Shown here: positions 1-64,000 of the stretch, one piece after another
Position numbering within the stretch: position 1 is the stretch's first letter
How the letters are laid out: every line of letters begins with the position of its first letter
NCBI RefSeq assembly: GCF_001894825.1
Contig: NZ_BCWY01000006.1
Coordinates: forward strand, 1 to 64,000
Length of the DNA: 64,000 nucleotides
From: Rhodococcus jostii NBRC 16295
GTDB taxonomy: Bacteria > Actinomycetota > Actinomycetes > Mycobacteriales > Mycobacteriaceae
Direction of reading: 5' to 3'
Notes under the pieces: generated by a model
The model's database searches: none
Told to the model about the DNA's origin: nothing
Seen by the model: the letters and a program-made list of their open reading frames with translations, nothing else
Translations under genes and position numbers: made by a program

Positions 1-2482
1 CGCGCTCCACCTGTGCGGCACGGCGCAGGGAGTCGGCCTTGCCGCGCACCGACTCGGCCCGCTCCTCGGCGGTCCGCACGGACAGGCGGGCTTCCACTTC
101 GACGGCCCGCACTTCGGCCAGCGCCGCTGCCGCCATCTCGCGATCGATGCTCGTCGAATCGGAACCACCCGTGTCGGCTCCGGCGGGTGATCCTTCCTGT
201 TCCGCCATGCGCAGCCGTTCCTCGAGCTCGGCCAGCGCGGTCAGGGTGTCCTCGCGACCGCTCTCGGCCTTGTCCCGCTGCGCCATGAGCCGGTCGGACT
301 CGGCATGCGCGGCCCTCGCCGCCTGGCCGAGACGGCCGAGACGCTCGTAGATGGCGGACATCGCGGCGTCGGACTCGTTCAGCGCGGCCAGCGCCTGCTC
401 GGCGTTCTCCTGGCGATCGGCCTGTTCCGCGACCGCACCGGACAGTGCCGCCGACAGTTCCTCGGCCCGCCGTTCGGCGCGGGCGAGATCCAGCACCGAG
501 TTGTCGATGGCGGCCTGGACCTCGAGGGTGCTCGGCTGCCGGTCGGAGCCGCCGCTCATCCAGCCCGCACCGAGGAGATCTCCGTCGCGGGTGACGGCGC
601 GCACGTCGGGCCTGCGCCGGACGTGCTCGACGGCGTCGTCGAGGGAATCGACCACGACCACTCCGCCGAGGAGCGCCGCAAGTCCGGTCCGCAGTTCGGC
701 CGGGCAGTCGATGACGTCGACGGCCCACCGGGCGCCGGACTCCAGGTGCCCACCGTTCGGCGCGGCCTGATCGGTTCCGATGACGAGGGACGCCCGCCCG
801 TTGTCCGTGTCCTTCAGCGCGCCGACCGCGCTGCGGGCGGCGTCGAGGGATTCGGCGACGACGGCGTCGGCGGCGGGTCCCATCGCGGCCGCGACGGCGC
901 CCTCGTACCCCTTCTCGACGGTAATGAGTCCACCGATCGACCCCCGGATGCCCTGTGAACTGCGGTTCTCGACGAGCCAGCCGGCGCCGTCCTTGCGTTC
1001 GAGACCCATCGACAGGGCGTCGATCCGGGCGCGCAGCGACGCCACCTCCTGCCCGGCGGCGCGCTCGTCGCTCTGGAGTTCGGTGACGCGTTCGGTGATC
1101 AGGCGCAGCGCCTCGACGGCACGCTCGTGATGGGAGTCGAGCCCCAGCTCTCCCGCGTCGAGGTCACCGATCTCGTCCTGGACGACCTCGAATTCGGACT
1201 GCGCCGCGTCGCCGCGCTGGCGGGCCTCCTCGATCGCGACCGTCAGCCGGGACACTTCGGCGTCGACGGAGTCGGCGCGCGTGCGCAGCGTGTCGACCTG
1301 CCCGGACAACCGGGCCAGGCCTTCGCGGCGGTCCGCGATGGCCCTGACCGCGGCCATGTGGGCCCGTTCGGCCTCGGCGGCGGTCTCCTCCCCCAGCGCC
1401 AGCTGCTCCTTGGCCGCGTCGAGCGCCGCGCGCGCCATCTCGACTGCTTCGACGAGTTCCAGTTCCTCCGCGGCGATCCGGTCGGCGCGGGCCTCCATCT
1501 CGTCGGGGTCCTGACCACGGTTGGCGGACGGCTCCGAGTCGAGGTGGCGCGCCCGCTCCCGGGCGATGCGGATGGTCGCGTTGACGCGCTCTGCGAGCGC
1601 CGACAACTGGAACCACGTCTGCGCGGCCGCTTCCGCGCCCGGAGTGAGCCTCGACAGTTCCTGCTCGTGACGGCCGAGCTCGAGATTGGCCTCGTCGAGC
1701 GCCGCGGTGACCTGGTCGTGCTGCTCGCGGGCCACCTTCTCGTCCTGGGCCTGGTCGGCCAGCTCCTCGCGCCGCGTCACCAGATCGTCCGCGGCGAGCC
1801 GCAGCTTCGCGTCACGGAGATCGGCCTGCACGGTCTGGGCGCGGCGTGCCACCTCGGCCTGACGCCCGAGTGGTTTGAGCTGCCGTCGCAACTCCGCGGT
1901 GAGGTCGTTCAGACGCGCCAGGTTGGCCTGCATCGCGTCGAGTTTGCGGACCGCCTTTTCCTTGCGTTTGCGGTGCTTGAGAACTCCGGCTGCTTCCTCG
2001 ATGAAGGCGCGCCGGTCTTCCGGGCGCGATTCGAGGATCGCGGCGAGGCGGCCCTGCCCGACGATGACGTGCATCTCCCGGCCGATGCCGGAGTCGCTGA
2101 GGAGTTCCTGCACGTCCATCAGCCGGCAGGAGCTGCCGTTGATCTCGTATTCGCCGGCGCCGTCGCGGAACATGCGCCGGGTGATGGACACCTCGGAGTA
2201 GTCGATCGGCAGGGCGCCGTCCGAATTGTCGATGGTCAGCGTGACCTCGGCGCGTCCGAGGGGGGCCCGCCCGGCGGTGCCGGCGAAGATGACATCTTCC
2301 ATCTTGCCGCCGCGCAGGGCCTTCGCCCCCTGCTCGCCCATGACCCAGGTGAGCGCGTCGACCACGTTGGACTTACCCGACCCGTTGGGCCCCACGACAC
2401 AGGTGATTCCCGGCTCGAATCGCAGAGTCGTTGCGGACGCAAAGGATTTGAATCCCTTCAGCGTCAGACTCTTCAGATGCAT
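1..2482 (-). CDS. smc: Chromosome segregation protein Smc (5' part, runs off window)
   Basis: This is the N-terminal ~827 residues of the SMC ATPase that compacts and segregates the chromosome with ScpA/ScpB. The ATG at 2482 opens [14 protein letters not shown], the typical SMC beginning, and the Walker A motif GPNGSGKSN follows at residues 31-39. A long charged heptad-rich coiled coil comes next, then the globular hinge (roughly positions 480-1000; it includes the segments [18 protein letters not shown] and [12 protein letters not shown]), then the start of the returning coiled coil. The C-terminal ABC signature and Walker B lie beyond position 1. The family is about 1,200 residues, so about one third is missing through the window edge, not a defect. 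It is the last gene seen of an osmC-propeller-acyP-smc run, 22 bp after acyP. Confidence 0.97.
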
Positions 2483-2504
2483 GACGGAGAACTTTACCTG
2501 CGGT

Positions 2505-2774
2505 TCACCGTTCGACGAACCCGATGAGGTCTCCGCGCGCGGAATCCCACTGCTCCACGACGAGATCCACCGCGCCCGGCGTGTCGCCGGAACGGAGCAG
2601 CGTCAGCAGCGACTCCAGCTTGTCGCGCGGTCCCTCGGCGATCACGAGCACGCGGCCGTCCTTCTGATTGGCCGCATATCCGACGAGGCCGAGTTCCAGC
2701 GCGCGGGCGCGGGTCCACCACCGGAACCCCACCCCCTGCACGTATCCGTGCACCCACGCGGTCATTCTCTCCAT
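2505..2774 (-). CDS. acyP: Acylphosphatase
   Basis: This small cytoplasmic enzyme (about 89 residues, normal for the family) hydrolyses carboxyl-phosphate bonds of acylphosphates. The signature [11 protein letters not shown] carries the catalytic Arg, and [11 protein letters not shown] carries the catalytic Asn, both in canonical positions. Two in-frame ATGs compete: 2774 (MERMTAW) and 2765 (MTAW). The second has a purine-rich GGAGAGA just upstream, so the true product may be three residues shorter. It lies 5 bp after the stop of the secreted propeller gene and 22 bp before smc. The acyP-smc adjacency is also present in mycobacteria, so co-transcription is likely. Confidence 0.9.
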
Positions 2775-2779
2775 ACCTG

Positions 2780-3712
2780 TCACGACCGTTCGAGCTTGTA
2801 GATCTTTCCGGTGAAACTCGTGGCGTAGAGCGCGTCCGGATCCCAGCCCGGTCCGGCGCCGAACCGCACCGACGACACGAGGGGCAGTCCGGATGCCAGC
2901 GCGCAGCTCTCCCCGGTGGCGGGATCGACACGCACCACCCTGCCGCCGCCGTTGTAGGCGACGTACACGATGCCGTCCGGTCCGACGGTGAGGTCGTCGG
3001 CCGCGTTGAGGGGCCCCGAGCCGGGCAACTCGACCGACACGACGGGACCGCTGAGGTCGTTCTCGCGGAGGATCCGCAACGTGGTCGTCGTGTCGAACGT
3101 CGTCACCGTGTAGACGTTGCCGTCGTGCACCGCCAGACCGTCGACGGTTCCCAGATCGGTGCGCACCACCTCGGGTGTGTGGGGATCCGCGGCCGGGACG
3201 CGGGTCAGTCCCGCCCCGGAGCCCAGATTCCGGGCGGTGAGGATGTCGCCGTTGCTCAGCCGTACCAGCCCGTTGGGCATGACCAGACCCTCGGCCAGAG
3301 TCCGGGTGTCGCCCGTGTCGAGGTTCACGACGTCGACCGTGCCGTTCGTCGAGCCGGTGACCCCGGCCGCGAACGAGTTCCCCGTGGCGAAGTAGGCGTC
3401 TGCGCCGTCCACGGCGATCCCGCCCGGCGCCTCCACCTCGGGCACGACCGGGGTGACGGTGCCGTCGGGGCGGACGCCGTCGAGAGCTCCACCGCCGACC
3501 AGCCCGGTCCGCGACACCAGCATGGTTCCCGAGCCGTCGAAGGCCAGGTTCTCGAGAACACCCGCCCCGGACGCCACCTCGGACGCCGACCACGGGGTGC
3601 ACGCGCCGGCCGGAGGCGAGAACGCCGGCCCGGCCGCGGCGGGCGCGACCACGAGCAGACCCGCGCAGAGCGCCGTCCCGCCCGCGAGCGCCGCAAGCTC
3701 TCGCCGCATCAT
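2780..3712 (-). CDS. Secreted beta-propeller protein, SMP-30/ScyD-like
   Basis: This is a predicted exported protein of 310 residues. It starts MMRRELAALAGGTALCAG, followed by a hydrophobic stretch and an AAAGPAF cleavage region, that is, a Sec signal peptide. The mature part consists of repeated blade-like segments (for example GGIAVDG, MPNGLVRLSNGDILTARN, ADDLTVGPDGIVYVAYN) typical of NHL/SMP-30/gluconolactonase-fold six-bladed propellers, of the ScyD/ScyE type. I see no clear metal-site set that would prove lactonase activity, so the substrate is unknown. The ATG at 3712 overlaps the stop of the upstream OsmC gene as ATGA, suggesting translational coupling. An ATG further upstream (3775) lies inside the OsmC gene and would spoil the signal peptide. 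Confidence 0.75.
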   Translation of the reverse strand: MMRRELAALAGGTALCAGLLVVAPAAAGPAFSPPAGACTPWSASEVASGAGVLENLAFDGSGTMLVSRTGLVGGGALDGVRPDGTVTPVVPEVEAPGGIAVDGADAYFATGNSFAAGVTGSTNGTVDVVNLDTGDTRTLAEGLVMPNGLVRLSNGDILTARNLGSGAGLTRVPAADPHTPEVVRTDLGTVDGLAVHDGNVYTVTTFDTTTTLRILRENDLSGPVVSVELPGSGPLNAADDLTVGPDGIVYVAYNGGGRVVRVDPATGESCALASGLPLVSSVRFGAGPGWDPDALYATSFTGKIYKLERS

Positions 3713-4149
3713 GCTTCTCTCGCGACGGTCAACGTCACTTTCGTTCCGGCCTTCAACGTCCGCCCGACCGTGCACACCTTGTCGACCGACCGTTCCACGA
3801 GCGCCACCAGACGCTCCTGAGCGTCGGCGTCGAGCTCGCTGAGATCGAGTTCCATCACCTCGTCGAGCTGCGGGTACACCTCGTTCTCGCGGTCCGCGAC
3901 GCCGGACACCCGGATGGTGGTGTCATAGTTTTCGCCGAGGCGACGCGACAGCGGGAAGTCCGAGCTCATTCCACTGCACGCGGCGAGGGCGATCTTCAGA
4001 AGTTCCCCGGGGGTGAACACGCCTTCCACGCCCTCGGAGCCGATCAGGACCTCGGCGCCGCGCGAGCTGCGGCCGGTGTACCGCCGCGTGCCCGTGCGCT
4101 CGACCCACAGTGAGGTGGGCGCCGTCGTGTCGGAAGTCTGTTCTGCCAT
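3709..4149 (-). CDS. OsmC-family peroxiredoxin-like protein
   Basis: This 146-residue OsmC/Ohr-fold protein belongs to a family that reduces organic hydroperoxides using two cysteines. The two expected residues are present: Cys58 in ALAACSGMSSD and Cys126 in VDKVCTVGRTL, at the usual spacing. It is more like the OsmC or OsmC-like subgroup than classical Ohr. It heads the minus-strand run leading into the propeller, acyP and smc. The M. tuberculosis counterpart (Rv2923c, from memory of gene order) lies in the same place. It is divergent from the PPOX-like gene at 4302, and the 152-bp gap between them must hold both promoters; I could not pin either down. Confidence 0.88.
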   Translation of the reverse strand: MAEQTSDTTAPTSLWVERTGTRRYTGRSSRGAEVLIGSEGVEGVFTPGELLKIALAACSGMSSDFPLSRRLGENYDTTIRVSGVADRENEVYPQLDEVMELDLSELDADAQERLVALVERSVDKVCTVGRTLKAGTKVTLTVAREA

Positions 4150-4301
4150 GCGTCAATCCTGCCACCGGTCGGCGCAACGCCAGGTAGGAGGGTGGGCGAC
4201 ACCGGGTTCCGCGCACTTGTGAACGCGGATTCTCGGCAGAGGAAACCGTTGGGCCGTAGGGTGAACCGACCAATGACGCCGAGACGTAGCGGGGAATACA
4301 G

Positions 4302-5000
4302 ATGGGTCAGATCGGTAGTGCGGGAGAGCACCGACTCCAATCCGAGCACGGCACCGAGGATCGTGCCGCCAAGTTCTACTCGGATCAGGTGCTGGACCAT
4401 CTCAATCCGACGATGATCGAGTTCGTCGGACGCCAGGAGATCGCGTTCATCGCCACCGCCGACGCATCCGGTGAGTGCGACAACAGCCTTCGCGCCGGAA
4501 CACCCGGGTTCATGCACGTCATCGATTCGAAGACCCTCACGTACCCGGAGTACCGCGGCAACGGCGTCATGGCGAGCCTCGGCAACATCCTGGAGAACCC
4601 GCACGTGGGAATCGTTCTCGTGGACTTCGTGCAGGATCTGATCGGTCTGCACGTCAACGGCTCGGCCCGGATCGTCGAGGACGCCGTTCTCCGCTCCGAC
4701 ATCGCCGACCTGCCGGCGGACCACGCCAACGGCCGGATCCCGGAACGCTGGGTGGTCGTGGAGGTCGAGGAGGCATACATCCACTGCCGCAAGCACATTC
4801 CGAGGATGGCGCCGGTCCCCCGGCACCGGGAGTGGGGCACCGACGACGTGAAACGCAAGGGCGGCGACTACTTCGACGCCAAGGCGACACCGCGGCACGA
4901 CACCGACGGCCGGACGTCCGACGAGAACGTGACCGCCGAACTCACGCAGCTTATTTCGCCGGGCTTCTCCGTGGCGCCGGCTGGCACTTCGGGCAACTGA
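4302..5000 (+). CDS. Pyridoxamine 5'-phosphate oxidase-family (FMN-binding split-barrel) protein
   Basis: This 232-residue protein has a split-barrel flavin-binding fold. The central segment ([20 protein letters not shown], then a [22 protein letters not shown] stretch) matches stand-alone PPOX-like proteins. Such proteins bind FMN, F420 or heme and act as oxidoreductases. It lacks the substrate residues of true PdxH, so a role in vitamin B6 synthesis is unlikely. The ATG at 4302 is the first start in the frame. Its 3' end runs 50 bp into the 3' end of mutM on the opposite strand, an unusually long convergent overlap. Confidence 0.78.
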
Positions 5001-5820
5001 ACGACGAGCGGTTCATGAACTTCTCCCGCCGGATCGCGGCGCCGCACCGTGGGCACGGGCGATCCTCCTGACCGTAGGCAGACAGGGAACGGTCGAAGTA
5101 CCCCGACTCGCCGTTGACGTTCACGTACAACGCATCGAAGGACGTGCCGCCCTGAGTCAGCGCCTCACGCATGACATCCTGAGCGGCGGTGAGCAGTTCA
5201 CGGATCTTCGGACCGCTCAGCCGGTCGGTGAGCCGGTTTCCGTGGATCTGTGCACGCCACAACGCCTCGTCCGCGTAGATGTTGCCGATGCCGGAGACCA
5301 CGGTCTGGTCCAGCAGCGCGCGCTTGATCTCGGTGTGCTTGCCGCGCACGACCTTCACGGTGGCAGCGAGGTCGAAGCGGGGGTCCAAGGGGTCGCGGGC
5401 GATGTGCGCGACCGAGTCCGGGACGAGCGAACCGTCGACCTCGACGAGAGGCGCCAGCGCCCATCCCCCGAACGTCCGCTGGTCGACGAACCGGAGGTCG
5501 AGACCGGAATCGAGCCGCGCCCGGATACGGAGATGCTTCTCGGTCGGCAATTCCGGTGGCTGCACGAGCATTTGACCGCTCATGCCGAGATGCACCACGA
5601 GGGCGACCGTGCTGGGTTCGAGGACCAGCCACAAATACTTTCCCCGGCGGTCCGCGCTCGCGATGCGTTCGCCGGTGAGTTGCCCGGTGAGATCGGCCGC
5701 GCCGGGGAGGTGACGCCGAATCGCCCGCGGGTGAAGGATGTCGACCGAATCGATCGACGCCCCCACGATGTGGCGTTCGAGTCCGCGCCGGACCACCTCG
5801 ACTTCGGGTAGTTCAGGCAC
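4951..5820 (-). CDS. mutM: Formamidopyrimidine-DNA glycosylase (Fpg/MutM)
   Basis: This bifunctional glycosylase/AP-lyase removes 8-oxoguanine and formamidopyrimidines from DNA in base-excision repair. The 289-residue protein starts with PELPEVE after the initiator, giving the obligatory N-terminal Pro nucleophile and Glu. It ends with the zinc finger CPRCG...FSCPKCQ that reads the lesion. It starts at GTG 5820 and overlaps the end of rnc by 8 bp (5813-5820), so translation is probably coupled. It is the last gene of the sepIVA-DUF177-rpmF-rnc-mutM run. The rnc-mutM order is the same in mycobacteria. Confidence 0.97.
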
Positions 5821-6571
5821 TGACGTCGTCGGCGGCTACGTCGGGTCCGGCGTCGGACAACGCGTTCCACGCCGTGCTCGCGGCCTTCTGCTCGGCCTCT
5901 TTCTTGGAGCGGCCGATGCCGACGCCGAGGGGTTTGCCGCCGACGATCACAGTGGCGGTGAACTCCTTGTCGTGATCCGGTCCGGTCGCGGTGATCTCGT
6001 ACGCCGGAACACCGACGCCACGCTCCGCGGTCAGCTCCTGCAGACTCGTCTTCCAGTCCAGGCCGGCCCCGAGGCGGGGGGCTCGCTGGAGGAGGTCGCT
6101 GAAGAGGTCGAGTACGACGCGTCGCGCCGTCTCGATGCCGTGCTCGAGGTGGATGGCGCCGAGAATCGACTCCATGCCGTCGGCCAGGATGCTCGGCTTG
6201 TCGCGGCCGCCGGTCATCTCCTCGCCCTTCCCGAGCAGGAGATGGGCACCGAGGCCGCCCTCACCGAGACTGCGCGCCACCTCCGCGAGCGCGTGCATGT
6301 TCACGATGCTCGCCCGAATCTTCGCGAGGTCGCCCTCGGATTTGTCGGGATGCGCGAGATAGAGCTTCTCCGTGACGGTGACTCCGAGTACGGAGTCACC
6401 GAGAAACTCGAGACGCTCGTTGGTGGGCAGACCACCGTTCTCGTACGCGTACGAGCGGTGCGTCAACGCCAGGGTGAGCAGCGAAGGCTCGATTTCTACG
6501 CCGAGGGCGGCGAGGAGGGAAGCGTGATCCTCCTCGCCGCCGGCGGGTGTATTACTGATGTCGCTCGTCAC
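5813..6571 (-). CDS. rnc: Ribonuclease III
   Basis: This double-strand-specific endoribonuclease processes rRNA precursors and structured mRNAs. The RNase III domain has the signature [13 protein letters not shown] with catalytic Glu/Asp and a second acidic cluster ([10 protein letters not shown]). A C-terminal dsRNA-binding domain (DWKTSLQEL to [14 protein letters not shown]) completes a 252-residue protein. I chose GTG 6571 because GGAGAGG lies about 5 nt upstream. The longer frame to 6676 would run through rpmF and reads as low-complexity Arg-rich sequence. The gene is 19 bp downstream of rpmF and overlaps mutM. Confidence 0.96.
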
Positions 6572-6590
6572 AACGCCTCTCCGTGGAGAA

Positions 6591-6773
6591 TTAGACGGCG
6601 GCAGTGACCTGGCGGCCCTTGTATGTGCCACACGACGGGCACGCGACGTGGGGCAGCGTCTTCTCGCCGCAGCCACGGTTGGGGCACGTGACGAGGGTGG
6701 GCACAGTGGTCTTCCACTGGCTGCGACGCGACCTCGTGTTGGATCGCGACATTCTGCGCTTGGGGACAGCCAC
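6591..6773 (-). CDS. rpmF: 50S ribosomal protein L32
   Basis: This 60-residue L32 begins [20 protein letters not shown], the classic basic start. It keeps a four-cysteine zinc ribbon (TCPNRGCG...[10 protein letters not shown]), so it is the zinc-binding form. It starts 2 bp after the DUF177 gene, an arrangement (DUF177-rpmF) found across bacteria and consistent with the proposed role of DUF177/YceD proteins in rRNA/ribosome maturation. It is transcribed with rnc and mutM. Confidence 0.96.
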
Positions 6774-6775
6774 TT

Positions 6776-7390
6776 CTACTTCTCCTCGGCTTCGTTGTTC
6801 ACAAGATTCTTGCTGGGTTCTGAATCCACGCCAAATTTGGCTGCAAGACCAGCCCAGCGAGGATCAAGTATGTCATGCCCATGGCCAGATTCGGCAATCG
6901 CCAGGCGAACGCCACATTCTGGGCACAATCCTTGGCAGTCGTCACTGCAGAGCGGCTGCAATGGCAGTGCGAGGCCGACGGCGTCGATCACGACGGGTTC
7001 GAGGTCGATCTCGTCGTCGACGACGTGATAGACCTCCCCCTCCTCCGTGGTCTCTACCGTGGTGCTGTCCGGGTATGCGAACAGCTCCGTGAGTGTGAGG
7101 TCCACCGTGTCGGAGAACGGCTCGAGACACCTCGAGCACTCCCCTGCGGTGTCGGCTCGCAACGAACCGGTGACCAGAACCCCCTCGGATACGGCCTCCA
7201 ACCGGAGATCGAGATCGATCTCCGATCCTTCCTCGATGGCGATCAGGTCGAGACCGATGCGCCGTGGCGCCGTCACCACCCGTTCCACGGTGCGCATCGA
7301 ACCGGGGCGACGGCCGAGTTTGACCGTATCCAGCACGAAGTCCGCGTCCCGACGGGAACGCGATGAGCTGTGGCGATGGGATGACAACAA
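6776..7390 (-). CDS. DUF177 (YceD-family) protein
   Basis: This protein of about 204 residues belongs to the YceD/DUF177 family, which is linked to 23S rRNA accumulation and almost always sits just before rpmF, as here. The recognisable part is LGRRPGSM ... [10 protein letters not shown] ... ECSRCLEPF ... [14 protein letters not shown]. The two Cys pairs (CSRC and CPEC) could bind zinc. The first in-frame start is a TTG at 7390 with a weak ribosome-binding site. It gives an N-terminus of about the length of the mycobacterial homologue, but the exact start is uncertain. The 106 bp upstream, to sepIVA, shows no gene. Confidence 0.88.
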
Positions 7391-7496
7391 ACTTCACTTT
7401 CGAGAAAAGGGAAACGACAAAGGGCAACCACTCCACGATACGCAATCTGCGCGGTGGAGCCAAATTCGATCAGGTGCGCCGACCGGAGGGGACGCC

Positions 7497-8270
7497 TCAG
7501 CGGCGACGCTCGGCGCGGCGGTCGTCGACGTCATAGTCGGAGGAGTAGTCGGGAACACCCGAGCCCGTCCGCAACTGCTGACGGCCGCGCCCCACGGACC
7601 GGATGGTGCCGTTCAGGAAGTCCTCGAACTCCGCGAGCTTGGTGTCGACGTAGAGGTCGCAGTCCGAGCGGAGACGATCCGACTCGGCGTGCGCGGAGTC
7701 GATCACCCGGGCCGACTCGGCGTGCGCGGTCTGGACAACCTCCGTCTGCGAGACGAGACGCTCCTGCTCCGCCGTGCCCTCCGCGACCGACCGCTCGTAG
7801 GACGCCTTACCCGATTCGATCATCCGATCGGCCTCGGACCGGGCCCGGCCCGTGAGCGAGTCGTATTCGCGCTGGCCTTCCGCCACGGAGGATTCGGCCT
7901 CGGCGCGCGCGTCGGTGACCAACTGCTCGGCGTGCGCGCGGGCCTCGGCCACCATCCGGTCGGCCTGCGCCTTCGCGTCGGCCAGAATGCGGTCGGCGTC
8001 GTCGCGTGCGTTCTCGATGGTGGAGTTCGCCTCGGCGTTTGCGCCGGAGATCGTCTTCTCCGCGTTGGACCGCGCGTCCCCGACCAGTTTGTCCTTGTGG
8101 TCCAGGACGTCCTGGGCGTCGTCGAGTTCACCGGGGATCGCATCGCGCACGTCGTCGAGCAGTTCGAGGACGTCGCCGCGCGGAACGACGCAGCCGGCGG
8201 TCATCGGTACGCCGCGTGCCTCTTCGACAATCGCGACAAGTTCGTCGAGCGCCTCGAATACCCGGTACAC
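7497..8270 (-). CDS. sepIVA: SepIVA, DivIVA-domain septation factor
   Basis: This coiled-coil cell-division protein has 257 residues. It starts [22 protein letters not shown], then runs through GDVLELLDDVRDAIPGELDDAQDVLD, which match the essential mycobacterial septation protein SepIVA (Rv2927c) as I remember it. The middle is a long Ala/Glu/Arg-rich coiled coil built of near-repeats of the type ADAKAQADRMVAEARAHAEQLV. SepIVA associates with the septum and the membrane growth domain. I chose GTG 8270 because the homologue begins at this Val and a GGGG stretch lies upstream. A TTG at 8282 is possible. The tail (RRAERRR) is basic and may interact with membrane or partner proteins. Confidence 0.93.
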   Translation of the reverse strand: MYRVFEALDELVAIVEEARGVPMTAGCVVPRGDVLELLDDVRDAIPGELDDAQDVLDHKDKLVGDARSNAEKTISGANAEANSTIENARDDADRILADAKAQADRMVAEARAHAEQLVTDARAEAESSVAEGQREYDSLTGRARSEADRMIESGKASYERSVAEGTAEQERLVSQTEVVQTAHAESARVIDSAHAESDRLRSDCDLYVDTKLAEFEDFLNGTIRSVGRGRQQLRTGSGVPDYSSDYDVDDRRAERRR

Positions 8271-8377
8271 AAGCAACCCCAATCGTCATGACCCTCAGCA
8301 GGTCGGCGCAGCCTTCTCCGTGCAAGTCTGCCCGACCGGACGCCGAGGGTGCGTCGTGGCAGCCGGTGTGTCGGGTA

Positions 8378-8872
8378 TCAGCTGCTCTCGGCGGCGCGCT
8401 CGGCGATCCTCGCGAGGAGGCGGGCGTGTACCTTCTCCGGCAGCATGTCGGAGACGTCGCCACCGAACGTGGCCACTTCCTTCACGAGCGAACTCGACAG
8501 GTAGCTGTACGTGGGGTTGGTCGGGATGAAGAGGGTGTCGACGCCACTGAGCTTCTGGTTCATCTGGGCCATCTGCAGCTCGTAGTCGAAGTCGTTGGCG
8601 CCGCGCAGGCCCTTGACGATCGCCGTGATCCCTTGCTGCTTGGCGTAATCCACCAGCAGGCCGTGCCACGAGGACACCCGGACGTTGGGCAGTTCGCTGG
8701 TGGAGTCTTCGAGCATCTCGATGCGCTCGTCGACGGTGAACAGGCCACGCTTGCTCTTGTTGACCATGACCGTGACGATGACCTCGTCGAACTGCGCAGC
8801 AGCTCTGCCGATCACGTCAAGGTGGCCGTTGGTCACGGGGTCGAAGGATCCGGGGCAGACAGCGCCAGTCAT
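8378..8872 (-). CDS. coaD: Phosphopantetheine adenylyltransferase
   Basis: This enzyme transfers AMP from ATP to 4'-phosphopantetheine, the penultimate step of coenzyme A synthesis. The 164-residue protein starts [21 protein letters not shown], with the nucleotidyltransferase TNGH motif, and has the family segments [16 protein letters not shown] and [15 protein letters not shown]. The ATG at 8872 overlaps the rsmD stop as ATGA. It is the last gene of a pyc-rsmD-coaD unit. In M. tuberculosis the same gene is separated from the sepIVA homologue by a large lipid-synthesis locus; here they are adjacent. Confidence 0.97.
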
Positions 8873-9435
8873 GAGTCCAGACCGTAGCAGGTCGCCAATT
8901 CGATTCTCGCCTCGCCGTACTTCTTCGCCTTGACGGGCGCGAAGCCGTCGGGCCACGCGGTCTCGGGTGATCTCGACGACCGCTCGAGCACTACGATCGA
9001 GCCGTCGCCGACCCAGCCGTTGGCCCGCAGATGGCCGAGCACCGTCTGCACCGCCTCGTCGTCCACGGCGTACGGCGGATCCGCCATCACCAGGTCGTAC
9101 GGCCGGTCGGCTGTGCCCGCCAGGACCGCGGCTACCGGAGCGCCACGCACTTCGGCGCCCGGCAGACCGACCGTGGTGACGTTGTGTTTGATGATCCCGG
9201 TGGCTTTGGAATCGGACTCGACTAGGACGACCCGATCCGCACCCCGGGAGAGCGCCTCCAGGCCGAGCGCCCCCGATCCCGCGTAGAGGTCGAGGACGGA
9301 TGCGCCCTCGAGGTCCATCCTTGCGTGCAACGCACTGAACAACGCCTCGCGGACCCGGTCCGAGGTGGGCCGGGTCCCGCTCGGCGGGACCCGCAGGCGT
9401 CGACCGCCCGCGAGTCCCGCGATGATCCGAGTCAC
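8869..9435 (-). CDS. rsmD: 16S rRNA (guanine-966-N2)-methyltransferase RsmD
   Basis: This 188-residue SAM-dependent methyltransferase modifies G966 of 16S rRNA. It has the SAM-binding motif [19 protein letters not shown] and the catalytic DPPY motif ([10 protein letters not shown]), and it starts [14 protein letters not shown] as family members do. It begins at GTG 9435, overlapping the pyc stop by 4 bases (GTGA), and ends in an ATGA overlap with coaD. The rsmD-coaD pair is widely conserved in bacteria. Confidence 0.96.
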
Positions 9436-12400
9436 TCGCTCGCGGACTCCCCTGTCGCCACGACGGCGAGCAGGTCGCCGCCCTCCACCTGCTGGACCGA
9501 TCCGATGGCCAGCCGGGAGACGGTGCCACCGCGGGGTGCGGTGATGGCCGCTTCCATCTTCATGGCCTCGATGGTCGCGATCGTGTCGCCGGCGGCGATG
9601 TGCTGGCCCTCGGTGACGGCGAGCGTCACGACACCGGCGAACGGCGCCGGGACGTGGCCGGGGTTGCTCTTGTCGGCCTTCTCCGCGGCGGGGATCTCAC
9701 TGGAGATGGACCGGTCGCGCACCGACACCGGACGCAGCTGCCCGTTGAGGATGCACATCACGGTGCGGTAGCCCCGCTCGTCGGGTTCGGAGATGGCCTC
9801 GAGCCCGATGATCAGCTCGACACCCTGCGCGAGGCGGACCCGGTGCTCGTCGCCGCGGCGCAGACCGTAGAAGAACTGGTTCGCCGAAAGCTGCGAGGTG
9901 TCGCCGTACTTGTCCCGGTGCTCGAGGAATTCCTTCGTCGGGCCGGGGAACAGCAACCGGTTGAGGGTGGCGCGGCGTTCCGCGGACGTGCCGGAGAGGG
10001 CCTTCTCGTCCTCCGCGGACAGCGGCACCTCGGGCTTCGCGGCGCCGCGGCCTTCCAGTGCCCGGGTGCGGAACGGTTCCGGCCAGCCGCCGGGCGGGGT
10101 GCCCAGTTCGCCGCGCAGGAACCCGACCACGGAATCGGGGAGGTCGAACTTCGCCGGGTTGTCCTTGAACTCCTCGGTGGACGCCCCGGATCCGACGAGA
10201 TGCAGGGCCAGGTCGCCGACCACCTTCGACGACGGGGTGACCTTGACCAGGCGGCCCAGCATGCGGTCGGCGGCCGCGTACTTGGCCTCGACCTCCTCGA
10301 ACTTGTCGCCGAGACCGAGGGCCACGGCCTGGGTGCGCAGGTTCGACAGCTGACCACCGGGGATCTCGTGGGTGTAGACGCGACCGGTCGGGGCGGGCAG
10401 CCCGGACTCGAACGGCTTGTACACCTTCCGCAGCGCCTCCCAGTACGGCTCGAGGTCGCACACGGCCTGCAGGTCCAGGCCGGTGTCGTACTCGGAATGC
10501 GCGGCCGCCGCCACGATCGCCGACAACGCGGGCTGGCTGGTGGTGCCGGCCATCGCGGCCGAGGCACCGTCGACCGCGTCCGCGCCGGCCTGCCACGCCG
10601 CCAGGTACGTGGCGAGCTGACCGCCCGGGGTGTCGTGGGTGTGCACGTGCACGGGCAGGTCGAAGTTCTTGCGCAGCGCCGTCACCAGGGTGGTGGCGGC
10701 CGGGGCGCGGAGCAGTCCGGCCATGTCCTTGATCGCGATGACGTGCGCACCTGCCTCGACGATCTCCTCCGCCAGGCGCAGGTAGTAGTCGAGGGTGTAC
10801 AGGTTCTCGTTCGGGTTCGACAGGTCGCCGGTGTAGGACAGGGCGACCTCGGCGAGGGCGGTGCCGGTCTCGCGGACGGCGTCGATGGCCGGCCGCATCT
10901 GGTCGACGTTGTTGAGGGCGTCGAAGATGCGGAAGATGTCGATGCCGCTGTTGGTGGCCTCCTCGACGAACGCCCGCGTCACCTTCTCCGGGTACGGGGT
11001 GTAGCCGACAGTGTTGCGTCCGCGCAGCAGCATCTGCAGGCAGATGTTGGGCACGGCCTCACGCAGCGCCGACAGCCGGTACCACGGGTCCTCGTGCAGG
11101 AACCGCAGCGCCACATCGTAGGTGGCACCGCCCCACGCCTCGATCGACAGCAGTTCCGGGGTCAGCCGGGCCACATGCCCGGCGACGTCGAGCAGACCGC
11201 TGGTGCGCACCCGGGTCGCGAGCAGCGACTGGTGGGCGTCGCGGAACGTGGTCTCCGTGACGGCGAGGGCCTTCTGCTCCCGCAGTGCCTTGGCGAAGCC
11301 TTCCGGACCGAGGGCCAGGAGCTTCTGGCGGCTGCCGTCCGGCGGCGGGGTGGACAGGTCGATCTGGGGCAGCTTGTCGCGCGGGTAGACCGCCGACGGC
11401 CGCTCGCCGTGCGGCTTGTTGACCGTCACGTCGGCGAGGTAGGTGAGGATCTTGGTGCCACGGTCGGCGGAGCTGCGCAGAGTGAGCAGCTGGGGGCGCT
11501 CCTCGATGAAGGACGTCGTGACCCGGCCGGCCTTGAAATCGGGGTCGTCGAGCACCGCCTGCAGGAACGGGATGTTCGTCGACACCCCGCGGATGCGGAA
11601 CTCGGTGACCGCGCGGCGGGCCCGGGCGACGGCGGTTTCGAAGTCGCGGCCGCGGCAGGTGAGCTTGACGAGCATCGAGTCGAAGTACGCGGAGACCTCT
11701 GCCCCGACCGACGTACCGCCGTCGAGGCGGATACCGGCACCGCCCGGGGTGCGGTAGCCGGTGATCCGGCCGGTGTCCGGGCGGAACCCGTTGGCCGGGT
11801 CCTCGGTGGTGATGCGGCATTGCAACGCAGCCCCACGCAGGGTGATCTTGTCCTGAGTCAGGCCCAGATCGGCGAGGGTCTCGCCCGACGCGATCCGCAG
11901 CTGCGACTGCACCAGGTCGACGTCCGTGACCTCTTCGGTGACGGTGTGCTCAACCTGGATGCGCGGGTTCATCTCGATGAACACGTGGTTGCCGCGGGTG
12001 TCGAGGAGGAATTCGACGGTGCCCGCGCAGGAGTAGTTGATCTCCTTCGCGAACGCCACCGCGTCGGCGCAGATCTTCGCCCGCAGCTCTTCCGGAAGGT
12101 TCGGGGCCGGCGCGAGCTCGATCACCTTCTGGTGACGACGCTGCAGCGAGCAGTCCCGCTCGAACAGGTGGATGACGTTGCCCTGACCGTCGGCCAGGAT
12201 CTGGACCTCGATGTGCCGCGGGTCGACGACGGCCTGCTCGAGGAACACCGTCGGGTCACCGAACGCCGATTCCGCCTCGCGGGCGGCGGCCTCGATGGAC
12301 TCCTTGAGCTGCGCCGGCTCGGCGACACGGCGCATGCCGCGGCCACCGCCGCCTGCGACGGCCTTCACGAAGAGGGGGAACTGCATCGTCTCGGCCGCGG

Positions 12401-12836
12401 CCAGCAACTCGTCCACATCGGCGGACGGCGCCGACGACGCCAGCACCGGCAGACCGGCGGCCTTCGCGGCGGCGATCGCGCGCGCCTTGTTGCCGGTCAG
12501 CTCGAGCACCTCGGCGGAGGGGCCCACGAACGTGATGCCCGCCTCGGCGCACGCGGCGGCGAGATCCGGGTTCTCGGAAAGGAAGCCGTAGCCGGGGTAG
12601 ATGGCGTCGGCGCCTGCCTGCTTGGCCGCGGAGACGATCTCGTCGACGGAGAGGTACGCCCGAACCGGGTGGCCCTCCTCGCCGATCTGATAACTCTCAT
12701 CAGCCTTCAGACGGTGGATCGAGTTCCGATCCTCGTACGGGAACACCGCGACCGTTCCAGCACCTAGTTCGTAGGCGGCACGGAAAGCGCGGATCGCAAT
12801 TTCGCCACGGTTGGCGACCAGGACTTTGGAGAACAT
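9432..12836 (-). CDS. pyc: Pyruvate carboxylase
   Basis: This biotin enzyme carboxylates pyruvate to oxaloacetate (anaplerosis). The 1,134-residue single-chain form has the expected order: biotin carboxylase (start [21 protein letters not shown]-grasp segment [13 protein letters not shown]), carboxyltransferase (about residues 530-810, with the metal-binding [10 protein letters not shown] region), a tetramerisation segment, and a C-terminal biotinyl domain with EAMKMEA (biotin-accepting Lys about residue 1093). It is full length. No strong Shine-Dalgarno sequence is visible before ATG 12836. The 155 bp to recG must contain the promoter of the pyc-rsmD-coaD unit. Its stop overlaps the rsmD start by 4 bases. 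Confidence 0.98.
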
Positions 12837-12991
12837 TGGAGCAAACTACCCCGCTTTCGACGGTCGCGGAGAAATGGCATCCCACAATGCAAGATCCTCC
12901 GCAATCTTCACAAAGACGCCCCTGACGTGTGCGAATTCTGCAACAGACCCGAAACAGACGAGCGAAGATTTACGTGAAGCGAAGTAAGTTC

Positions 12992-15250
12992 TCACGTTTT
13001 CTCCAGGTATTCGATGCGGTCGGCGTCCAGAGCCGACGTCACCATCGCGGACAGCCCCGGGTGGTTCTCGAGTCGCGGATCGTCGGCGATCACCGATCGC
13101 GCGAACTCGGACGCCGCAGCGATGACGTCCTCGTGACCGAGTAGCGACAACAGGCGCAGCGTGGACGTCGTGCCCGACTGCGCCGCGCCGAGGATGTCGC
13201 CCTCGCGCCGGGTGGCGAGGTCGAGTTGCGCGAGTTCGAACCCGTCGTTGGTCGACGCCACGTTCGACAGTCGCTCGTAGGCGGGACCGCCCGGATTCAT
13301 CTCCGTGACGAGGATGCACAGCCCCTGATGCTTGCCACGACCCACGCGTCCGCGCAGCTGGTGCAGCTGACTGACACCGAACCGATCCGCGTCGACGATC
13401 ACCATGATCGTCGCGTTGGGGACGTCGACGCCGACCTCCACGACCGTGGTGCACACGAGGACGTCGATGTCGCCGGCCGTGAAGTCGCGCATCACGGCGT
13501 CCTTCTCGTCCGCCGGCAGCCGTCCGTGCAGCAGTCCCACCCGCAGGTCGGGCATGATGCTGCCGCTCAATTCCTCGAACACCTCGACGGCGGACTTCGT
13601 CTCTGGCTGCTTCTCGTCGAAGGAGTCCTCGCCGTCGCCCTTCTCGCCGTCGCCGATCCGCGAGCAGACGACGTACGCCTGCCGCCCCTCGGCGACGTCC
13701 TCCCGGATCCGTTCCCACGCCCGCGTGACCCACTGCGGTTTCTGGGACGCAGGTACCACACTGCTCTTGATCGGTGACCGGCCCTTTGGCAGCTGGCGCA
13801 GCGTCGACACCTCGAGATCGCCGAGCACGGTCATCGCGATCGTGCGGGGAATCGGCGTCGCCGTCATCACCAGCAGGTGCGGACTCAGCCCTTCCCGTGC
13901 CCGCGACCGCAACCGGTCCCGCTGCTCGACACCGAACCGGTGCTGCTCGTCGACCACCACCATCCCGAGGTTGAAGAACTCGACGTTGTCCTGGATGAGG
14001 GCATGTGTGCCGATGACGATCCCGGCGTCGCCCGTGATCGCTTCGTTGAGCGCCGCGCGTTTGGCGGCGACCGGCATCGACCCCGTCAGGAGCGCCACCC
14101 GCGTCGCCTTCTCGTGCGCCCCCAGCTCCCCCGCAGTGGCGAGCGAGCCGAGCATCGCCCGCAACGACCGGGCGTGCTGCGTCGCGAGCACCTCGGTGGG
14201 AGCGAGCAGTGCGCACTGGTAGCCGGCGTCGACCACCTGCAACATGGCGCGCAGGGCCACGATCGTCTTGCCCGAGCCCACCTCGCCCTGCAACAGCCTG
14301 CTCATCGGGTGCGGTTGCGCGAGATCGGCGGAGATCTCGTCGGCGACCGCGTGCTGTCCGTCGGTCAGCTGGAACGGCAGCATGCTCTCGAACACGTCGG
14401 CGATCCCGCCGGGCACCGGTGGGCACTCCGGTGCCAGCCTCTCCGCGTTGTCGTGGCGGCGGCGCGCGAGAACCAACTGGAGCGCGGTCGCCTCGTCGAA
14501 CCGCAGACGGTCGTGGGCGTTCTCGACGTCCTCGCGGGTGTCGGGCAGGTGGACCGATCGGAGTGCCTCGTCGAGACCGATCAGGTCGCGTTCGGTGCGG
14601 ACGTTCTCCGGCAGCGGGTCGTCGACGTGATCGAGCTGGTCCAGGATCTGCCGGACGCATTTCATGATCGTCCAGCTCTCGACCTCCCGGGTGGCGGGAT
14701 AGAGCGGGATCAACGCACGGTCGAACACGGACATGTCGACCCCCGCACCGGCTTCCTGCGACGCCCGGGCGATGCCGGCGAGGTCACCGGCGCCGCGGAT
14801 CCGCCCGACGTTCACCACGGGGTCCTCGCTGCCCGCACGCGGTTCGGGAAGGATCAGGTAGCTCGGATGGGTGAGGCTCCATTTGCTACGGAAGTACTTG
14901 ACCGTTCCCGAGAACATCGCGCGCACGCCGGGCTTGATCACGTGCTTGACCTTCTGCGGACTGAAGAAGGTGACGTCGACGTTCTGGGTGTCGGTCGCGA
15001 GGACCACCTTGAGCATGCTGCCCGGCCGGTTCTTCATCTTCACGACGGCCGCGGACGTGACCCGGGCGATGATCGTGATGTGCTCACCCTCCGGCGGGTC
15101 TTTCTCGGCGAGCTCGCGGCCCTGCGAGGCGTAACGGTGCGGGTAGTGCCGCAACAGGTCCTCGACCGTGCGGATGTCGAACGCCGCCTCGAGCGCGTCG
15201 GCGGTCTTCTTCCCCAGCAGATGATCGAGCCGGTCGGACAATGTGGCCAT
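12992..15250 (-). CDS. recG: ATP-dependent DNA helicase RecG
   Basis: This superfamily 2 helicase reverses stalled replication forks and branch-migrates Holliday junctions. The N-terminal wedge/OB domain is followed by Walker A GEVGSGKT, motif II DEQHRFG, motif III TATPIP, and the GVDVPNA and HQLRGRVGRG motifs V-VI. I chose ATG 15250 (MATLSDRLDHLLG) because GAGGAA sits 5 nt upstream and homologues begin with this segment. An upstream ATG at 15262 overlaps the stop of the DAK2-domain gene as ATGA and would add four residues. The 752-residue length is normal. The DAK2 gene-recG pair matches mycobacterial order. Confidence 0.96.
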   Translation of the reverse strand: MATLSDRLDHLLGKKTADALEAAFDIRTVEDLLRHYPHRYASQGRELAEKDPPEGEHITIIARVTSAAVVKMKNRPGSMLKVVLATDTQNVDVTFFSPQKVKHVIKPGVRAMFSGTVKYFRSKWSLTHPSYLILPEPRAGSEDPVVNVGRIRGAGDLAGIARASQEAGAGVDMSVFDRALIPLYPATREVESWTIMKCVRQILDQLDHVDDPLPENVRTERDLIGLDEALRSVHLPDTREDVENAHDRLRFDEATALQLVLARRRHDNAERLAPECPPVPGGIADVFESMLPFQLTDGQHAVADEISADLAQPHPMSRLLQGEVGSGKTIVALRAMLQVVDAGYQCALLAPTEVLATQHARSLRAMLGSLATAGELGAHEKATRVALLTGSMPVAAKRAALNEAITGDAGIVIGTHALIQDNVEFFNLGMVVVDEQHRFGVEQRDRLRSRAREGLSPHLLVMTATPIPRTIAMTVLGDLEVSTLRQLPKGRSPIKSSVVPASQKPQWVTRAWERIREDVAEGRQAYVVCSRIGDGEKGDGEDSFDEKQPETKSAVEVFEELSGSIMPDLRVGLLHGRLPADEKDAVMRDFTAGDIDVLVCTTVVEVGVDVPNATIMVIVDADRFGVSQLHQLRGRVGRGKHQGLCILVTEMNPGGPAYERLSNVASTNDGFELAQLDLATRREGDILGAAQSGTTSTLRLLSLLGHEDVIAAASEFARSVIADDPRLENHPGLSAMVTSALDADRIEYLEKT

Positions 15251-15258
15251 CGAATTCC

Positions 15259-16962
15259 TCATTCCACCCCGAGTTGCAACAGATCTCCAGGCTGTCCACC
15301 GTGGTAGATCATCACCTCGACGCCGGGGTGCCGCTGCGAGATGTGATCCGCCAGTTCCGTGTCGAGCCCTTCCGGCGCCTCCGACCCCATCAGGAGGGTC
15401 ACCAATTCTCCACCGGCACCGAGGACGAGGTCGACGAGTCGGCGTCCGGCTGCGACCGCGTCCGGTTCGATCACGATCACCTCGTGCCCCATCAGTCCGA
15501 TGCCGTCTCCGGGTTCGCAGGTGCCCACGTAGGTGAGGGCGCGTTCCCGGGCGATTCGCAGCGACCCCCAGCGGGTGGCGGCGGCCGCCTCCGACATCGC
15601 GAACGCGTCGTCCACGGCCTCGCGCTCCGGATCGTGCACCGCCAGCGACGCGAGCCCCTGCACCATCGCGGACGTCGCGAGGAGAAGGACCTCGTGGCGG
15701 GCGTCCCTCGCCGCCGCACTGACCGCGACGAGCTCCTGGGCCGTCAGCGCGCCATTGGGGAGGACGAGCACCTCGGTGCGTCCCATCTGCCGGATGATGC
15801 CGAGGAGCTGGGCGCGGGTGACGGGAGCGTCGTCGCAGCGGAGAACGGTCGCGCCCTCGCTCGCGAACAGTTCGGCGGCGCCGTCTCCGGCGACGACGGC
15901 GACGATTCCGCGTTCGCCCTGATCCGGCCTGGTCCGGACCTGCGGGACGAGCAGCCCCTGGTCCCGAGCGTCCACGAGGAAGCTGCTGACCCGGATTCCG
16001 TGGATGCGTCCCGCGGCGAGTCCGGCCTCCACGGCCGCGCCCGCGTCCGTGCAGTGCACGTGCACCGACCAGCCCCCGCCGCCGTCGCCGACGATCACGA
16101 TCGAGTCGCCCATCTCGTTCAGCGCGCTACGGAGGTCCGCCATGCGGGACTCGTCCGATTCCGCGACCAGATACATCACCTCGAAGTCCTGGTCCGAACC
16201 GTCGTCGCAATCCGGTCCGACGCCCGGGTGCGCGTGCATGTCCCGCGGGCTGTGCGCGAGGACGAGTTCGGTGGGGCGTGCGGAGGGTGTGCGGCGCGGA
16301 ACGTGGACTGCGATCGGCGCCCGATCCGGCGGCGCACCCGTCACGGCCGTCACGAGAGCGTCGAGAATCACCACGAGTCCGAGCCCGCCCGCGTCCACCA
16401 CACCCGCGGTGCCGAGCGCGTCGAGTTGTGACGGTGTCCTGGTCAGAGCCGCCGCCGCGGCATCGGCGGCGGCGCGTGCGGTGACCGCGATCGGCACCTC
16501 GTCGGGGAACTCCGCCGCCGCATCCGCCGCGCAGCGCAGCACGGTGACGATGGTCCCCTCCACCAGATAACTCACCGCGTCCGTCACCAGATTGGTGGCC
16601 ATCAGCAGTCCCGTGCGGACCGTCCTCGTGTCGACGGCGGGGGTGACGGCTGCTTCCGCGAGACCTCGCAGCACCTGGGACAGGATCACCCCCGAGTTGC
16701 CCCGTGCGCCGGCGACCGCTCCCTTGGCGAGCGCGATCGCCACCTGCCGGACGTCCTTCGTGCCGCCGTCGGTCCCCGCGTACTCGTCGATCGCACCCAG
16801 CGCCGCGCGCATCGTGAACAGAAGATTCGTGCCCGTGTCGGCGTCCGGGATGGGAAACACGTTGAGGCTGTTGATCTCCTCGCACCGCCTTTCCAGTCCC
16901 GCAACGGCGGTCCGCGCCCAGGACTCGAGGACTCGACCGTCCATCGGGAGCTCAGGGGCCAC
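15259..16962 (-). CDS. DAK2-domain (FakA/YloV-like) kinase-family protein
   Basis: This 567-residue protein has an N-terminal DhaL/DAK2 nucleotide-binding domain: the segment NVFPIPDADTGTNLLFTM carries the Mg-ATP aspartates, and KGAVAGARGNSGVILSQ follows. A long C-terminal region ends VMIYHGGQPGDLLQLGVE. This architecture is that of YloV/FakA, which in Firmicutes phosphorylates fatty acids held by FakB. No FakB is visible nearby, so the substrate in this organism is inferred only by family. It starts at GTG 16962 with a GAGAGG ribosome-binding site. Its stop overlaps the possible upstream start of recG, and the two are almost certainly co-transcribed. rpmB is divergent. Confidence 0.85.
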   Translation of the reverse strand: MAPELPMDGRVLESWARTAVAGLERRCEEINSLNVFPIPDADTGTNLLFTMRAALGAIDEYAGTDGGTKDVRQVAIALAKGAVAGARGNSGVILSQVLRGLAEAAVTPAVDTRTVRTGLLMATNLVTDAVSYLVEGTIVTVLRCAADAAAEFPDEVPIAVTARAAADAAAAALTRTPSQLDALGTAGVVDAGGLGLVVILDALVTAVTGAPPDRAPIAVHVPRRTPSARPTELVLAHSPRDMHAHPGVGPDCDDGSDQDFEVMYLVAESDESRMADLRSALNEMGDSIVIVGDGGGGWSVHVHCTDAGAAVEAGLAAGRIHGIRVSSFLVDARDQGLLVPQVRTRPDQGERGIVAVVAGDGAAELFASEGATVLRCDDAPVTRAQLLGIIRQMGRTEVLVLPNGALTAQELVAVSAAARDARHEVLLLATSAMVQGLASLAVHDPEREAVDDAFAMSEAAAATRWGSLRIARERALTYVGTCEPGDGIGLMGHEVIVIEPDAVAAGRRLVDLVLGAGGELVTLLMGSEAPEGLDTELADHISQRHPGVEVMIYHGGQPGDLLQLGVE

Positions 16963-17056
16963 TGTCGTCCTCTCCGGCCGGGGAATGGGGAAGGTGCCGT
17001 CAGACTAGTCGGGGGACGATGATCGGGCCTGCGGTCCGAGCCGTTCGGGACCGGGT

Positions 17057-17086
17057 TTGGCCAATCTGCACTCGAGCGGCTACTCT
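17057..17086 (+). promoter_or_regulatory. Possible rpmB promoter
   Basis: TTGGCC (17057-17062) and TACTCT (17081-17086, fitting TAnnnT) are separated by 18 bp. They lie about 95 bp upstream of rpmB in the gap shared with the divergent DAK2 gene. The -35 match is only partial, so this is a candidate from inspection. Confidence 0.3.
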
Positions 17087-17180
17087 TGCACGGTTGCCTC
17101 GTTAAGGGCGCACTTGCTGTGTCCTGTCTTCACGAGGCCAGCAAATTTCACAGTTCACTATCTTGAAGGAGTTCGCGACT

Positions 17181-17372
17181 ATGGCTGCCGTCTGCGACGT
17201 ATGCGCCAAGGGGCCCGGCTTCGGTAAGTCGGTCTCGCACTCGCACCGGCGTACCAACCGTCGCTGGAACCCGAACATTCAGACTGTTCGTGCCGAGGTT
17301 GCCCCCGGAAACACCCGGAAGGTCAACGTCTGCACCTCCTGCCTGAAGGCTGGAAAGGTTGCTCGGGGCTGA
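17181..17372 (+). CDS. rpmB: 50S ribosomal protein L28
   Basis: This 63-residue L28 has the zinc-type Cys pairs ([14 protein letters not shown] and [12 protein letters not shown]) and the conserved [16 protein letters not shown] segment. I chose ATG 17181 because GAAGGAG lies about 8 nt upstream and the product begins MAAVCDVC, as L28 proteins do. The in-frame ATG at 17163 lies before that ribosome-binding site. It is transcribed alone and ends in a strong terminator. Confidence 0.96.
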
Positions 17373-17394
17373 CCCGACGCTGCGTGCGATGTCA

Positions 17395-17435
17395 CTGCGC
17401 CCCCGACACTTCGGTGTCGGGGGCGCAGTTTTTTT
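17395..17435 (+). terminator. Intrinsic terminator after rpmB
   Basis: A perfect 15-bp GC-rich stem (17395-17409 with 17414-17428) is closed by a TTCG tetraloop and followed by seven T residues (17429-17435). It starts 22 bp after the rpmB stop. It isolates rpmB from the enoyl-CoA hydratase gene. Confidence 0.93.
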
Positions 17436-17520
17436 GTGTCGCCGCACCTGCCCGATTCGGCATCGGCGCAGCGCATCGGGGCACGACGGACACCGACCGG
17501 GGCCCACGTAAGGTGCAACG

Positions 17521-18309
17521 GTGACTTCTCTCGATGGACTCAGCAAAGTACAGCTCGAAGACGGCGTCCTGCGCATCACGATCGCGACGGCGGAGAACGG
17601 CACCTCGCTCGACGGCGAGGGCATGGAGCAGGGTGCCCGCGCACTCGAGGCGGTCGGTGACGAGATCGGCAGCGTGCTTCTCGTCGGTGAGGGCCCGAAC
17701 TTCTGCGCGGGCGGCAACGTGCACGCTTTCGCGTCCGCGCCGGTGCGGAGCGAATACGTCGCCGAGGTGGCGCGCGTGTTCCACATCTTCGTCCGTGCGC
17801 TCGACGCCGTGACCGTTCCGGTGATCGCCGGCGTTCACGGATGGGCGGCGGGGGCCGGAATGAGCCTCGTGTGCCTGACGGACGTCGCGATCGGCGGTCC
17901 GGGCACCAAGATGCGACCGGCGTACCCGTCCATCGGCTTCACCCCGGACGGCGGAATGTCCTGGACCCTCCCGCGCATCGTCGGTGACGCCCGCGCCCGC
18001 GAGATCCTGATCAGCGATACCGTTCTCAGCGGTGACGAGGCCGTCCGCCTGGGCATCCTCAGCCGCCTCGTCGGCGACGACGTCGTCCAGGACGAGGCAC
18101 TCCGGCTCGCCCGCACCCTCGCTGCCGGCCCGACGTCCTCCTACTCGGGGATCAAGAAGCTCGTCCGTGAGTCGCGGTCGCGCACGCTGTCCGAGCAGCT
18201 CGACGCCGAGGCCGCGTCGATCGCCACTGCCGCCGACAGTCCGGTGGGACTCGAGGGCGTCGACGCGTTCGTGGAGAAGAGGCGTGCCGATTTCGCATCG
18301 GTGAAGTGA
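17521..18309 (+). CDS. Enoyl-CoA hydratase/isomerase-family protein
   Basis: This 262-residue crotonase-fold protein has the CoA-ester oxyanion-hole segments PNFCAGGNVHAF and GWAAGAGMSLV. Members hydrate or isomerise acyl-CoA in beta-oxidation or related pathways. The acidic catalytic pair of true enoyl-CoA hydratases is not evident (PSIGFTPDGGMSW at the usual place), so isomerase or another crotonase activity is possible. It starts at GTG 17521. The last ten codons (KRRADFASVK) and the stop lie in the first unit of the 32-bp tandem repeat that continues downstream. It has no equivalent at this position in the M. tuberculosis order I remember, so it is probably an accessory insertion. Confidence 0.88.
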   Translation: MTSLDGLSKVQLEDGVLRITIATAENGTSLDGEGMEQGARALEAVGDEIGSVLLVGEGPNFCAGGNVHAFASAPVRSEYVAEVARVFHIFVRALDAVTVPVIAGVHGWAAGAGMSLVCLTDVAIGGPGTKMRPAYPSIGFTPDGGMSWTLPRIVGDARAREILISDTVLSGDEAVRLGILSRLVGDDVVQDEALRLARTLAAGPTSSYSGIKKLVRESRSRTLSEQLDAEAASIATAADSPVGLEGVDAFVEKRRADFASVK

Positions 18310-18496
18310 AGAGGCGTGCCGATTTCGCATCGGTGAAGTGAAGAGGCGTGCCGATTTCGCATCGGTGAAGTGAAGAGGCGTGCCGATTTCGCATCGGTGA
18401 AGTGAAGAGGCGTGCCGATTTCGCATCGGTGAAGTGAAGAGGCGTGCCGATTTCGCGTCGGTGAAGTGAAGAGGCGTGCCGATTTCGCATCGGTGA
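18277..18496 (+). repeat. 32-bp tandem repeat (minisatellite), 6.9 copies
   Basis: Six full units and one of 28 bp abut head to tail: 18277, 18309, 18341, 18373, 18405, 18437 and 18469 are the unit starts. Units are identical except for one A-to-G change in the sixth (GCGTCGG for GCATCGG). Each unit contains CCGAT-TTCGC-ATCGG, a 5-bp inverted repeat, so the array can form a string of small hairpins. The first unit is coding (end of the enoyl-CoA hydratase gene), and its junction with unit 2 forms the stop TGA. The array fills the gap before the convergent ung gene. No spacers separate the units, so it is not CRISPR. Confidence 0.97.
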
Positions 18497-18527
18497 CGGA
18501 AACGCAGGCCTGAGGTGGGGCAGCCGG

Positions 18528-19202
18528 TTAGGGCAGCTGCCAGTTCACGGGCTCGGCGCCCAGACCGTCGAGGAGTTCGTTCGCGCGACTGAACGGCCGC
18601 GAACCGAAGAATCCGCGCGACGCGGACAACGGTGAGGGGTGGGCCGACTCGATCGTCGGCACGTCGCCCAGCATCGGTTTCAGCGTGGACGCGTCCCGGC
18701 CCCACAGAATCGCGACGAGGGGTGCGGGGCGCGCCACGAGAGCACGAATTGCCTGTTCGGTCACCGCCTCCCAGCCCTTCTTCCGGTGCGAGGCGGGAAG
18801 TCCCGGTTGCACGGTGAGGACCCTGTTCAGCAGGAGCACACCCTGCCGCGACCACGGTGTGAGGTCGCCGGTGGACGGCGTCTGGTATCCGAGGTCCTTG
18901 CTGTACTCGGTGAAGATGTTGCCGAGGCTGCGCGGCACGGGGCGCACGTCCGGAGCGACCGAGAAGCTGAGTCCGACGGCGTGACCGGGTGTCGGGTAAG
19001 GGTCCTGACCGACGATGAGGACCTTGACTTCGGCGAACGGGTGGGTGAATGCCCGCAGCACGTTCTCTCCGGCCGGCAGATATTCACGTCCGTCGGCGAT
19101 TTCCGCACGGAGGAATGCGCCCATCTCCGTGATCCGTCCGGACACCGGTTCGAGCGCGTCGGCCCACCCGGCCTCGACGAGGTCCGACAGCGGCGCCGCC
19201 AT
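18528..19202 (-). CDS. ung: Uracil-DNA glycosylase (family 1)
   Basis: This enzyme removes uracil from DNA as the first step of base-excision repair. The 224-residue protein has the catalytic water-activating motif GQDPYP (Asp67) and the DNA-intercalation/His motif [19 protein letters not shown]. The ATG at 19202 shares one base with the stop of the upstream gamma-carbonic anhydrase-like gene (TGATG), so translation is likely coupled. Its 3' end faces the 32-bp minisatellite. The product ends EPVNWQLP, as in homologues. Confidence 0.97.
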
Positions 19203-19723
19203 CAGTCGAGCCTGCGGAGGGAGTCGCGGTAGTAGGCCGCGTTCGCGGCGTACATCTTCACGTTCATCTCGAGGTGGCCTTCGGGAACCTCGTAGCCCTG
19301 CCGTATCTTCGCGGGGACGCCGAGCGCCATGCTGCGCGGGGGCACCTCGAACTTGAACGGGACGACGGCGCCCGCTCCGACGACCGAGCCCGCACCGATG
19401 ACCGATCCGTTGAGCACGATCGAGCCGGATGCGATGAGGCAGTGGTCGCCGATCGTGGAGCCCTCGATGTGTGCGGCGTGTCCCACGACGCACCCGGCAC
19501 CGATGACGGTGGGATCGATCATCGTGCAATGGATCACGGTGCCGTCCTGGATGTTCGTGTCGGCGCCGACGGTGATGGTGCCGTAGTCGGCGCGCAGCAC
19601 GGCCTGCGGCCACACCGAGGTTCCTGCTGCCAGGGTGACGTTGCCGATCACGACGGCGTCGGGATGGACGTAGGCGTCCGGATGGATGTCGGGTTCACGG
19701 TCCCCGAGCGCGTAGATAGCCAT
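19202..19723 (-). CDS. Gamma-carbonic anhydrase-like left-handed beta-helix protein
   Basis: This 173-residue hexapeptide-repeat protein has many [LIV]-G-x4 turns ([47 protein letters not shown]). The three histidines expected to bind zinc at the trimer interface are plausible in TVIHCTM and GHAAHIEG. The family includes true Cam-type anhydrases and many YrdA/CaiE-like relatives of unknown activity, so hydration of CO2 is not assured. It lies between thiL (9 bp gap) and ung (1-base overlap) on the same strand. I do not recall it at this place in M. tuberculosis. Confidence 0.87.
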
Positions 19724-19732
19724 GCGTGCAAC

Positions 19733-20710
19733 CTATACCGAGAAACTCTGCCAGCCTCCGGCCCCCGGCCGGGTCTCGCCGTCGACCGAGATGCCGGACC
19801 CGTCGTGGACCGCGCCGATCCTCGTCCACCCGGCGGGCAGGGGGACGTCGGCGGGAAACGTCGCGGCGAAGCCGTGATCTTCTCCCCCGCTGAGGACCCA
19901 TTCCCAGTAGTCTGCGCCGAGAGCGTCCGCCGCCGCCACCACTTCGGGTGACACGGTCATGTCTGCACGGGTCAGTGACATTCCGACCCGGGACGCCTCG
20001 CAGATGTGGCCGAGATCGGCGAGCAGTCCGTCGGAGATGTCGGTCATCGAGTGGGCGCCTCCGTCGGCGGCGGCCCAGGCGGCGTCGTACGGCGGAGCGG
20101 GGACCCGGTGGGCGGCGAGAAGGGCCGGGAAATCCGAGGATCCTTCGAGCAGCAGTGCGAGCCCGGCTGCCGATCGGCCGAGGTCGCCGGCCACTGCGAC
20201 GACGTCGCGGGGCTTCGCCCCCGACCGCCGGATCGGACTGCGGCCACCCAGATCGCCCAGGACGGTGACGGAAATCACGACCTGCCCGGCCTGCACCAGA
20301 TCGCCGCCGACGACGCCGGCCCCGAGTTCCTCGGCGCCCTCACCGATGCCCGCCGAGATCCCGTCGGCCACGTCGATCGGAGTGTCCGGGGGCAGACCCA
20401 GAGACACCAGGAAGGCTGTCGGCCGCGCACCCATCGCCGCGACGTCGGCCGCGTTCTGTGCGACCGCCTTCCGCCCCACCTCGTGCGGCGACGACCAGTC
20501 GAGCCGAAAGTGCCTGTCCTGCACCAGCATGTCGGCCGACACCGCCACCCGGCCGTCCGCAGCCCGGATGAGGGCGGCGTCGTCTCCCGGTCCGATCAGT
20601 GTGGACTGCGGCTGCACCCGGCCCTCGACCGCTCGGCCGATCACGGCGAACTCGCCGACGTCGGCGACGGTGAGGAGCGGGTTCGGGTCCGGGGAATCCG
20701 TCGATGTGAT
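19733..20710 (-). CDS. thiL: Thiamine-monophosphate kinase, apparent ATC start
   Basis: This enzyme phosphorylates thiamine monophosphate to the active cofactor TPP. PurM-fold motifs are clear: IGPGDDAAL, VSADMLVQDRHF, GGDLVQAG, DISDGLLADLGHI and SGGEDHGFAATF. The first conventional in-frame start is GTG 20644, which gives 303 residues. But the family-conserved GEFAVIGR motif (GEFSLI in E. coli) begins three codons before that GTG. Upstream in frame there is no ATG, GTG or TTG. An ATC at 20710 has a perfect GGAGG (20717-20721) with 6-nt spacing and would give 325 residues. I therefore place the start at ATC; a sequencing error that turned ATG into ATC is the alternative. It heads the thiL-gamma-CA-ung run. 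Confidence 0.9.
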   Translation of the reverse strand: MTSTDSPDPNPLLTVADVGEFAVIGRAVEGRVQPQSTLIGPGDDAALIRAADGRVAVSADMLVQDRHFRLDWSSPHEVGRKAVAQNAADVAAMGARPTAFLVSLGLPPDTPIDVADGISAGIGEGAEELGAGVVGGDLVQAGQVVISVTVLGDLGGRSPIRRSGAKPRDVVAVAGDLGRSAAGLALLLEGSSDFPALLAAHRVPAPPYDAAWAAADGGAHSMTDISDGLLADLGHICEASRVGMSLTRADMTVSPEVVAAADALGADYWEWVLSGGEDHGFAATFPADVPLPAGWTRIGAVHDGSGISVDGETRPGAGGWQSFSV

Positions 20711-20901
20711 GGTGTGCCTCCGTGCGCGCCGTAGTGTCGGGTGGCCCGCGCATCGGCTGTGGGTCCGTCGACGGAATGTGCGACTGCGGTACCTTCTAGC
20801 TGTTGCCGGGACTTCTCGGCACGTGACCGATCAGCGCGCCGAAGCACCCGCGACTCTACCGAGATCCATGCGGCGCGGAGCAGGGAAGGGCCGGAGCGAG
20901 A

Positions 20902-21135
20902 GTGCAAGCGTTCATCCTGATCCAGACGGAAGTCGGCAAGGCTGCGGCAATCGCAACCGAGATCGCGAAGATCACCGGAGTCCGGACCGCCGAGGACGTG
21001 GTCGGACCGTACGACGTGATCGTGCGGGTGTCCGCGGACGAGGTGGCCCCCGTCGTGCAGGAGATCCGTCAGGTCGCCGGCATCACCCGCACCCTCACCT
21101 GCGACGTCCCCCAGAAGTCTGCGAACAAGAACTGA
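20902..21135 (+). CDS. Stand-alone Lrp/AsnC ligand-binding (RAM) domain protein
   Basis: This 77-residue protein consists only of the alpha/beta ligand-binding domain of Lrp/AsnC regulators (QAFILIQTEVGKAAAIA ... VVGPYDVIVRVSADEV ... GITRTLTCDV), with no helix-turn-helix. Such proteins form rings that bind amino acids or other small ligands; their role here is unknown. It starts at GTG 20902 with GGAG 5 nt upstream. It is divergent from thiL and 2 bp from the DUF3515 gene, so those two are probably one transcript. Confidence 0.85.
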   Translation: MQAFILIQTEVGKAAAIATEIAKITGVRTAEDVVGPYDVIVRVSADEVAPVVQEIRQVAGITRTLTCDVPQKSANKN

Positions 21136-21137
21136 GC

Positions 21138-21734
21138 ATGTCCGACCTCGAACCCGAACAGAACACTCCCGCCGGCGACTCCGACGCGGCTCCGCCGGAG
21201 CGCCGGAATCCGGCACTCATCGCCACGGCGGTGGCGCTCCCGGTGGCCCTGGTCATCGGCATCGTCGTCGCCGCCGTGTTCGCCGGACGCAATCCGGTGA
21301 AGGAACCCGTGTCTCTGGGCCCGGTGCCCGCGCCGGCGTCCGGTTCGGCGGAGTGCGCCACCCTGATGGCCGGTCTCCCCGATGCCCTGGGCGACTACAC
21401 GAGAGCAGAACTCACCGAACCGGCCCCGGAGGCGACCGCCGCGTGGCAGCCCGCCGAGGGTGAACCACTCGTGTTGCGGTGCGGACTGGATCGTCCCGCG
21501 GAGTTCGATCAGGCCTCGCCGCTCCAGGTGATCGACGGAGTCCAGTGGTTCGAGATCTCGGGTGAGAGCGCCGGCATCGATGCGAGCAGCTGGTTCGCCG
21601 TCGACCGTGGCGTGTACGTCGGACTGACGGTCCCGACCGGGGTGGGCCCGACGCCGCTCCAGGACATTTCCGGTGCGGTGTCGCAGGCGTTGCCGCAGAA
21701 GCCCCTCGATCCGGCGCCCGTCGCGAATCCGTGA
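21138..21734 (+). CDS. DUF3515 membrane-anchored protein
   Basis: This 198-residue actinobacterial protein has one N-terminal transmembrane helix (about residues 26-49, ALIATAVALPVALVIGIVVAAVF). It is followed by a Pro/Ala-rich linker and an extracytoplasmic domain with two cysteines (SAECATLMAGLP and VLRCGLDR) likely to form a disulphide. It matches the DUF3515 family (Rv2980 in the equivalent position). The function is not known. Its neighbour ddl is convergent, 19 bp away. Confidence 0.83.
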   Translation: MSDLEPEQNTPAGDSDAAPPERRNPALIATAVALPVALVIGIVVAAVFAGRNPVKEPVSLGPVPAPASGSAECATLMAGLPDALGDYTRAELTEPAPEATAAWQPAEGEPLVLRCGLDRPAEFDQASPLQVIDGVQWFEISGESAGIDASSWFAVDRGVYVGLTVPTGVGPTPLQDISGAVSQALPQKPLDPAPVANP

Positions 21735-21753
21735 TCGCCGGACCGCCGCTCCT

Positions 21754-22860
21754 CTAGCGCAGGCCGATGCCGCGCGCGAGGGCCGTGTCGACGAGGGTCG
21801 AGACGAGGGTGCCGTAGTCGACACCGACCGCACCCCACATGCGCGGGTACATCGAGATCGACGTGAATCCCGGCATCGTGTTGATCTCGTTGATCACGGG
21901 ACCTTCCTCGGTCACGAAGAAGTCGACGCGGGCGAGGCCTTGGCAGTCGAGCGCCGCGAATGCGCGCACCGCGAGTGCACGGATCTCCTCGCTGACCGAT
22001 TCGTCGAGTTTCGCGGGCACATCGAATTCGCACACGTCGTCGAGGTATTTGCTGTCGAAGTCGTAGAACGTCTCGTCGTCGGCGGACGCTTCCGGCATCC
22101 GGATCTCTGCGATGACGCTGGCCCGGACCTCACCGTCCGGGAATTCGAGGACTCCGCACTCGACCTCGCGGCCGGTGATACCCGATTCGACGATCACCTT
22201 CGGGTCGTGCAGCCGGGCGTGGGCGATGGCGTCGTCGAGCGCGGCCCAGTCGGCCACCCGGGTGATACCGATGGACGATCCGCCGCGGGCCGGCTTCACG
22301 AATACCGGGAGGTGCAGGCGGGACTTCTGCTCGTCGGTCAGTGTGACGGTTCCGGGACGCAGGACCACCTGGAACCCGATGGGCAGGCCTTCCGCGGCGA
22401 GCAGCTTCTTCGTGAACTCCTTGTCCATGCCCGCGGCGCTCGCCAGCACGCCGGGACCGACGTACGGGACACCGGCGAGTTCGAGCAGGCCCTGGATGGT
22501 GCCGTCCTCGCCGTAGGCGCCGTGGAGGACAGGGAAGACGACGTCGACCGAGGCCAGGATCTTTCCTGCCTCGCCGTCGTCGAGGGCGACGAGGTCACCG
22601 GAACGGGTGGGGTCGGCGGTGAGTGCGAGTGCGGACCCGTCGGAGTCGACGCTGGGCAGGGCCCGGCCGCGAATGGACAGTGTCTCGGGGTCGGTCGAGC
22701 CGAGGACCCACGAGCCCTCGGTGGTGATGCCGATCGGCACCACCTCGTACCGTTCCGGGTCGAGGTTCCTCAGGACGCTGCCGGCCGACACACAGGACAC
22801 GGAATGTTCGTTGCTGCGGCCACCGAAGATGACGGCTACCCGGGTACGCGGTTTACTCAC
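21754..22860 (-). CDS. ddl: D-alanine--D-alanine ligase
   Basis: This ATP-grasp ligase makes D-Ala-D-Ala for peptidoglycan precursors and is the target of D-cycloserine. The 368-residue product has the N-terminal [54 protein letters not shown], and the metal-binding end [21 protein letters not shown]. It starts at GTG 22860. It follows the gpsA-lyase pair on the same strand with a 94-bp gap. In M. tuberculosis gpsA and ddlA are direct neighbours; the lyase gene is inserted here. Confidence 0.97.
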
Positions 22861-22954
22861 GACACAAACCGTACCGTCGCCGTGACCCGCTCACCGAACC
22901 CACCTCTCCTCGCATTTCCTTCGCCGACCTCACGACACACCGGTCCCCGCAGCC

Positions 22955-24079
22955 TCACAGTGCGGACAGCGCCCGCTCGAGATCGGCCACGACGTCGTCG
23001 GTGTCCTCGATTCCACACGAGATCCGCACGAACCCGTCGGGTACGGGGTCGCCCCACCGCGCCCGGCGGTCGGCGCTGGTGTGGATGCCGCCGAAGCTCG
23101 TCGCCGGCACGAGGAGCTCACTGGCTGCCACGAGCTGATGGAACTGCGCGGCGGTATCCAGCTCGAAGCTCACGAGCCCACCGAATCGACGCATCTGACC
23201 GGAGGCGACGGCGTACGCGGGATCACCGGGAAGACCCGGGTACCGCACGCGGTGGGCGGCCGGGTGCGACTCGAGCAGGCCTGCGACAGCCAGGGCGTTG
23301 GCGCACTGACGCTCGAAACGCAGACCCGCCGTTCCGAGGCTCCGGTGGGCGAGCCACGTCTCGAACGGCCCCAGCACCGTTCCGGACAGCGCCCGCTCGC
23401 GCTCCATCCCGGCCAGGAAATCCGCATCCGATGCGGCGATGTAACCCATGAGGAGGTCGCTGTGACCACTCAAAGCCTTTGTGCCGCTGGCAACTACCAC
23501 GTCAGCGCCCAGCGCGAGCGGTTGCTGGCCGAGCGGGGTGGCGGTCGTGTTGTCCACCACGAGAACGGCGCCGGCGATCGCGCACTGCTCCGACACCGCG
23601 CGCAGGTCCACCACGTCGAGAGACGGGTTGGACGGGGTCTCCGCCACCACGACCGTCGTCCCCTCGGCGGAGGCGAGCAGCGCGGCGGCGGTCTCGCCGG
23701 CCATGTCGGCCGTCTTCAATTCGTGCACGGTGATGCCCATCGGCTCCAGCCGCTCGCGGGCGTACGCGCGCACCTGGTAGTAGCCGTCGGACGGAACGAC
23801 CACGGTGTCGCCTGCGGTGAGCAGGCTCCTCAGCACGACGGTGACCGCCGACATCCCGGAGCCGACGACGAGCGCGCCCGCGGCGCCCTCGAGCGTCGCC
23901 AGCGCCGACTCGAGGTCGCGCCAGCCCGGATTGGAAGCCCGGGCATAGGTGTCGGATTCGGTTCCCTCATCTGCGCTCAGTTGATACGGAGCCGCGAAAA
24001 CCGGCCCCCGCTGCATCGGCGATCCGGGAATATGTTCTGCTGCAACCGCTTTGACGCAGCGGGTGGAATCACCACTCAC
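22955..24079 (-). CDS. Trans-sulfuration enzyme, cystathionine gamma-lyase-like
   Basis: This PLP-dependent Cys/Met metabolism enzyme has 374 residues, normal for the family. The PLP-binding site is SGTKALSGHSD (Schiff-base Lys), and VVDNTTATPLGQQPLALGAD and RASNPGWRDLESALATLEG are the usual flanking blocks. Lyase versus synthase activity cannot be settled by eye. The N-terminus (HIPGSPMQRGPVFAAPYQLS) resembles actinobacterial cystathionine gamma-lyases. It starts at GTG 24079, 4 bp after the gpsA stop, with GGAG upstream inside gpsA, so it is co-translated with gpsA. A longer frame to 24394 would lie within gpsA and is rejected. Confidence 0.88.
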   Translation of the reverse strand: MSGDSTRCVKAVAAEHIPGSPMQRGPVFAAPYQLSADEGTESDTYARASNPGWRDLESALATLEGAAGALVVGSGMSAVTVVLRSLLTAGDTVVVPSDGYYQVRAYARERLEPMGITVHELKTADMAGETAAALLASAEGTTVVVAETPSNPSLDVVDLRAVSEQCAIAGAVLVVDNTTATPLGQQPLALGADVVVASGTKALSGHSDLLMGYIAASDADFLAGMERERALSGTVLGPFETWLAHRSLGTAGLRFERQCANALAVAGLLESHPAAHRVRYPGLPGDPAYAVASGQMRRFGGLVSFELDTAAQFHQLVAASELLVPATSFGGIHTSADRRARWGDPVPDGFVRISCGIEDTDDVVADLERALSAL

Positions 24080-24083
24080 GAGT

Positions 24084-25082
24084 TCACTCCGGCTTCGTAC
24101 GGCGGCCGAGCAACTGGCCGATCGCGTCCTGCACCGCGAGACCCTCATGGCACACCCGGTGCACGGCATCGGTGAGCGGCATCTCGACGTCGTAACTGGC
24201 CGCGAGAGCCCGCACCGAGGAGCACGATTTGACGCCCTCCGCGACCTGGCCGTGGGTGGCAGCCTGGGCGCTCTCGATCGAACCGCCCTGACCGAGACGC
24301 TCTCCGAACGACCGATTCCGCGACAGCGGTGACGTGCAGGTGGCAACCAGATCGCCCACTCCGGCGAGGCCCGCGAGGGTGGCGGGCTTCGCACCGAGCG
24401 CGACTCCCAGCCGGATGATCTCGGCGAGACCGCGAGTGATGATGCTGGCGATCGTGTTCTCTCCCAGACCGATTCCCGACGCCATCCCGCACGCGAGCGC
24501 GATCACGTTCTTGCAGGCGCCGCCGATCTCGCAACCGATGACGTCCGAGTTCGTGTACGGGCGGAAGTATCCGGTGGCCGACGCCTTCTGCAGTGCGAGC
24601 GCCCGCGTCGAATCCGTGCACGCGACGACCGTGGCCGCCGGCTGACCGATCGCGATCTCCCGGGCCAGGTTGGGCCCGGACAGCACGGCGACGCGCCCCG
24701 GGTCGGCGCCGGTGACCTGAATGATCACCTGGCTCATCCGCATGAGGGTGCCCGTCTCGATTCCCTTGGCGAGACTGAGCATGGTCGCGTCCTCGGGAAT
24801 CATCGGACTCCAGACCTGCAGGTTGTCGCGCAGAGACTGCGACGGCACCGCGAGGACGACGATGTCGGCGCCGTCGAGGGCCGCCCGGGCGTCGTCGGTG
24901 GCGGTCAACGACGGAGGCAGGGCGATGCCCGGCAGGTAGTCCGCGTTCTCGTGCCGCGTGACGATCGACTCGGCGACCTCACCGCGTCGCGCCCACATGG
25001 TGACGTCGGTCCCGGCGTCGGCCAGAACCTTCGCAAAAGCCGTCCCCCATGAACCCGCTCCCAGTACCGCAGCCTTGCTCAC
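24084..25082 (-). CDS. gpsA: Glycerol-3-phosphate dehydrogenase [NAD(P)+]
   Basis: This enzyme reduces dihydroxyacetone phosphate to sn-glycerol-3-phosphate for phospholipid synthesis. The 332-residue protein has the dinucleotide fold [19 protein letters not shown], the catalytic Lys region [16 protein letters not shown], and [24 protein letters not shown] start it at GTG 25082 ([10 protein letters not shown]) with GAGGGGG upstream. The frame stays open to 25241, but the extra 53 residues do not resemble the family. It is divergent from fbiD. Confidence 0.96.
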
Positions 25083-25233
25083 ACAGCCCCCTCGTCGTTC
25101 GTTTCCCGATACATCGCCCACAGTATTGCCGATGCCGAGGTCGGGCGCTGCCCCGCTACCAAACCTCACTTGCCGCTCGACCGGGGAGCGGGCGCTCGGA
25201 GCACCACTGCGCGCGGACTGGCAAGATATCGGC

Positions 25234-25956
25234 ATGAGCACAGCGACCCGATCCGTGGCGCCGCGCGCCCACGTACTCGTCGCCGTGAAGGAACTTCACG
25301 CAGCCAAGACGCGACTGTCGGGTGTCTTCGACACGGCCGACCGCACCGGTCTGGTGCTGTCGATGCTCCGCGACACCCTGTCGGTGGTCCGCGACGTCGC
25401 AACCGTCGTGGGTGTCACCGTCGTCACGCCGGACCCCGCGGTGGCCCGGCTCGCGCGCAGCGTCGGCGCGCACGTCTACGCCGATCCCGCCCCCGTCGCC
25501 GCGGAGAACCGGGAGGACGAGGCCGGGACCGAGCACAGTCTCAACGCGGCACTGTCGGCGGCGGCCGAGCACGTCCGCCGCAACGAGCGCGGAGTGGATG
25601 TCGTCGCCCTGCAGGCAGATCTTCCGTCCCTGCGCGGAGGTGAATTCCGCGAAGCACTCGCGGCGGCGAGAACCGGTGGCAGGTCGGTGGTCGTCGACCA
25701 CCACGGCACCGGAACCGCGGCGCTGTTCTCCTGTGATCCGGCAGTTCCGCTCGATCCCCGGTTCGGGCCGGGTTCGGCGAAGCGGCATCTCGAGTCGGGG
25801 GCGCGCCGCCTCGACGGGCACTGGCCGGGACTGCGGACCGACGTCGACACCGCCGACGACCTCGACGCCGCGCAGGCTCTCGGCGTCGGACCTGCGACGC
25901 GAGCGGCACTCGACGCTCTCGCCCACACCACTCCCTCGCGCTGCGGAAACGAATAG
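25234..25956 (+). CDS. fbiD: Phosphoenolpyruvate/2-phospho-L-lactate guanylyltransferase (F420 synthesis)
   Basis: This protein (240 residues, CofC/FbiD family) activates phosphoenolpyruvate or 2-phospholactate with GTP for coenzyme F420 synthesis. The NTP-transferase segments are [64 protein letters not shown] and [12 protein letters not shown], all typical. In mycobacteria FbiD uses phosphoenolpyruvate, and I infer the same here. ATG 25234 is chosen because earlier starts lie inside gpsA or its promoter region. ppk follows after 68 bp on the same strand, as in mycobacteria (Rv2983-Rv2984). Confidence 0.9.
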
Positions 25957-26024
25957 GCTCCGGGCGCCGAGTGAATTTGCGCCATCGATTGTCCGTGGCC
26001 GAATTCTCGAGGGATGATCGTGGG

Positions 26025-28238
26025 GTGAGTAATCGTGAAGCACTCGACCAGCAGACCGACGTCGACCGTAGGGACGGCAGGAACGGAACCCGCGAGGGCA
26101 CCATCACACCGAACCCCACGAGCGTTCCGATGGCTCCCCCTGCTGCGACCAGTGCACTCACCAGCGCCCTGATCGACGGGCTCCCCGAAGATCGTTACCT
26201 GAACCGCGAACTCAGCTGGCTCGATTTCAACGCCCGGGTTCTCGCCCTCGCCGAGGACACGTCGCTCCCGTTGCTCGAGCGCGCGAAATTCCTCGCCATC
26301 TTCGCGTCCAATCTGGACGAGTTCTTCATGGTCCGGGTCGCGGGGCTCAAGCGTCGCGACGAGACCGGACTGTCCGTGCGGTCCGCCGACGGCCTCTCCC
26401 CGCGCGAACAGCTCTCGCTGATCGCGACCCGGACGCAAGAGATCTCGGAGAAGGCCGCGCGGGTGTTCCTCGACTCCGTCCTTCCGGCGCTTGCCGCCGA
26501 AGGGATCTCCATCATCGGGTGGGCCGATCTCACCGACGACGACCGTGAGCGCCTGTCCGTGCATTTCCAGGACCAGATCTTCCCGGTCCTCACTCCCCTC
26601 GCCGTCGACCACGCCCACCCGTTCCCCTATATCAGCGGCCTGAGCCTCAACCTCGCGGTGACGGTGAAGGATGCGGTGACGGGCGGCGAACACTTTGCGA
26701 GGGTCAAGGTTCCGGACAACGTGGGACGGTTCGTCCGAGTCCGCCGCAACGAGACTCCGTCCTCCATCGACGCGTTCCTGCCGTTGGAAGATCTGATCTC
26801 CGCTCACCTCGACATGCTCTTCCCGGGCATGGAGATCGTGGAGCACCACGCGTTCCGGATCACGCGCAACGCCGATTTCGAGGTCGAGGAGGATCGCGAC
26901 GAAGATCTCCTGCAGGCGCTCGAGCGTGAGCTGGCGCGCCGCCGCTTCGGTTCTCCGGTGCGGCTCGAGGTCGCGGACGACATGACCGAGCACATGCTCG
27001 AACTGCTGCTGCGCGAACTCGACGTCGATCCCGGCGACGTCATCCAGGTTCCCGGCCTGCTGGATCTGTCGTGCCTCTGGCAGGTGTACGCCGTCGACCG
27101 CCCGGCACTCAAGGACGCGCCGTTCGTTCCGGCAACGCACCCCGCGTTCGGCGAGCGCGAGACTCCCAAGAGCGTCTTCTCCACCCTGCGCGATGGCGAC
27201 GTCCTGGTCCACCACCCGTACGACTCGTTCTCCACGAGCGTCCAGCGCTTCATCGAACAGGCCGCCGCCGACCCCCAGGTGCTGGCGATCAAGCAGACCC
27301 TGTACCGCACCTCGGGTGACTCCCCCATCGTCGACGCGCTGGTCGCCGCAGCGGAGGCGGGCAAACAGGTTGTGGCACTGGTCGAGATCAAGGCGCGATT
27401 CGACGAGCAGGCCAACATCAAGTGGGCCCGCAAGCTCGAACACGCGGGCGTACACGTGGTGTACGGACTCGTCGGGCTCAAGACCCACTGCAAGACGTGC
27501 CTCGTCGTTCGTCGCGAAGGCTCCACCATCCGGCGTTACTGCCACATCGGAACCGGCAACTACAACCCGAAGACCGCCCGGCTGTACGAAGACATCGGAC
27601 TGCTCACCGCGGCGCCCGAGATCGGCGCCGACCTCACGGACCTGTTCAATTCCCTCACCGGTTATTCGCGGAAGACGCAGTACCGCAACCTCCTCGTCGC
27701 GCCCTACGGTGTGCGCCGGGGAATCGTCGAGCGGATCGACGCCGAGGTGGCGCACCAGTTGCGGGGTGACGAGGCCGGAATCCGACTCAAGGCCAATGCG
27801 TTGGTCGACGAACAGGTCATCGACGCGCTCTACCGCGCATCCAAGGCCGGTGTGCGCGTCGAGATCGTCGTCCGCAGCATCTGCGCTCTCAAACCCGGGG
27901 TTCCCGACCTGAGCGAGAACATCCACGTCCGGTCCGTCCTCGGGCGGTTCCTCGAGCATTCCCGCGTGTTCCACTTCCGCGGCGCGGACGAATACTGGAT
28001 CGGCAGCGCCGACATGATGCACCGCAACCTCGACCGCCGCGTCGAGGTCATGGCGCAGGTGAAAGATCCTCGCCTCACTGCTCAAATCGGCGAGATCCTC
28101 GATTCGGCGCTCGACCCCTCCACGCGGTGCTGGGCTCTCGGACCCGACGGCCGGTGGGTTCCGTCGCCGGCGCACGGCGAGGACGTCCGCGACCATCAGG
28201 AGGCCATGATGCGCAAGCGAATGGGCACCGGATCCTGA
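26025..28238 (+). CDS. ppk: Polyphosphate kinase 1
   Basis: This enzyme polymerises the gamma-phosphate of ATP into inorganic polyphosphate at the membrane. The 737-residue product shows the N-terminal [17 protein letters not shown], the ATP-binding head, and the two phospholipase-D-like catalytic halves. Active-site histidines lie in [16 protein letters not shown] (phosphohistidine) and [22 protein letters not shown] 26025 is preferred over 25971. Both leave a disordered, poorly conserved N-terminal ~60 residues before the conserved domain, so the start is not certain. mutT1 follows after 33 bp. Confidence 0.97.
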
Positions 28239-28271
28239 TCGCGCGAATCCGCGGCAGAAGGAAGGAACTCG

Positions 28272-29207
28272 GTGAGCAGTTCACCCGGCAAACCGGTCAA
28301 AGCCAATATCTTCGCCGCCGGAGCAGTGCTGTGGCGAAAGTCTCCCGATAATCCCGACGAGATCGAGATCGCGCTCATTCACCGGCCCAAATACGAGGAC
28401 TGGTCATTTCCCAAGGGAAAACTCGACCCCGGCGAGACCGCTGTCGTGGCCGCATTGCGGGAAGTGGAAGAGGAGACGGGTATCCGCGGGCGCCTCGGGA
28501 GGCACCTCGGCGCTTTGACGTATCCGATACCGGGGCATCGCCGTTTGAAACGAGTGGAGTACTGGGCGGCCGAGGTCCGCGACGGTGAATTCGCTGCCAA
28601 CAGCGAAGTGGACGAAATGCGGTGGCTTCCCGTATCCGAGGTAGCCGACGCACTGTCGTATCCCATGGATCGCAAGATGCTCCGCCGATTCACGGCTCAG
28701 CCGCCCGACACGGCAACAGTTCTTCTGGTGCGGCATGCGAAGGCCGGAAGCCGGAAACGCTACAAGGGTGACGACACCACCCGCCCCTTGGATGCGAACG
28801 GCCGGCTCCAGGCCGACGCGCTCATCGCACAACTCGACGCCTTCGGAGCCACCGACATCACGTCCGCCGATCGGACGCGGTGCACGCAGACGGTCGAACC
28901 GCTGGCCCGCGCCCTGGACACGACCGTCCGGTTGGATCCGCTGCTGACCGAGGAGAGCTACACCGCCGACCCGGCGGCCACCCGCACCCGGGTCCGCAAG
29001 ATCGCTGCTCTCGGCGGAGTTCAGGTGATCTGCAGTCAGGGCGGCGTCATTCCCGATCTGCTCGAGTGGTGGGCGGAGAACGACGGCGTCGCCCTTCCCC
29101 CGGCACGGAACAGAAAAGCGAGCACCTGGGTGCTGTCGCTGTCCGGCGGCAAACTCATCGCCGCCGACCACATCGACAGTCCCCTACCCCCGTCGCGCAA
29201 GGACTGA
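28272..29207 (+). CDS. mutT1: MutT1: Nudix hydrolase fused to a histidine phosphatase
   Basis: This 311-residue two-domain sanitation enzyme removes 8-oxo-(d)GTP from the nucleotide pool. The N-terminal Nudix box is complete (G-K-L-D-P-G-E-T followed by REVEEETGI, about residues 48-71). The C-terminal domain begins near residue 148 with the phosphohistidine motif LLVRHAKAG and has the second ARNRKASTW block. In mycobacterial MutT1 the Nudix part converts 8-oxo-GTP to the diphosphate and the phosphatase part takes it to the monophosphate. It starts at GTG 28272 with GAAGGA upstream and is downstream of ppk in the same order as in mycobacteria. Confidence 0.95.
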   Translation: MSSSPGKPVKANIFAAGAVLWRKSPDNPDEIEIALIHRPKYEDWSFPKGKLDPGETAVVAALREVEEETGIRGRLGRHLGALTYPIPGHRRLKRVEYWAAEVRDGEFAANSEVDEMRWLPVSEVADALSYPMDRKMLRRFTAQPPDTATVLLVRHAKAGSRKRYKGDDTTRPLDANGRLQADALIAQLDAFGATDITSADRTRCTQTVEPLARALDTTVRLDPLLTEESYTADPAATRTRVRKIAALGGVQVICSQGGVIPDLLEWWAENDGVALPPARNRKASTWVLSLSGGKLIAADHIDSPLPPSRKD

Positions 29208-29213
29208 GCGCCT

Positions 29214-29256
29214 ACACAGACAGGCGCCGACCCCAGGGGTCGGCGCCTGTCTGTGT
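29214..29256. terminator. Bidirectional terminator-like hairpin, mutT1/hupB
   Basis: A perfect 20-bp stem (29214-29233 with 29237-29256) with a 3-base loop lies between the convergent ends of mutT1 and hupB. There is no T tract on either side, which is common for actinobacterial hairpin terminators. Confidence 0.85.
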
Positions 29257-29281
29257 TCAAGCAGTCCTGCGTGCGCTGGTA

Positions 29282-29971
29282 TTACTTGGCACGCTTCGCG
29301 GGAGCCTTCTTTGCCGCGGTCTTCTTGGCTGCAGTCTTGGCCGGAGCCTTCTTGGCTGCAGTCTTCTTGGCGACGGTCTTGGCCGGAGCCACCTTCTTCG
29401 CCACGGTCTTCTTCGCTGCCGTGGTCTTGGCCGGAGCCTTCTTGGCTGCAGTCTTCTTGGCGACGGTCTTGGCCGGAGCCACCTTCTTCGCCACGGTCTT
29501 CTTCGCTGCCGTGGTCTTGGCCGGAGCCTTCTTCGCCACGGTCTTCTTCGCTGCCGCAGTCTTGGCGGGAGCCGCCTTCTTGGCTGCGGTCTTCTTCGCC
29601 GCCGTCTTCTTGGCTGCGGCCTTCTTCGCGGCGGCCTTGGTGGCGGGCGCCGCTGCGCCGCGCTTGACCGCCGGACCGGTGGCCGGAAGCTTCTGGCCGC
29701 CAGCGATAACCGCCTTGAACTGAGCGCCCGGACGGAACGCCGGCACCGACGTCGGCTTGACCTTCACGGTCTCACCCGTGCGCGGGTTACGTGCGACACG
29801 TGCCGCACGACGACGCTGCTCGAAGACACCGAAACCGGTGATGGTCACGCTGTCGCCGCGGTGCACCGCGCGGACGATCGTGTCCACGACATGCTCGACA
29901 GCTTCTGTTGCCGTGCGCCTGTCCGTCCCCAGTTTCTCGGTCAGAACATCGATGAGCTCTGCCTTATTCAT
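29282..29971 (-). CDS. hupB: HU-like nucleoid protein with long Lys/Ala tail
   Basis: This 229-residue DNA-binding protein has an N-terminal HU/IHF domain (residues 1-90, [42 protein letters not shown]). It is followed by a C-terminal tail of about 125 residues built of AAKK/APAKT repeats, like mycobacterial HupB/Hlp and eukaryotic H1. It compacts DNA and may bind extracellular partners in mycobacteria. The tail contains a perfect 90-bp (30-residue) tandem duplication at 29341-29520. GGAGGAATTTCA precedes ATG 29971, a strong ribosome-binding site. A possible promoter (TTGTAT, 18 bp, TAGACT) lies in the 158 bp before it, downstream of leuD. Confidence 0.96.
29341..29520 (-). repeat. Perfect 90-bp tandem duplication inside the hupB tail
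   Basis: Bases 29341-29430 and 29431-29520 are identical, encoding two copies of a 30-residue Lys/Ala/Pro block. Identity at every third-codon base, in a gene that has freely chosen synonymous codons elsewhere, indicates a recent duplication or ongoing gene conversion. Confidence 0.95.
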
Positions 29972-30129
29972 TGAAATTCCTCCGCGAACTAATGGCCCAT
30001 CATCGGACCGACTACGAACTACGGTAAACCTGAATACCGCAGGAGTCTATGTGCCACGCCAATTCTCATACAACGCGGCACCATTCTCAGGAACTTATTA
30101 TCTCGGAGACAGGGCTCCGATTCCAACTT

Positions 30130-30738
30130 TCAGTCGGCCGAAGTGGGCTCCGGAAGAGTCGCAGGTTTCCAAGAAGGCCTTGACTTTTCGAACTCGGAAA
30201 TGGCTTCTACCTGCCGTAATGTCAATCCGATGTCGTCCAGACCCTCGATCAGACGCCACCTCGTGTAGTCATCAATATCAAAGGGCACCACGGTGGTTCC
30301 GGCGGTCACGGTCTTGTTCTCGAGGTCCACGATCAATTCGAGACCGGGTTGCTCGTCGAGCAACTTCCAGAGCAGTTCGACGTCGGGCTGGGCCACCTGG
30401 GCGGCGAGCAGACCGGCCTTGCCGGAGTTGCCCCGGAAGATGTCCGCGAAGCGAGACGCGATCACGACCCGAAATCCGAAGTCGGATAGCGCCCACACGG
30501 CGTGCTCCCGGGAGGAGCCCGTGCCGAAGTCGGGGCCCGCCACCAGAACGCTCCCCTTGTCGTACGGCGCGACGTTCAGAACGAAGTTCGGATCGTTGCG
30601 CCATGCGGCGAACAGACCGTCCTCGAAACCGGTGCGGGTCACTCGTTTCAGATAGACCGCCGGGATGATCTGGTCCGTGTCCACGTTGGATCGCCGCAGC
30701 GGGACGCCGATACCTTTGTGTGTGCTAAAGGATTCCAT
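30130..30738 (-). CDS. leuD: 3-isopropylmalate dehydratase small subunit
   Basis: LeuD pairs with LeuC to isomerise 2- to 3-isopropylmalate in leucine synthesis. The 202-residue product has the swivelling-domain motifs [34 protein letters not shown] and [16 protein letters not shown]. It begins at ATG 30738 with AGGAGA 8 nt upstream, 27 bp after leuC, and is clearly in one operon with it. The 158 bp after the stop hold a short CGGAG/CTCCG stem and then the hupB promoter region. Confidence 0.97.
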
Positions 30739-30765
30739 CGAAAAATCTCCTAAATTCCTTGAGTC

Positions 30766-32178
30766 CTAGGCCAGATCTGCCGGCGCGGACAGCGTTCCCC
30801 GGACCGCGGTCGCGGCGGCGACGAGCGGCGAAACCAGGTGAGTGCGGCCGCCCTTGCCCTGACGTCCCTCGAAATTGCGGTTGGACGTGGAGGCCGAACG
30901 CTCGCCGGGCGCGAGCTGATCCGGGTTCATGCCGAGGCACATCGAGCATCCCGCCTGCCGCCATTCGGCGCCCGCAGCGATGAAGATCTCGCCCAGACCC
31001 TCCTTTTCGGCCTGCGCGCGCACACGCATCGAGCCCGGCACGACGAGCATCCGGACCCCGTCGGCGACGTGGCGGCCGCGCAGCACATCGGCCACTGCCC
31101 GCAGATCCTCGATCCGGCCGTTGGTGCACGAACCCACGAAAACTGTGTCGATCGCCACCTCACGCAACGGAGTTCCGGCCTCGAGACCCATGTAAGTCAA
31201 CGCCTTCTCGGCGGCGTGGCGTTCGCTCTCGTCGACGATCTCGGCCGGATTCGGCACCGTCTCGCCCAGCGGCAGTCCCTGCCCCGGGTTGGTGCCCCAG
31301 GTCACGAACGGCGTGAGGGCGCTCGCGTCGATGTGGACCTCGTTGTCGAAAACCGCACCCTCATCGGTCTTCAACTGCTCCCACGCCGCCACCGCGGCGT
31401 CCCAGTCGGCGCCCTTCGGGGCGTGCGGGCGCCCCTTGATGAATTCGTAGGTGATCTCGTCCGGGGCGATCATCCCGGCCCGCGCGCCCGCCTCGATGGA
31501 CATGTTGCAGATGGTCATCCGCGCTTCCATCGACATCGTGCGGATCGCTTCGCCGCGGTACTCCAGGACATATCCCTGACCTCCGCCCGTTCCGATCTTG
31601 GCGATGACGGCCAGAATGAGATCTTTGCTCGTCACGCCGTCGGGCAATTCGCCGTCGACGGTGATCGCCATCGTCCGGAAGGGACGCAACGACAACGTCT
31701 GCGTCGCCATGACGTGTTCGACCTCACTGGTGCCGATACCCATCGCGAGCGCGCCGAAGGCGCCGTGTGTGGACGTGTGGCTGTCGCCACAGACCACCGT
31801 CATGCCGGGCTGGGTGAGACCCAGCTGCGGGCCGACGACGTGGACGATGCCCTGATCGATGTCGCCCATCGGGTGCAGCCGGACACCGAATTCCTCACAG
31901 TTACGCCGCAGCGTGTCCACCTGAGTCTTGGAGACGGGGTCGGCGATCGGCTTGTCGATGTCGACGGTGGGGACGTTGTGGTCTTCGGTGGCGATCGTCA
32001 GGTCGGGCCGGCGCAGCGGACGCCCGGCGAGCCGAAGTCCGTCGAATGCCTGCGGACTCGTCACTTCGTGAACGAGATGCAGATCGATGTAGATGAGGTC
32101 GGGGTTGTCTCCCTCACCCCGGACCACGACGTGGTCGTCCCACACCTTCTCTGCCAGGGTGCGTGCTTTCTCGGCCAT
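30766..32178 (-). CDS. leuC: 3-isopropylmalate dehydratase large subunit
   Basis: This aconitase-family Fe-S subunit (470 residues) is the catalytic partner of LeuD. The [4Fe-4S] ligands are visible: Cys in [14 protein letters not shown] and two in [41 protein letters not shown] is the substrate-domain signature. ATG 32178 ([16 protein letters not shown]) has a GAGGTGGAG stretch just upstream. The frame extends to 32268, but the extra residues are not family-like. It is divergent from the IclR-type gene, which very probably controls it. Confidence 0.97.
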
Positions 32179-32324
32179 CTTCTCCACCTCTGTGTGTCCT
32201 CTCGCACCGCGGGCTTCGGGCTGGTCCGCTGTGCGCCTGATGTCGCTACCCTCTCCTCGGACACGCACTCGCCTGAGACGAAGGTGCGCTATGATCCCAA
32301 TATGCGAGAATGTGGTATCGACCT

Positions 32325-33026
32325 ATGAGACAGCATAGCGGCATCGGAGTCCTTGACAAAGCGGTGGGCGTGCTCCATGCCGTGGCCGAGAAGCCCTGCA
32401 GCCTCACCGAACTGTGTTCGCGTACCGGACTCCCCCGCGCCACCGCCCACCGGCTGGCCGTCGGGCTCGAGGTCCACCGCCTTCTGACCCGGGATTCCGA
32501 CGGATTGTGGTGCCCCGGTCCCGGGCTCGCCGAACTGGCTGCGACGGCCAACGATCCGCTCGTCTCGGCGGCCGCCCTGGTGCTGCCACGACTGCGCGAG
32601 ATCACCGGTGAGAGCGTGCAGCTGTACCGGCGGGAAGGCACGCAACGCATCTGCGTGGCGGCGATGGAACCACCCACCGGCCTTCGCGACACCGTTCTCG
32701 TCGGGGCGCGCCTGCCGATGAGTGCCGGTTCGGGCGCCAAGGTCCTTCTCGCCTGGGCCGACCCGCAAACGCAGCGGACGGTTCTCCCCGACGCGGCGTT
32801 CGGCGAACGCGTCCTCCTCGAGGTCCGCCGGCGCGGCTGGGCCCAGAGCGCCGCCGAGCGCGAACCCGGCGTCGCCAGTGTCGCCGCCCCCGTGCGGGAC
32901 TCCTCCGGTGCTGTCATCGCAGCGATCTCGGTATCCGGGCCCATCGACAGAATGGGCAGGCGCCCCGGCGCCCGGTGGGCCGCCGATCTGCTCGCCGCCG
33001 CGGAGGCGTTGCACAAAAGACTCTGA
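32325..33026 (+). CDS. ltbR: IclR-family regulator, probable LtbR of leuCD
   Basis: This 233-residue regulator has an N-terminal winged helix (GVLDKAVGVLHAVAEKPCSLTELCSRTGLPRATAHRLAVGLE) and a C-terminal IclR effector domain (GESVQLYRREG ... LPMSAGSGAKVLLA ... ASVAAPVRDSSGAVIAAISVSGP). It is divergent from leuC across 146 bp. In Corynebacterium glutamicum the gene in this position, LtbR, represses leuCD and tryptophan genes, and the same role is inferred by position and family. ATG 32325 (MRQHSGIG) is favoured; ATG 32310 adds five residues. A TATGAT at 32290-32295 could be its -10 element. Confidence 0.85.
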   Translation: MRQHSGIGVLDKAVGVLHAVAEKPCSLTELCSRTGLPRATAHRLAVGLEVHRLLTRDSDGLWCPGPGLAELAATANDPLVSAAALVLPRLREITGESVQLYRREGTQRICVAAMEPPTGLRDTVLVGARLPMSAGSGAKVLLAWADPQTQRTVLPDAAFGERVLLEVRRRGWAQSAAEREPGVASVAAPVRDSSGAVIAAISVSGPIDRMGRRPGARWAADLLAAAEALHKRL

Positions 33027-33064
33027 TCACGCGCGACCGACGTTCACTGCGACAGGAGAAGCCG

Positions 33065-33583
33065 ATGGGGAAGAACCAACGCTCACAGATCACGTTGACG
33101 GATTCGGAGATCTCCGAATTCGTGGATCGGAGCCGGATCGCCACGCTCGCAACGGTGGCAGCGGACGGCAGACCCCACCTGGTCGCCATGTGGTACGCCG
33201 TGATCGACGGCGAGATCTGGTTCGAGACCAAGACCAAATCGCAGAAGGCGGTCAACCTGCGCCGCGACGACCGGGTCACCGTCCTGATCGAGGACGGCGA
33301 CACCTACGACACCCTGCGCGGGATTTCGGTGGAGGGCCGGGCGGAGATCGTGGAGGACCCGGACGCGATGTTCGCGGTCGGGGTCAGCGTGTGGGAGCGC
33401 TACACCGGGACTTACACCGACGAACTCCGCCCCGCCATCGACCAACTCCTGCACAAGCGGGTGGTCGTGCGGATCGTTCCCGAGCGCATCAGGAGCTGGG
33501 ACCACGCAAAGCTCGGCCTCCCCGCCATGCCGGTGGGCGGGACCACGGCCGCATACCTGGAGGCGGCCGACCGCCGCGCCTGA
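33065..33583 (+). CDS. PPOX-class (probably F420-binding) oxidoreductase
   Basis: This 172-residue split-barrel flavin/deazaflavin-binding protein starts QITLTDSEISEFVDRSRIATLATVAADGRPHLVAMWYAV. It continues with a KTKSQKAVNLRRDDRVTVLIEDG strand typical of the PPOX class that includes F420-dependent enzymes. Rv2991 occupies the same place in M. tuberculosis. The F420 biosynthesis gene fbiD is 7.8 kb away, so cofactor supply is available, but the substrate is unknown. ATG 33065 has AGGAGA 6 nt upstream. It lies 38 bp after the IclR gene and may share its transcript. Confidence 0.85.
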   Translation: MGKNQRSQITLTDSEISEFVDRSRIATLATVAADGRPHLVAMWYAVIDGEIWFETKTKSQKAVNLRRDDRVTVLIEDGDTYDTLRGISVEGRAEIVEDPDAMFAVGVSVWERYTGTYTDELRPAIDQLLHKRVVVRIVPERIRSWDHAKLGLPAMPVGGTTAAYLEAADRRA

Positions 33584-33667
33584 TTACGCGCCAGAGAAAA
33601 AACGGGAGCATTCTCGGTGTCCTCGGCGTAGCTTCACAGAGTGAACCGACTACCGAGGGAGTTCACC

Positions 33668-33835
33668 ATGACTGACGCCAGTAACGAGGACACGAAAAAG
33701 AAATTCCGCGAAGCACTCGAACGGAAGAATCATCAGGCCGGGCTGTCCACCGATCACAAGGACGGGCATTCCAAGGCACACGACGCCCACGGGCCCGCCG
33801 ACCACAAACGCGAATTCCGCCGTAAGACCGGATAA
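33668..33835 (+). CDS. DUF5302 small protein
   Basis: This 55-residue, highly charged, probably disordered protein begins MTDASNEDTKKKFREALERK and ends GPADHKREFRRKTG, the conserved ends of the actinobacterial DUF5302 family. GAGGGAG lies 6 nt before ATG 33668, so this start is preferred over 33641. No function is known. It is followed by the tRNA genes on the other strand, with a terminator hairpin between. Confidence 0.8.
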   Translation: MTDASNEDTKKKFREALERKNHQAGLSTDHKDGHSKAHDAHGPADHKREFRRKTG

Positions 33836-33857
33836 ACGACATATCATCCGGATAAAA

Positions 33858-33892
33858 AGAAACACCCTCCAAATTCTGTGGAGGGTGTTTCT
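33858..33892. terminator. Bidirectional terminator, DUF5302 / tRNA genes
   Basis: A perfect 13-bp stem (33858-33870 with 33880-33892) with a 9-base loop lies between the DUF5302 gene and tRNA-Glu. On the minus strand it is followed by TTTTATCC, giving a good U-tract for the tRNA transcript. On the plus strand only CTTT follows the T-rich arm. Confidence 0.85.
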
Positions 33893-33897
33893 CTTTG

Positions 33898-33970
33898 TAG
33901 CCCCGACGGGATTCGAACCCGCGCTACCGCCTTGAGAGGGCGGCGTCCTAGGCCGCTAGACGACGGGGCC
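33898..33970 (-). tRNA. tRNA-Glu (CTC anticodon)
   Basis: This 73-nt cloverleaf folds by eye: acceptor GGCCCCG/CGGGGCT (with a G-U at the end pair), D-arm GTCTAG..., anticodon loop CTCTCAA giving CUC, and T-arm GCGGG TTCGAAT CCCGT. The 3' CCA is not encoded. It pairs with tRNA-Gln 76 bp upstream on the same strand, next to gltX, whose product charges tRNA-Glu. Confidence 0.95.
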
Positions 33971-34046
33971 AGGAACTTTGTCTTGCTTTGGAAGCTCGGC
34001 AAGCATAGCTTCCAGAAGTTCGGAGTCAAAATCGGCCGAACTTCCG

Positions 34047-34118
34047 CTGGGGTACCAGGACTCGAACCTAGAATGGCGGTACCAGAAACCGCTGTGTTGC
34101 CGATTACACCATACCCCA
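34047..34118 (-). tRNA. tRNA-Gln (CTG anticodon)
   Basis: This is a 72-nt tRNA with acceptor TGGGGTA/TACCCCA, discriminator G, and anticodon loop TTCTGGT (CUG). CCA is not encoded. In actinobacteria this tRNA is first charged with Glu by GltX and then amidated by GatCAB. Both gltX (next gene) and gatA, gatB and gatC lie in this window. A weak -10-like TAATCT is seen at 34178-34183 upstream. Confidence 0.95.
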
Positions 34119-34259
34119 ATGGCCGTTCTCGAACCGCTGAGCTTCTGGGCTCTGCGGTCCGCCTCGGGCCGTAGAAGAGATTACCAGCCTACTGCCGGGA
34201 TTTACCAAATCGTATGGTCAGAGACTGTTTTTGCACCCTCCTCGGCCCGAGGGCGGCGC

Positions 34260-35735
34260 CTAACCAGCGATGCCGGCCCGCGCTGAGCGCAGCCGGGACA
34301 GCGAGAGGTCGCGCCCGAGCAGTTCCATCGATTCGTAGAGCGGTGGGCTGATGTGCGAGCCCGTGAGGGCCACCCGGACCGGAGCGAATGCCTTACGCGG
34401 CTTGAGGCCCAGTTCGTCCACGAGAGCGGTCTTGAGGGCCCCTTCCAGTGACGCCGCGTCCCACACGTCGACCGCGTCCACCGACGCGATGGCGGCGTCG
34501 AGAACCGGCGCGGCGTCGGCCCCGAGGTTCTTGGCCGCAGCGGCCGGATCGATCGAGAAGTCGGCTTGGTCGACGAACAGGAACTTCAGCAGATCCCAGG
34601 CGTCGGACAGCACCACGATCCGCGTCTGGACCAGTTCCGCAGCGGTCGCGAAGACGGACTCGTCCACCGTCTCACCGAGATGACCGTGGACCGTGAGGAA
34701 GGCCCGGAGGCGCGCCGCGAAATCTGCGGGCTCGAGCAGCCGGATGTGCTCGGCGTTGATCGCGTCGGCTTTTTTCTGGTCGAACCGCGCCGGATTGGAA
34801 TTGACCTTGGAGATATCGAAGGCCGCCACCATCTCGTCCAGCGAGAACACGTCGTGGTCGTCGGAAATGCCCCAGCCGAGCAGCGCCAGGTAATTCAGCA
34901 AACCCTCGGGAACGAAACCGCGGTCGCGGTGGATGAAGAGGTTCGACTCGGGGTCGCGCTTCGACAGCTTCTTGTTGCCCTGTCCCATGACGAACGGAAG
35001 GTGCCCGAACTGCGGCGTGAAATCGGCCACGCCGATCCGCTGCATCGCCTCGTAGAGGGCGAGCTGACGGGGCGTCGACGACAGCAGGTCCTCGCCGCGC
35101 AGGACGTGTGTGATCTTCATCAACGCGTCGTCGACGGGGTTGACCAACGTGTAGAGCGGAATGCCGTTTCCGCGGGTGAGCGCGAAGTCGGGCACGGTTC
35201 CCGCCTTGAACGTCGTCTCGCCGCGCACGAGGTCGACCCACGTCAGGTCGTGATCCGGCATGCGGAGCCGCACGACCGGCTTGCGTCCCTCGTCGAGGAA
35301 CGCCTGCCGCTGCTCCGGCGTCAGGTCCCGATCGAAGTTGTCGTAACCCAGCTTGGGATCGCGGCCGGCCGACTTGTGCCGCTCCTCGACCTCCTCGGGC
35401 GTCGAGAACGACTCGTATGCCTCGCCGGCCGCGAGCAGTTTCGCGACGACGTCCAGGTGCAGGTCGCGCCGCTGGGACTGACGGTAGGGCTCGTACGGTC
35501 CCCCGACCTCCGGGCCCTCGTCCCAGTTCAGTCCGAGCCAGCGCAGCGCGTCCAGGATCGCCTGATACGACTCCTCACTGTCACGGGCAGCATCGGTGTC
35601 CTCGATGCGGAACACGAACGACCCGCCGTTGTGTCGGGCGAACGCCCAGTTGAACAGGGCGGTTCGGACGAGCCCGACGTGCGGGGTTCCGGTGGGAGAC
35701 GGACAGAAACGGACGCGAACTTCGCTTGTGGTCAT
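34260..35735 (-). CDS. gltX: Glutamyl-tRNA synthetase
   Basis: This class I synthetase charges tRNA-Glu and, in organisms using GatCAB, also mis-charges tRNA-Gln. The 491-residue product has the HIGH-type motif [18 protein letters not shown] and the KMSKS-type KLSKRD. ATG 35735 gives the usual N-terminus. It lies downstream of the FAH-family gene (73-bp gap) on the same strand and upstream of tRNA-Gln and tRNA-Glu. Confidence 0.97.
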
Positions 35736-35808
35736 GGCTCACTTGGGTCGACGCTGGGAAAACGGACTCCTACAGGCTAGTCCGCTCCCGATCTCGACAC
35801 GAGAGCCG

Positions 35809-36582
35809 TCAACGCTTGGCGGTCACCGGGTTGGTGAGGGTGCCGATGCCACCGATGGTCACGCTCACACTCTGGCCGTCGACGATCGGACCGACGCCCT
35901 CCGGCGTCCCCGTGAGGATGACGTCGCCCGGGAGCAGCGTCATGACGGCCGACACCCACTCGATGATCTTCGGAATGTCGTGCAGCAGAAGCGAAGTGTT
36001 GCTGCGCTGCTTCACTTCGCCGTCCACCTCGGTGGTGATGTCGACGTCGGATGCGTCGAGCCGGGTCTCGATCCACGGCCCGAGCGGGCAGAACGTGTCG
36101 TGGCCCTTCGCCCTCGTCCACTGCCCGTCGTGGCGCTGGTGGTCGCGGGCCGACACGTCGTTGGCTGCCGTGTATCCGAGCACGACGTCGAGCGCCTTGG
36201 CTGCGGGCACGTCCTTGCAGGGGCGTCCGATGACGACCGCCAGTTCACCTTCGTAATGAACCTCGTTGGAGGACTTCGGCAGGACGATCGCGGCGTCGGG
36301 GCCCACGATCGAGGTATTGGGCTTGAGGAAGATCACAGGGTCGGCCGGCGCCTCTCCCCCCATCTCGGCGGCGTGCGCGGCGTAGTTCTTTCCGATGGCC
36401 ACGACCTTGCTGGCGAGGATCGGGGCCAGCAGTCGCACATCGGCGAGCGGCCAACTCCGGCCGGTGAAAGTGGGAGTGCCGAAGGGGTGCTCGGCGATCT
36501 CCTTCGCGATTCGGGACTCCCCGTCTCCCTCGATACTGACGAACGCAACACCATCGGGACTTGCCACTCGACCAAGACGCAT
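35809..36582 (-). CDS. Fumarylacetoacetate hydrolase-family protein
   Basis: This 257-residue FAH-fold metal-dependent protein has GKNYAAHAAEMGG, the metal-binding FLKPNTSIVGPDAAIVLP...NEVHYEGELAVVIGR (Glu/Asp ligands) and DVSARDHQR. Family members hydrolyse C-C bonds in acylpyruvates or decarboxylate/isomerise catabolic intermediates; the true substrate here cannot be read from sequence. The N-terminal third (about 60 residues) is the usual extra domain. It lies upstream of gltX, as does Rv2993c in M. tuberculosis. The MFS gene is divergent, 115 bp away. Confidence 0.9.
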   Translation of the reverse strand: MRLGRVASPDGVAFVSIEGDGESRIAKEIAEHPFGTPTFTGRSWPLADVRLLAPILASKVVAIGKNYAAHAAEMGGEAPADPVIFLKPNTSIVGPDAAIVLPKSSNEVHYEGELAVVIGRPCKDVPAAKALDVVLGYTAANDVSARDHQRHDGQWTRAKGHDTFCPLGPWIETRLDASDVDITTEVDGEVKQRSNTSLLLHDIPKIIEWVSAVMTLLPGDVILTGTPEGVGPIVDGQSVSVTIGGIGTLTNPVTAKR

Positions 36583-36697
36583 GGGGCCGAGTCTATCGGC
36601 CCGGCGTCACCGACGTTCCGGGACGCCGGAGGACGGGAGGTATAGACTCCGAACGTTCGCCAATATATGAGAAGTCAATCCTAGATACTGAGATGAC

Positions 36698-37942
36698 ATG
36701 ACTGCATCGATCGACACGCCGTCCTCCGTCGGAACTGCCCGCAGATGGTGGATGCTCGCACTCGGGATGTTCGCCCAGGCCGCACAGGCGGTCTTCGTCA
36801 ACGGCGTCGCCTTCCTGATCCCCGAACTACAGGCGAATCACGGGCTCAGCCTCGCCCGTACCGGACTCCTCGTCGCCGCACCCACCCTCGGAGTGATGCT
36901 GACGCTGATCGCGTGGGGCGCACTCGCGGACCGCTACGGCGAACGCACGGTGCTGGCGGCTGGAATGGCGACGACGGCAGCGGCGGGGCTGGGCGCGGCA
37001 CTGTCCGGATCACTCACGGCCACCGCGGTCTTCCTGCTGCTCGGCGGCATGGCGGCGGCTTCCGCGAACGCCGCGAGCGGACGAGTCGTCGTCGGATGGT
37101 TCCCGCCCGAACGCCGCGGACTGGCGATGGGAATCCGGCAGATGTCACTGCCCCTCGGCATCGCGTGCGCAGCATTGACGCTTCCCGGCGTCGCGCACGA
37201 TCACGGCATCGGCTGGGCGCTCGCCCTCCCCGCCGCCCTCTGTGCGAGTGCCGCACTGGCCTGCGCCGTCTGGGTCGTCGATCCGCCCCGGCCCAGTCGC
37301 AGCGCCGCTGCGGATCTCGGCATGCTCGCCAACCCTTATCGCGACGGTCGCACGCTGTGGCGTATCCACGCCGTCTCGGTCCTGCTCGTCGTGCCCCAGT
37401 ACACGGTGTGGACCTACGCGCTGGTGTGGTTGATCTCCGAAAGGCATTGGGAAGCAACGGCAGCAGGGCTGATCGTGACGCTCGCCCAGATCTGCGGCGC
37501 GCTCGGCAGGATGGGAGTCGGGTTCTGGTCCGACGTGGTCGGCAGTCGCATGCGTCCCCTCCGCTGGGTCGCCGTCGCCGGCGGACTGTCGATGGCAGCG
37601 CTCGCCGTGACGGACTCGGTAGATTCGCCGCTGGCGATCGTGGCGTTGCTCGCGGCGTCCGTCGCGACCGTGGCACCGAACGGCCTCGCCTTCACCGCCG
37701 TCGCCGAGATCGCCGGACCGTTCTGGGGCGGACGCGCACTCGGGGTCCAGAACACCGGGCAGTTCGTCGCGGCCTCGATCGTCCCCCCGGCATTCGGCGC
37801 CCTGATCGGAATCGTCGGCTTCCCGGTGACTTTCGCCATAGCCGCAGCGTTTCCCGCGGCCTCGATACCACTGATCCCCGTGGCCCGGTCCGAAGACCGG
37901 TCCACGGGGATCGAGGACGAGAGGGTCGAATCGCGGACTTAG
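36698..37942 (+). CDS. MFS transporter
   Basis: This 414-residue protein has about twelve predicted transmembrane helices and the signature loop [16 protein letters not shown] between helices 2 and 3. The second half repeats the fold ([19 protein letters not shown]). Substrate is unknown; Rv2994 sits at the equivalent position. The ATG at 36698 is preceded by no clear ribosome-binding site. Its stop TAG overlaps the leuB stop TAA on the other strand (37939-37942). Confidence 0.88.
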
Positions 37943-38949
37943 AGGGCCGCAGCGATCCGGTCGCCGACCTCCGACGTCACGACCTTCGACTCCCCCCGGG
38001 AAGCCAGATCGGCTTCGACGGCAGCCTCGATGCGCGCCGCATCGCCGTCCCGGCCGAGATGCCGCAAGAGCAGCGCCGCGGACAGGATCGCCGCCGTGGG
38101 ATCCGCGATCCCCTGGCCGGCGATGTCCGGGGCGCTGCCGTGCACCGGTTCGAACATCGACGGGTTCGTGCCCGAGGCGTCGATGTTTCCCGACGCCGCC
38201 AGTCCGATGCCGCCCGTGACCGCACCGGCGAGGTCGGTGATGATGTCGCCGAACAGGTTGTCGGTGACGATCACGTCGAAGCGCGACGGGTCGGTGACCA
38301 TGTAGATGGTGGCCGCGTCGATGTGGCAGTAGGCCGTCTCCACGTCCGGGTACTCGGCCGACACCGTCTCCACGGCGCGCGTCCAGATCGCACCGGCGTT
38401 GGAGAGGACGTTCGTCTTGTGGATCAGGGTGACGTGCTTCCGCCGGGTCTGTGCCAGCGCGAACGCGTAGCGCACCACCCGCTCGGCACCGAACCACGTG
38501 TTGATCGACACCTCGGTCGCGATCTCGTGCGGCGTGCCGACTCGGATCGCACCACCGTTACCGGTGTACGGGCCCTCGGTGCCCTCGCGCACGACGACGA
38601 AGTCGATGTCGGGCTGCGCCGCGAGCGGCGATTTCGTGCCCGGATACAGCTGCGACGGACGCAGATTCACGTGGTGGTCCAACGCGAACCGCATGTTCAG
38701 CAGCAGTCCCCGTTCGAGCACTCCCGGAGTCACCGACGGGTCGCCGATGGCGCCCAGCAGGATCGCGTCGTGCTCGCGGATCGCCGCGAGATCCGCGTCC
38801 GGGAGCAGCTCCCCCGTCGCGTTGTATCGACGGGCACCGAGGTCGTACTCGGTGGTCTCGAGATCGGGGACGAGTTTCCGCAGCACCTTCAGCGCCTCGG
38901 CGGTGACCTCGACACCGATGCCGTCACCCGGAATGACCGCAAGCTTCAT
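37939..38949 (-). CDS. leuB: 3-isopropylmalate dehydrogenase
   Basis: This NAD-dependent enzyme oxidises and decarboxylates 3-isopropylmalate, the third step of leucine synthesis. The 336-residue product starts [20 protein letters not shown]. It has the substrate-binding region [10 protein letters not shown]...IDAATIYMV and the [19 protein letters not shown] metal site, followed by [18 protein letters not shown]. It follows serA on the same strand with a 70-bp gap. Its stop codon overlaps that of the MFS gene. Confidence 0.96.
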
Positions 38950-39019
38950 GAACGCCTCACTTCACATAGAGCTGTGCGCGTGTCACGACGTCGGGGTCGT
39001 GACACGCGCACAGTGGGGA

Positions 39020-40615
39020 TTAGGCCAGGTTGACGAGCTCGATCTTGGTGGCGCCGACGGCGGTGGAGATCGCGTCCCGCACCTCGCTCGGCACCTCGCG
39101 GTCGACGCGGAGGAGGATGGTGGCACCCTCGCCCTCGGCGTCCTGGCTGAGCTGCGCGGCCTGGATGTCGATGCCGGCGTTGCCGAGCTGCGTGCCGATC
39201 TTGCCCAGCGCGCCGGGCTGATCGGTGTAGTTGACCACCAGGTTGAGACCCTCTGCGCGCAGTTCGAAGTTGCGGCCGTTGATGTTGACGATCTTCTCGA
39301 CCTGCTGCGGGCCGGTCAGGGTGCCCGACACGTTGATGACACTGCCGTCACCGAACACGGCACGCAGGTCGACGACACTGCGGTGGTTGGGGCTCTCGGC
39401 CGCCTTGGTGACCTCGGCCGTCACGCCACGCTCTTCGGCGAGTGCGGGAGCGTTGACGAACGTGACCGCGTCCTCGATGACGGCGGAGAACACGCCGCGC
39501 AGAGCCGACAGGGCCAGCACCTCGACGTCCTCGGAGGCGAGCTCGCCGCGCACGTCGACCGAGAGGTTGACGGGCAGTTCACCCGACAGCGCACCGATGA
39601 GCACACCCTGCTTGCGGACGATCTCGAGCCACGGGGCAACTTCCTCGCCCACGGCGCCACCGGACACGTTGACGGCGTCGGGAACGAAATCGCCTGCGAG
39701 AGCGAGCAGTACGGACTTCGCGACGTCGGTTCCGGCGCGGTCCTGCGCTTCACTCGTGGACGCACCGAGGTGCGGCGTCACGACGACCTCGGGCAGGTCG
39801 AACAGCGGGCTGTCGGTGCAGGGTTCGGTCTCGAACACGTCGAGGCCCGCGGCGCGGACGTGACCCGACTTGATGGCCTCGGCCAGAGCGGCCTCGTCGA
39901 TCAGACCGCCACGGGCGGCATTGACGATGACGACGCCCTTCTTGGTCTTCGCCAGGTTCTCCGTGCCCAGCAGCCCCTTCGTCTCTGGAGTCTTGGGGAG
40001 GTGCACGGAAATGAGGTCTGCGCGCTCCAGCAGTTCGTCGAGGGTGACGAGCTCGATGCCGAGCTGCGCGGCACGGGCGGCCGACACGTAGGGGTCGTAC
40101 GCGATGACGTGGGTCTCGAACGCGGCGAGACGCTGCGCGAACAGCTGGCCGATGCGGCCGAGGCCGACGACACCGACGGTCTTGCCGAAGATCTCCACAC
40201 CGTTGAACTTGCTGCGCTTCCACTCGCGGTCGCGCAGGGTGGCGTCGGCCGCGGGGATCTGGCGGGCCGTGGCGAGCATCAGCGCGACGGCGTGCTCGGC
40301 GGCCGTGTGGATGTTGGACGTCGGGGCGTTGACGACCATGACACCGCGCTCGGTGGCGGCGGGCACGTCGACGTTGTCGAGGCCGACGCCGGCGCGGGCG
40401 ACGATCTTGAGCTTGGTTCCGGCCGCCAGGACCTCGGCGTCGACGGTGGTGGCGGAACGGACGAGGATCGCGTCGGCCTCGGGCACGGCCGCGAGCAGGG
40501 CCGGGCGATCAGGTCCGTCGACCCAACGCACCTCCACACCGTCGCCCAATGCCTCGACGGTGGACGGCGCGAGCTTGTCGGCGATCAGAACTACAGGACG
40601 GCCTGGCTGGCTCAC
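39020..40615 (-). CDS. serA: D-3-phosphoglycerate dehydrogenase
   Basis: This is the first enzyme of serine synthesis, oxidising 3-phosphoglycerate. The 531-residue long form has a substrate/NAD domain (GKTVGVVGLGRIGQLFAQRL; catalytic Arg in VNAARGGLIDEAAL; Glu in DVFETEP; His in TPHLGASTSEAQDRAG). It also has an ASB allosteric domain (about residues 320-445) and a C-terminal ACT domain (LNLVVNYTDQPGALGKIGTQLG) that senses serine in mycobacteria. GTG 40615 has GGGAG upstream and fits homologues. A longer frame to 40663 is less likely. Confidence 0.97.
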   Translation of the reverse strand: MSQPGRPVVLIADKLAPSTVEALGDGVEVRWVDGPDRPALLAAVPEADAILVRSATTVDAEVLAAGTKLKIVARAGVGLDNVDVPAATERGVMVVNAPTSNIHTAAEHAVALMLATARQIPAADATLRDREWKRSKFNGVEIFGKTVGVVGLGRIGQLFAQRLAAFETHVIAYDPYVSAARAAQLGIELVTLDELLERADLISVHLPKTPETKGLLGTENLAKTKKGVVIVNAARGGLIDEAALAEAIKSGHVRAAGLDVFETEPCTDSPLFDLPEVVVTPHLGASTSEAQDRAGTDVAKSVLLALAGDFVPDAVNVSGGAVGEEVAPWLEIVRKQGVLIGALSGELPVNLSVDVRGELASEDVEVLALSALRGVFSAVIEDAVTFVNAPALAEERGVTAEVTKAAESPNHRSVVDLRAVFGDGSVINVSGTLTGPQQVEKIVNINGRNFELRAEGLNLVVNYTDQPGALGKIGTQLGNAGIDIQAAQLSQDAEGEGATILLRVDREVPSEVRDAISTAVGATKIELVNLA

Positions 40616-40748
40616 GTGCAAACTCCCTGAATAGGTGGGTGTGGGGGTGTTGAAACCACACACAGCTTAGTCCGCCCTCACAGGGAAACCGCATCCTGGT
40701 CTGCGATACCACATACTGGACGCCTGCAACAACGGAATCGGACACGAA

Positions 40749-40815
40749 GCAACACCGGCCCAATGTCACATCGGGGGCCTCTGACGAGACCGATGCGACA
40801 TCGGGCCGGTGCTGC
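40749..40815 (-). terminator. 26-bp hairpin after ilvC
   Basis: Arms 40749-40774 and 40790-40815 are complementary over 26 bp with a 15-base loop. On the minus-strand RNA (the ilvC direction) the three imperfect positions are G-U pairs, so the stem is unbroken. On the plus strand they would be A-C mismatches. It lies 24 bp after the ilvC stop and probably ends the ilvBNC transcript before serA. No U-tract follows. Confidence 0.85.
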
Positions 40816-40839
40816 GGTGGAACCGTAAAGCAATGAAAC

Positions 40840-41856
<1,017 letters not shown>

Positions 41857-41891
41857 TCAACCTCTTTCTTGGAATGTGCGTAACTAAAGTA

Positions 41892-42395
41892 CTAGCGAGT
41901 GGCCGTGATGGACTTCGGCCCCCGTCCCACGGCCACGACCCCGGACTGCACGATCTCCCGGATGCCGTACGGATCGAGCATCCGCAGCAGCGCATCCAGC
42001 TTGGATCGCGTTCCAGTCGCCTCGATCGTGACCGACTCCGGGGAGACGTCGATCACCTTGGCGCGGAACAGATTCACCGTCTCGATCACCTGCGTGCGCA
42101 CGCTGGCGTCGGCTCGCACCTTGATGAGCACCAACTCGCGGGCGACGGAGGCCTCACCGTCCTGCTCGACGATCTTGATGACGTTGATGAGCTTGTTGAG
42201 CTGCTTGGTCACCTGCTCGAGCGGGAATTCGTCGACGGTCACGACGATGGTCATGCGTGAGATCTCCGGAAGCTCGGTACCACCGACGGCGAGCGACTCG
42301 ATGTTGAACCCACGACGGGAGAACAGCGCGGCCACCCTGGCCAGCACGCCCGGCTTGTCCTCGACGAGAACACTGAGGGTGTGGCTGGTGCTCAC
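41892..42395 (-). CDS. ilvN: Acetolactate synthase small (regulatory) subunit
   Basis: This 167-residue regulatory subunit has an N-terminal ACT domain ([34 protein letters not shown]) that binds valine for feedback inhibition, and a C-terminal ALS_ss domain. It stimulates IlvB. GTG 42395 overlaps the ilvB stop as GTGA, so the two subunits are translationally coupled. The frame extends upstream to 42563 inside ilvB, which is not part of the protein. Confidence 0.96.
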
Positions 42396-44335
42396 TGATC
42401 TTCCTCCCCGGCCGCTGCGGCCGTGCCCGAACGCTGCTCGCGCTCCATGGCCTCGTGAATGACGGCCGGCTCGGCAGCCGCCTCGTCGTCGTCGAACAGC
42501 GGACGGATGCCCCGCGCCGCCATGATCTCGTCGTTGCTCGTACCCGCGGCGACCATCGGCCACACCTGGGCGTCGGCGCCGACGATGAAGTCGATCACCA
42601 CCGGCTTGTCGTTGATGGCCTGAGCCTCACGGATCGCAGCCTCGACGTCCTCTTCGCGCTCGACGCGAATGCCGTGGCAGCCCAACGCCTCCGCGAGCTT
42701 GACGAAGTCGGGGATGCGGATCGCACCGTGCGTGCCGAGGTTGGTGTTGGAGTAGCGCTGGTCGTAGAACAGCGTCTGCCACTGACGCACCATGCCGAGG
42801 TTTCCGTTGTTGATGAGCGCAACCTTGATCGGGATACCCTCGAGCGCGCAGGTGGCGAGTTCCTGATTGGTCATCTGGAAGCAGCCGTCACCGTCGATGG
42901 CCCACACCTCGGTGTCGGGCATACCCATCTTGGCGCCCATCGCGGCGGGCACGGCGTAGCCCATCGTGCCGAGACCGCCCGAGTTCAGCCACGTGCGCGG
43001 CTTCTCGTAGTTGACGAACTGCGCGGCCCACATCTGGTGCTGCCCGACGCCGGCGCAGTAGATCGCGTCGGGACCGGCGAGCTTGCCGACCGCCTGGATC
43101 ACGAACTCCGGGGACAGCGCGCCGTCGGAGGGACGGTCGTAGCTGAGCGGGTACGTGCGACGGATTCCGTCGAGGTACGCCCACCACTCGGTGAGGTCCA
43201 GCGTGGTTCCGGTGGCCAGGTCGGCCTTGATCGCCTCGATCAGTTCGACGATGACCTCTTTGCAGTCGCCCACGATCGGGACGTCCGCGTACCGGTTCTT
43301 GCCGATCTCCGCCGGGTCGATGTCGGCGTGGATGACCTTGGCGTCGGGGGCGAACGAATCGAGCTGACCGGTGACGCGGTCGTCGAAGCGCGCGCCGAGG
43401 GTGATCAGCAGGTCGCTACGCTGCAGCGCCGCCACCGCCGCGACCGTGCCGTGCATGCCGGGCATGCCGCAGTTCAGCGTGTGACTGTCCGGGAATGCGC
43501 CGCGCGCCATGAGGGTGGTGACCACCGGAATGCCGGTGAGCTCGGCCAGTTCCAGCAGTTCCGGAGACGATTCCGACTTGATCACGCCGCCACCGACGTA
43601 GAGCACCGGGTGCTTCGCGTCGGCGATCAGACGAGCGGCCTCGCGGACCTGCTTGCCGTGCGGCTTGGTGACGGGACGGTATCCGGGCAGTCGCATCTCC
43701 GGCGGCCACGAGAACGTCGTCTGCGCCTGGAGAACGTCCTTCGGGATGTCGACGAGCACCGCGCCGGGTCGACCACTGGACGCGAGGTAGAAGGCTTCCG
43801 CGATGATCCGGGGAATGTCGACGCCGTCGGTGATGAGAAAGTTGTGCTTGGTGATCGGCATCGTGATGCCGGAGATGTCGGCTTCCTGGAACGCGTCGGT
43901 CCCGATGAGCGCCCGGCCGACCTGGCCGGTGATCGCCACGACCGGAACGGAGTCCATCTGGGCGTCGGCGAGCGGAGTCACGAGGTTGGTGGCACCCGGG
44001 CCCGACGTCGCCATGCAGACGCCGACCTTGCCGGTCGCCTGGGCGTAACCGGTGGCGGCGTGGCCTGCTCCCTGCTCGTGACGGACGAGCACGTGCCGGA
44101 CCTTCTTCGAGTCGAAGAGCGGGTCGTAGACAGGGAGAACGGCACCACCCGGAATGCCGAATACCGTGTCGACCTCGAGCTCCTCGAGGGCTCGGACCAC
44201 GGACTGGGCGCCACTGACCCGCTCGGGGGCGAGTTGGCGGCGGCTACCGGTCTGCGTCGCGGCTGCCGCGGTCGTCGGGCTTGCTGCCCCCGACTTGCGC
44301 GGCGTGGGTTGAGGCCGTGCGGTTGGTGCGCTCAC
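42392..44335 (-). CDS. ilvB: Acetolactate synthase large (catalytic) subunit
   Basis: This thiamine-diphosphate/FAD enzyme condenses pyruvate to acetolactate (or with 2-oxobutyrate). The 647-residue product has a variable Ala/Thr/Pro N-terminus (about 40 residues), [17 protein letters not shown] with the catalytic Glu region, [10 protein letters not shown] (FAD domain), and the TPP motif [29 protein letters not shown]. It starts at GTG 44335. It is preceded by a 148-base leader with a peptide and an attenuator, so expression responds to supply of charged branched-chain tRNAs. Confidence 0.97.
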
Positions 44336-44367
44336 TGGGAAATCCTCTGATTCTGGCTCCGGGCAAC

Positions 44368-44400
44368 AAAAAACCCCCGTCAGCGAATGCTGTACGAGGG
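44368..44400 (-). terminator. ilvB attenuator (intrinsic terminator in leader)
   Basis: On the minus-strand RNA, CCCTCGT (44394-44400) pairs with ACGGGGG (44374-44380), and CAGC pairs with GCTG inside it around an ATTC loop, with one bulged A. Six U residues follow (44368-44373). The structure lies 32 bp before the ilvB start and after the leader peptide, as expected for a transcription attenuator. Confidence 0.9.
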
Positions 44401-44436
44401 TGGCGCGTCGTTATCTGGCGAGTTGAAGGAATCGAC

Positions 44437-44484
44437 TCAGGCGACGACGCGCCGGCCGATTACGAGCAACTCATTCTGTTTCAC
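44437..44484 (-). CDS. ilvL: ilvB leader peptide (attenuation control)
   Basis: A 16-codon open frame (GTG 44484 to TGA 44437) encodes MKQNELLVIGRRVVA. Six of the 15 codons are for Leu, Val or Ile (LLVI then VV). The GTG begins 7 nt after a TACCGT -10 box, so the mRNA very probably starts at or one base before the start codon and the peptide is translated leaderlessly; no Shine-Dalgarno sequence is seen. The stop lies 36 nt before the attenuator stem. This fits ribosome-stalling control of ilvBNC by charged branched-chain tRNAs, as known for C. glutamicum and other bacteria. Confidence 0.82.
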   Translation of the reverse strand: MKQNELLVIGRRVVA

Positions 44485-44491
44485 GCGCTCG

Positions 44492-44521
44492 ACGGTAGGC
44501 GCGCTAATGGTGAACAGTCAA
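44492..44521 (-). promoter_or_regulatory. ilvBNC promoter
   Basis: TTGACT (44516-44521) and TACCGT (44492-44497) are separated by 18 bp on the minus strand, close to the housekeeping consensus (TTGACA, TAnnnT). The predicted start of transcription is at 44484-44485, on the GTG of the leader peptide. Confidence 0.75.
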
Positions 44522-44581
44522 CTTGGTGAGTCGGCCGTCCCAGAATATGAGATACATCGGCTGCGGTGCGAAGATGTAGAG

Positions 44582-45100
44582 GTGTCAACTTCGCAGCAGC
44601 CCGTGCCACCAGAATCATCATCCCACACGACGAACCCACCCAAGCAGGTCATCCGGATTTCTCCTTTGGCCTACCTGGGATGCGCCTTCCTCCTGTTCGC
44701 CGTGTCGTTCCCCATCTTCGGCTGGCCCGCCGCCTTCGGCTGGCTCGTGATCGCCCCGATCGTCGCGGTGGCCTGGGTCGCACGGGTGCGCACCACGGTC
44801 ACCTCCGACGGGCTCGAAGTGCGCCGGCTGTTCGGCAGCCGATCGCTGGACTGGTCCGAGATCACGGGATTCCGCTTCCCCAAGCGCGGCTGGGCCCGGG
44901 CAACGTTGGCGGACGGCGGCGAGGTCACCCTTCCCGTGGTCACGTTCGACCGGCTCCCCGATATCGCCGAGGCGAGCGGCGGCCGGATCACCGACCCCTA
45001 CGCAGCAGCCGCCGCAGCGGAGGAAGCGGGCCACCACGCCGCGACCGAAGCGAACGGCGAGCGCCCGGCGAAGAACCGGCCGGACACAGACGGGGAATAG
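44582..45100 (+). CDS. PH-like domain membrane protein (Cfp6 homologue)
   Basis: This 172-residue protein has two closely spaced membrane helices (about residues 27-66, LAYLGCAFLLFAVSFPIFGWP and FGWLVIAPIVAVAWVA). They are followed by a bacterial PH-like domain (TTVTSDGLEVRRLFGSRSLDWSEITGFRFPKRGWARATLADG), then an Ala/Glu-rich tail. Rv3004 (Cfp6) occupies the same site divergent from ilvB. Function is unknown. GTG 44582 is chosen because earlier in-frame starts lie in the ilvB leader. ilvD follows 52 bp later. Confidence 0.8.
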   Translation: MSTSQQPVPPESSSHTTNPPKQVIRISPLAYLGCAFLLFAVSFPIFGWPAAFGWLVIAPIVAVAWVARVRTTVTSDGLEVRRLFGSRSLDWSEITGFRFPKRGWARATLADGGEVTLPVVTFDRLPDIAEASGGRITDPYAAAAAAEEAGHHAATEANGERPAKNRPDTDGE

Positions 45101-45152
45101 TGCGCGAGTAGCGTTTGTCAGTACTTCCGTACGCTGACTAAGGAATACGCTC

Positions 45153-46997
45153 ATGCCCCCGCTGAGGTCCCGAACCACCACCGCAGGACGAAATGCCGCA
45201 GGCGCCCGCGCACTGTGGCGCGCCACCGGAATGACCGACTCCGACTTCGGGAAGCCGATCGTCGCGATCGCGAACTCGTACACGCAGTTCGTTCCCGGGC
45301 ACGTCCACCTCAAGAACGTCGGCGACATCGTCGCCGACGCCGTCCGCGCCGCCGGTGGTGTACCTCGCGAGTTCCACACGATCGCTGTCGACGACGGCAT
45401 CGCGATGGGACACGGCGGCATGCTGTATTCCCTTCCCAGCCGCGAGATCATCGCCGACTCCGTCGAGTACATGGTCAACGCGCACACCGCCGACGCGCTC
45501 GTCTGCATCTCCAACTGCGACAAGATCACCCCCGGAATGCTCAATGCGGCACTGCGTTTGAACGTCCCCACCGTGTTCGTGTCGGGCGGGCCGATGGAGG
45601 CGGGCAAGGCGGTCGTGGTGAACGGTGTCGCACAGGCGCCGACCGACCTCATCACCGCGATCTCGGCGAGCGCCAACGACCAGGTCGACGACGAAGGACT
45701 GTCCGAGGTCGAGCGCAGCGCGTGCCCGACGTGCGGGTCGTGCTCGGGCATGTTCACTGCGAACTCGATGAACTGCCTCACCGAGGCGCTCGGCCTGGCG
45801 TTGCCGGGCAACGGTTCCACCCTCGCCACCCACGAGGCCCGCCGCGCGCTGTTCACCCGCGCCGGCACCACCGTCGTCGACGCCGCCCTCAGGTACTACC
45901 GCGACGAGGACGACTCCGTCCTCCCCCGCAACATCGCGACGCCTGCCGCGTTCCGCAACGCGATGGCACTGGACGTCGCGATGGGCGGTTCCACCAACAC
46001 GGTGCTGCACACTCTCGCGGCCGCCCAGGAGGGTGAGGTCTACGACTTCGACCTCGACAAGATCGACGAGATAAGCCGCAAGGTGCCGTGCCTGTCGAAG
46101 GTCTCGCCGAACTCGGACTACCACATGGAGGACGTGCACCGGGCCGGCGGAATTCCCGCGATCCTCGGCGAACTCCGCCGCGCGGGACTGCTCGAGAGCG
46201 ACGTCTCCACCGTGCACACGAAGAGCTTCGACGAGTGGCTCGACACGTGGGACATCCGCTCCGGCAAGGCATCCGACGAGGCCGTCGAACTGTTCCACGC
46301 CGCTCCCGGCGGGGTGCGCACCACCGAGCCGTTCTCCACGAACAACCGGTGGTCGACGCTCGACACGGACGCCGCCAACGGCTGCATCCGCGACTTCGAG
46401 CACAAGCACACCGCGGAAGGCGGCCTCGCCGTGCTGCGCGGCAACATTGCCGTCGACGGCGCGGTCATCAAGACGGCGGGCATCGACGAAGACCTGTTCC
46501 ACTTCCAGGGACCCGCGCGTGTGGTGGAGTCGCAGGAGGAGGCGGTGTCGGTGATCCTCGGCAAGAAGATCCAGCCCGGCGAGGTCCTCGTCGTGCGCTA
46601 CGAGGGTCCCGCCGGCGGCCCGGGCATGCAGGAGATGCTGCACCCCACCGCATTCCTGAAGGGCTCCGGGCTCGGGAAGAAGTGCGCGCTGATCACCGAC
46701 GGCCGATTCTCCGGTGGTTCGTCGGGGCTGTCCATCGGCCACATCTCCCCCGAAGCCGCGAGCGGCGGCGCCATCGGCCTGGTGGAGGACGGCGACCAGA
46801 TCCTCATCGACATCGCGACACGCACGCTGAAGCTTCTCGTCGACGACGCGGTGCTCGCGGAGCGCCGGGCCAAGATGGAGTCGTCCGAGCGTCCGTGGCA
46901 GCCGTTGAACCGCGAACGCACCGTCACCACGGCCCTGCGCGCCTACGCCGCGCTGGCCACGTCCGCAGACAAGGGCGCGGTCCGCCAGGTTCCCTGA
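45153..46997 (+). CDS. ilvD: Dihydroxy-acid dehydratase
   Basis: This Fe-S enzyme dehydrates the dihydroxy-acids made by IlvC, the common third step of valine and isoleucine synthesis. The 614-residue product has cluster cysteines in [10 protein letters not shown] and [18 protein letters not shown], and the substrate/Mg region [12 protein letters not shown] and [23 protein letters not shown] 45153 follows an AAGGA. An imperfect inverted repeat (45117-45138) precedes the start. It is placed next to ilvBNC here, whereas I recall it elsewhere in M. tuberculosis. Confidence 0.97.
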
Positions 46998-47030
46998 CCG
47001 TCCCCAGGGGTCGCACCGACCGAGACACGA

Positions 47031-47073
47031 AGCCGGGTGCCGCAGCAGGAAGCTCCTGCCGCGGCATCCGGCT
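47031..47073 (+). terminator. ilvD terminator
   Basis: A hairpin has a 13-bp outer stem (47031-47043 with 47061-47073, one G-U pair), one A/C mismatch, and a 5-bp inner stem GCAGG/CCTGC with an AAGCT loop. It lies 33 bp after the ilvD stop. No T tract follows. Confidence 0.8.
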
Positions 47074-47132
47074 TCCGTCGTCGTGGAGGCCGTCGATTCC
47101 TCCTCCTCGAATGTGACCGATTCCGACTCGAA

Positions 47133-47148
47133 TGTGACCACGCTCACG
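47133..47148 (+). promoter_or_regulatory. CRP/GlxR-type operator candidate
   Basis: TGTGACCACGCTCACG matches the actinobacterial CRP palindrome TGTGA-N6-TCACA at nine of ten defined positions. It lies 199 bp upstream of the permease start. This is from inspection only; binding is unproved. Confidence 0.45.
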
Positions 47149-47346
47149 GGTGATCAACTCGCTCAGACGGAAACACCGCAGAACACGTTCTACTGATCGA
47201 ATTGATCAGTTGAGCCGACCCTTCTTGCACACGGCGCTCAGTAGTGGTTCCCTCAGTTGGCCGTTGAGACCTACATCACAATCGGCAGCACCACCGGAAC
47301 ATCTCCGGCCCACGAGGCCATCGGGAACACAACCAAGGAGCGACAC

Positions 47347-48882
47347 ATGCCAGGAGTCGGCATTTGGCGAACGAAATCCGTTGAGCAATCGATAGCGGAC
47401 ACCGACGAACCCGACACCCGGCTGCGGAGGGAACTCACCGCGAAGGACCTCACCGTCTTCGGTGTCGCCGTCGTGATCGGCGCCGGCATCTTCACGCTCA
47501 CCGCCCGGACTGCAGGCAACGTCGCCGGGCCGTCCATCTCGCTCGCCTTCGTCCTCGCCGCCATCGCGTGCGGCCTGGCCGCCCTCTGCTACGCCGAGTT
47601 CGCATCCACCGTCCCCGTCGCGGGCAGTGCGTACACCTTCTCCTACGCCACCTTCGGCGAGTTCGTCGCCTGGATCATCGGCTGGGACCTCATCCTCGAA
47701 TTCGCCCTCGCGGCGGCCGTCGTCTCCAAGGGCTGGTCGCTGTACCTGGGTAACGTCCTCGGGTTCAGCGGATCCACCACGGCCCACCTCGGGCCCATCG
47801 ACTTCGACTGGGGCTCGCTGATCATCGTCGGCGGCATCACCATCGTGCTCGCCATCGGCACCAAGGTGTCCTCACGCGTGTCCGCCGTCATCACGGCCAT
47901 CAAGATCGCCGTCGTCCTCCTCGTCATCGCGGTCGGCGTCTTCTACATCAAGAAGGAGAACTACGCCCCGTACATTCCGCCGGCCGAGGGCAACGAGAGC
48001 GCCGCGCACGGTGTGCACCAGACCCTCTTCTCCTTCCTCTCCGGTGCCGACGGCAGCAGCTACGGCTGGTACGGCCTCCTCGCCGCCGCGAGCCTCGTCT
48101 TCTTCGCCTTCATCGGATTCGACGTCGTCGCCACCACCGCCGAGGAAACCAAGAACCCGCAGAAGGCTCTGCCCCGCGGCATCCTCGGCTCCCTCGCGAT
48201 CGTCACCGTGCTCTACGTCGCCGTGACCCTCGTGATCACCGGAATGGTGAAGTACACCGACCTCAAGACCGGTAGCCCGCTCGTCGGCGACAGCAGCGCC
48301 ACCCTGGCGACCGCCTTCGAGGCACACGGCATCACCTGGGCTCAGACCGCCATCAACTTCGGCGGGCTCGCCGGCCTGACCACCGTCGTGATGGTGATGA
48401 TGCTCGGCCAGACCCGCGTCCTCTTCGCCATGTCCCGCGACGGACTCGTGCCCCGCAGTCTCGCCAAGACCGGCAAGAACGGCACCCCCGTCCGCATCAC
48501 ACTGTTCGTCGGCGCCGTCGTGGCACTGCTCGCCGCCTTCTTCCCGATGGGCACGCTCGAGGAGATGGTGAACATCGGCACCCTCTTCGCGTTCGTCCTG
48601 GTCTGCATCGGCGTCATCATCCTGCGCCGCACCCGCCCCGACCTGCCCCGCGGATTCCGCGTTCCGCTGGTCCCGCTCGTTCCCATCCTCGCCGTCCTGG
48701 CCTGCGGCTGGCTGATGCTGAACCTCTCCGTCGAAACCTGGATCCGATTCCTGGTGTGGATGGCCCTCGGCGTCGTCGTCTACCTCGCCTACGGCCGGCG
48801 CAAGTCCGTCCTCGGACAGAGGCTGAAAGCACAGGCAGGCCCGCCCGAGGAGGAGAACATCCCGGAACTCGTCCAGCGTTGA
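47347..48882 (+). CDS. APC-family amino-acid permease
   Basis: This 511-residue integral membrane protein has about twelve helices and is of the cationic amino acid transporter/YfnA type. The N-terminus RLRRELTAKDLTVFGVAVVIGAGIFTLTA contains the substrate-contacting GAGIF motif of the APC fold, and FIGFDVVATTAEETKNPQKALPRGI is the family signature. Substrate is probably an amino acid, otherwise unresolved. ATG 47347 has AAGGAG 6 nt upstream. A longer frame to 47257 is rejected. The long upstream region contains a CRP-like site, so carbon-source control is plausible. It ends before a strong hairpin shared with the convergent DoxX gene. Confidence 0.93.
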   Translation: MPGVGIWRTKSVEQSIADTDEPDTRLRRELTAKDLTVFGVAVVIGAGIFTLTARTAGNVAGPSISLAFVLAAIACGLAALCYAEFASTVPVAGSAYTFSYATFGEFVAWIIGWDLILEFALAAAVVSKGWSLYLGNVLGFSGSTTAHLGPIDFDWGSLIIVGGITIVLAIGTKVSSRVSAVITAIKIAVVLLVIAVGVFYIKKENYAPYIPPAEGNESAAHGVHQTLFSFLSGADGSSYGWYGLLAAASLVFFAFIGFDVVATTAEETKNPQKALPRGILGSLAIVTVLYVAVTLVITGMVKYTDLKTGSPLVGDSSATLATAFEAHGITWAQTAINFGGLAGLTTVVMVMMLGQTRVLFAMSRDGLVPRSLAKTGKNGTPVRITLFVGAVVALLAAFFPMGTLEEMVNIGTLFAFVLVCIGVIILRRTRPDLPRGFRVPLVPLVPILAVLACGWLMLNLSVETWIRFLVWMALGVVVYLAYGRRKSVLGQRLKAQAGPPEEENIPELVQR

Positions 48883-48893
48883 TCTGACGAGAA

Positions 48894-48936
48894 CGACTGC
48901 GCCGCACTCCCGATCCCGGGGTGCGGCGCAGTCGTG
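48894..48936. terminator. Terminator between permease and doxX-like gene
   Basis: An 18-bp stem (48894-48911 with 48919-48936, one U-G pair on the plus strand) with a 7-base loop lies between two convergent genes, 12 bp after the permease stop. There is no T tract. Confidence 0.85.
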
Positions 48937-48951
48937 GAATGTGCGAAACGA

Positions 48952-49830
48952 TCAGATGAGCGGGTTGGCACCGTTCAGGAAGATCCACACGCACACGCCG
49001 GCGCCGATGCCCAGGATCAGTGCCGCGAAAGACCCGATGAACGGGCGCGTCGCCCAGCCGCGACGGCCGTCGAGCGAGATACGTCCCGGCCCGGTGAGAA
49101 TGATCACGCCGGCGCACACACCCAGCAGCGTCTCGTACTCGGTGCCTGCGGGCGCGAAGTACTCGAGTCCCGGTTCCGCGATCTGCCGGAACGCCCACGC
49201 ATTGATCATCACGGCCAGCACCGAGGCGGCGGCCAGCGGGGTTACGAGACCGAGGATCAGCAGCGCACCGCCCGCGACCTCACCGATGGCACCCAGGATC
49301 GCGAGCAGTTTCGCCTGCTGGAACCCCGAGTTCACGAGCACCTCCTCGAACCCGTCGAGTCCCGGACCGTTCCACATCCCCGTCAGCTTCTGCAGACCGT
49401 GCACGAGTGCCGTTCCGCCGACCGCGAGTCGCAGGGCCAGCAGTCCGAGGTCCAGTGTGCCGCGGCCGATCTTCACGTCGCCCTCACCGATCCGATCGGT
49501 CGACGGTTCACCCGCCGTGGCCCCGAGGGACGCGCCGGAACCCGCGCCGATCACCTGCGTCGGCTGGTCCGACATGTCGGACGCCCCCGACTGCCGGTAC
49601 GCGGGGATCTGTTCCGTGGGAAGGCCCGCGCCGCGCGCGTCGCCGTAGTCGAGTTCGTCGTCGGTGTGCGGCAGGCCCTGCCCAGCCGAACCGGATGCCG
49701 GCGTGGTCGACGCAAAGCGTTCGGTGGGAAGGTCGTAAGGGCTCGAGACCTTGCCGTAGCCGGGTGAGGCGCCCTGGTCCGCAGCGCCCTCGTCCGACGA
49801 CTCGCTGGGGTCTTTCCGCATGTCAGTCAC
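48952..49830 (-). CDS. DoxX-family membrane protein with long disordered N-terminus
   Basis: This protein of about 292 residues has two unlike halves. Residues 1 to about 120 are acidic, Gly/Ser/Pro-rich and probably disordered (SPGYGKVSSPYDLPTERFAS, DELDYGDARGAGLPTEQIPAYR). Residues 125-292 are a four-helix DoxX domain (LGLLALRLAVGGTALVHGLQKLTG ... LLAILGAIGEVAGGALLILGL). DoxX proteins associate with redox or thiol-stress enzymes in mycobacteria. Rv3005c, at the same position, is part of the SodA-SseA membrane oxidoreductase complex, as I recall. The start is GTG 49830 or ATG 49821. It is divergent from the LppZ-like gene. Confidence 0.85.
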   Translation of the reverse strand: MTDMRKDPSESSDEGAADQGASPGYGKVSSPYDLPTERFASTTPASGSAGQGLPHTDDELDYGDARGAGLPTEQIPAYRQSGASDMSDQPTQVIGAGSGASLGATAGEPSTDRIGEGDVKIGRGTLDLGLLALRLAVGGTALVHGLQKLTGMWNGPGLDGFEEVLVNSGFQQAKLLAILGAIGEVAGGALLILGLVTPLAAASVLAVMINAWAFRQIAEPGLEYFAPAGTEYETLLGVCAGVIILTGPGRISLDGRRGWATRPFIGSFAALILGIGAGVCVWIFLNGANPLI

Positions 49831-49919
49831 ACCGTCAAGCCTAGGTCGATCCGCCGGACATCGCTGGTAGGCGGAACCGGCGTGGCGGCGACCTCGCTCT
49901 CTTCCGTAACGTCTCCATC

Positions 49920-51074
49920 ATGATGGTGGGTGGGCGGCGCCGCACGGCGTCCGGCAGATCGGTGATGGCGATGTCCGTGCTGTGCGTGACGGCGGTCCTC
50001 GCCGCCGGGTGCGCAAAATTCGACGACTCCGCGTCCTCACCGTTCACCCCCGAGCCGACGGGTGCGTCGGGCGCCGAGGTGGAACCGGAGAACCCGCCGC
50101 CGTCCACCACGACCACGCCCCCGCCGAGCGGGCCACTGGGACCGTGCCAGGATCCGGACCCCAGCGTCATCGCCACCTGCCTCGACACCACGGGCGGACT
50201 CGTCGTCCTCCCCGACGGGGCCACCGCCCTGGTCGCGGAACGCCGAACCGGGCGCATCCTGCAGGTCGCCCAGGGCCAGACCCCCAGGGAGATCGCGCAC
50301 GTCGACGTCGACGGCAGTTCCGACGGCGGCCTCCTCGACATCGCGCTGTCGCCGAGTTTCGTCGAGGACAACCTGATCTACGCCTACGTCACCACCCCGA
50401 CCGACAACCGGGTGGTGCGGATCGCGCCGGGAGACTCCGCCAAGGAGGTGCTCGGCGGCATCCCGCGCGGCGACGCCGGCAACGCCGGTTCACTCGAATT
50501 CTCGGGCGACGAACTGATGGTCCTCACCGGCAACACGGGCAACCCGGCCGCGGCCGCGGACCCGGCGTCCCTCGCCGGCAAACTACTGAAGGTCACCGCG
50601 CTGTCGCCCGCACCGACGCCGGCGCAGCCCCGTCCGCAGGTGGTGCTGACGGGCATCGGGACCGCCGGAGGGGTGTGCGTCGACCCGGGTGTGGCCGTGT
50701 GGGTCACCGACCGCACCCCGCTGGAAGATCGGCTGCTGCGGGTCAGCGCCGACGGAGCGGTGTCGTCTCCGGTGTGGACGTGGCCGGAGCGGCCCGGCGT
50801 CGGCGGGTGCGTCGCCGCCGGTGACGTCGTGGCGGTGTCACTGAGCACCGCGAAGGCCATGTCGGCGCTCGCCGCCGACCCCGGCACGGGAGCCGTCACC
50901 ACCGCCCCCGGTGTCATCGTCCAGGACCGGTACGGCCAACTCGGCGGCGCCGCGCTCGGACCCGACGGTCTCATCTGGGTGAGCACCGTCAACAAGACCG
51001 GCGGTCAGCCCGGGCCCAACGACGACCGGGTGATCAAGATGCCCCTGCCCTCCGGCGGCGGCGGATTCGACTGA
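49920..51074 (+). CDS. LppZ-like lipoprotein, glucose/sorbosone-dehydrogenase-type propeller
   Basis: This 384-residue lipoprotein has a signal peptide ending in a perfect lipobox LAAGC (lipidated Cys31). It continues with a Pro/Thr-rich linker (PPPSTTTTPPPSG), then a six-bladed beta-propeller of the PQQ-sugar dehydrogenase fold (LVVLPDGATALVAERRTGRILQV ... LLDIALSPSFVEDNLIYAYVTT). The catalytic/PQQ residues are not clearly all present, so enzyme activity is uncertain. It corresponds in position to LppZ (Rv3006) of M. tuberculosis. Two ATGs (49920, 49923) are equivalent starts. A hairpin follows the stop. Confidence 0.85.
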   Translation: MMVGGRRRTASGRSVMAMSVLCVTAVLAAGCAKFDDSASSPFTPEPTGASGAEVEPENPPPSTTTTPPPSGPLGPCQDPDPSVIATCLDTTGGLVVLPDGATALVAERRTGRILQVAQGQTPREIAHVDVDGSSDGGLLDIALSPSFVEDNLIYAYVTTPTDNRVVRIAPGDSAKEVLGGIPRGDAGNAGSLEFSGDELMVLTGNTGNPAAAADPASLAGKLLKVTALSPAPTPAQPRPQVVLTGIGTAGGVCVDPGVAVWVTDRTPLEDRLLRVSADGAVSSPVWTWPERPGVGGCVAAGDVVAVSLSTAKAMSALAADPGTGAVTTAPGVIVQDRYGQLGGAALGPDGLIWVSTVNKTGGQPGPNDDRVIKMPLPSGGGGFD

Positions 51075-51092
51075 CGGCCCGCTCCCGTCGAA

Positions 51093-51139
51093 ACCAACGG
51101 GACGCTCGTTCGGTTGATCCGAGCGAGCGTCCCGTTGGT
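51093..51139. terminator. Bidirectional terminator, lppZ-like / gatB
   Basis: A perfect 16-bp stem (51093-51108 with 51124-51139) with a 15-base loop lies between convergent genes: 18 bp after the lipoprotein stop and 11 bp before the gatB stop. There is no T tract. Confidence 0.87.
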
Positions 51140-51150
51140 GCAGACAGGGG

Positions 51151-52662
51151 TCAGCCGCAGGCCTCGATGACGAGTTCCTTGACGCGGGCCGGGTCGGCCT
51201 GGCCGCGCGTGGCCTTCATCACGTCGCCGACGATCTTGCCCGCGGCCGCGACCTTGCCGCCGCGGATCTTCTCGGCGATGTCGGGATTCGCGGCCAGAGC
51301 CTCGTCGACGGCGGCCTTCAGCTTCGTGTCGTCGCGCTCGACGACCAGTTCGGGGTGATTCGCGACGACCTGCTCGGGGTCGCCCTCACCCGCGAGGACG
51401 TGGTCGACGACCTGGCGGGCCACCTTGTTGTTCAGCTTGCCGCTGTCGATCAGTGCGACCACCTGCGCGACCTGAGCCGGGGTGATCGGCAGCTCGGCGA
51501 GTTCGACCCCGCGGGTGTTCGCCTGCTGCGCCAGGTACGACACCCACCACGACCGTGCGGCCTCCGGCGCGGCGCCCGCCTCGACGGTGGCGATGACGAG
51601 GTCGAGGGCGCCCGCGTTGACGAGGTCGCGCATGACCTCGTCGGAAACACCCCAGTCGGACTGGATCCGGGCACGGCGGACCCACGGCAGTTCCGGCAGC
51701 GTGCCACGCAGTTCTTCGATCCACTCCGCGCTGGGCGCGACCGGCTCGAGATCGGGCTCCGGGAAGTAGCGGTAGTCCTCGGCGGTTTCCTTGCGGCGGC
51801 CCGGCGACGTCGTCCCGTCGGCCTCCTGGAAGTGACGGGTCTCCTGGATCACCTCACCGCCGGCCTCCAGCACGGCGGCCTGCCGTCGCATCTCGTACCG
51901 GACCGCCACCTCGACGCTCTTGAGGGAGTTGACGTTCTTCGTCTCGGTGCGGGTGCCGAGTTCGGTCGCCCCGATCGGCATCAGCGAAGCGTTGGCGTCG
52001 CACCGCATCGACCCCTGGTCCATGCGGACGTCCGAGACGTTCAGCGACTTCAGCAGGTCGCGCAGCGCGGTGACGTACGCGCGGGCCACCTCGGGCGCGC
52101 GGGCACCGGCGCCGCTGATGGTCTTGGTGACGATCTCGACCAGCGGGACCCCGGCGCGGTTGTAGTCGAGCAACGAGTGGCTCGCCCCGTGGATCCGCCC
52201 GGTCGCGCCGCCGACGTGCAGCGACTTTCCGGTGTCCTCCTCCATGTGCGCGCGCTCGATCTCCACGCGCCACGTGGTGCCGTCGTCGAGGGCGACGTCG
52301 AGGTAGCCGTCGGTGGCGATCGGCTCGTCGTACTGCGAGATCTGGTAGTTCTTGGGCTGATCCGGGTAGAAGTAGTTCTTGCGCGCGAACCGCCCCCAGG
52401 GCGTGATCGAACAGTTCAGTGCGAGTCCGATCCGGATCGCCGACTCGACCGCCGCCTCGTTGACGACGGGCAGGGACCCGGGCAGGCCGAGGCACACCGG
52501 GCAGACCTGCGTGTTCGGCTCGGCGCCGAACTCCGTGGGGCACGGGCAGAACATCTTCGTTTCGGTGCCGAGCTCTACGTGCACCTCCATGCCGAGAACA
52601 GGCTCGTACTTGGCGAGCACTTCGTCGTAGTCGAGGAGGTCCGGAGCGTCGACAGCAGTCAT
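51151..52662 (-). CDS. gatB: Aspartyl/glutamyl-tRNA amidotransferase subunit B
   Basis: GatB activates the mis-acylated Glu-tRNA-Gln (or Asp-tRNA-Asn) in the GatCAB complex. The 503-residue product starts with the cradle domain [23 protein letters not shown], has zinc-type cysteines (FCPCP ... CPVCLG), and ends in the YqeY-like tail domain [16 protein letters not shown] ... [22 protein letters not shown]. It is separated from gatA and gatC in this window by pfkA, the two-component genes and the lipase pair. The tRNA-Gln it serves lies at 34047. Confidence 0.97.
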
Positions 52663-52704
52663 GCCAGAGAGTTTATGCGTCCGGGCGTTCGTCGAAAAAC
52701 GCGG

Positions 52705-53736
52705 TCAGCCGAAAAATGCGGCCGCCTCGTCGTACCGCTCCCTCGGCACCGTCTTCAGCCGCCGGGTCGCGTCCGTGAGGGGCACGAGGTCGATCGACGT
52801 GCCGTGCAGGGCGACCATGTTGCCGAAGTCGCCGCGGTGGACGGCGTCGGTGGCGTGCACCCCGAATCGGGTGGCGAGCACCCGGTCGTAGGGCGTCGGG
52901 GTTCCGCCGCGCTGCACGTGCCCGAGCACCGTCGTCCGGACCTCCTTACCGATGCGGCGGACGATCTCGTCGCCGAGTTGCTGCGCGACGCCGGTGAACC
53001 GTTTGTGACCGAACTCGTCGATACCGCCTTCCCGCAGACTCATCGACTCCGGGGTCGGAGTGGCGCCCTCGGCGACGACGCAGATGAAGTGCGAATCGCC
53101 GCGCTGAAATCGCTTCTTCACGAGGGAGCAGACTTCGCCGACGTCGAACGGGACCTCGGGAACGAGAGTGAGGTGCGCACCGGTCGCGAGCCCGGAGTGC
53201 AGCGCGATCCAGCCCGCGTGCCGGCCCATCACCTCGACGAGCATCACCCGCTGGTGGGATTCGGCGGTGGTGTGCAGGCGGTCGATCGCATCAGTCGCGA
53301 TGGACAGGGCGGTGTCGAAACCGAACGTCACGTCGGTGCAGTCGATGTCGTTGTCGATCGTCTTCGGAACACCGATGACGGGCACCCCGCTCTCGGCGAG
53401 CCAGCTCGCGGCCGTGAGCGTGCCCTCGCCGCCGATCGGGATGAGCGCGTCGATCCCGTTGTCGTCGAGCGTCTGCCGGATCTGGTCGAGTCCGGCCTTC
53501 AACTTGTCGGGGTTGACCCGCGCGGTGCCGAGGATCGTGCCGCCCCGGGTGAGGATCCGGTCGATCCGGTCGTCGTTGGACAGCACGGTCTTGCGGTCTT
53601 CGAGCAGGCCGCGCCAGCCGTCACGGAATCCCACCACCGAGCTGCCGTATCGGCCGGCGGCGGTCCGCACCACCGCCCTGATCACCGCATTGAGTCCGGG
53701 GCAGTCGCCGCCTCCGGTGAGCATTCCGATCCGCAT
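52705..53736 (-). CDS. pfkA: 6-phosphofructokinase
   Basis: This glycolytic enzyme phosphorylates fructose 6-phosphate. The 343-residue product has [32 protein letters not shown] and [21 protein letters not shown] (catalytic Asp), and [15 protein letters not shown]. The GGEGT motif keeps the Gly that favours ATP over pyrophosphate; most enzymes have GGDGS, and the GGEGT form is the usual one in actinobacterial PfkA. It is 42 bp after gatB's start, on the same strand, so probably transcribed into gatB. Confidence 0.95.
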
Positions 53737-53833
53737 CCAAGCACCCCTCGTCGTCTCGTGTGGTGATGGTGGTTCTCTCTACACATCTTGCCGCTCGGAG
53801 CGGGTTCGAGCACCTCGGATCGAGCAGTCGACC

Positions 53834-54496
53834 TCAGCCGGGTGTGACCAGTCCGCTCTCGTAGGCCAGGACCACGGCCTGTGCACGGTCGCGGAGGTCC
53901 AGTTTGGACAGCACCTTGCCGACGTGCGTCTTGACGGTCTGCTCGGCGACGAACAGGCGATCCGCGATCTCGGTGTTCGACATGCCGCGCGCGATGAGTT
54001 CGAGCACCTCGCGTTCGCGTGGCGTCAGCGCGGACAGTGCGGCCGGTTTGCGCCGCGCGGTGCTGCGGCGACTGGTCACGTCGGCGATCAGTCGGCGGGT
54101 GACGGTCGGCGCGAGAAGCGCCTCGCCGTCCGCGACCACCCGCACCGCACGGATGAGTTCCTCCGCGGGGGCGTCCTTGAGCATGAATCCGCTGGCCCCG
54201 ATGCTCAGCGCCTCGTACACGTAGTCGTCGACGTCGAACGTCGTGAGCATCAGCACACGTACCGGCGGATCGAAACCGGCGGACAGGATGACGCGCGCGG
54301 CGTCGAGCCCGTTCATCTCCGGCATGCGGACGTCCATGAGGACCACATCGGGTCGGAGACGCCGGACCTCGCTCACGGCCACGGCCCCGTCCGGAGCGTC
54401 ACCGATGACACTGATGTCGGGCTGTGAGGCGAGCAGGGCTCCGAAGCCCTGCCGGACCATAGCCTGGTCGTCAGCAATGAATACGGTGATGGCCAC
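53834..54496 (-). CDS. NarL/FixJ-family response regulator
   Basis: This 220-residue two-domain regulator has a receiver with the acidic pocket Asp9/Asp10, phospho-acceptor Asp55 (VVLMDVRMPEMNG), and Lys in SGFMLKDAPAEEL. A C-terminal LuxR helix-turn-helix follows (LTPREREVLELIARGMSNTEIADRLFVAEQTVKTHVGKVLSKL). It lies 9 bp after the histidine kinase gene, which is its cognate partner. The target genes are unknown. It sits in a block (two-component genes and lipase pair) that I do not recall between pfkA and gatA in M. tuberculosis. Confidence 0.93.
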   Translation of the reverse strand: MAITVFIADDQAMVRQGFGALLASQPDISVIGDAPDGAVAVSEVRRLRPDVVLMDVRMPEMNGLDAARVILSAGFDPPVRVLMLTTFDVDDYVYEALSIGASGFMLKDAPAEELIRAVRVVADGEALLAPTVTRRLIADVTSRRSTARRKPAALSALTPREREVLELIARGMSNTEIADRLFVAEQTVKTHVGKVLSKLDLRDRAQAVVLAYESGLVTPG

Positions 54497-54505
54497 GCAG
54501 CCAGC

Positions 54506-55702
54506 CTAGGCGGAGGCGACCGGGAACTCGGCGTGGACCTCGAATCCGCCGTTGTCGTGCAGGTGGGTGGTGAAGGCGCCCCCGACCGCCTGCGCCCGTT
54601 CCCGCATGCCGATGATCCCGTTGCCGCCCGTCGATTCGTGCCTGGTCAACGCCGATACCAGGCTCCGCCGGGGTGGGCCGTTGACGATCGACACCGAGGC
54701 GATCGGTGTCTCGTAGGCGATCTTCACCTCGACCGCGGCGCCGGCCGCGTGCCGGGCCGTGTTGGCGAGCGATTCCTGCAGGATGCGGTACATCACCAGC
54801 CCGACCGACTCCGACACCAGTCCCGGGTCGCCGTCGACGTGCCAGACCACGGGGATGCCGGCGCGGCGGCTGCCCTCGAGCAGTTCGCCGATCTGCTGCA
54901 CCCCCGGCTGGGGTGCGTGCTCGGCGAGCTGTCCGTCGCTGCGCAGAACTCCGAGCAGTCCGCGCACCTCGTTCAACGCGGCGCGTCCGGCTGCCCCGAT
55001 CGATTCGAACTCGGCCCGCGTCTCGTCCGACATGCCGGCGAGGCGGTACGGCGCGCTCTGCGCCTGCACCACGACCATCGACATGTGATGCGCGACGACG
55101 TCGTGCAGATCCCGGGCGATGCGGGCCTTCTCCTCGAGGATGGTCCGGCGGGTGCGTTCGAGTTCGCTCAGCTCCTCCTGCTGCGCGAGTTGCCGGCGGG
55201 AGAGCACCAGCCACCGGATCAGCAGGCCGAACACGACGATGGCGGTGAGTCCCACCGCCCATCCGCGGCCGTTGGTGCCCGGGGTGTCGGCGAGGAACAG
55301 CAGAACGGTGGAGATCCACGCCACACCGACCACCGGAATCGCGGCCCGCATGCTGACGGCAGCGAGCAGGGCGAGCATCACGAGGATGTGCACCACCTGC
55401 CAGGGGTAGTCGTACCCCTCCTGCAGCGCGAAGACACGAGGAATGACCAGCGCCGAGATCGCGGAGACGGCCCAGGCCAGAGCGGGGTTCGACCGGATGA
55501 GCAGGAACGGGAACGCCGCGAGCGCCGCCACGAACGGCTGAATGGGCGGACCGACCTGGTGGGTCAGCTGCAGTGTCGGCCACGCGACGGCGAACAGAAT
55601 CGCCGTGACCACGACGATTGCCACGTTCAGCCACTGGCCTTCGGCGGCTCGCCGGATGCGCGTCTTCGTCTTCACACCGTCGACAGTAGAAACCGTGGTC
55701 AC
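54506..55702 (-). CDS. NarL-type sensor histidine kinase
   Basis: This 398-residue membrane kinase has about five to six transmembrane helices in residues 27-168 with short loops and no large extracytoplasmic domain. A HisKA_3 dimerisation domain follows with the phospho-acceptor His200 (RDLHDVVAHHMSMV), and then an HATPase_c domain (GLVMYRILQESLANTARHA, GGNGIIGMRERAQAVGG). This design suggests sensing within the membrane, as in DesK/LiaS-type kinases. It starts at GTG 55702, divergent from the phospholipase A2 gene with 139 bp between. Confidence 0.92.
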   Translation of the reverse strand: MTTVSTVDGVKTKTRIRRAAEGQWLNVAIVVVTAILFAVAWPTLQLTHQVGPPIQPFVAALAAFPFLLIRSNPALAWAVSAISALVIPRVFALQEGYDYPWQVVHILVMLALLAAVSMRAAIPVVGVAWISTVLLFLADTPGTNGRGWAVGLTAIVVFGLLIRWLVLSRRQLAQQEELSELERTRRTILEEKARIARDLHDVVAHHMSMVVVQAQSAPYRLAGMSDETRAEFESIGAAGRAALNEVRGLLGVLRSDGQLAEHAPQPGVQQIGELLEGSRRAGIPVVWHVDGDPGLVSESVGLVMYRILQESLANTARHAAGAAVEVKIAYETPIASVSIVNGPPRRSLVSALTRHESTGGNGIIGMRERAQAVGGAFTTHLHDNGGFEVHAEFPVASA

Positions 55703-55828
55703 GGCGTGTCCTCATACCCCGGGCCCATGTCGGGGTACCCCCACGGTATGAGATCCCCGCCCCCTCGCACCACGAAGCCAGAGATCGAACCGGACTCCGG
55801 TGTGATGTGGCCGCGCAACACGAATTCA

Positions 55829-55834
55829 TAACGT
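55829..55834 (+). promoter_or_regulatory. Candidate -10 box for a leaderless phospholipase A2 mRNA
   Basis: TAACGT fits the TAnnnT -10 consensus and lies 7 nt before ATG 55842. There is no Shine-Dalgarno sequence. No good -35 box is seen, so the call is tentative. Confidence 0.3.
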
Positions 55835-55841
55835 CGTCGTC

Positions 55842-56486
55842 ATGCGAACGACGGGGACACGGAAGACGACTTGGGCCGCGGTGGCGTGCGCCGCAACCGC
55901 AATACTGACCACGACAGGTTTCGCCGGCACCGGCGCGGCGAGCACACCCCGGCACGAGAACGTCGCCGCCTCCGCTGCCGTGCACATGCTCACCTCACCG
56001 GAGGAGCTCTCCGAAGACTCCATTCCCGCGGACTTCGATTCCGTGATGGGGTACACCCCGGTGCGGATCGACGGCATGCTCGCCAACCCGGGCGGAGACT
56101 GCTCGTCGCCGGTGCCGCTGCCACTCGAATTCGATACGTCGTGCAAGGCCCACGACCTCGGATACGACCTTCTGCGGTACGCGTCACGATCCGGCGAGGA
56201 CCTGGGTCCCTGGGCGCGGCAGAGCATCGACGCGCAGCTGGATCAGCGGATGCACGCGGCGTGCGACACCCGCGCCGACGAGCAGGCTCGGGCTCAGTGC
56301 TTCGTGATGGCCAACGTCGCCACCACCTTCGTCACCGGAAACAGCTGGCGTCAGGGCTATTCGGCTCCGGTCACCGAATCCGGGCTGCCGTACGCACTGG
56401 CCGGCGGTGTCGGCATCGTCCTCCTCGCCGGTGCGGCGGCCTGGTCGATCCGCCGCCGTCCGCAGCCGGTCGGAGCCGTCGCATGA
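55842..56486 (+). CDS. Prokaryotic-type phospholipase A2, membrane-anchored
   Basis: This 214-residue protein has an N-terminal signal peptide (WAAVACAATAILTTTGFAG), a phospholipase A2 core and a C-terminal membrane helix (about residues 183-202) followed by RRRPQP. The core aligns with the Streptomyces secreted PLA2 family (PF09056): Ca2+-binding Asp86-Cys87, catalytic His104-Asp105 in TSCKAHDLGY, Asp130 in IDAQLD, and Cys141/Cys153 for the second disulphide. Streptomyces enzymes are free secreted proteins of about 120 residues; here the enzyme would be tethered outside the membrane. Its stop overlaps the next gene as ATGA. It probably cleaves sn-2 acyl chains of phospholipids. Confidence 0.85.
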   Translation: MRTTGTRKTTWAAVACAATAILTTTGFAGTGAASTPRHENVAASAAVHMLTSPEELSEDSIPADFDSVMGYTPVRIDGMLANPGGDCSSPVPLPLEFDTSCKAHDLGYDLLRYASRSGEDLGPWARQSIDAQLDQRMHAACDTRADEQARAQCFVMANVATTFVTGNSWRQGYSAPVTESGLPYALAGGVGIVLLAGAAAWSIRRRPQPVGAVA

Positions 56487-57934
56487 CACTCAGCGCTCTG
56501 TCCGGTCTTGGACGGAGCACCCCGCACGGTCACGCACGCACACAGCCGAACGTCCTGCGCCGCACACTGGTCACGACGATTCCGATCTCCGCACTCCCCC
56601 GCGCCTCCTCCACGATCGCCGTCACCGCGCTGACGCTCGCGTCACTCGCCCCCTCACTTCTCCCCCGGAGTGCGCTGACGCAGGCCCTGTTCACCGGGTT
56701 CCTCGCCGCCGTCGGCTTCGGGATCGTCGTCCTCGTCCGCCGACTGACCCGACTCGTCACGGGTGGGTCGGCGCACCGCGCCGCGCGGGAGTCGGTGCGA
56801 CTGCTCACCGTGATCGGCGCCATGGTCGTCGTCAGCTGGACGATCGTGCTCGCCGACCACTGGCAGGATTCGCTGCGCGCCGCGATGGGCATGCCGGGCG
56901 TCGGGCCTGACCACTGGATGCAGGCGATCGTCGGGGCGGCGCTGACATTTCTGCTCTTCGCCGGCCTCGGCAGCGCCATCGGTACGGTCGCCCGCCGTCT
57001 CGGCTGGATCGGCAGCGCCACGACCGCCGTCGTCCTCGCGACCGGACTCCAGCTGGTCGCCGGACCCGCGTTGTGGGGCATGATGTCCCGCTCCTACAGC
57101 GACTCCAACGCATTCGTCGACGTGTCCCTGCATCAGCCGATGTCTGCCGAACTGTCCGGCAGCCCGGAGTCCGCGATCAGCTGGGAGTCGCTCGGACGCC
57201 AGGGGCGACGGTTCGTGGCCGCGGGCGAACAGTCGTCGGGCATCCGCACCTATGTGGGAATGGACTCGGCGCCGGACGTCGAATCGCGTGCGGCGCTGGC
57301 AGTGTCGGAGCTCGAGCGCGCCGGCGGATTCGCCCGGTCCGCCATCGTCGTCACCGTCCCCACCGGTTCCGGATGGATCGACGAGAACGCCGCCGAAGGA
57401 TTCGAGGACCGCTTCGACGACGACGTCGCCATCGTCGGCATGCAGTACTCGTACCTGCCGAGCTGGATCACCTTCGTATTCGGGCGTTCCGCCGCAGACG
57501 AATCGGCGGCGGCGTTGTTCGACGCCGTCGCCGAGCGGATCTCCGACCTACCCGACCTGATTCGGCCCGCGCTGTACGTGTACGGCCAGAGTCTCGGATC
57601 CGTCGGCGGCAGTGCAATTTTCACCGACGCCGATCAGCTCCGCGCCCGGGCTTGCGGCGCACTGTGGGCGGGGCCGCCCGCCGGATCCGTGCCGACGAAC
57701 GGCGCGACGGTCCTCGCCAACACGTCCGACCCGGTGGTCTGGTGGTCGCCCGACCTCATCCTGCACCGCCCCGACCTCTCGCTCGCAGTACGCGACGCGC
57801 CGGTACCCCAATGGATTCCGGGCATCACGTTCCTGCAGACGAGCGTCGATCTGGTGTCCGCGCTGAACTTCGCGTCCGGGCACGGGCACCGCTACGGCAG
57901 CGGGCAGGGCACCGCCCTGCCCGACTGCCCCTAG
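56483..57934 (+). CDS. Membrane alpha/beta-hydrolase (Abhydrolase_9 family)
   Basis: This 483-residue protein has an N-terminal domain with about four transmembrane helices (residues 40-190, the PF15420-type segment). It continues into an extracytoplasmic alpha/beta-hydrolase domain with the nucleophile elbow GQSLG (Ser370), preceded by [21 protein letters not shown] and [13 protein letters not shown] typical of PF10081. Substrates are unknown, though lipid esters are likely given the neighbour. ATG 56483 overlaps the phospholipase stop by 4 bases, so the two are co-translated. Its stop TAG shares CTAG (57931-57934) with the convergent gatA stop. Confidence 0.87.
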
Positions 57935-59412
57935 CTCGGCGAGCCGATCGGACCGCGCGCGGCCTCGTAGGCGGCACCGACTCGGTACAGCCGCTCGTCG
58001 GCGAGCGCGGGAGCCATGATCTGCAGGCCCACCGGCAGGCCGTCGTCCGCGGACAGTCCCGACGGAACCGACATCGCGCAGTGCCCGGCCAGGTTGGTGG
58101 GCAGCGTGCACAGGTCCGAGAGGTACATCGCGAGCGGGTCGCCGACCTTCTCCCCCAGCTTCCACGGGGTGAACGGGCTGGTGGGCGACACGAGGACGTC
58201 CACCTTCTCGTAGGCCTTGTCGAAGTCGCGGGCGATGAGCGTCCGCACCTTGAGCGCCTGACCGTAGTAGGCGTCGTAGTAGCCGGACGACAGGGCGTAG
58301 GTGCCGATCATGATGCGGCGCTTGACCTCCGGCCCGAAGCCGGCGGCGCGCGTCGCGGCCATCACCTGGTCGGCGCTCATGTTTCCGTCGTCGACGCGCA
58401 GTCCGTACCGCATCGCATCGAATCGGGCGAGGTTGGACGACACCTCACTCGGCAGGACGAGGTAGTACGAGGCGAGCGCGTACTCGAAGTTGGGGCACGA
58501 CACCTCGACGACCTCGGCACCGAGTTCCGTGAGCTTCTCGACGGCGGCGTCGAACGAGGAGATGACTCCCGGCTGGTAACTGTCGGAGTGCAGTTCCTTC
58601 ACCACACCGACCTTCACGCCCTTCAGGTTTCCGCCGGCACCCTCACGAGCAGCCGCGACCACGGGGCGCACGGGTGCGTCGATCGACGTGGAGTCGCGCG
58701 GGTCGTGTCCGGCGATGACCTCGTGCAGCAGCGCGGTGTCGAGGACCGTACGACCGCAGGGACCGCCCTGGTCGAGCGAGGACGCGCAGGCCACGAGTCC
58801 GAAGCGGGAGACCGTGCCGTACGTCGGCTTGGTGCCGACGGTCGCCGTGACGGCGGCGGGCTGACGGATCGAGCCGCCGGTGTCGGTGCCGATCGCGAGC
58901 GGGGCCTGCCGGGACGCCAGGGCCGCGGCGCTGCCGCCGCCCGAGCCGCCGGGAATGCGGGTGGTGTCCCACGGGTTGCGGGTGGGGCCGTAGGCCGAAT
59001 TCTCGGTGGACGAGCCCATCGCGAACTCGTCGAGGTTCGTCTTTCCGAGGATCGGGATGCCCGCCGCGCGCAGCTTCGTGGTGAGCGTCGCGTCGTAGGG
59101 CGCGATCCAGCCCTCGAGGATCTTCGACGCGCACGTGGTGGGCATGTCGGTGGTGGTGAAGATGTCCTTGAGCGCCAACGGAACTCCCGCGAGCGGGGAG
59201 GCCGGCGCGTTGCCCGCGGCGAGGCTGCTGTCCACTTCCTTCGCGGACACGAGGGCTTGCTCACCGGCCACGTGCAGGAAGGCGTTCAGTTCGCCGTCGA
59301 CCGCGGCGATCCGGTCGAGATGCGCCTGGGTGACCTCGACGGACGACACCTCACGGCTGTGGATCTTCGACGCCAGGTCTGCCGCGTCGAATGTGGTCAG
59401 TTCGGCGCTCAT
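57931..59412 (-). CDS. gatA: Aspartyl/glutamyl-tRNA amidotransferase subunit A
   Basis: GatA releases ammonia from glutamine for amidation of Glu-tRNA-Gln. The 493-residue amidase-signature protein has the Ser-cisSer-Lys triad: Lys in [10 protein letters not shown], Ser in [13 protein letters not shown], and Ser in [15 protein letters not shown] 59412 overlaps the gatC stop as ATGA. The length is normal. The stop shares four bases with the convergent hydrolase gene. Confidence 0.97.
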
Positions 59413-59708
59413 TCGCCCTCTCCAAGAATCTGCGGAACAGCGAAACGATCCTGCTCGACGGCCGGTGCGCCGGACAGCGCCTGCTCGGGGGTCAGGCCGG
59501 GAACGATCACGTCGGTGCGGGTGACGTTGGTGACCGCGTTCGGGTTCGCCATCGGCGGAACATCCTCGGCAGGCACCTCGGTGACCACCTTCACGTGGCT
59601 GAGAATCGAGTCCAGCTGACCGGCGAACTCGTCGAGCTCGGCATCGGTCAGGGCGAGTCGAGACAGCCGCGCGAGGTGCGCGACCTCGTCACGGGAGATG
59701 GCAGGCAC
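59409..59708 (-). CDS. gatC: Aspartyl/glutamyl-tRNA amidotransferase subunit C
   Basis: This 99-residue GatC stabilises the GatA-GatB interface. [39 protein letters not shown] is the typical helical start, and [12 protein letters not shown]...RFAVPQIL is the typical end. GTG 59708 has GAAAGGGG upstream. The frame is open far upstream but only this part is family-like. It is the first gene of gatC-gatA. Confidence 0.95.
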
Positions 59709-59767
59709 CGCGGGGCCCCTTTCGGTTCGGACGTACAGAAGTGAGTCCAGCCTAGAGCGTGGCCCGA

Positions 59768-60325
59768 TCAGCTGTGCAGCCAGCGCCGCAACCTGCCCGT
59801 CAGGAACGGCAGAACCACGAAGACCATCACGGGTGTGGTGATCAGCGACGCCACCGCGGTGCGGGTCACCACGTCCAGAGCCGCGAGGTGCGGGGTGACG
59901 AACATCGCGACGAGGAGGGAGATCGGGAAGAAGCCGAGCCAGATGGTGACCGCCTGCTTCCACCGCGGCGGTGGTGCGGTGACCCGCACCGCGTGCGTGA
60001 GCGTGGACTGCGGTTCGAACCACCCCTCCACCCCCGTCAGGCGGTGCGTGACCGTGTCCTGCGCGAGCCCCGTCCCCCGCCCCACCCACACCTTTCTGGC
60101 AGGCGAGGTCGTCCACGCGTCGAGAGTCTCCTCGTCCGCGAACCGGTACACCACGTGATACTTCTCGGGATCGGATGCGGACCGCAGCCAGCCGCCGCCG
60201 AGGAACCCCGGGAACGTGCCCGCCATCGCCATCCCGGCGTCCGTCCAGCGCAGGAATTCCTGTTCCCGGCCCGCCGACACCCGTCTCGAGGCGGACGTCG
60301 TCACTCCCGTTGCCGTGGTGCCCAT
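59768..60325 (-). CDS. Antibiotic biosynthesis monooxygenase-domain membrane protein
   Basis: This 185-residue protein has an N-terminal ABM ferredoxin-like domain ([34 protein letters not shown] ... [19 protein letters not shown]) and two C-terminal transmembrane helices ([18 protein letters not shown] and [16 protein letters not shown]). ABM domains degrade heme or act as small monooxygenases; this membrane-linked type is of unknown function. ATG 60325 (MGTTATGV) is chosen; the frame is open upstream through the ACT gene's antisense. It is divergent from the ACT-domain gene and upstream of gatC. Confidence 0.8.
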
Positions 60326-60529
60326 GGCCCCATGTTCGAGCCGTCGTGTTTCGCGGACGAGGCGAATCCGTATCGGCGGTGTCACGAATCGGGCGCGACC
60401 TGCGATCCGCGGTCGCGACCCCGGCGAACCCGCAGGGGGCACCGCATACTCGGGAACGAAAGTGCAAGGATGGTGAGCGACGGGGGTCGCAGGTACTCCC
60501 GCGTCTATCTCGTGGTGAAAGGGACGCAC

Positions 60530-61180
60530 GTGTCGTATCTGCTTCGCGTCCAGCTCCCCGACCGTCCCGGTAGCCTCGGCTCTCTCGCCGTCGCCCTGGG
60601 CTCGGTGGGTGCTGACATTCTGTCGCTCGACGTGGTGGAACGGGGTGCCGGATTCGCCATCGACGACCTCGTGGTCGATGTCGAGCCGGGATCGCTCCCC
60701 GACACCCTCATCACGGCCGCCGAGAACCTGGCCGGCGTCACCGTCGACTCGATCCGGCCGTACGCCGGCATCCTCGACACCCACCGCGAACTCGAACTCA
60801 TCGACCAGGTCGCGACGGCCACGGACGATCGGCTGCAGGTCCTCGTCGACGGGGCCCCGCGGGTGCTGCGGGTCGGCTGGTCCGTGGTCGCCGATCTCGG
60901 CCCACACGGCGCCTACCGCGTCGTCGGCAGCTCGGGCGCTCCCGAGACCCACGCCACCGAAATCCCGTGGATGCCGCTCGAGAAGCCCACCGCGCTCGAC
61001 AGCGAAGGCGACTGGGTGCCGCAGGTGTGGCGCGACATGAACACCACCCTCGCCGCGGCCCCGCTCGGCACCACCGGCCGCGTGCTGATGCTCGGGCGGC
61101 CCGGTGGCCCGGAGTTCCGCCCGTCCGAGATCGCCCGGCTGGGCTACCTCGCCGGCATCATCGCGACGGTTCTGAGCTGA
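60530..61180 (+). CDS. ACT-domain amino-acid-binding protein
   Basis: This 216-residue protein has an N-terminal ACT domain ([37 protein letters not shown]), then a second, unassigned domain ending [27 protein letters not shown]. Its M. tuberculosis counterpart at this position (Rv3013) is nearly collinear. The ACT domain probably binds an amino acid; no catalytic domain is seen. GTG 60530 is preferred on homology, with AAAGGGA upstream. GTG 60515 is an alternative. A hairpin follows the stop. Confidence 0.86.
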
Positions 61181-61187
61181 CCCTCGT

Positions 61188-61211
61188 CCCCGCCCGGATC
61201 GTCGGGCGGGG
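61188..61211. terminator. Terminator hairpin, ACT gene / GNAT gene
   Basis: A perfect 9-bp GC stem (61188-61196 with 61203-61211) with a GATCGT loop lies between convergent genes. There is no T tract. Confidence 0.7.
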
Positions 61212-61217
61212 TTCGCG

Positions 61218-61706
61218 TCAGACGAGCTCGCGGACCAGGACGGTCAGCTCGACACCCGGAACGGGTACCCAATTGCGTTCGGGCACAGGCACGAAGCCGT
61301 TGCGGTCGTAGATGCGGCGCGCATCCTCCATGTCGGGCTGGGTGGACATGACGACCGCGCGGTCGCCGCGGTCGTAGGCCGTGTCCAGCACGTGCCGCAC
61401 GAGCGCGGTCCCGACGCCGGAACCGCGCGCGTCGGGTGACACGGCGAGCATCCGGAATTCGAGCTCCCCCGGCTCCGCGACATCGGCGTACGGCGTGGCC
61501 GGCTCCGCGATCGTGACGGAACCCACGATCTGGCCTTCCTTCACGGCCACCCGGACGTCCGCCTGCTCCGCACGCTCGGCGGTATCGCGCAACCGGTTCG
61601 TGTACGGATCGTGTGCCTCGACGAAACCGCCGCCCACGTAGGCGATCACCGTGAGGTCGGCGACGGCCTCGTAGTCGTCCGGCGTCGCATTCCGAATCTC
61701 GATCAT
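61218..61706 (-). CDS. GNAT-family N-acetyltransferase
   Basis: This 162-residue GNAT-fold acetyltransferase has the acetyl-CoA-binding pyrophosphate loop SPDARGSGVGTALVRHVLD, preceded by the strand ELEFRMLAV and followed by DARRIYDRNGFVPV. The substrate could be an amine, amino acid or antibiotic and cannot be told by eye. It is 58 bp downstream of the ATG... of no other same-strand gene within reach except ligA's 3' end, so it may be read through from elsewhere or have its own promoter in that gap. Confidence 0.87.
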   Translation of the reverse strand: MIEIRNATPDDYEAVADLTVIAYVGGGFVEAHDPYTNRLRDTAERAEQADVRVAVKEGQIVGSVTIAEPATPYADVAEPGELEFRMLAVSPDARGSGVGTALVRHVLDTAYDRGDRAVVMSTQPDMEDARRIYDRNGFVPVPERNWVPVPGVELTVLVRELV

Positions 61707-61764
61707 GTCCAGAACTATGACAGGGACCGCTCACGCCGCCCAAAACACGGGCGTGAGGTTCCGA

Positions 61765-63864
<2,100 letters not shown>

Positions 63865-63896
63865 TTAACCGGTCCGGCCGACACCGAGCGCCGGAC

Positions 63897-64000
63897 TCAG
63901 AGTGATTCGGGGTCGTCGGTGAACGCGCTGCTCACCTCGGCGCACAACTTCAGCGCCTCCCGGCTCCAGGACCCGTCGGCCCCCGCGAGTCCGCAGGCAG
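63897..64000 (-). CDS. 3' end of a gene, probably MetE-like methionine synthase-family protein
   Basis: Reading leftward from the window edge, the frame ending at TGA 63899-63897 gives a 34-residue C-terminus that contains ACGLAGADGSWSREALKLC. The CGLAGA block followed by an Ala/Leu-Cys helix resembles the end of cobalamin-independent methionine synthase/UROD-fold proteins. The gene next to ligA in M. tuberculosis (Rv3015c) is of that type. Only the last codons are visible, so the call is tentative. Confidence 0.45.
   Translation of the reverse strand, partial: ACGLAGADGSWSREALKLCAEVSSAFTDDPESL

Follow-up and report, generated by a model that had tools for sequence, protein, structure and literature searches.

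A probable leaderless attenuator of known kind upstream of ilvBNC in Rhodococcus jostii, with a nearly invariant GUA codon

All the attenuators of Corynebacterium glutamicum that Neshat et al. examined in 2014 are reportedly leaderless. At the ilvB leader of this species, transcription is described as starting one nucleotide from the leader start, GUA is named as a conserved control codon, and, in the account given there of Morbach 2000, expression fell by 80% after a change of the leader start codon, and the valine response was abolished by a three-valine change (PMC11857589). The Corynebacterium diphtheriae ilvB transcript is reported to start at the leader start and to be leaderless (PMC5784534), as is IlvL of Streptomyces lividans (PMC8079986). 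Attenuation of Mycobacterium tuberculosis ilvB1 was reported in 2026 (PMC13236596), and leaders with terminators had been predicted for Mycobacterium, Corynebacterium and Streptomyces in 2005; the paper with these predictions also gives a codon substitution in the Streptomyces coelicolor ilvB leader as having no effect, which counts against an attenuator reading (PMC1262725). A preliminary description of the DNA studied here had singled out the lack of a 5′ UTR as unusual. Leaderless ilvB leaders have been published in C. glutamicum (one nucleotide from +1), C. diphtheriae and S. lividans (PMC11857589, PMC5784534, PMC8079986), and the feature is therefore not unusual.

We analyzed a 64,000-nucleotide stretch of Rhodococcus jostii NBRC 16295 (the window; positions 1 to 64,000 of contig NZ_BCWY01000006.1), in which the operon lies on the minus strand, as do all features below unless stated otherwise. 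It comprises ilvB, encoding the acetolactate synthase large subunit (44335-42392, GTG start; Pfam TPP_enzyme N, M, and C); ilvN, encoding the small subunit (listed ORF 42563-41892, the true start probably being internal to it; Pfam ALS_ss_C and ACT_AHAS_ss); and ilvC, encoding ketol-acid reductoisomerase (41853-40840; Pfam KARI_N and KARI_C). Upstream of ilvBNC is a short, conserved ORF rich in pathway codons, MKQNELLVIGRRVVA (44484-44437), which has 15 codons, a GTG start and a TGA stop and contains the run TTG CTC GTA ATC (L6 L7 V8 I9; 44469-44458, with GTA at 44463-44461). Between this ORF and the first gene lies an intrinsic terminator, whose hairpin (44401-44373) has 12 bp and a single bulge and is followed by U6 (44373-44368). 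By eye, CUCGUA is present both in the sensing codons (44467-44462) and in the 5′ arm of the terminator (44401-44389). The preliminary description had proposed an ilvBNC attenuator with a GTG-opened 15-codon branched-chain amino acid leader peptide and a T6-tailed terminator before ilvB; these parts, the promoter geometry and conservation across loci bear it out. The Rhodococcus ilvB leader belongs to a known attenuator kind, and we conclude that it very probably acts on ilvBNC as a ribosome-mediated, leaderless transcription attenuator with the three-hairpin design of C. glutamicum. Its role is probably to switch on the genes for valine, leucine and isoleucine when those amino acids run short.

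The promoter consists of a −35 element, TTGACT (44521-44516), and a −10 element, TACCGT (44497-44492), 18 nt apart; both motifs, with their spacing, are conserved in relatives. Seven nucleotides (CGAGCGC) separate the −10 element from the GTG at 44484, and the ilvB GTG at 44335 lies 149 nt from the predicted +1. These are the coordinates proposed earlier; the label "consensus-like" suits the −35 element, and the −10 element matches only the actinobacterial TAnnnT form (the actinobacterial boxes are given as TAnnnT and nTGACn in PMC8079986). A generic search for sigma-70 promoters and terminators between 43800 and 44900 missed both elements of the ilvB leader, because TACCGT fits only that actinobacterial form and the terminator stem is interrupted. 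Divergent from the operon, on the plus strand, runs a bacterial PH-domain gene (44387-45100; Pfam bPH_6), whose possible starts include ATG 44507 and GTG 44510, inside the ilvB promoter, and GTG 44582, outside it.

For comparison, IlvB was searched in 28 genomes of the genus (match in 27 at E up to 1e-60), 151 of the family (match in 147 at 1e-85) and 196 of the class (match in 194 at 1e-60). From among the matches listed, 161 loci (81 + 80 stretches) were compared, with the seven other IlvB-like loci of the window genome (L002-L008) left out. When promoter features aided the choice, a leader candidate was found in 149/161 loci and none in 12/161; a strict choice by peptide and U-tract only was passed by 114/161 loci, giving 105 unique leaders. 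The leaderless type is the usual arrangement in the examined loci of the window's bacterial family and no oddity. Loss of the reading frame in related species had been named beforehand as grounds for refutation; the leader is kept in the loci of the genus, and the pattern of −10 element, start and leader codons matched 33 named stretches, every one titled Rhodococcus or Prescottella, in a database that may lack near relatives of the window. No leader candidate was found at L034-L037, four loci of relatives at which the IlvB match reaches 76-81% identity, nor at L144, L145 and L152. The latter three come, like L149-L151, from a single genus of the family whose genomes are small. In that genus, the peptides of L149 and L151 are of an LIIRVLV type, with TANNNT at a distance of 7 nt and a sensing run that looks different, and L150 has a leader-like peptide, MMIRLSVVISQRRLP, about 620 nt upstream of its IlvB match. 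The window genome itself contains a second IlvB-like gene, L002 (contig C156; 84% identical over the N-terminal query), whose 3.5-kb locus has neither the promoter-start pattern nor CTCGTA; its one leader candidate is not of the ilvB-leader kind and was rejected.

In the 105 unique leaders, which had been picked by peptide and U-tract only, the start codon is GTG in 72 and ATG in 33, and TANNNT ends 3-12 nt before it in 84/105: at 6 nt in 8, 7 nt in 61, 8 nt in 11 and 9-10 nt in 4, that is, at 6-8 nt in 80/105. Where both TTGAC and TANNNT are present, the spacer between them is 18 nt in 71 leaders and 17 nt in 5. Control ATG/GTG codons of the same upstream regions, in a comparison whose leader choice had used promoter features, showed TANNNT at 6-8 nt in 9/2261 cases and TANNNT together with TTGAC in 0/2176. 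The promoter geometry at the ilvB leader exceeds chance expectation. Among the 21/105 leaders that lack TANNNT are L067, L068 and L074, where an upstream in-frame start would fit, the choice at L149, which is plainly a wrong ORF, and nine with an MRTRIL.. peptide, the S. lividans type, whose published counterpart is leaderless. Judged from this geometry and its broad conservation, which back the earlier suggestion of a leaderless GTG start, transcription probably begins on the G of GTG 44484. A search of the literature returned no Rhodococcus transcription-start map among the matches listed. The same attenuator might instead have a short 5′ UTR, with a start a few nucleotides upstream of the GTG. 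GTGATG tandems in some relatives, the four leaders with TANNNT 9-10 nt from the chosen start and the published C. glutamicum start one nucleotide off the start codon (PMC11857589) would suit such an RNA; we consider it improbable, given that CGAGCGC contains no Shine-Dalgarno-like sequence, that 80/105 leaders have the 6-8-nt spacing, and that published accounts describe leaderless leaders in C. diphtheriae and S. lividans (PMC5784534, PMC8079986).

Farther upstream, 66 nt from the leader start, is an imperfect, operator-like palindrome, TCATATTCTGGGA (44550-44538). The pattern YCAY-N-(T/C)GRGA, drawn up after inspection of the very sequences scored, is present in 55/105 unique leaders and has any match in 3% of shuffled upstream regions; of its 57 matches, 52 fall 64-68 nt ahead of the first leader codon. 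S. coelicolor NdgR is described as recognizing a 15-bp motif, with ilvB among its targets, and the window palindrome loosely resembles that motif (PMC4340878). It is perhaps the operator of a second, DNA-level regulator, separate from the attenuator itself.

The valine codons of the leader peptides fall into two classes. In the longest Ile/Leu/Val run of the 105 unique leaders, valine is encoded by GTA 131 times, by GTC twice and by GTT twice, whereas outside that run the same peptides use GTC 118 times, GTT 12 times, GTG once and GTA never (0/131). GTA makes up 4/262 valine codons (1.5%) in five window genes and, in ilvB ORFs taken from 47 leader loci, 52/2527 (2.1%). Several positions of the run show the preference, as in GTACTCGTAATC and CTCGTAGTAGTAATC, and it therefore reflects more than one fixed hexamer. 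It extends to 20 leaders outside the window's family, whose runs contain GTA 25 times, GTC once and GTT twice and whose other valine codons are GTC (10). The draft genome that contains the window (9.73 Mb) gave 50 tRNA hits, with valine tRNA genes of anticodon TAC (1), CAC (1) and GAC (2). The simplest reading of these codon counts is that GUA is the main sensor codon, although an RNA-level constraint at GUA may be an alternative cause of the choice. The two consecutive valine codons near the end of the peptide had also been proposed as sensors. We reject this because they lie within H2, a conserved helix described below whose 5′ arm is formed by codons 11-14, and because valines outside the sensing run use GTC; they look structural, shaping H2. 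Codons that sense can in this way be told apart from codons that seemingly only shape the RNA. The literature search gave, among the matches listed, no published account of this GTA/GTC partition, GUA being named as noted above in PMC11857589, and we regard the nearly invariant GUA sensing codon as a newer detail of a known switch type.

The partition also bears on whether the peptide matters at all. The ORF might be a by-product, and the element a ligand-sensing riboswitch or otherwise independent of leader translation: ppGpp riboswitches are stated to control ilvB in some other bacteria (PMC10272879), and the S. coelicolor codon substitution reportedly without effect (PMC1262725) points the same way. 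Against this stand the conservation of the branched-chain amino acid codons and a valine codon choice in the run opposite to that of the other valines of the peptide. Rfam covariance models, run over the window at the gathering score, returned two tRNAs only, and at E up to 1 the segment 44250-44650 gave one sub-threshold snoRNA match, outside the leader; a ppGpp riboswitch or other Rfam family is discarded, with no covariance-model match at the leader. In addition, ppGpp is reported to have produced no structural change in the Corynebacterium ulcerans relative (PMC10272879), and an M. tuberculosis reporter in which LVVI was changed to AAAA is described as giving low expression without a dose response (PMC13236596). 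We regard a translation-independent element as very improbable and retain the ribosome-mediated attenuator.

Folding of the leader identified the terminator and two further helices. The terminator hairpin has a folding energy of −18.6 kcal/mol, and no shuffle of the 47-nt stretch containing it folds as well (z = −4.37; 0/200); for the whole 148-nt leader, 4/200 shuffles are equally good (z = −2.18). The first helix, H1 (44472-44420), joins the coding half of the leader to the post-stop spacer and is the putative anti-antiterminator. By eye, GAGUUG (44472-44467) pairs with CAACUC (44425-44420), and the folded window H1 comprises 14 coding:post-stop pairs at −22.9 kcal/mol (z = −2.06 against spacer shuffles). 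A four-pair H1 core considered as a candidate had a probability of 0.00-0.03 on folding and was replaced by this longer H1. H1 is a conserved pairing, with at least 8 coding:post-stop pairs in 73/96 leaders and fewer in 23/96; the median z against spacer shuffles is −1.96 across the 96, being below −1 in 78/96 and below −2 in 46/96. H1-type pairing is also present in the folds of L044 and L108.

The second helix, H2, pairs GGCGCGUCGU (44453-44444; codons 11-14, RRVV) with ACGACGCGCC (44411-44402), whose end directly adjoins the terminator. The pairing is conserved: 97/100 leaders have an H2 of 7 bp or more, compared with 8.5% of 2000 shuffles, and in 94/100 this helix lies in addition at most 1 nt from the terminator, compared with 4.2% of shuffles, these counts not being independent events because the loci are related. 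Its arms change together between leaders, as in GGCGCATC:GATGCGCC, AGCGCGTCGG:CCGACGCGCT and GCGCGTTGGTG:CACCAACGCGC. H2 and the terminator have no base in common in 85/100 leaders and 1-2 common bases in 15/100, and H1 and H2 draw on overlapping coding bases. When a ribosome with an assumed 14-nt footprint was placed on the window leader, the probability of H2 was 0.97 with codon 7 in the A site, 0.76 with codon 8 and 0.38 with codon 9, and fell to 0.00 with the ribosome farther on, at codon 10, at the VV codons or at the stop. Hence, by computation, the alternative pairings H1 and H2 depend on ribosome position. Equilibrium folding fails as proof of a switch, because the terminator probability never drops below 0.97 in the full-length states tested, though H2 adjoins it: the ribosome gates H2 in these folds, and gating of the terminator by H2 does not appear. 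With no ribosome, H2 has a probability of 0.97 at equilibrium in the window leader, and in 79/96 leaders the H2 state is the more stable.

H2 might then be a pause or timing hairpin, with some other pairing competing with the terminator, for instance that of the terminator's 3′ arm with the loop of the leader hairpin, as proposed for Corynebacterium ilvB-II. The compatibility of H2 and terminator at equilibrium would fit, as would an antiterminator drawn with the 3′ shoulder of the terminator in PMC10272879; by eye, CUCGU of the sensing codons could also pair with ACGGG of the terminator, a pairing with the wrong logic in that a stalled ribosome would block it. In the folds, H2 is available when the ribosome is stalled at codons 7-8 and blocked when it has reached the stop, and in 94/100 leaders H2 lies no more than 1 nt away from the terminator. 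Both points argue for H2 itself as the putative antiterminator, and we judge the pause or timing role unlikely.

In the attenuator that we favor, the RNA would begin on the G of the leader GTG, and a ribosome could therefore load once the 5′ end emerges. With charged tRNAs available, the ribosome would reach the stop codon and cover the 5′ arm of H2, so that the terminator forms and transcription ends. At a hungry sensing codon, mainly GUA, which would be decoded by tRNA-Val(UAC) from its single gene in the window genome, the ribosome would stall at codons 7-8, covering H1 and freeing most of codons 11-14; H2 could then form with its end directly at the terminator base, and polymerase would read through. 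H2 would block termination probably by steric or kinetic hindrance, adjoining the terminator base; we propose hindrance because no base belongs to both H2 and the terminator in the window sequence. Without a ribosome, H1 would be the first to form and, provided that it lasts long enough, would favor termination. The low expression without leader translation in C. glutamicum would require such an early and lasting H1, since H2 is the favored state at equilibrium. These last steps rest on geometry and on the mutational work in C. glutamicum (reported in PMC11857589), because folding lacks gating of the terminator by H2. The model predicts that changing GTA to GTC would blunt the valine response with the peptide unchanged. 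More tentatively, it is possible, rather than probable, that across actinomycetes the ilvB attenuator responds unequally to the branched-chain amino acids, being a dedicated meter of the rare isoacceptor tRNA-Val(UAC) that reads nearly invariant GUA codons and acts through a coaxial H2 helix set against the terminator base, without base sharing.

Among described systems, the window leader is like ilvL of the C. glutamicum ilvBNC operon in having a 15-residue branched-chain amino acid leader at or one nucleotide from +1, the same operon, a downstream terminator and the H1/H2/terminator logic; it differs in its GTG start (ATG in C. glutamicum), in its run LLVI (LVVV in C. glutamicum), and in that its antiterminator and terminator abut with no base in common, whereas those of C. 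glutamicum are described as sharing a GCC trinucleotide (PMC11857589). The S. lividans ilvL is similar in its leaderless peptide MRTRILVLGKRVG, its hairpins, its U-rich stretch and its ilvB operon (PMC8079986). In the compared loci that carry this same peptide, the sensing valine is encoded by GTA; they differ from the window leader in a −10 element not of the TANNNT form and in a shorter peptide. The Corynebacterium ilvB-II element, known from 103 Corynebacterium sequences, likewise places its upstream ORF within a leader hairpin, and an intrinsic terminator comes next, before ilvB; its antiterminator is drawn with the 3′ shoulder of the terminator (PMC10272879). M. tuberculosis ilvB1NC, for which a 166-nt leader and an abundant short transcript of about 120 nt are reported, resembles the window locus in its branched-chain amino acid upstream ORF (LVVI), its intrinsic terminator, its operon and its logic (PMC13236596).
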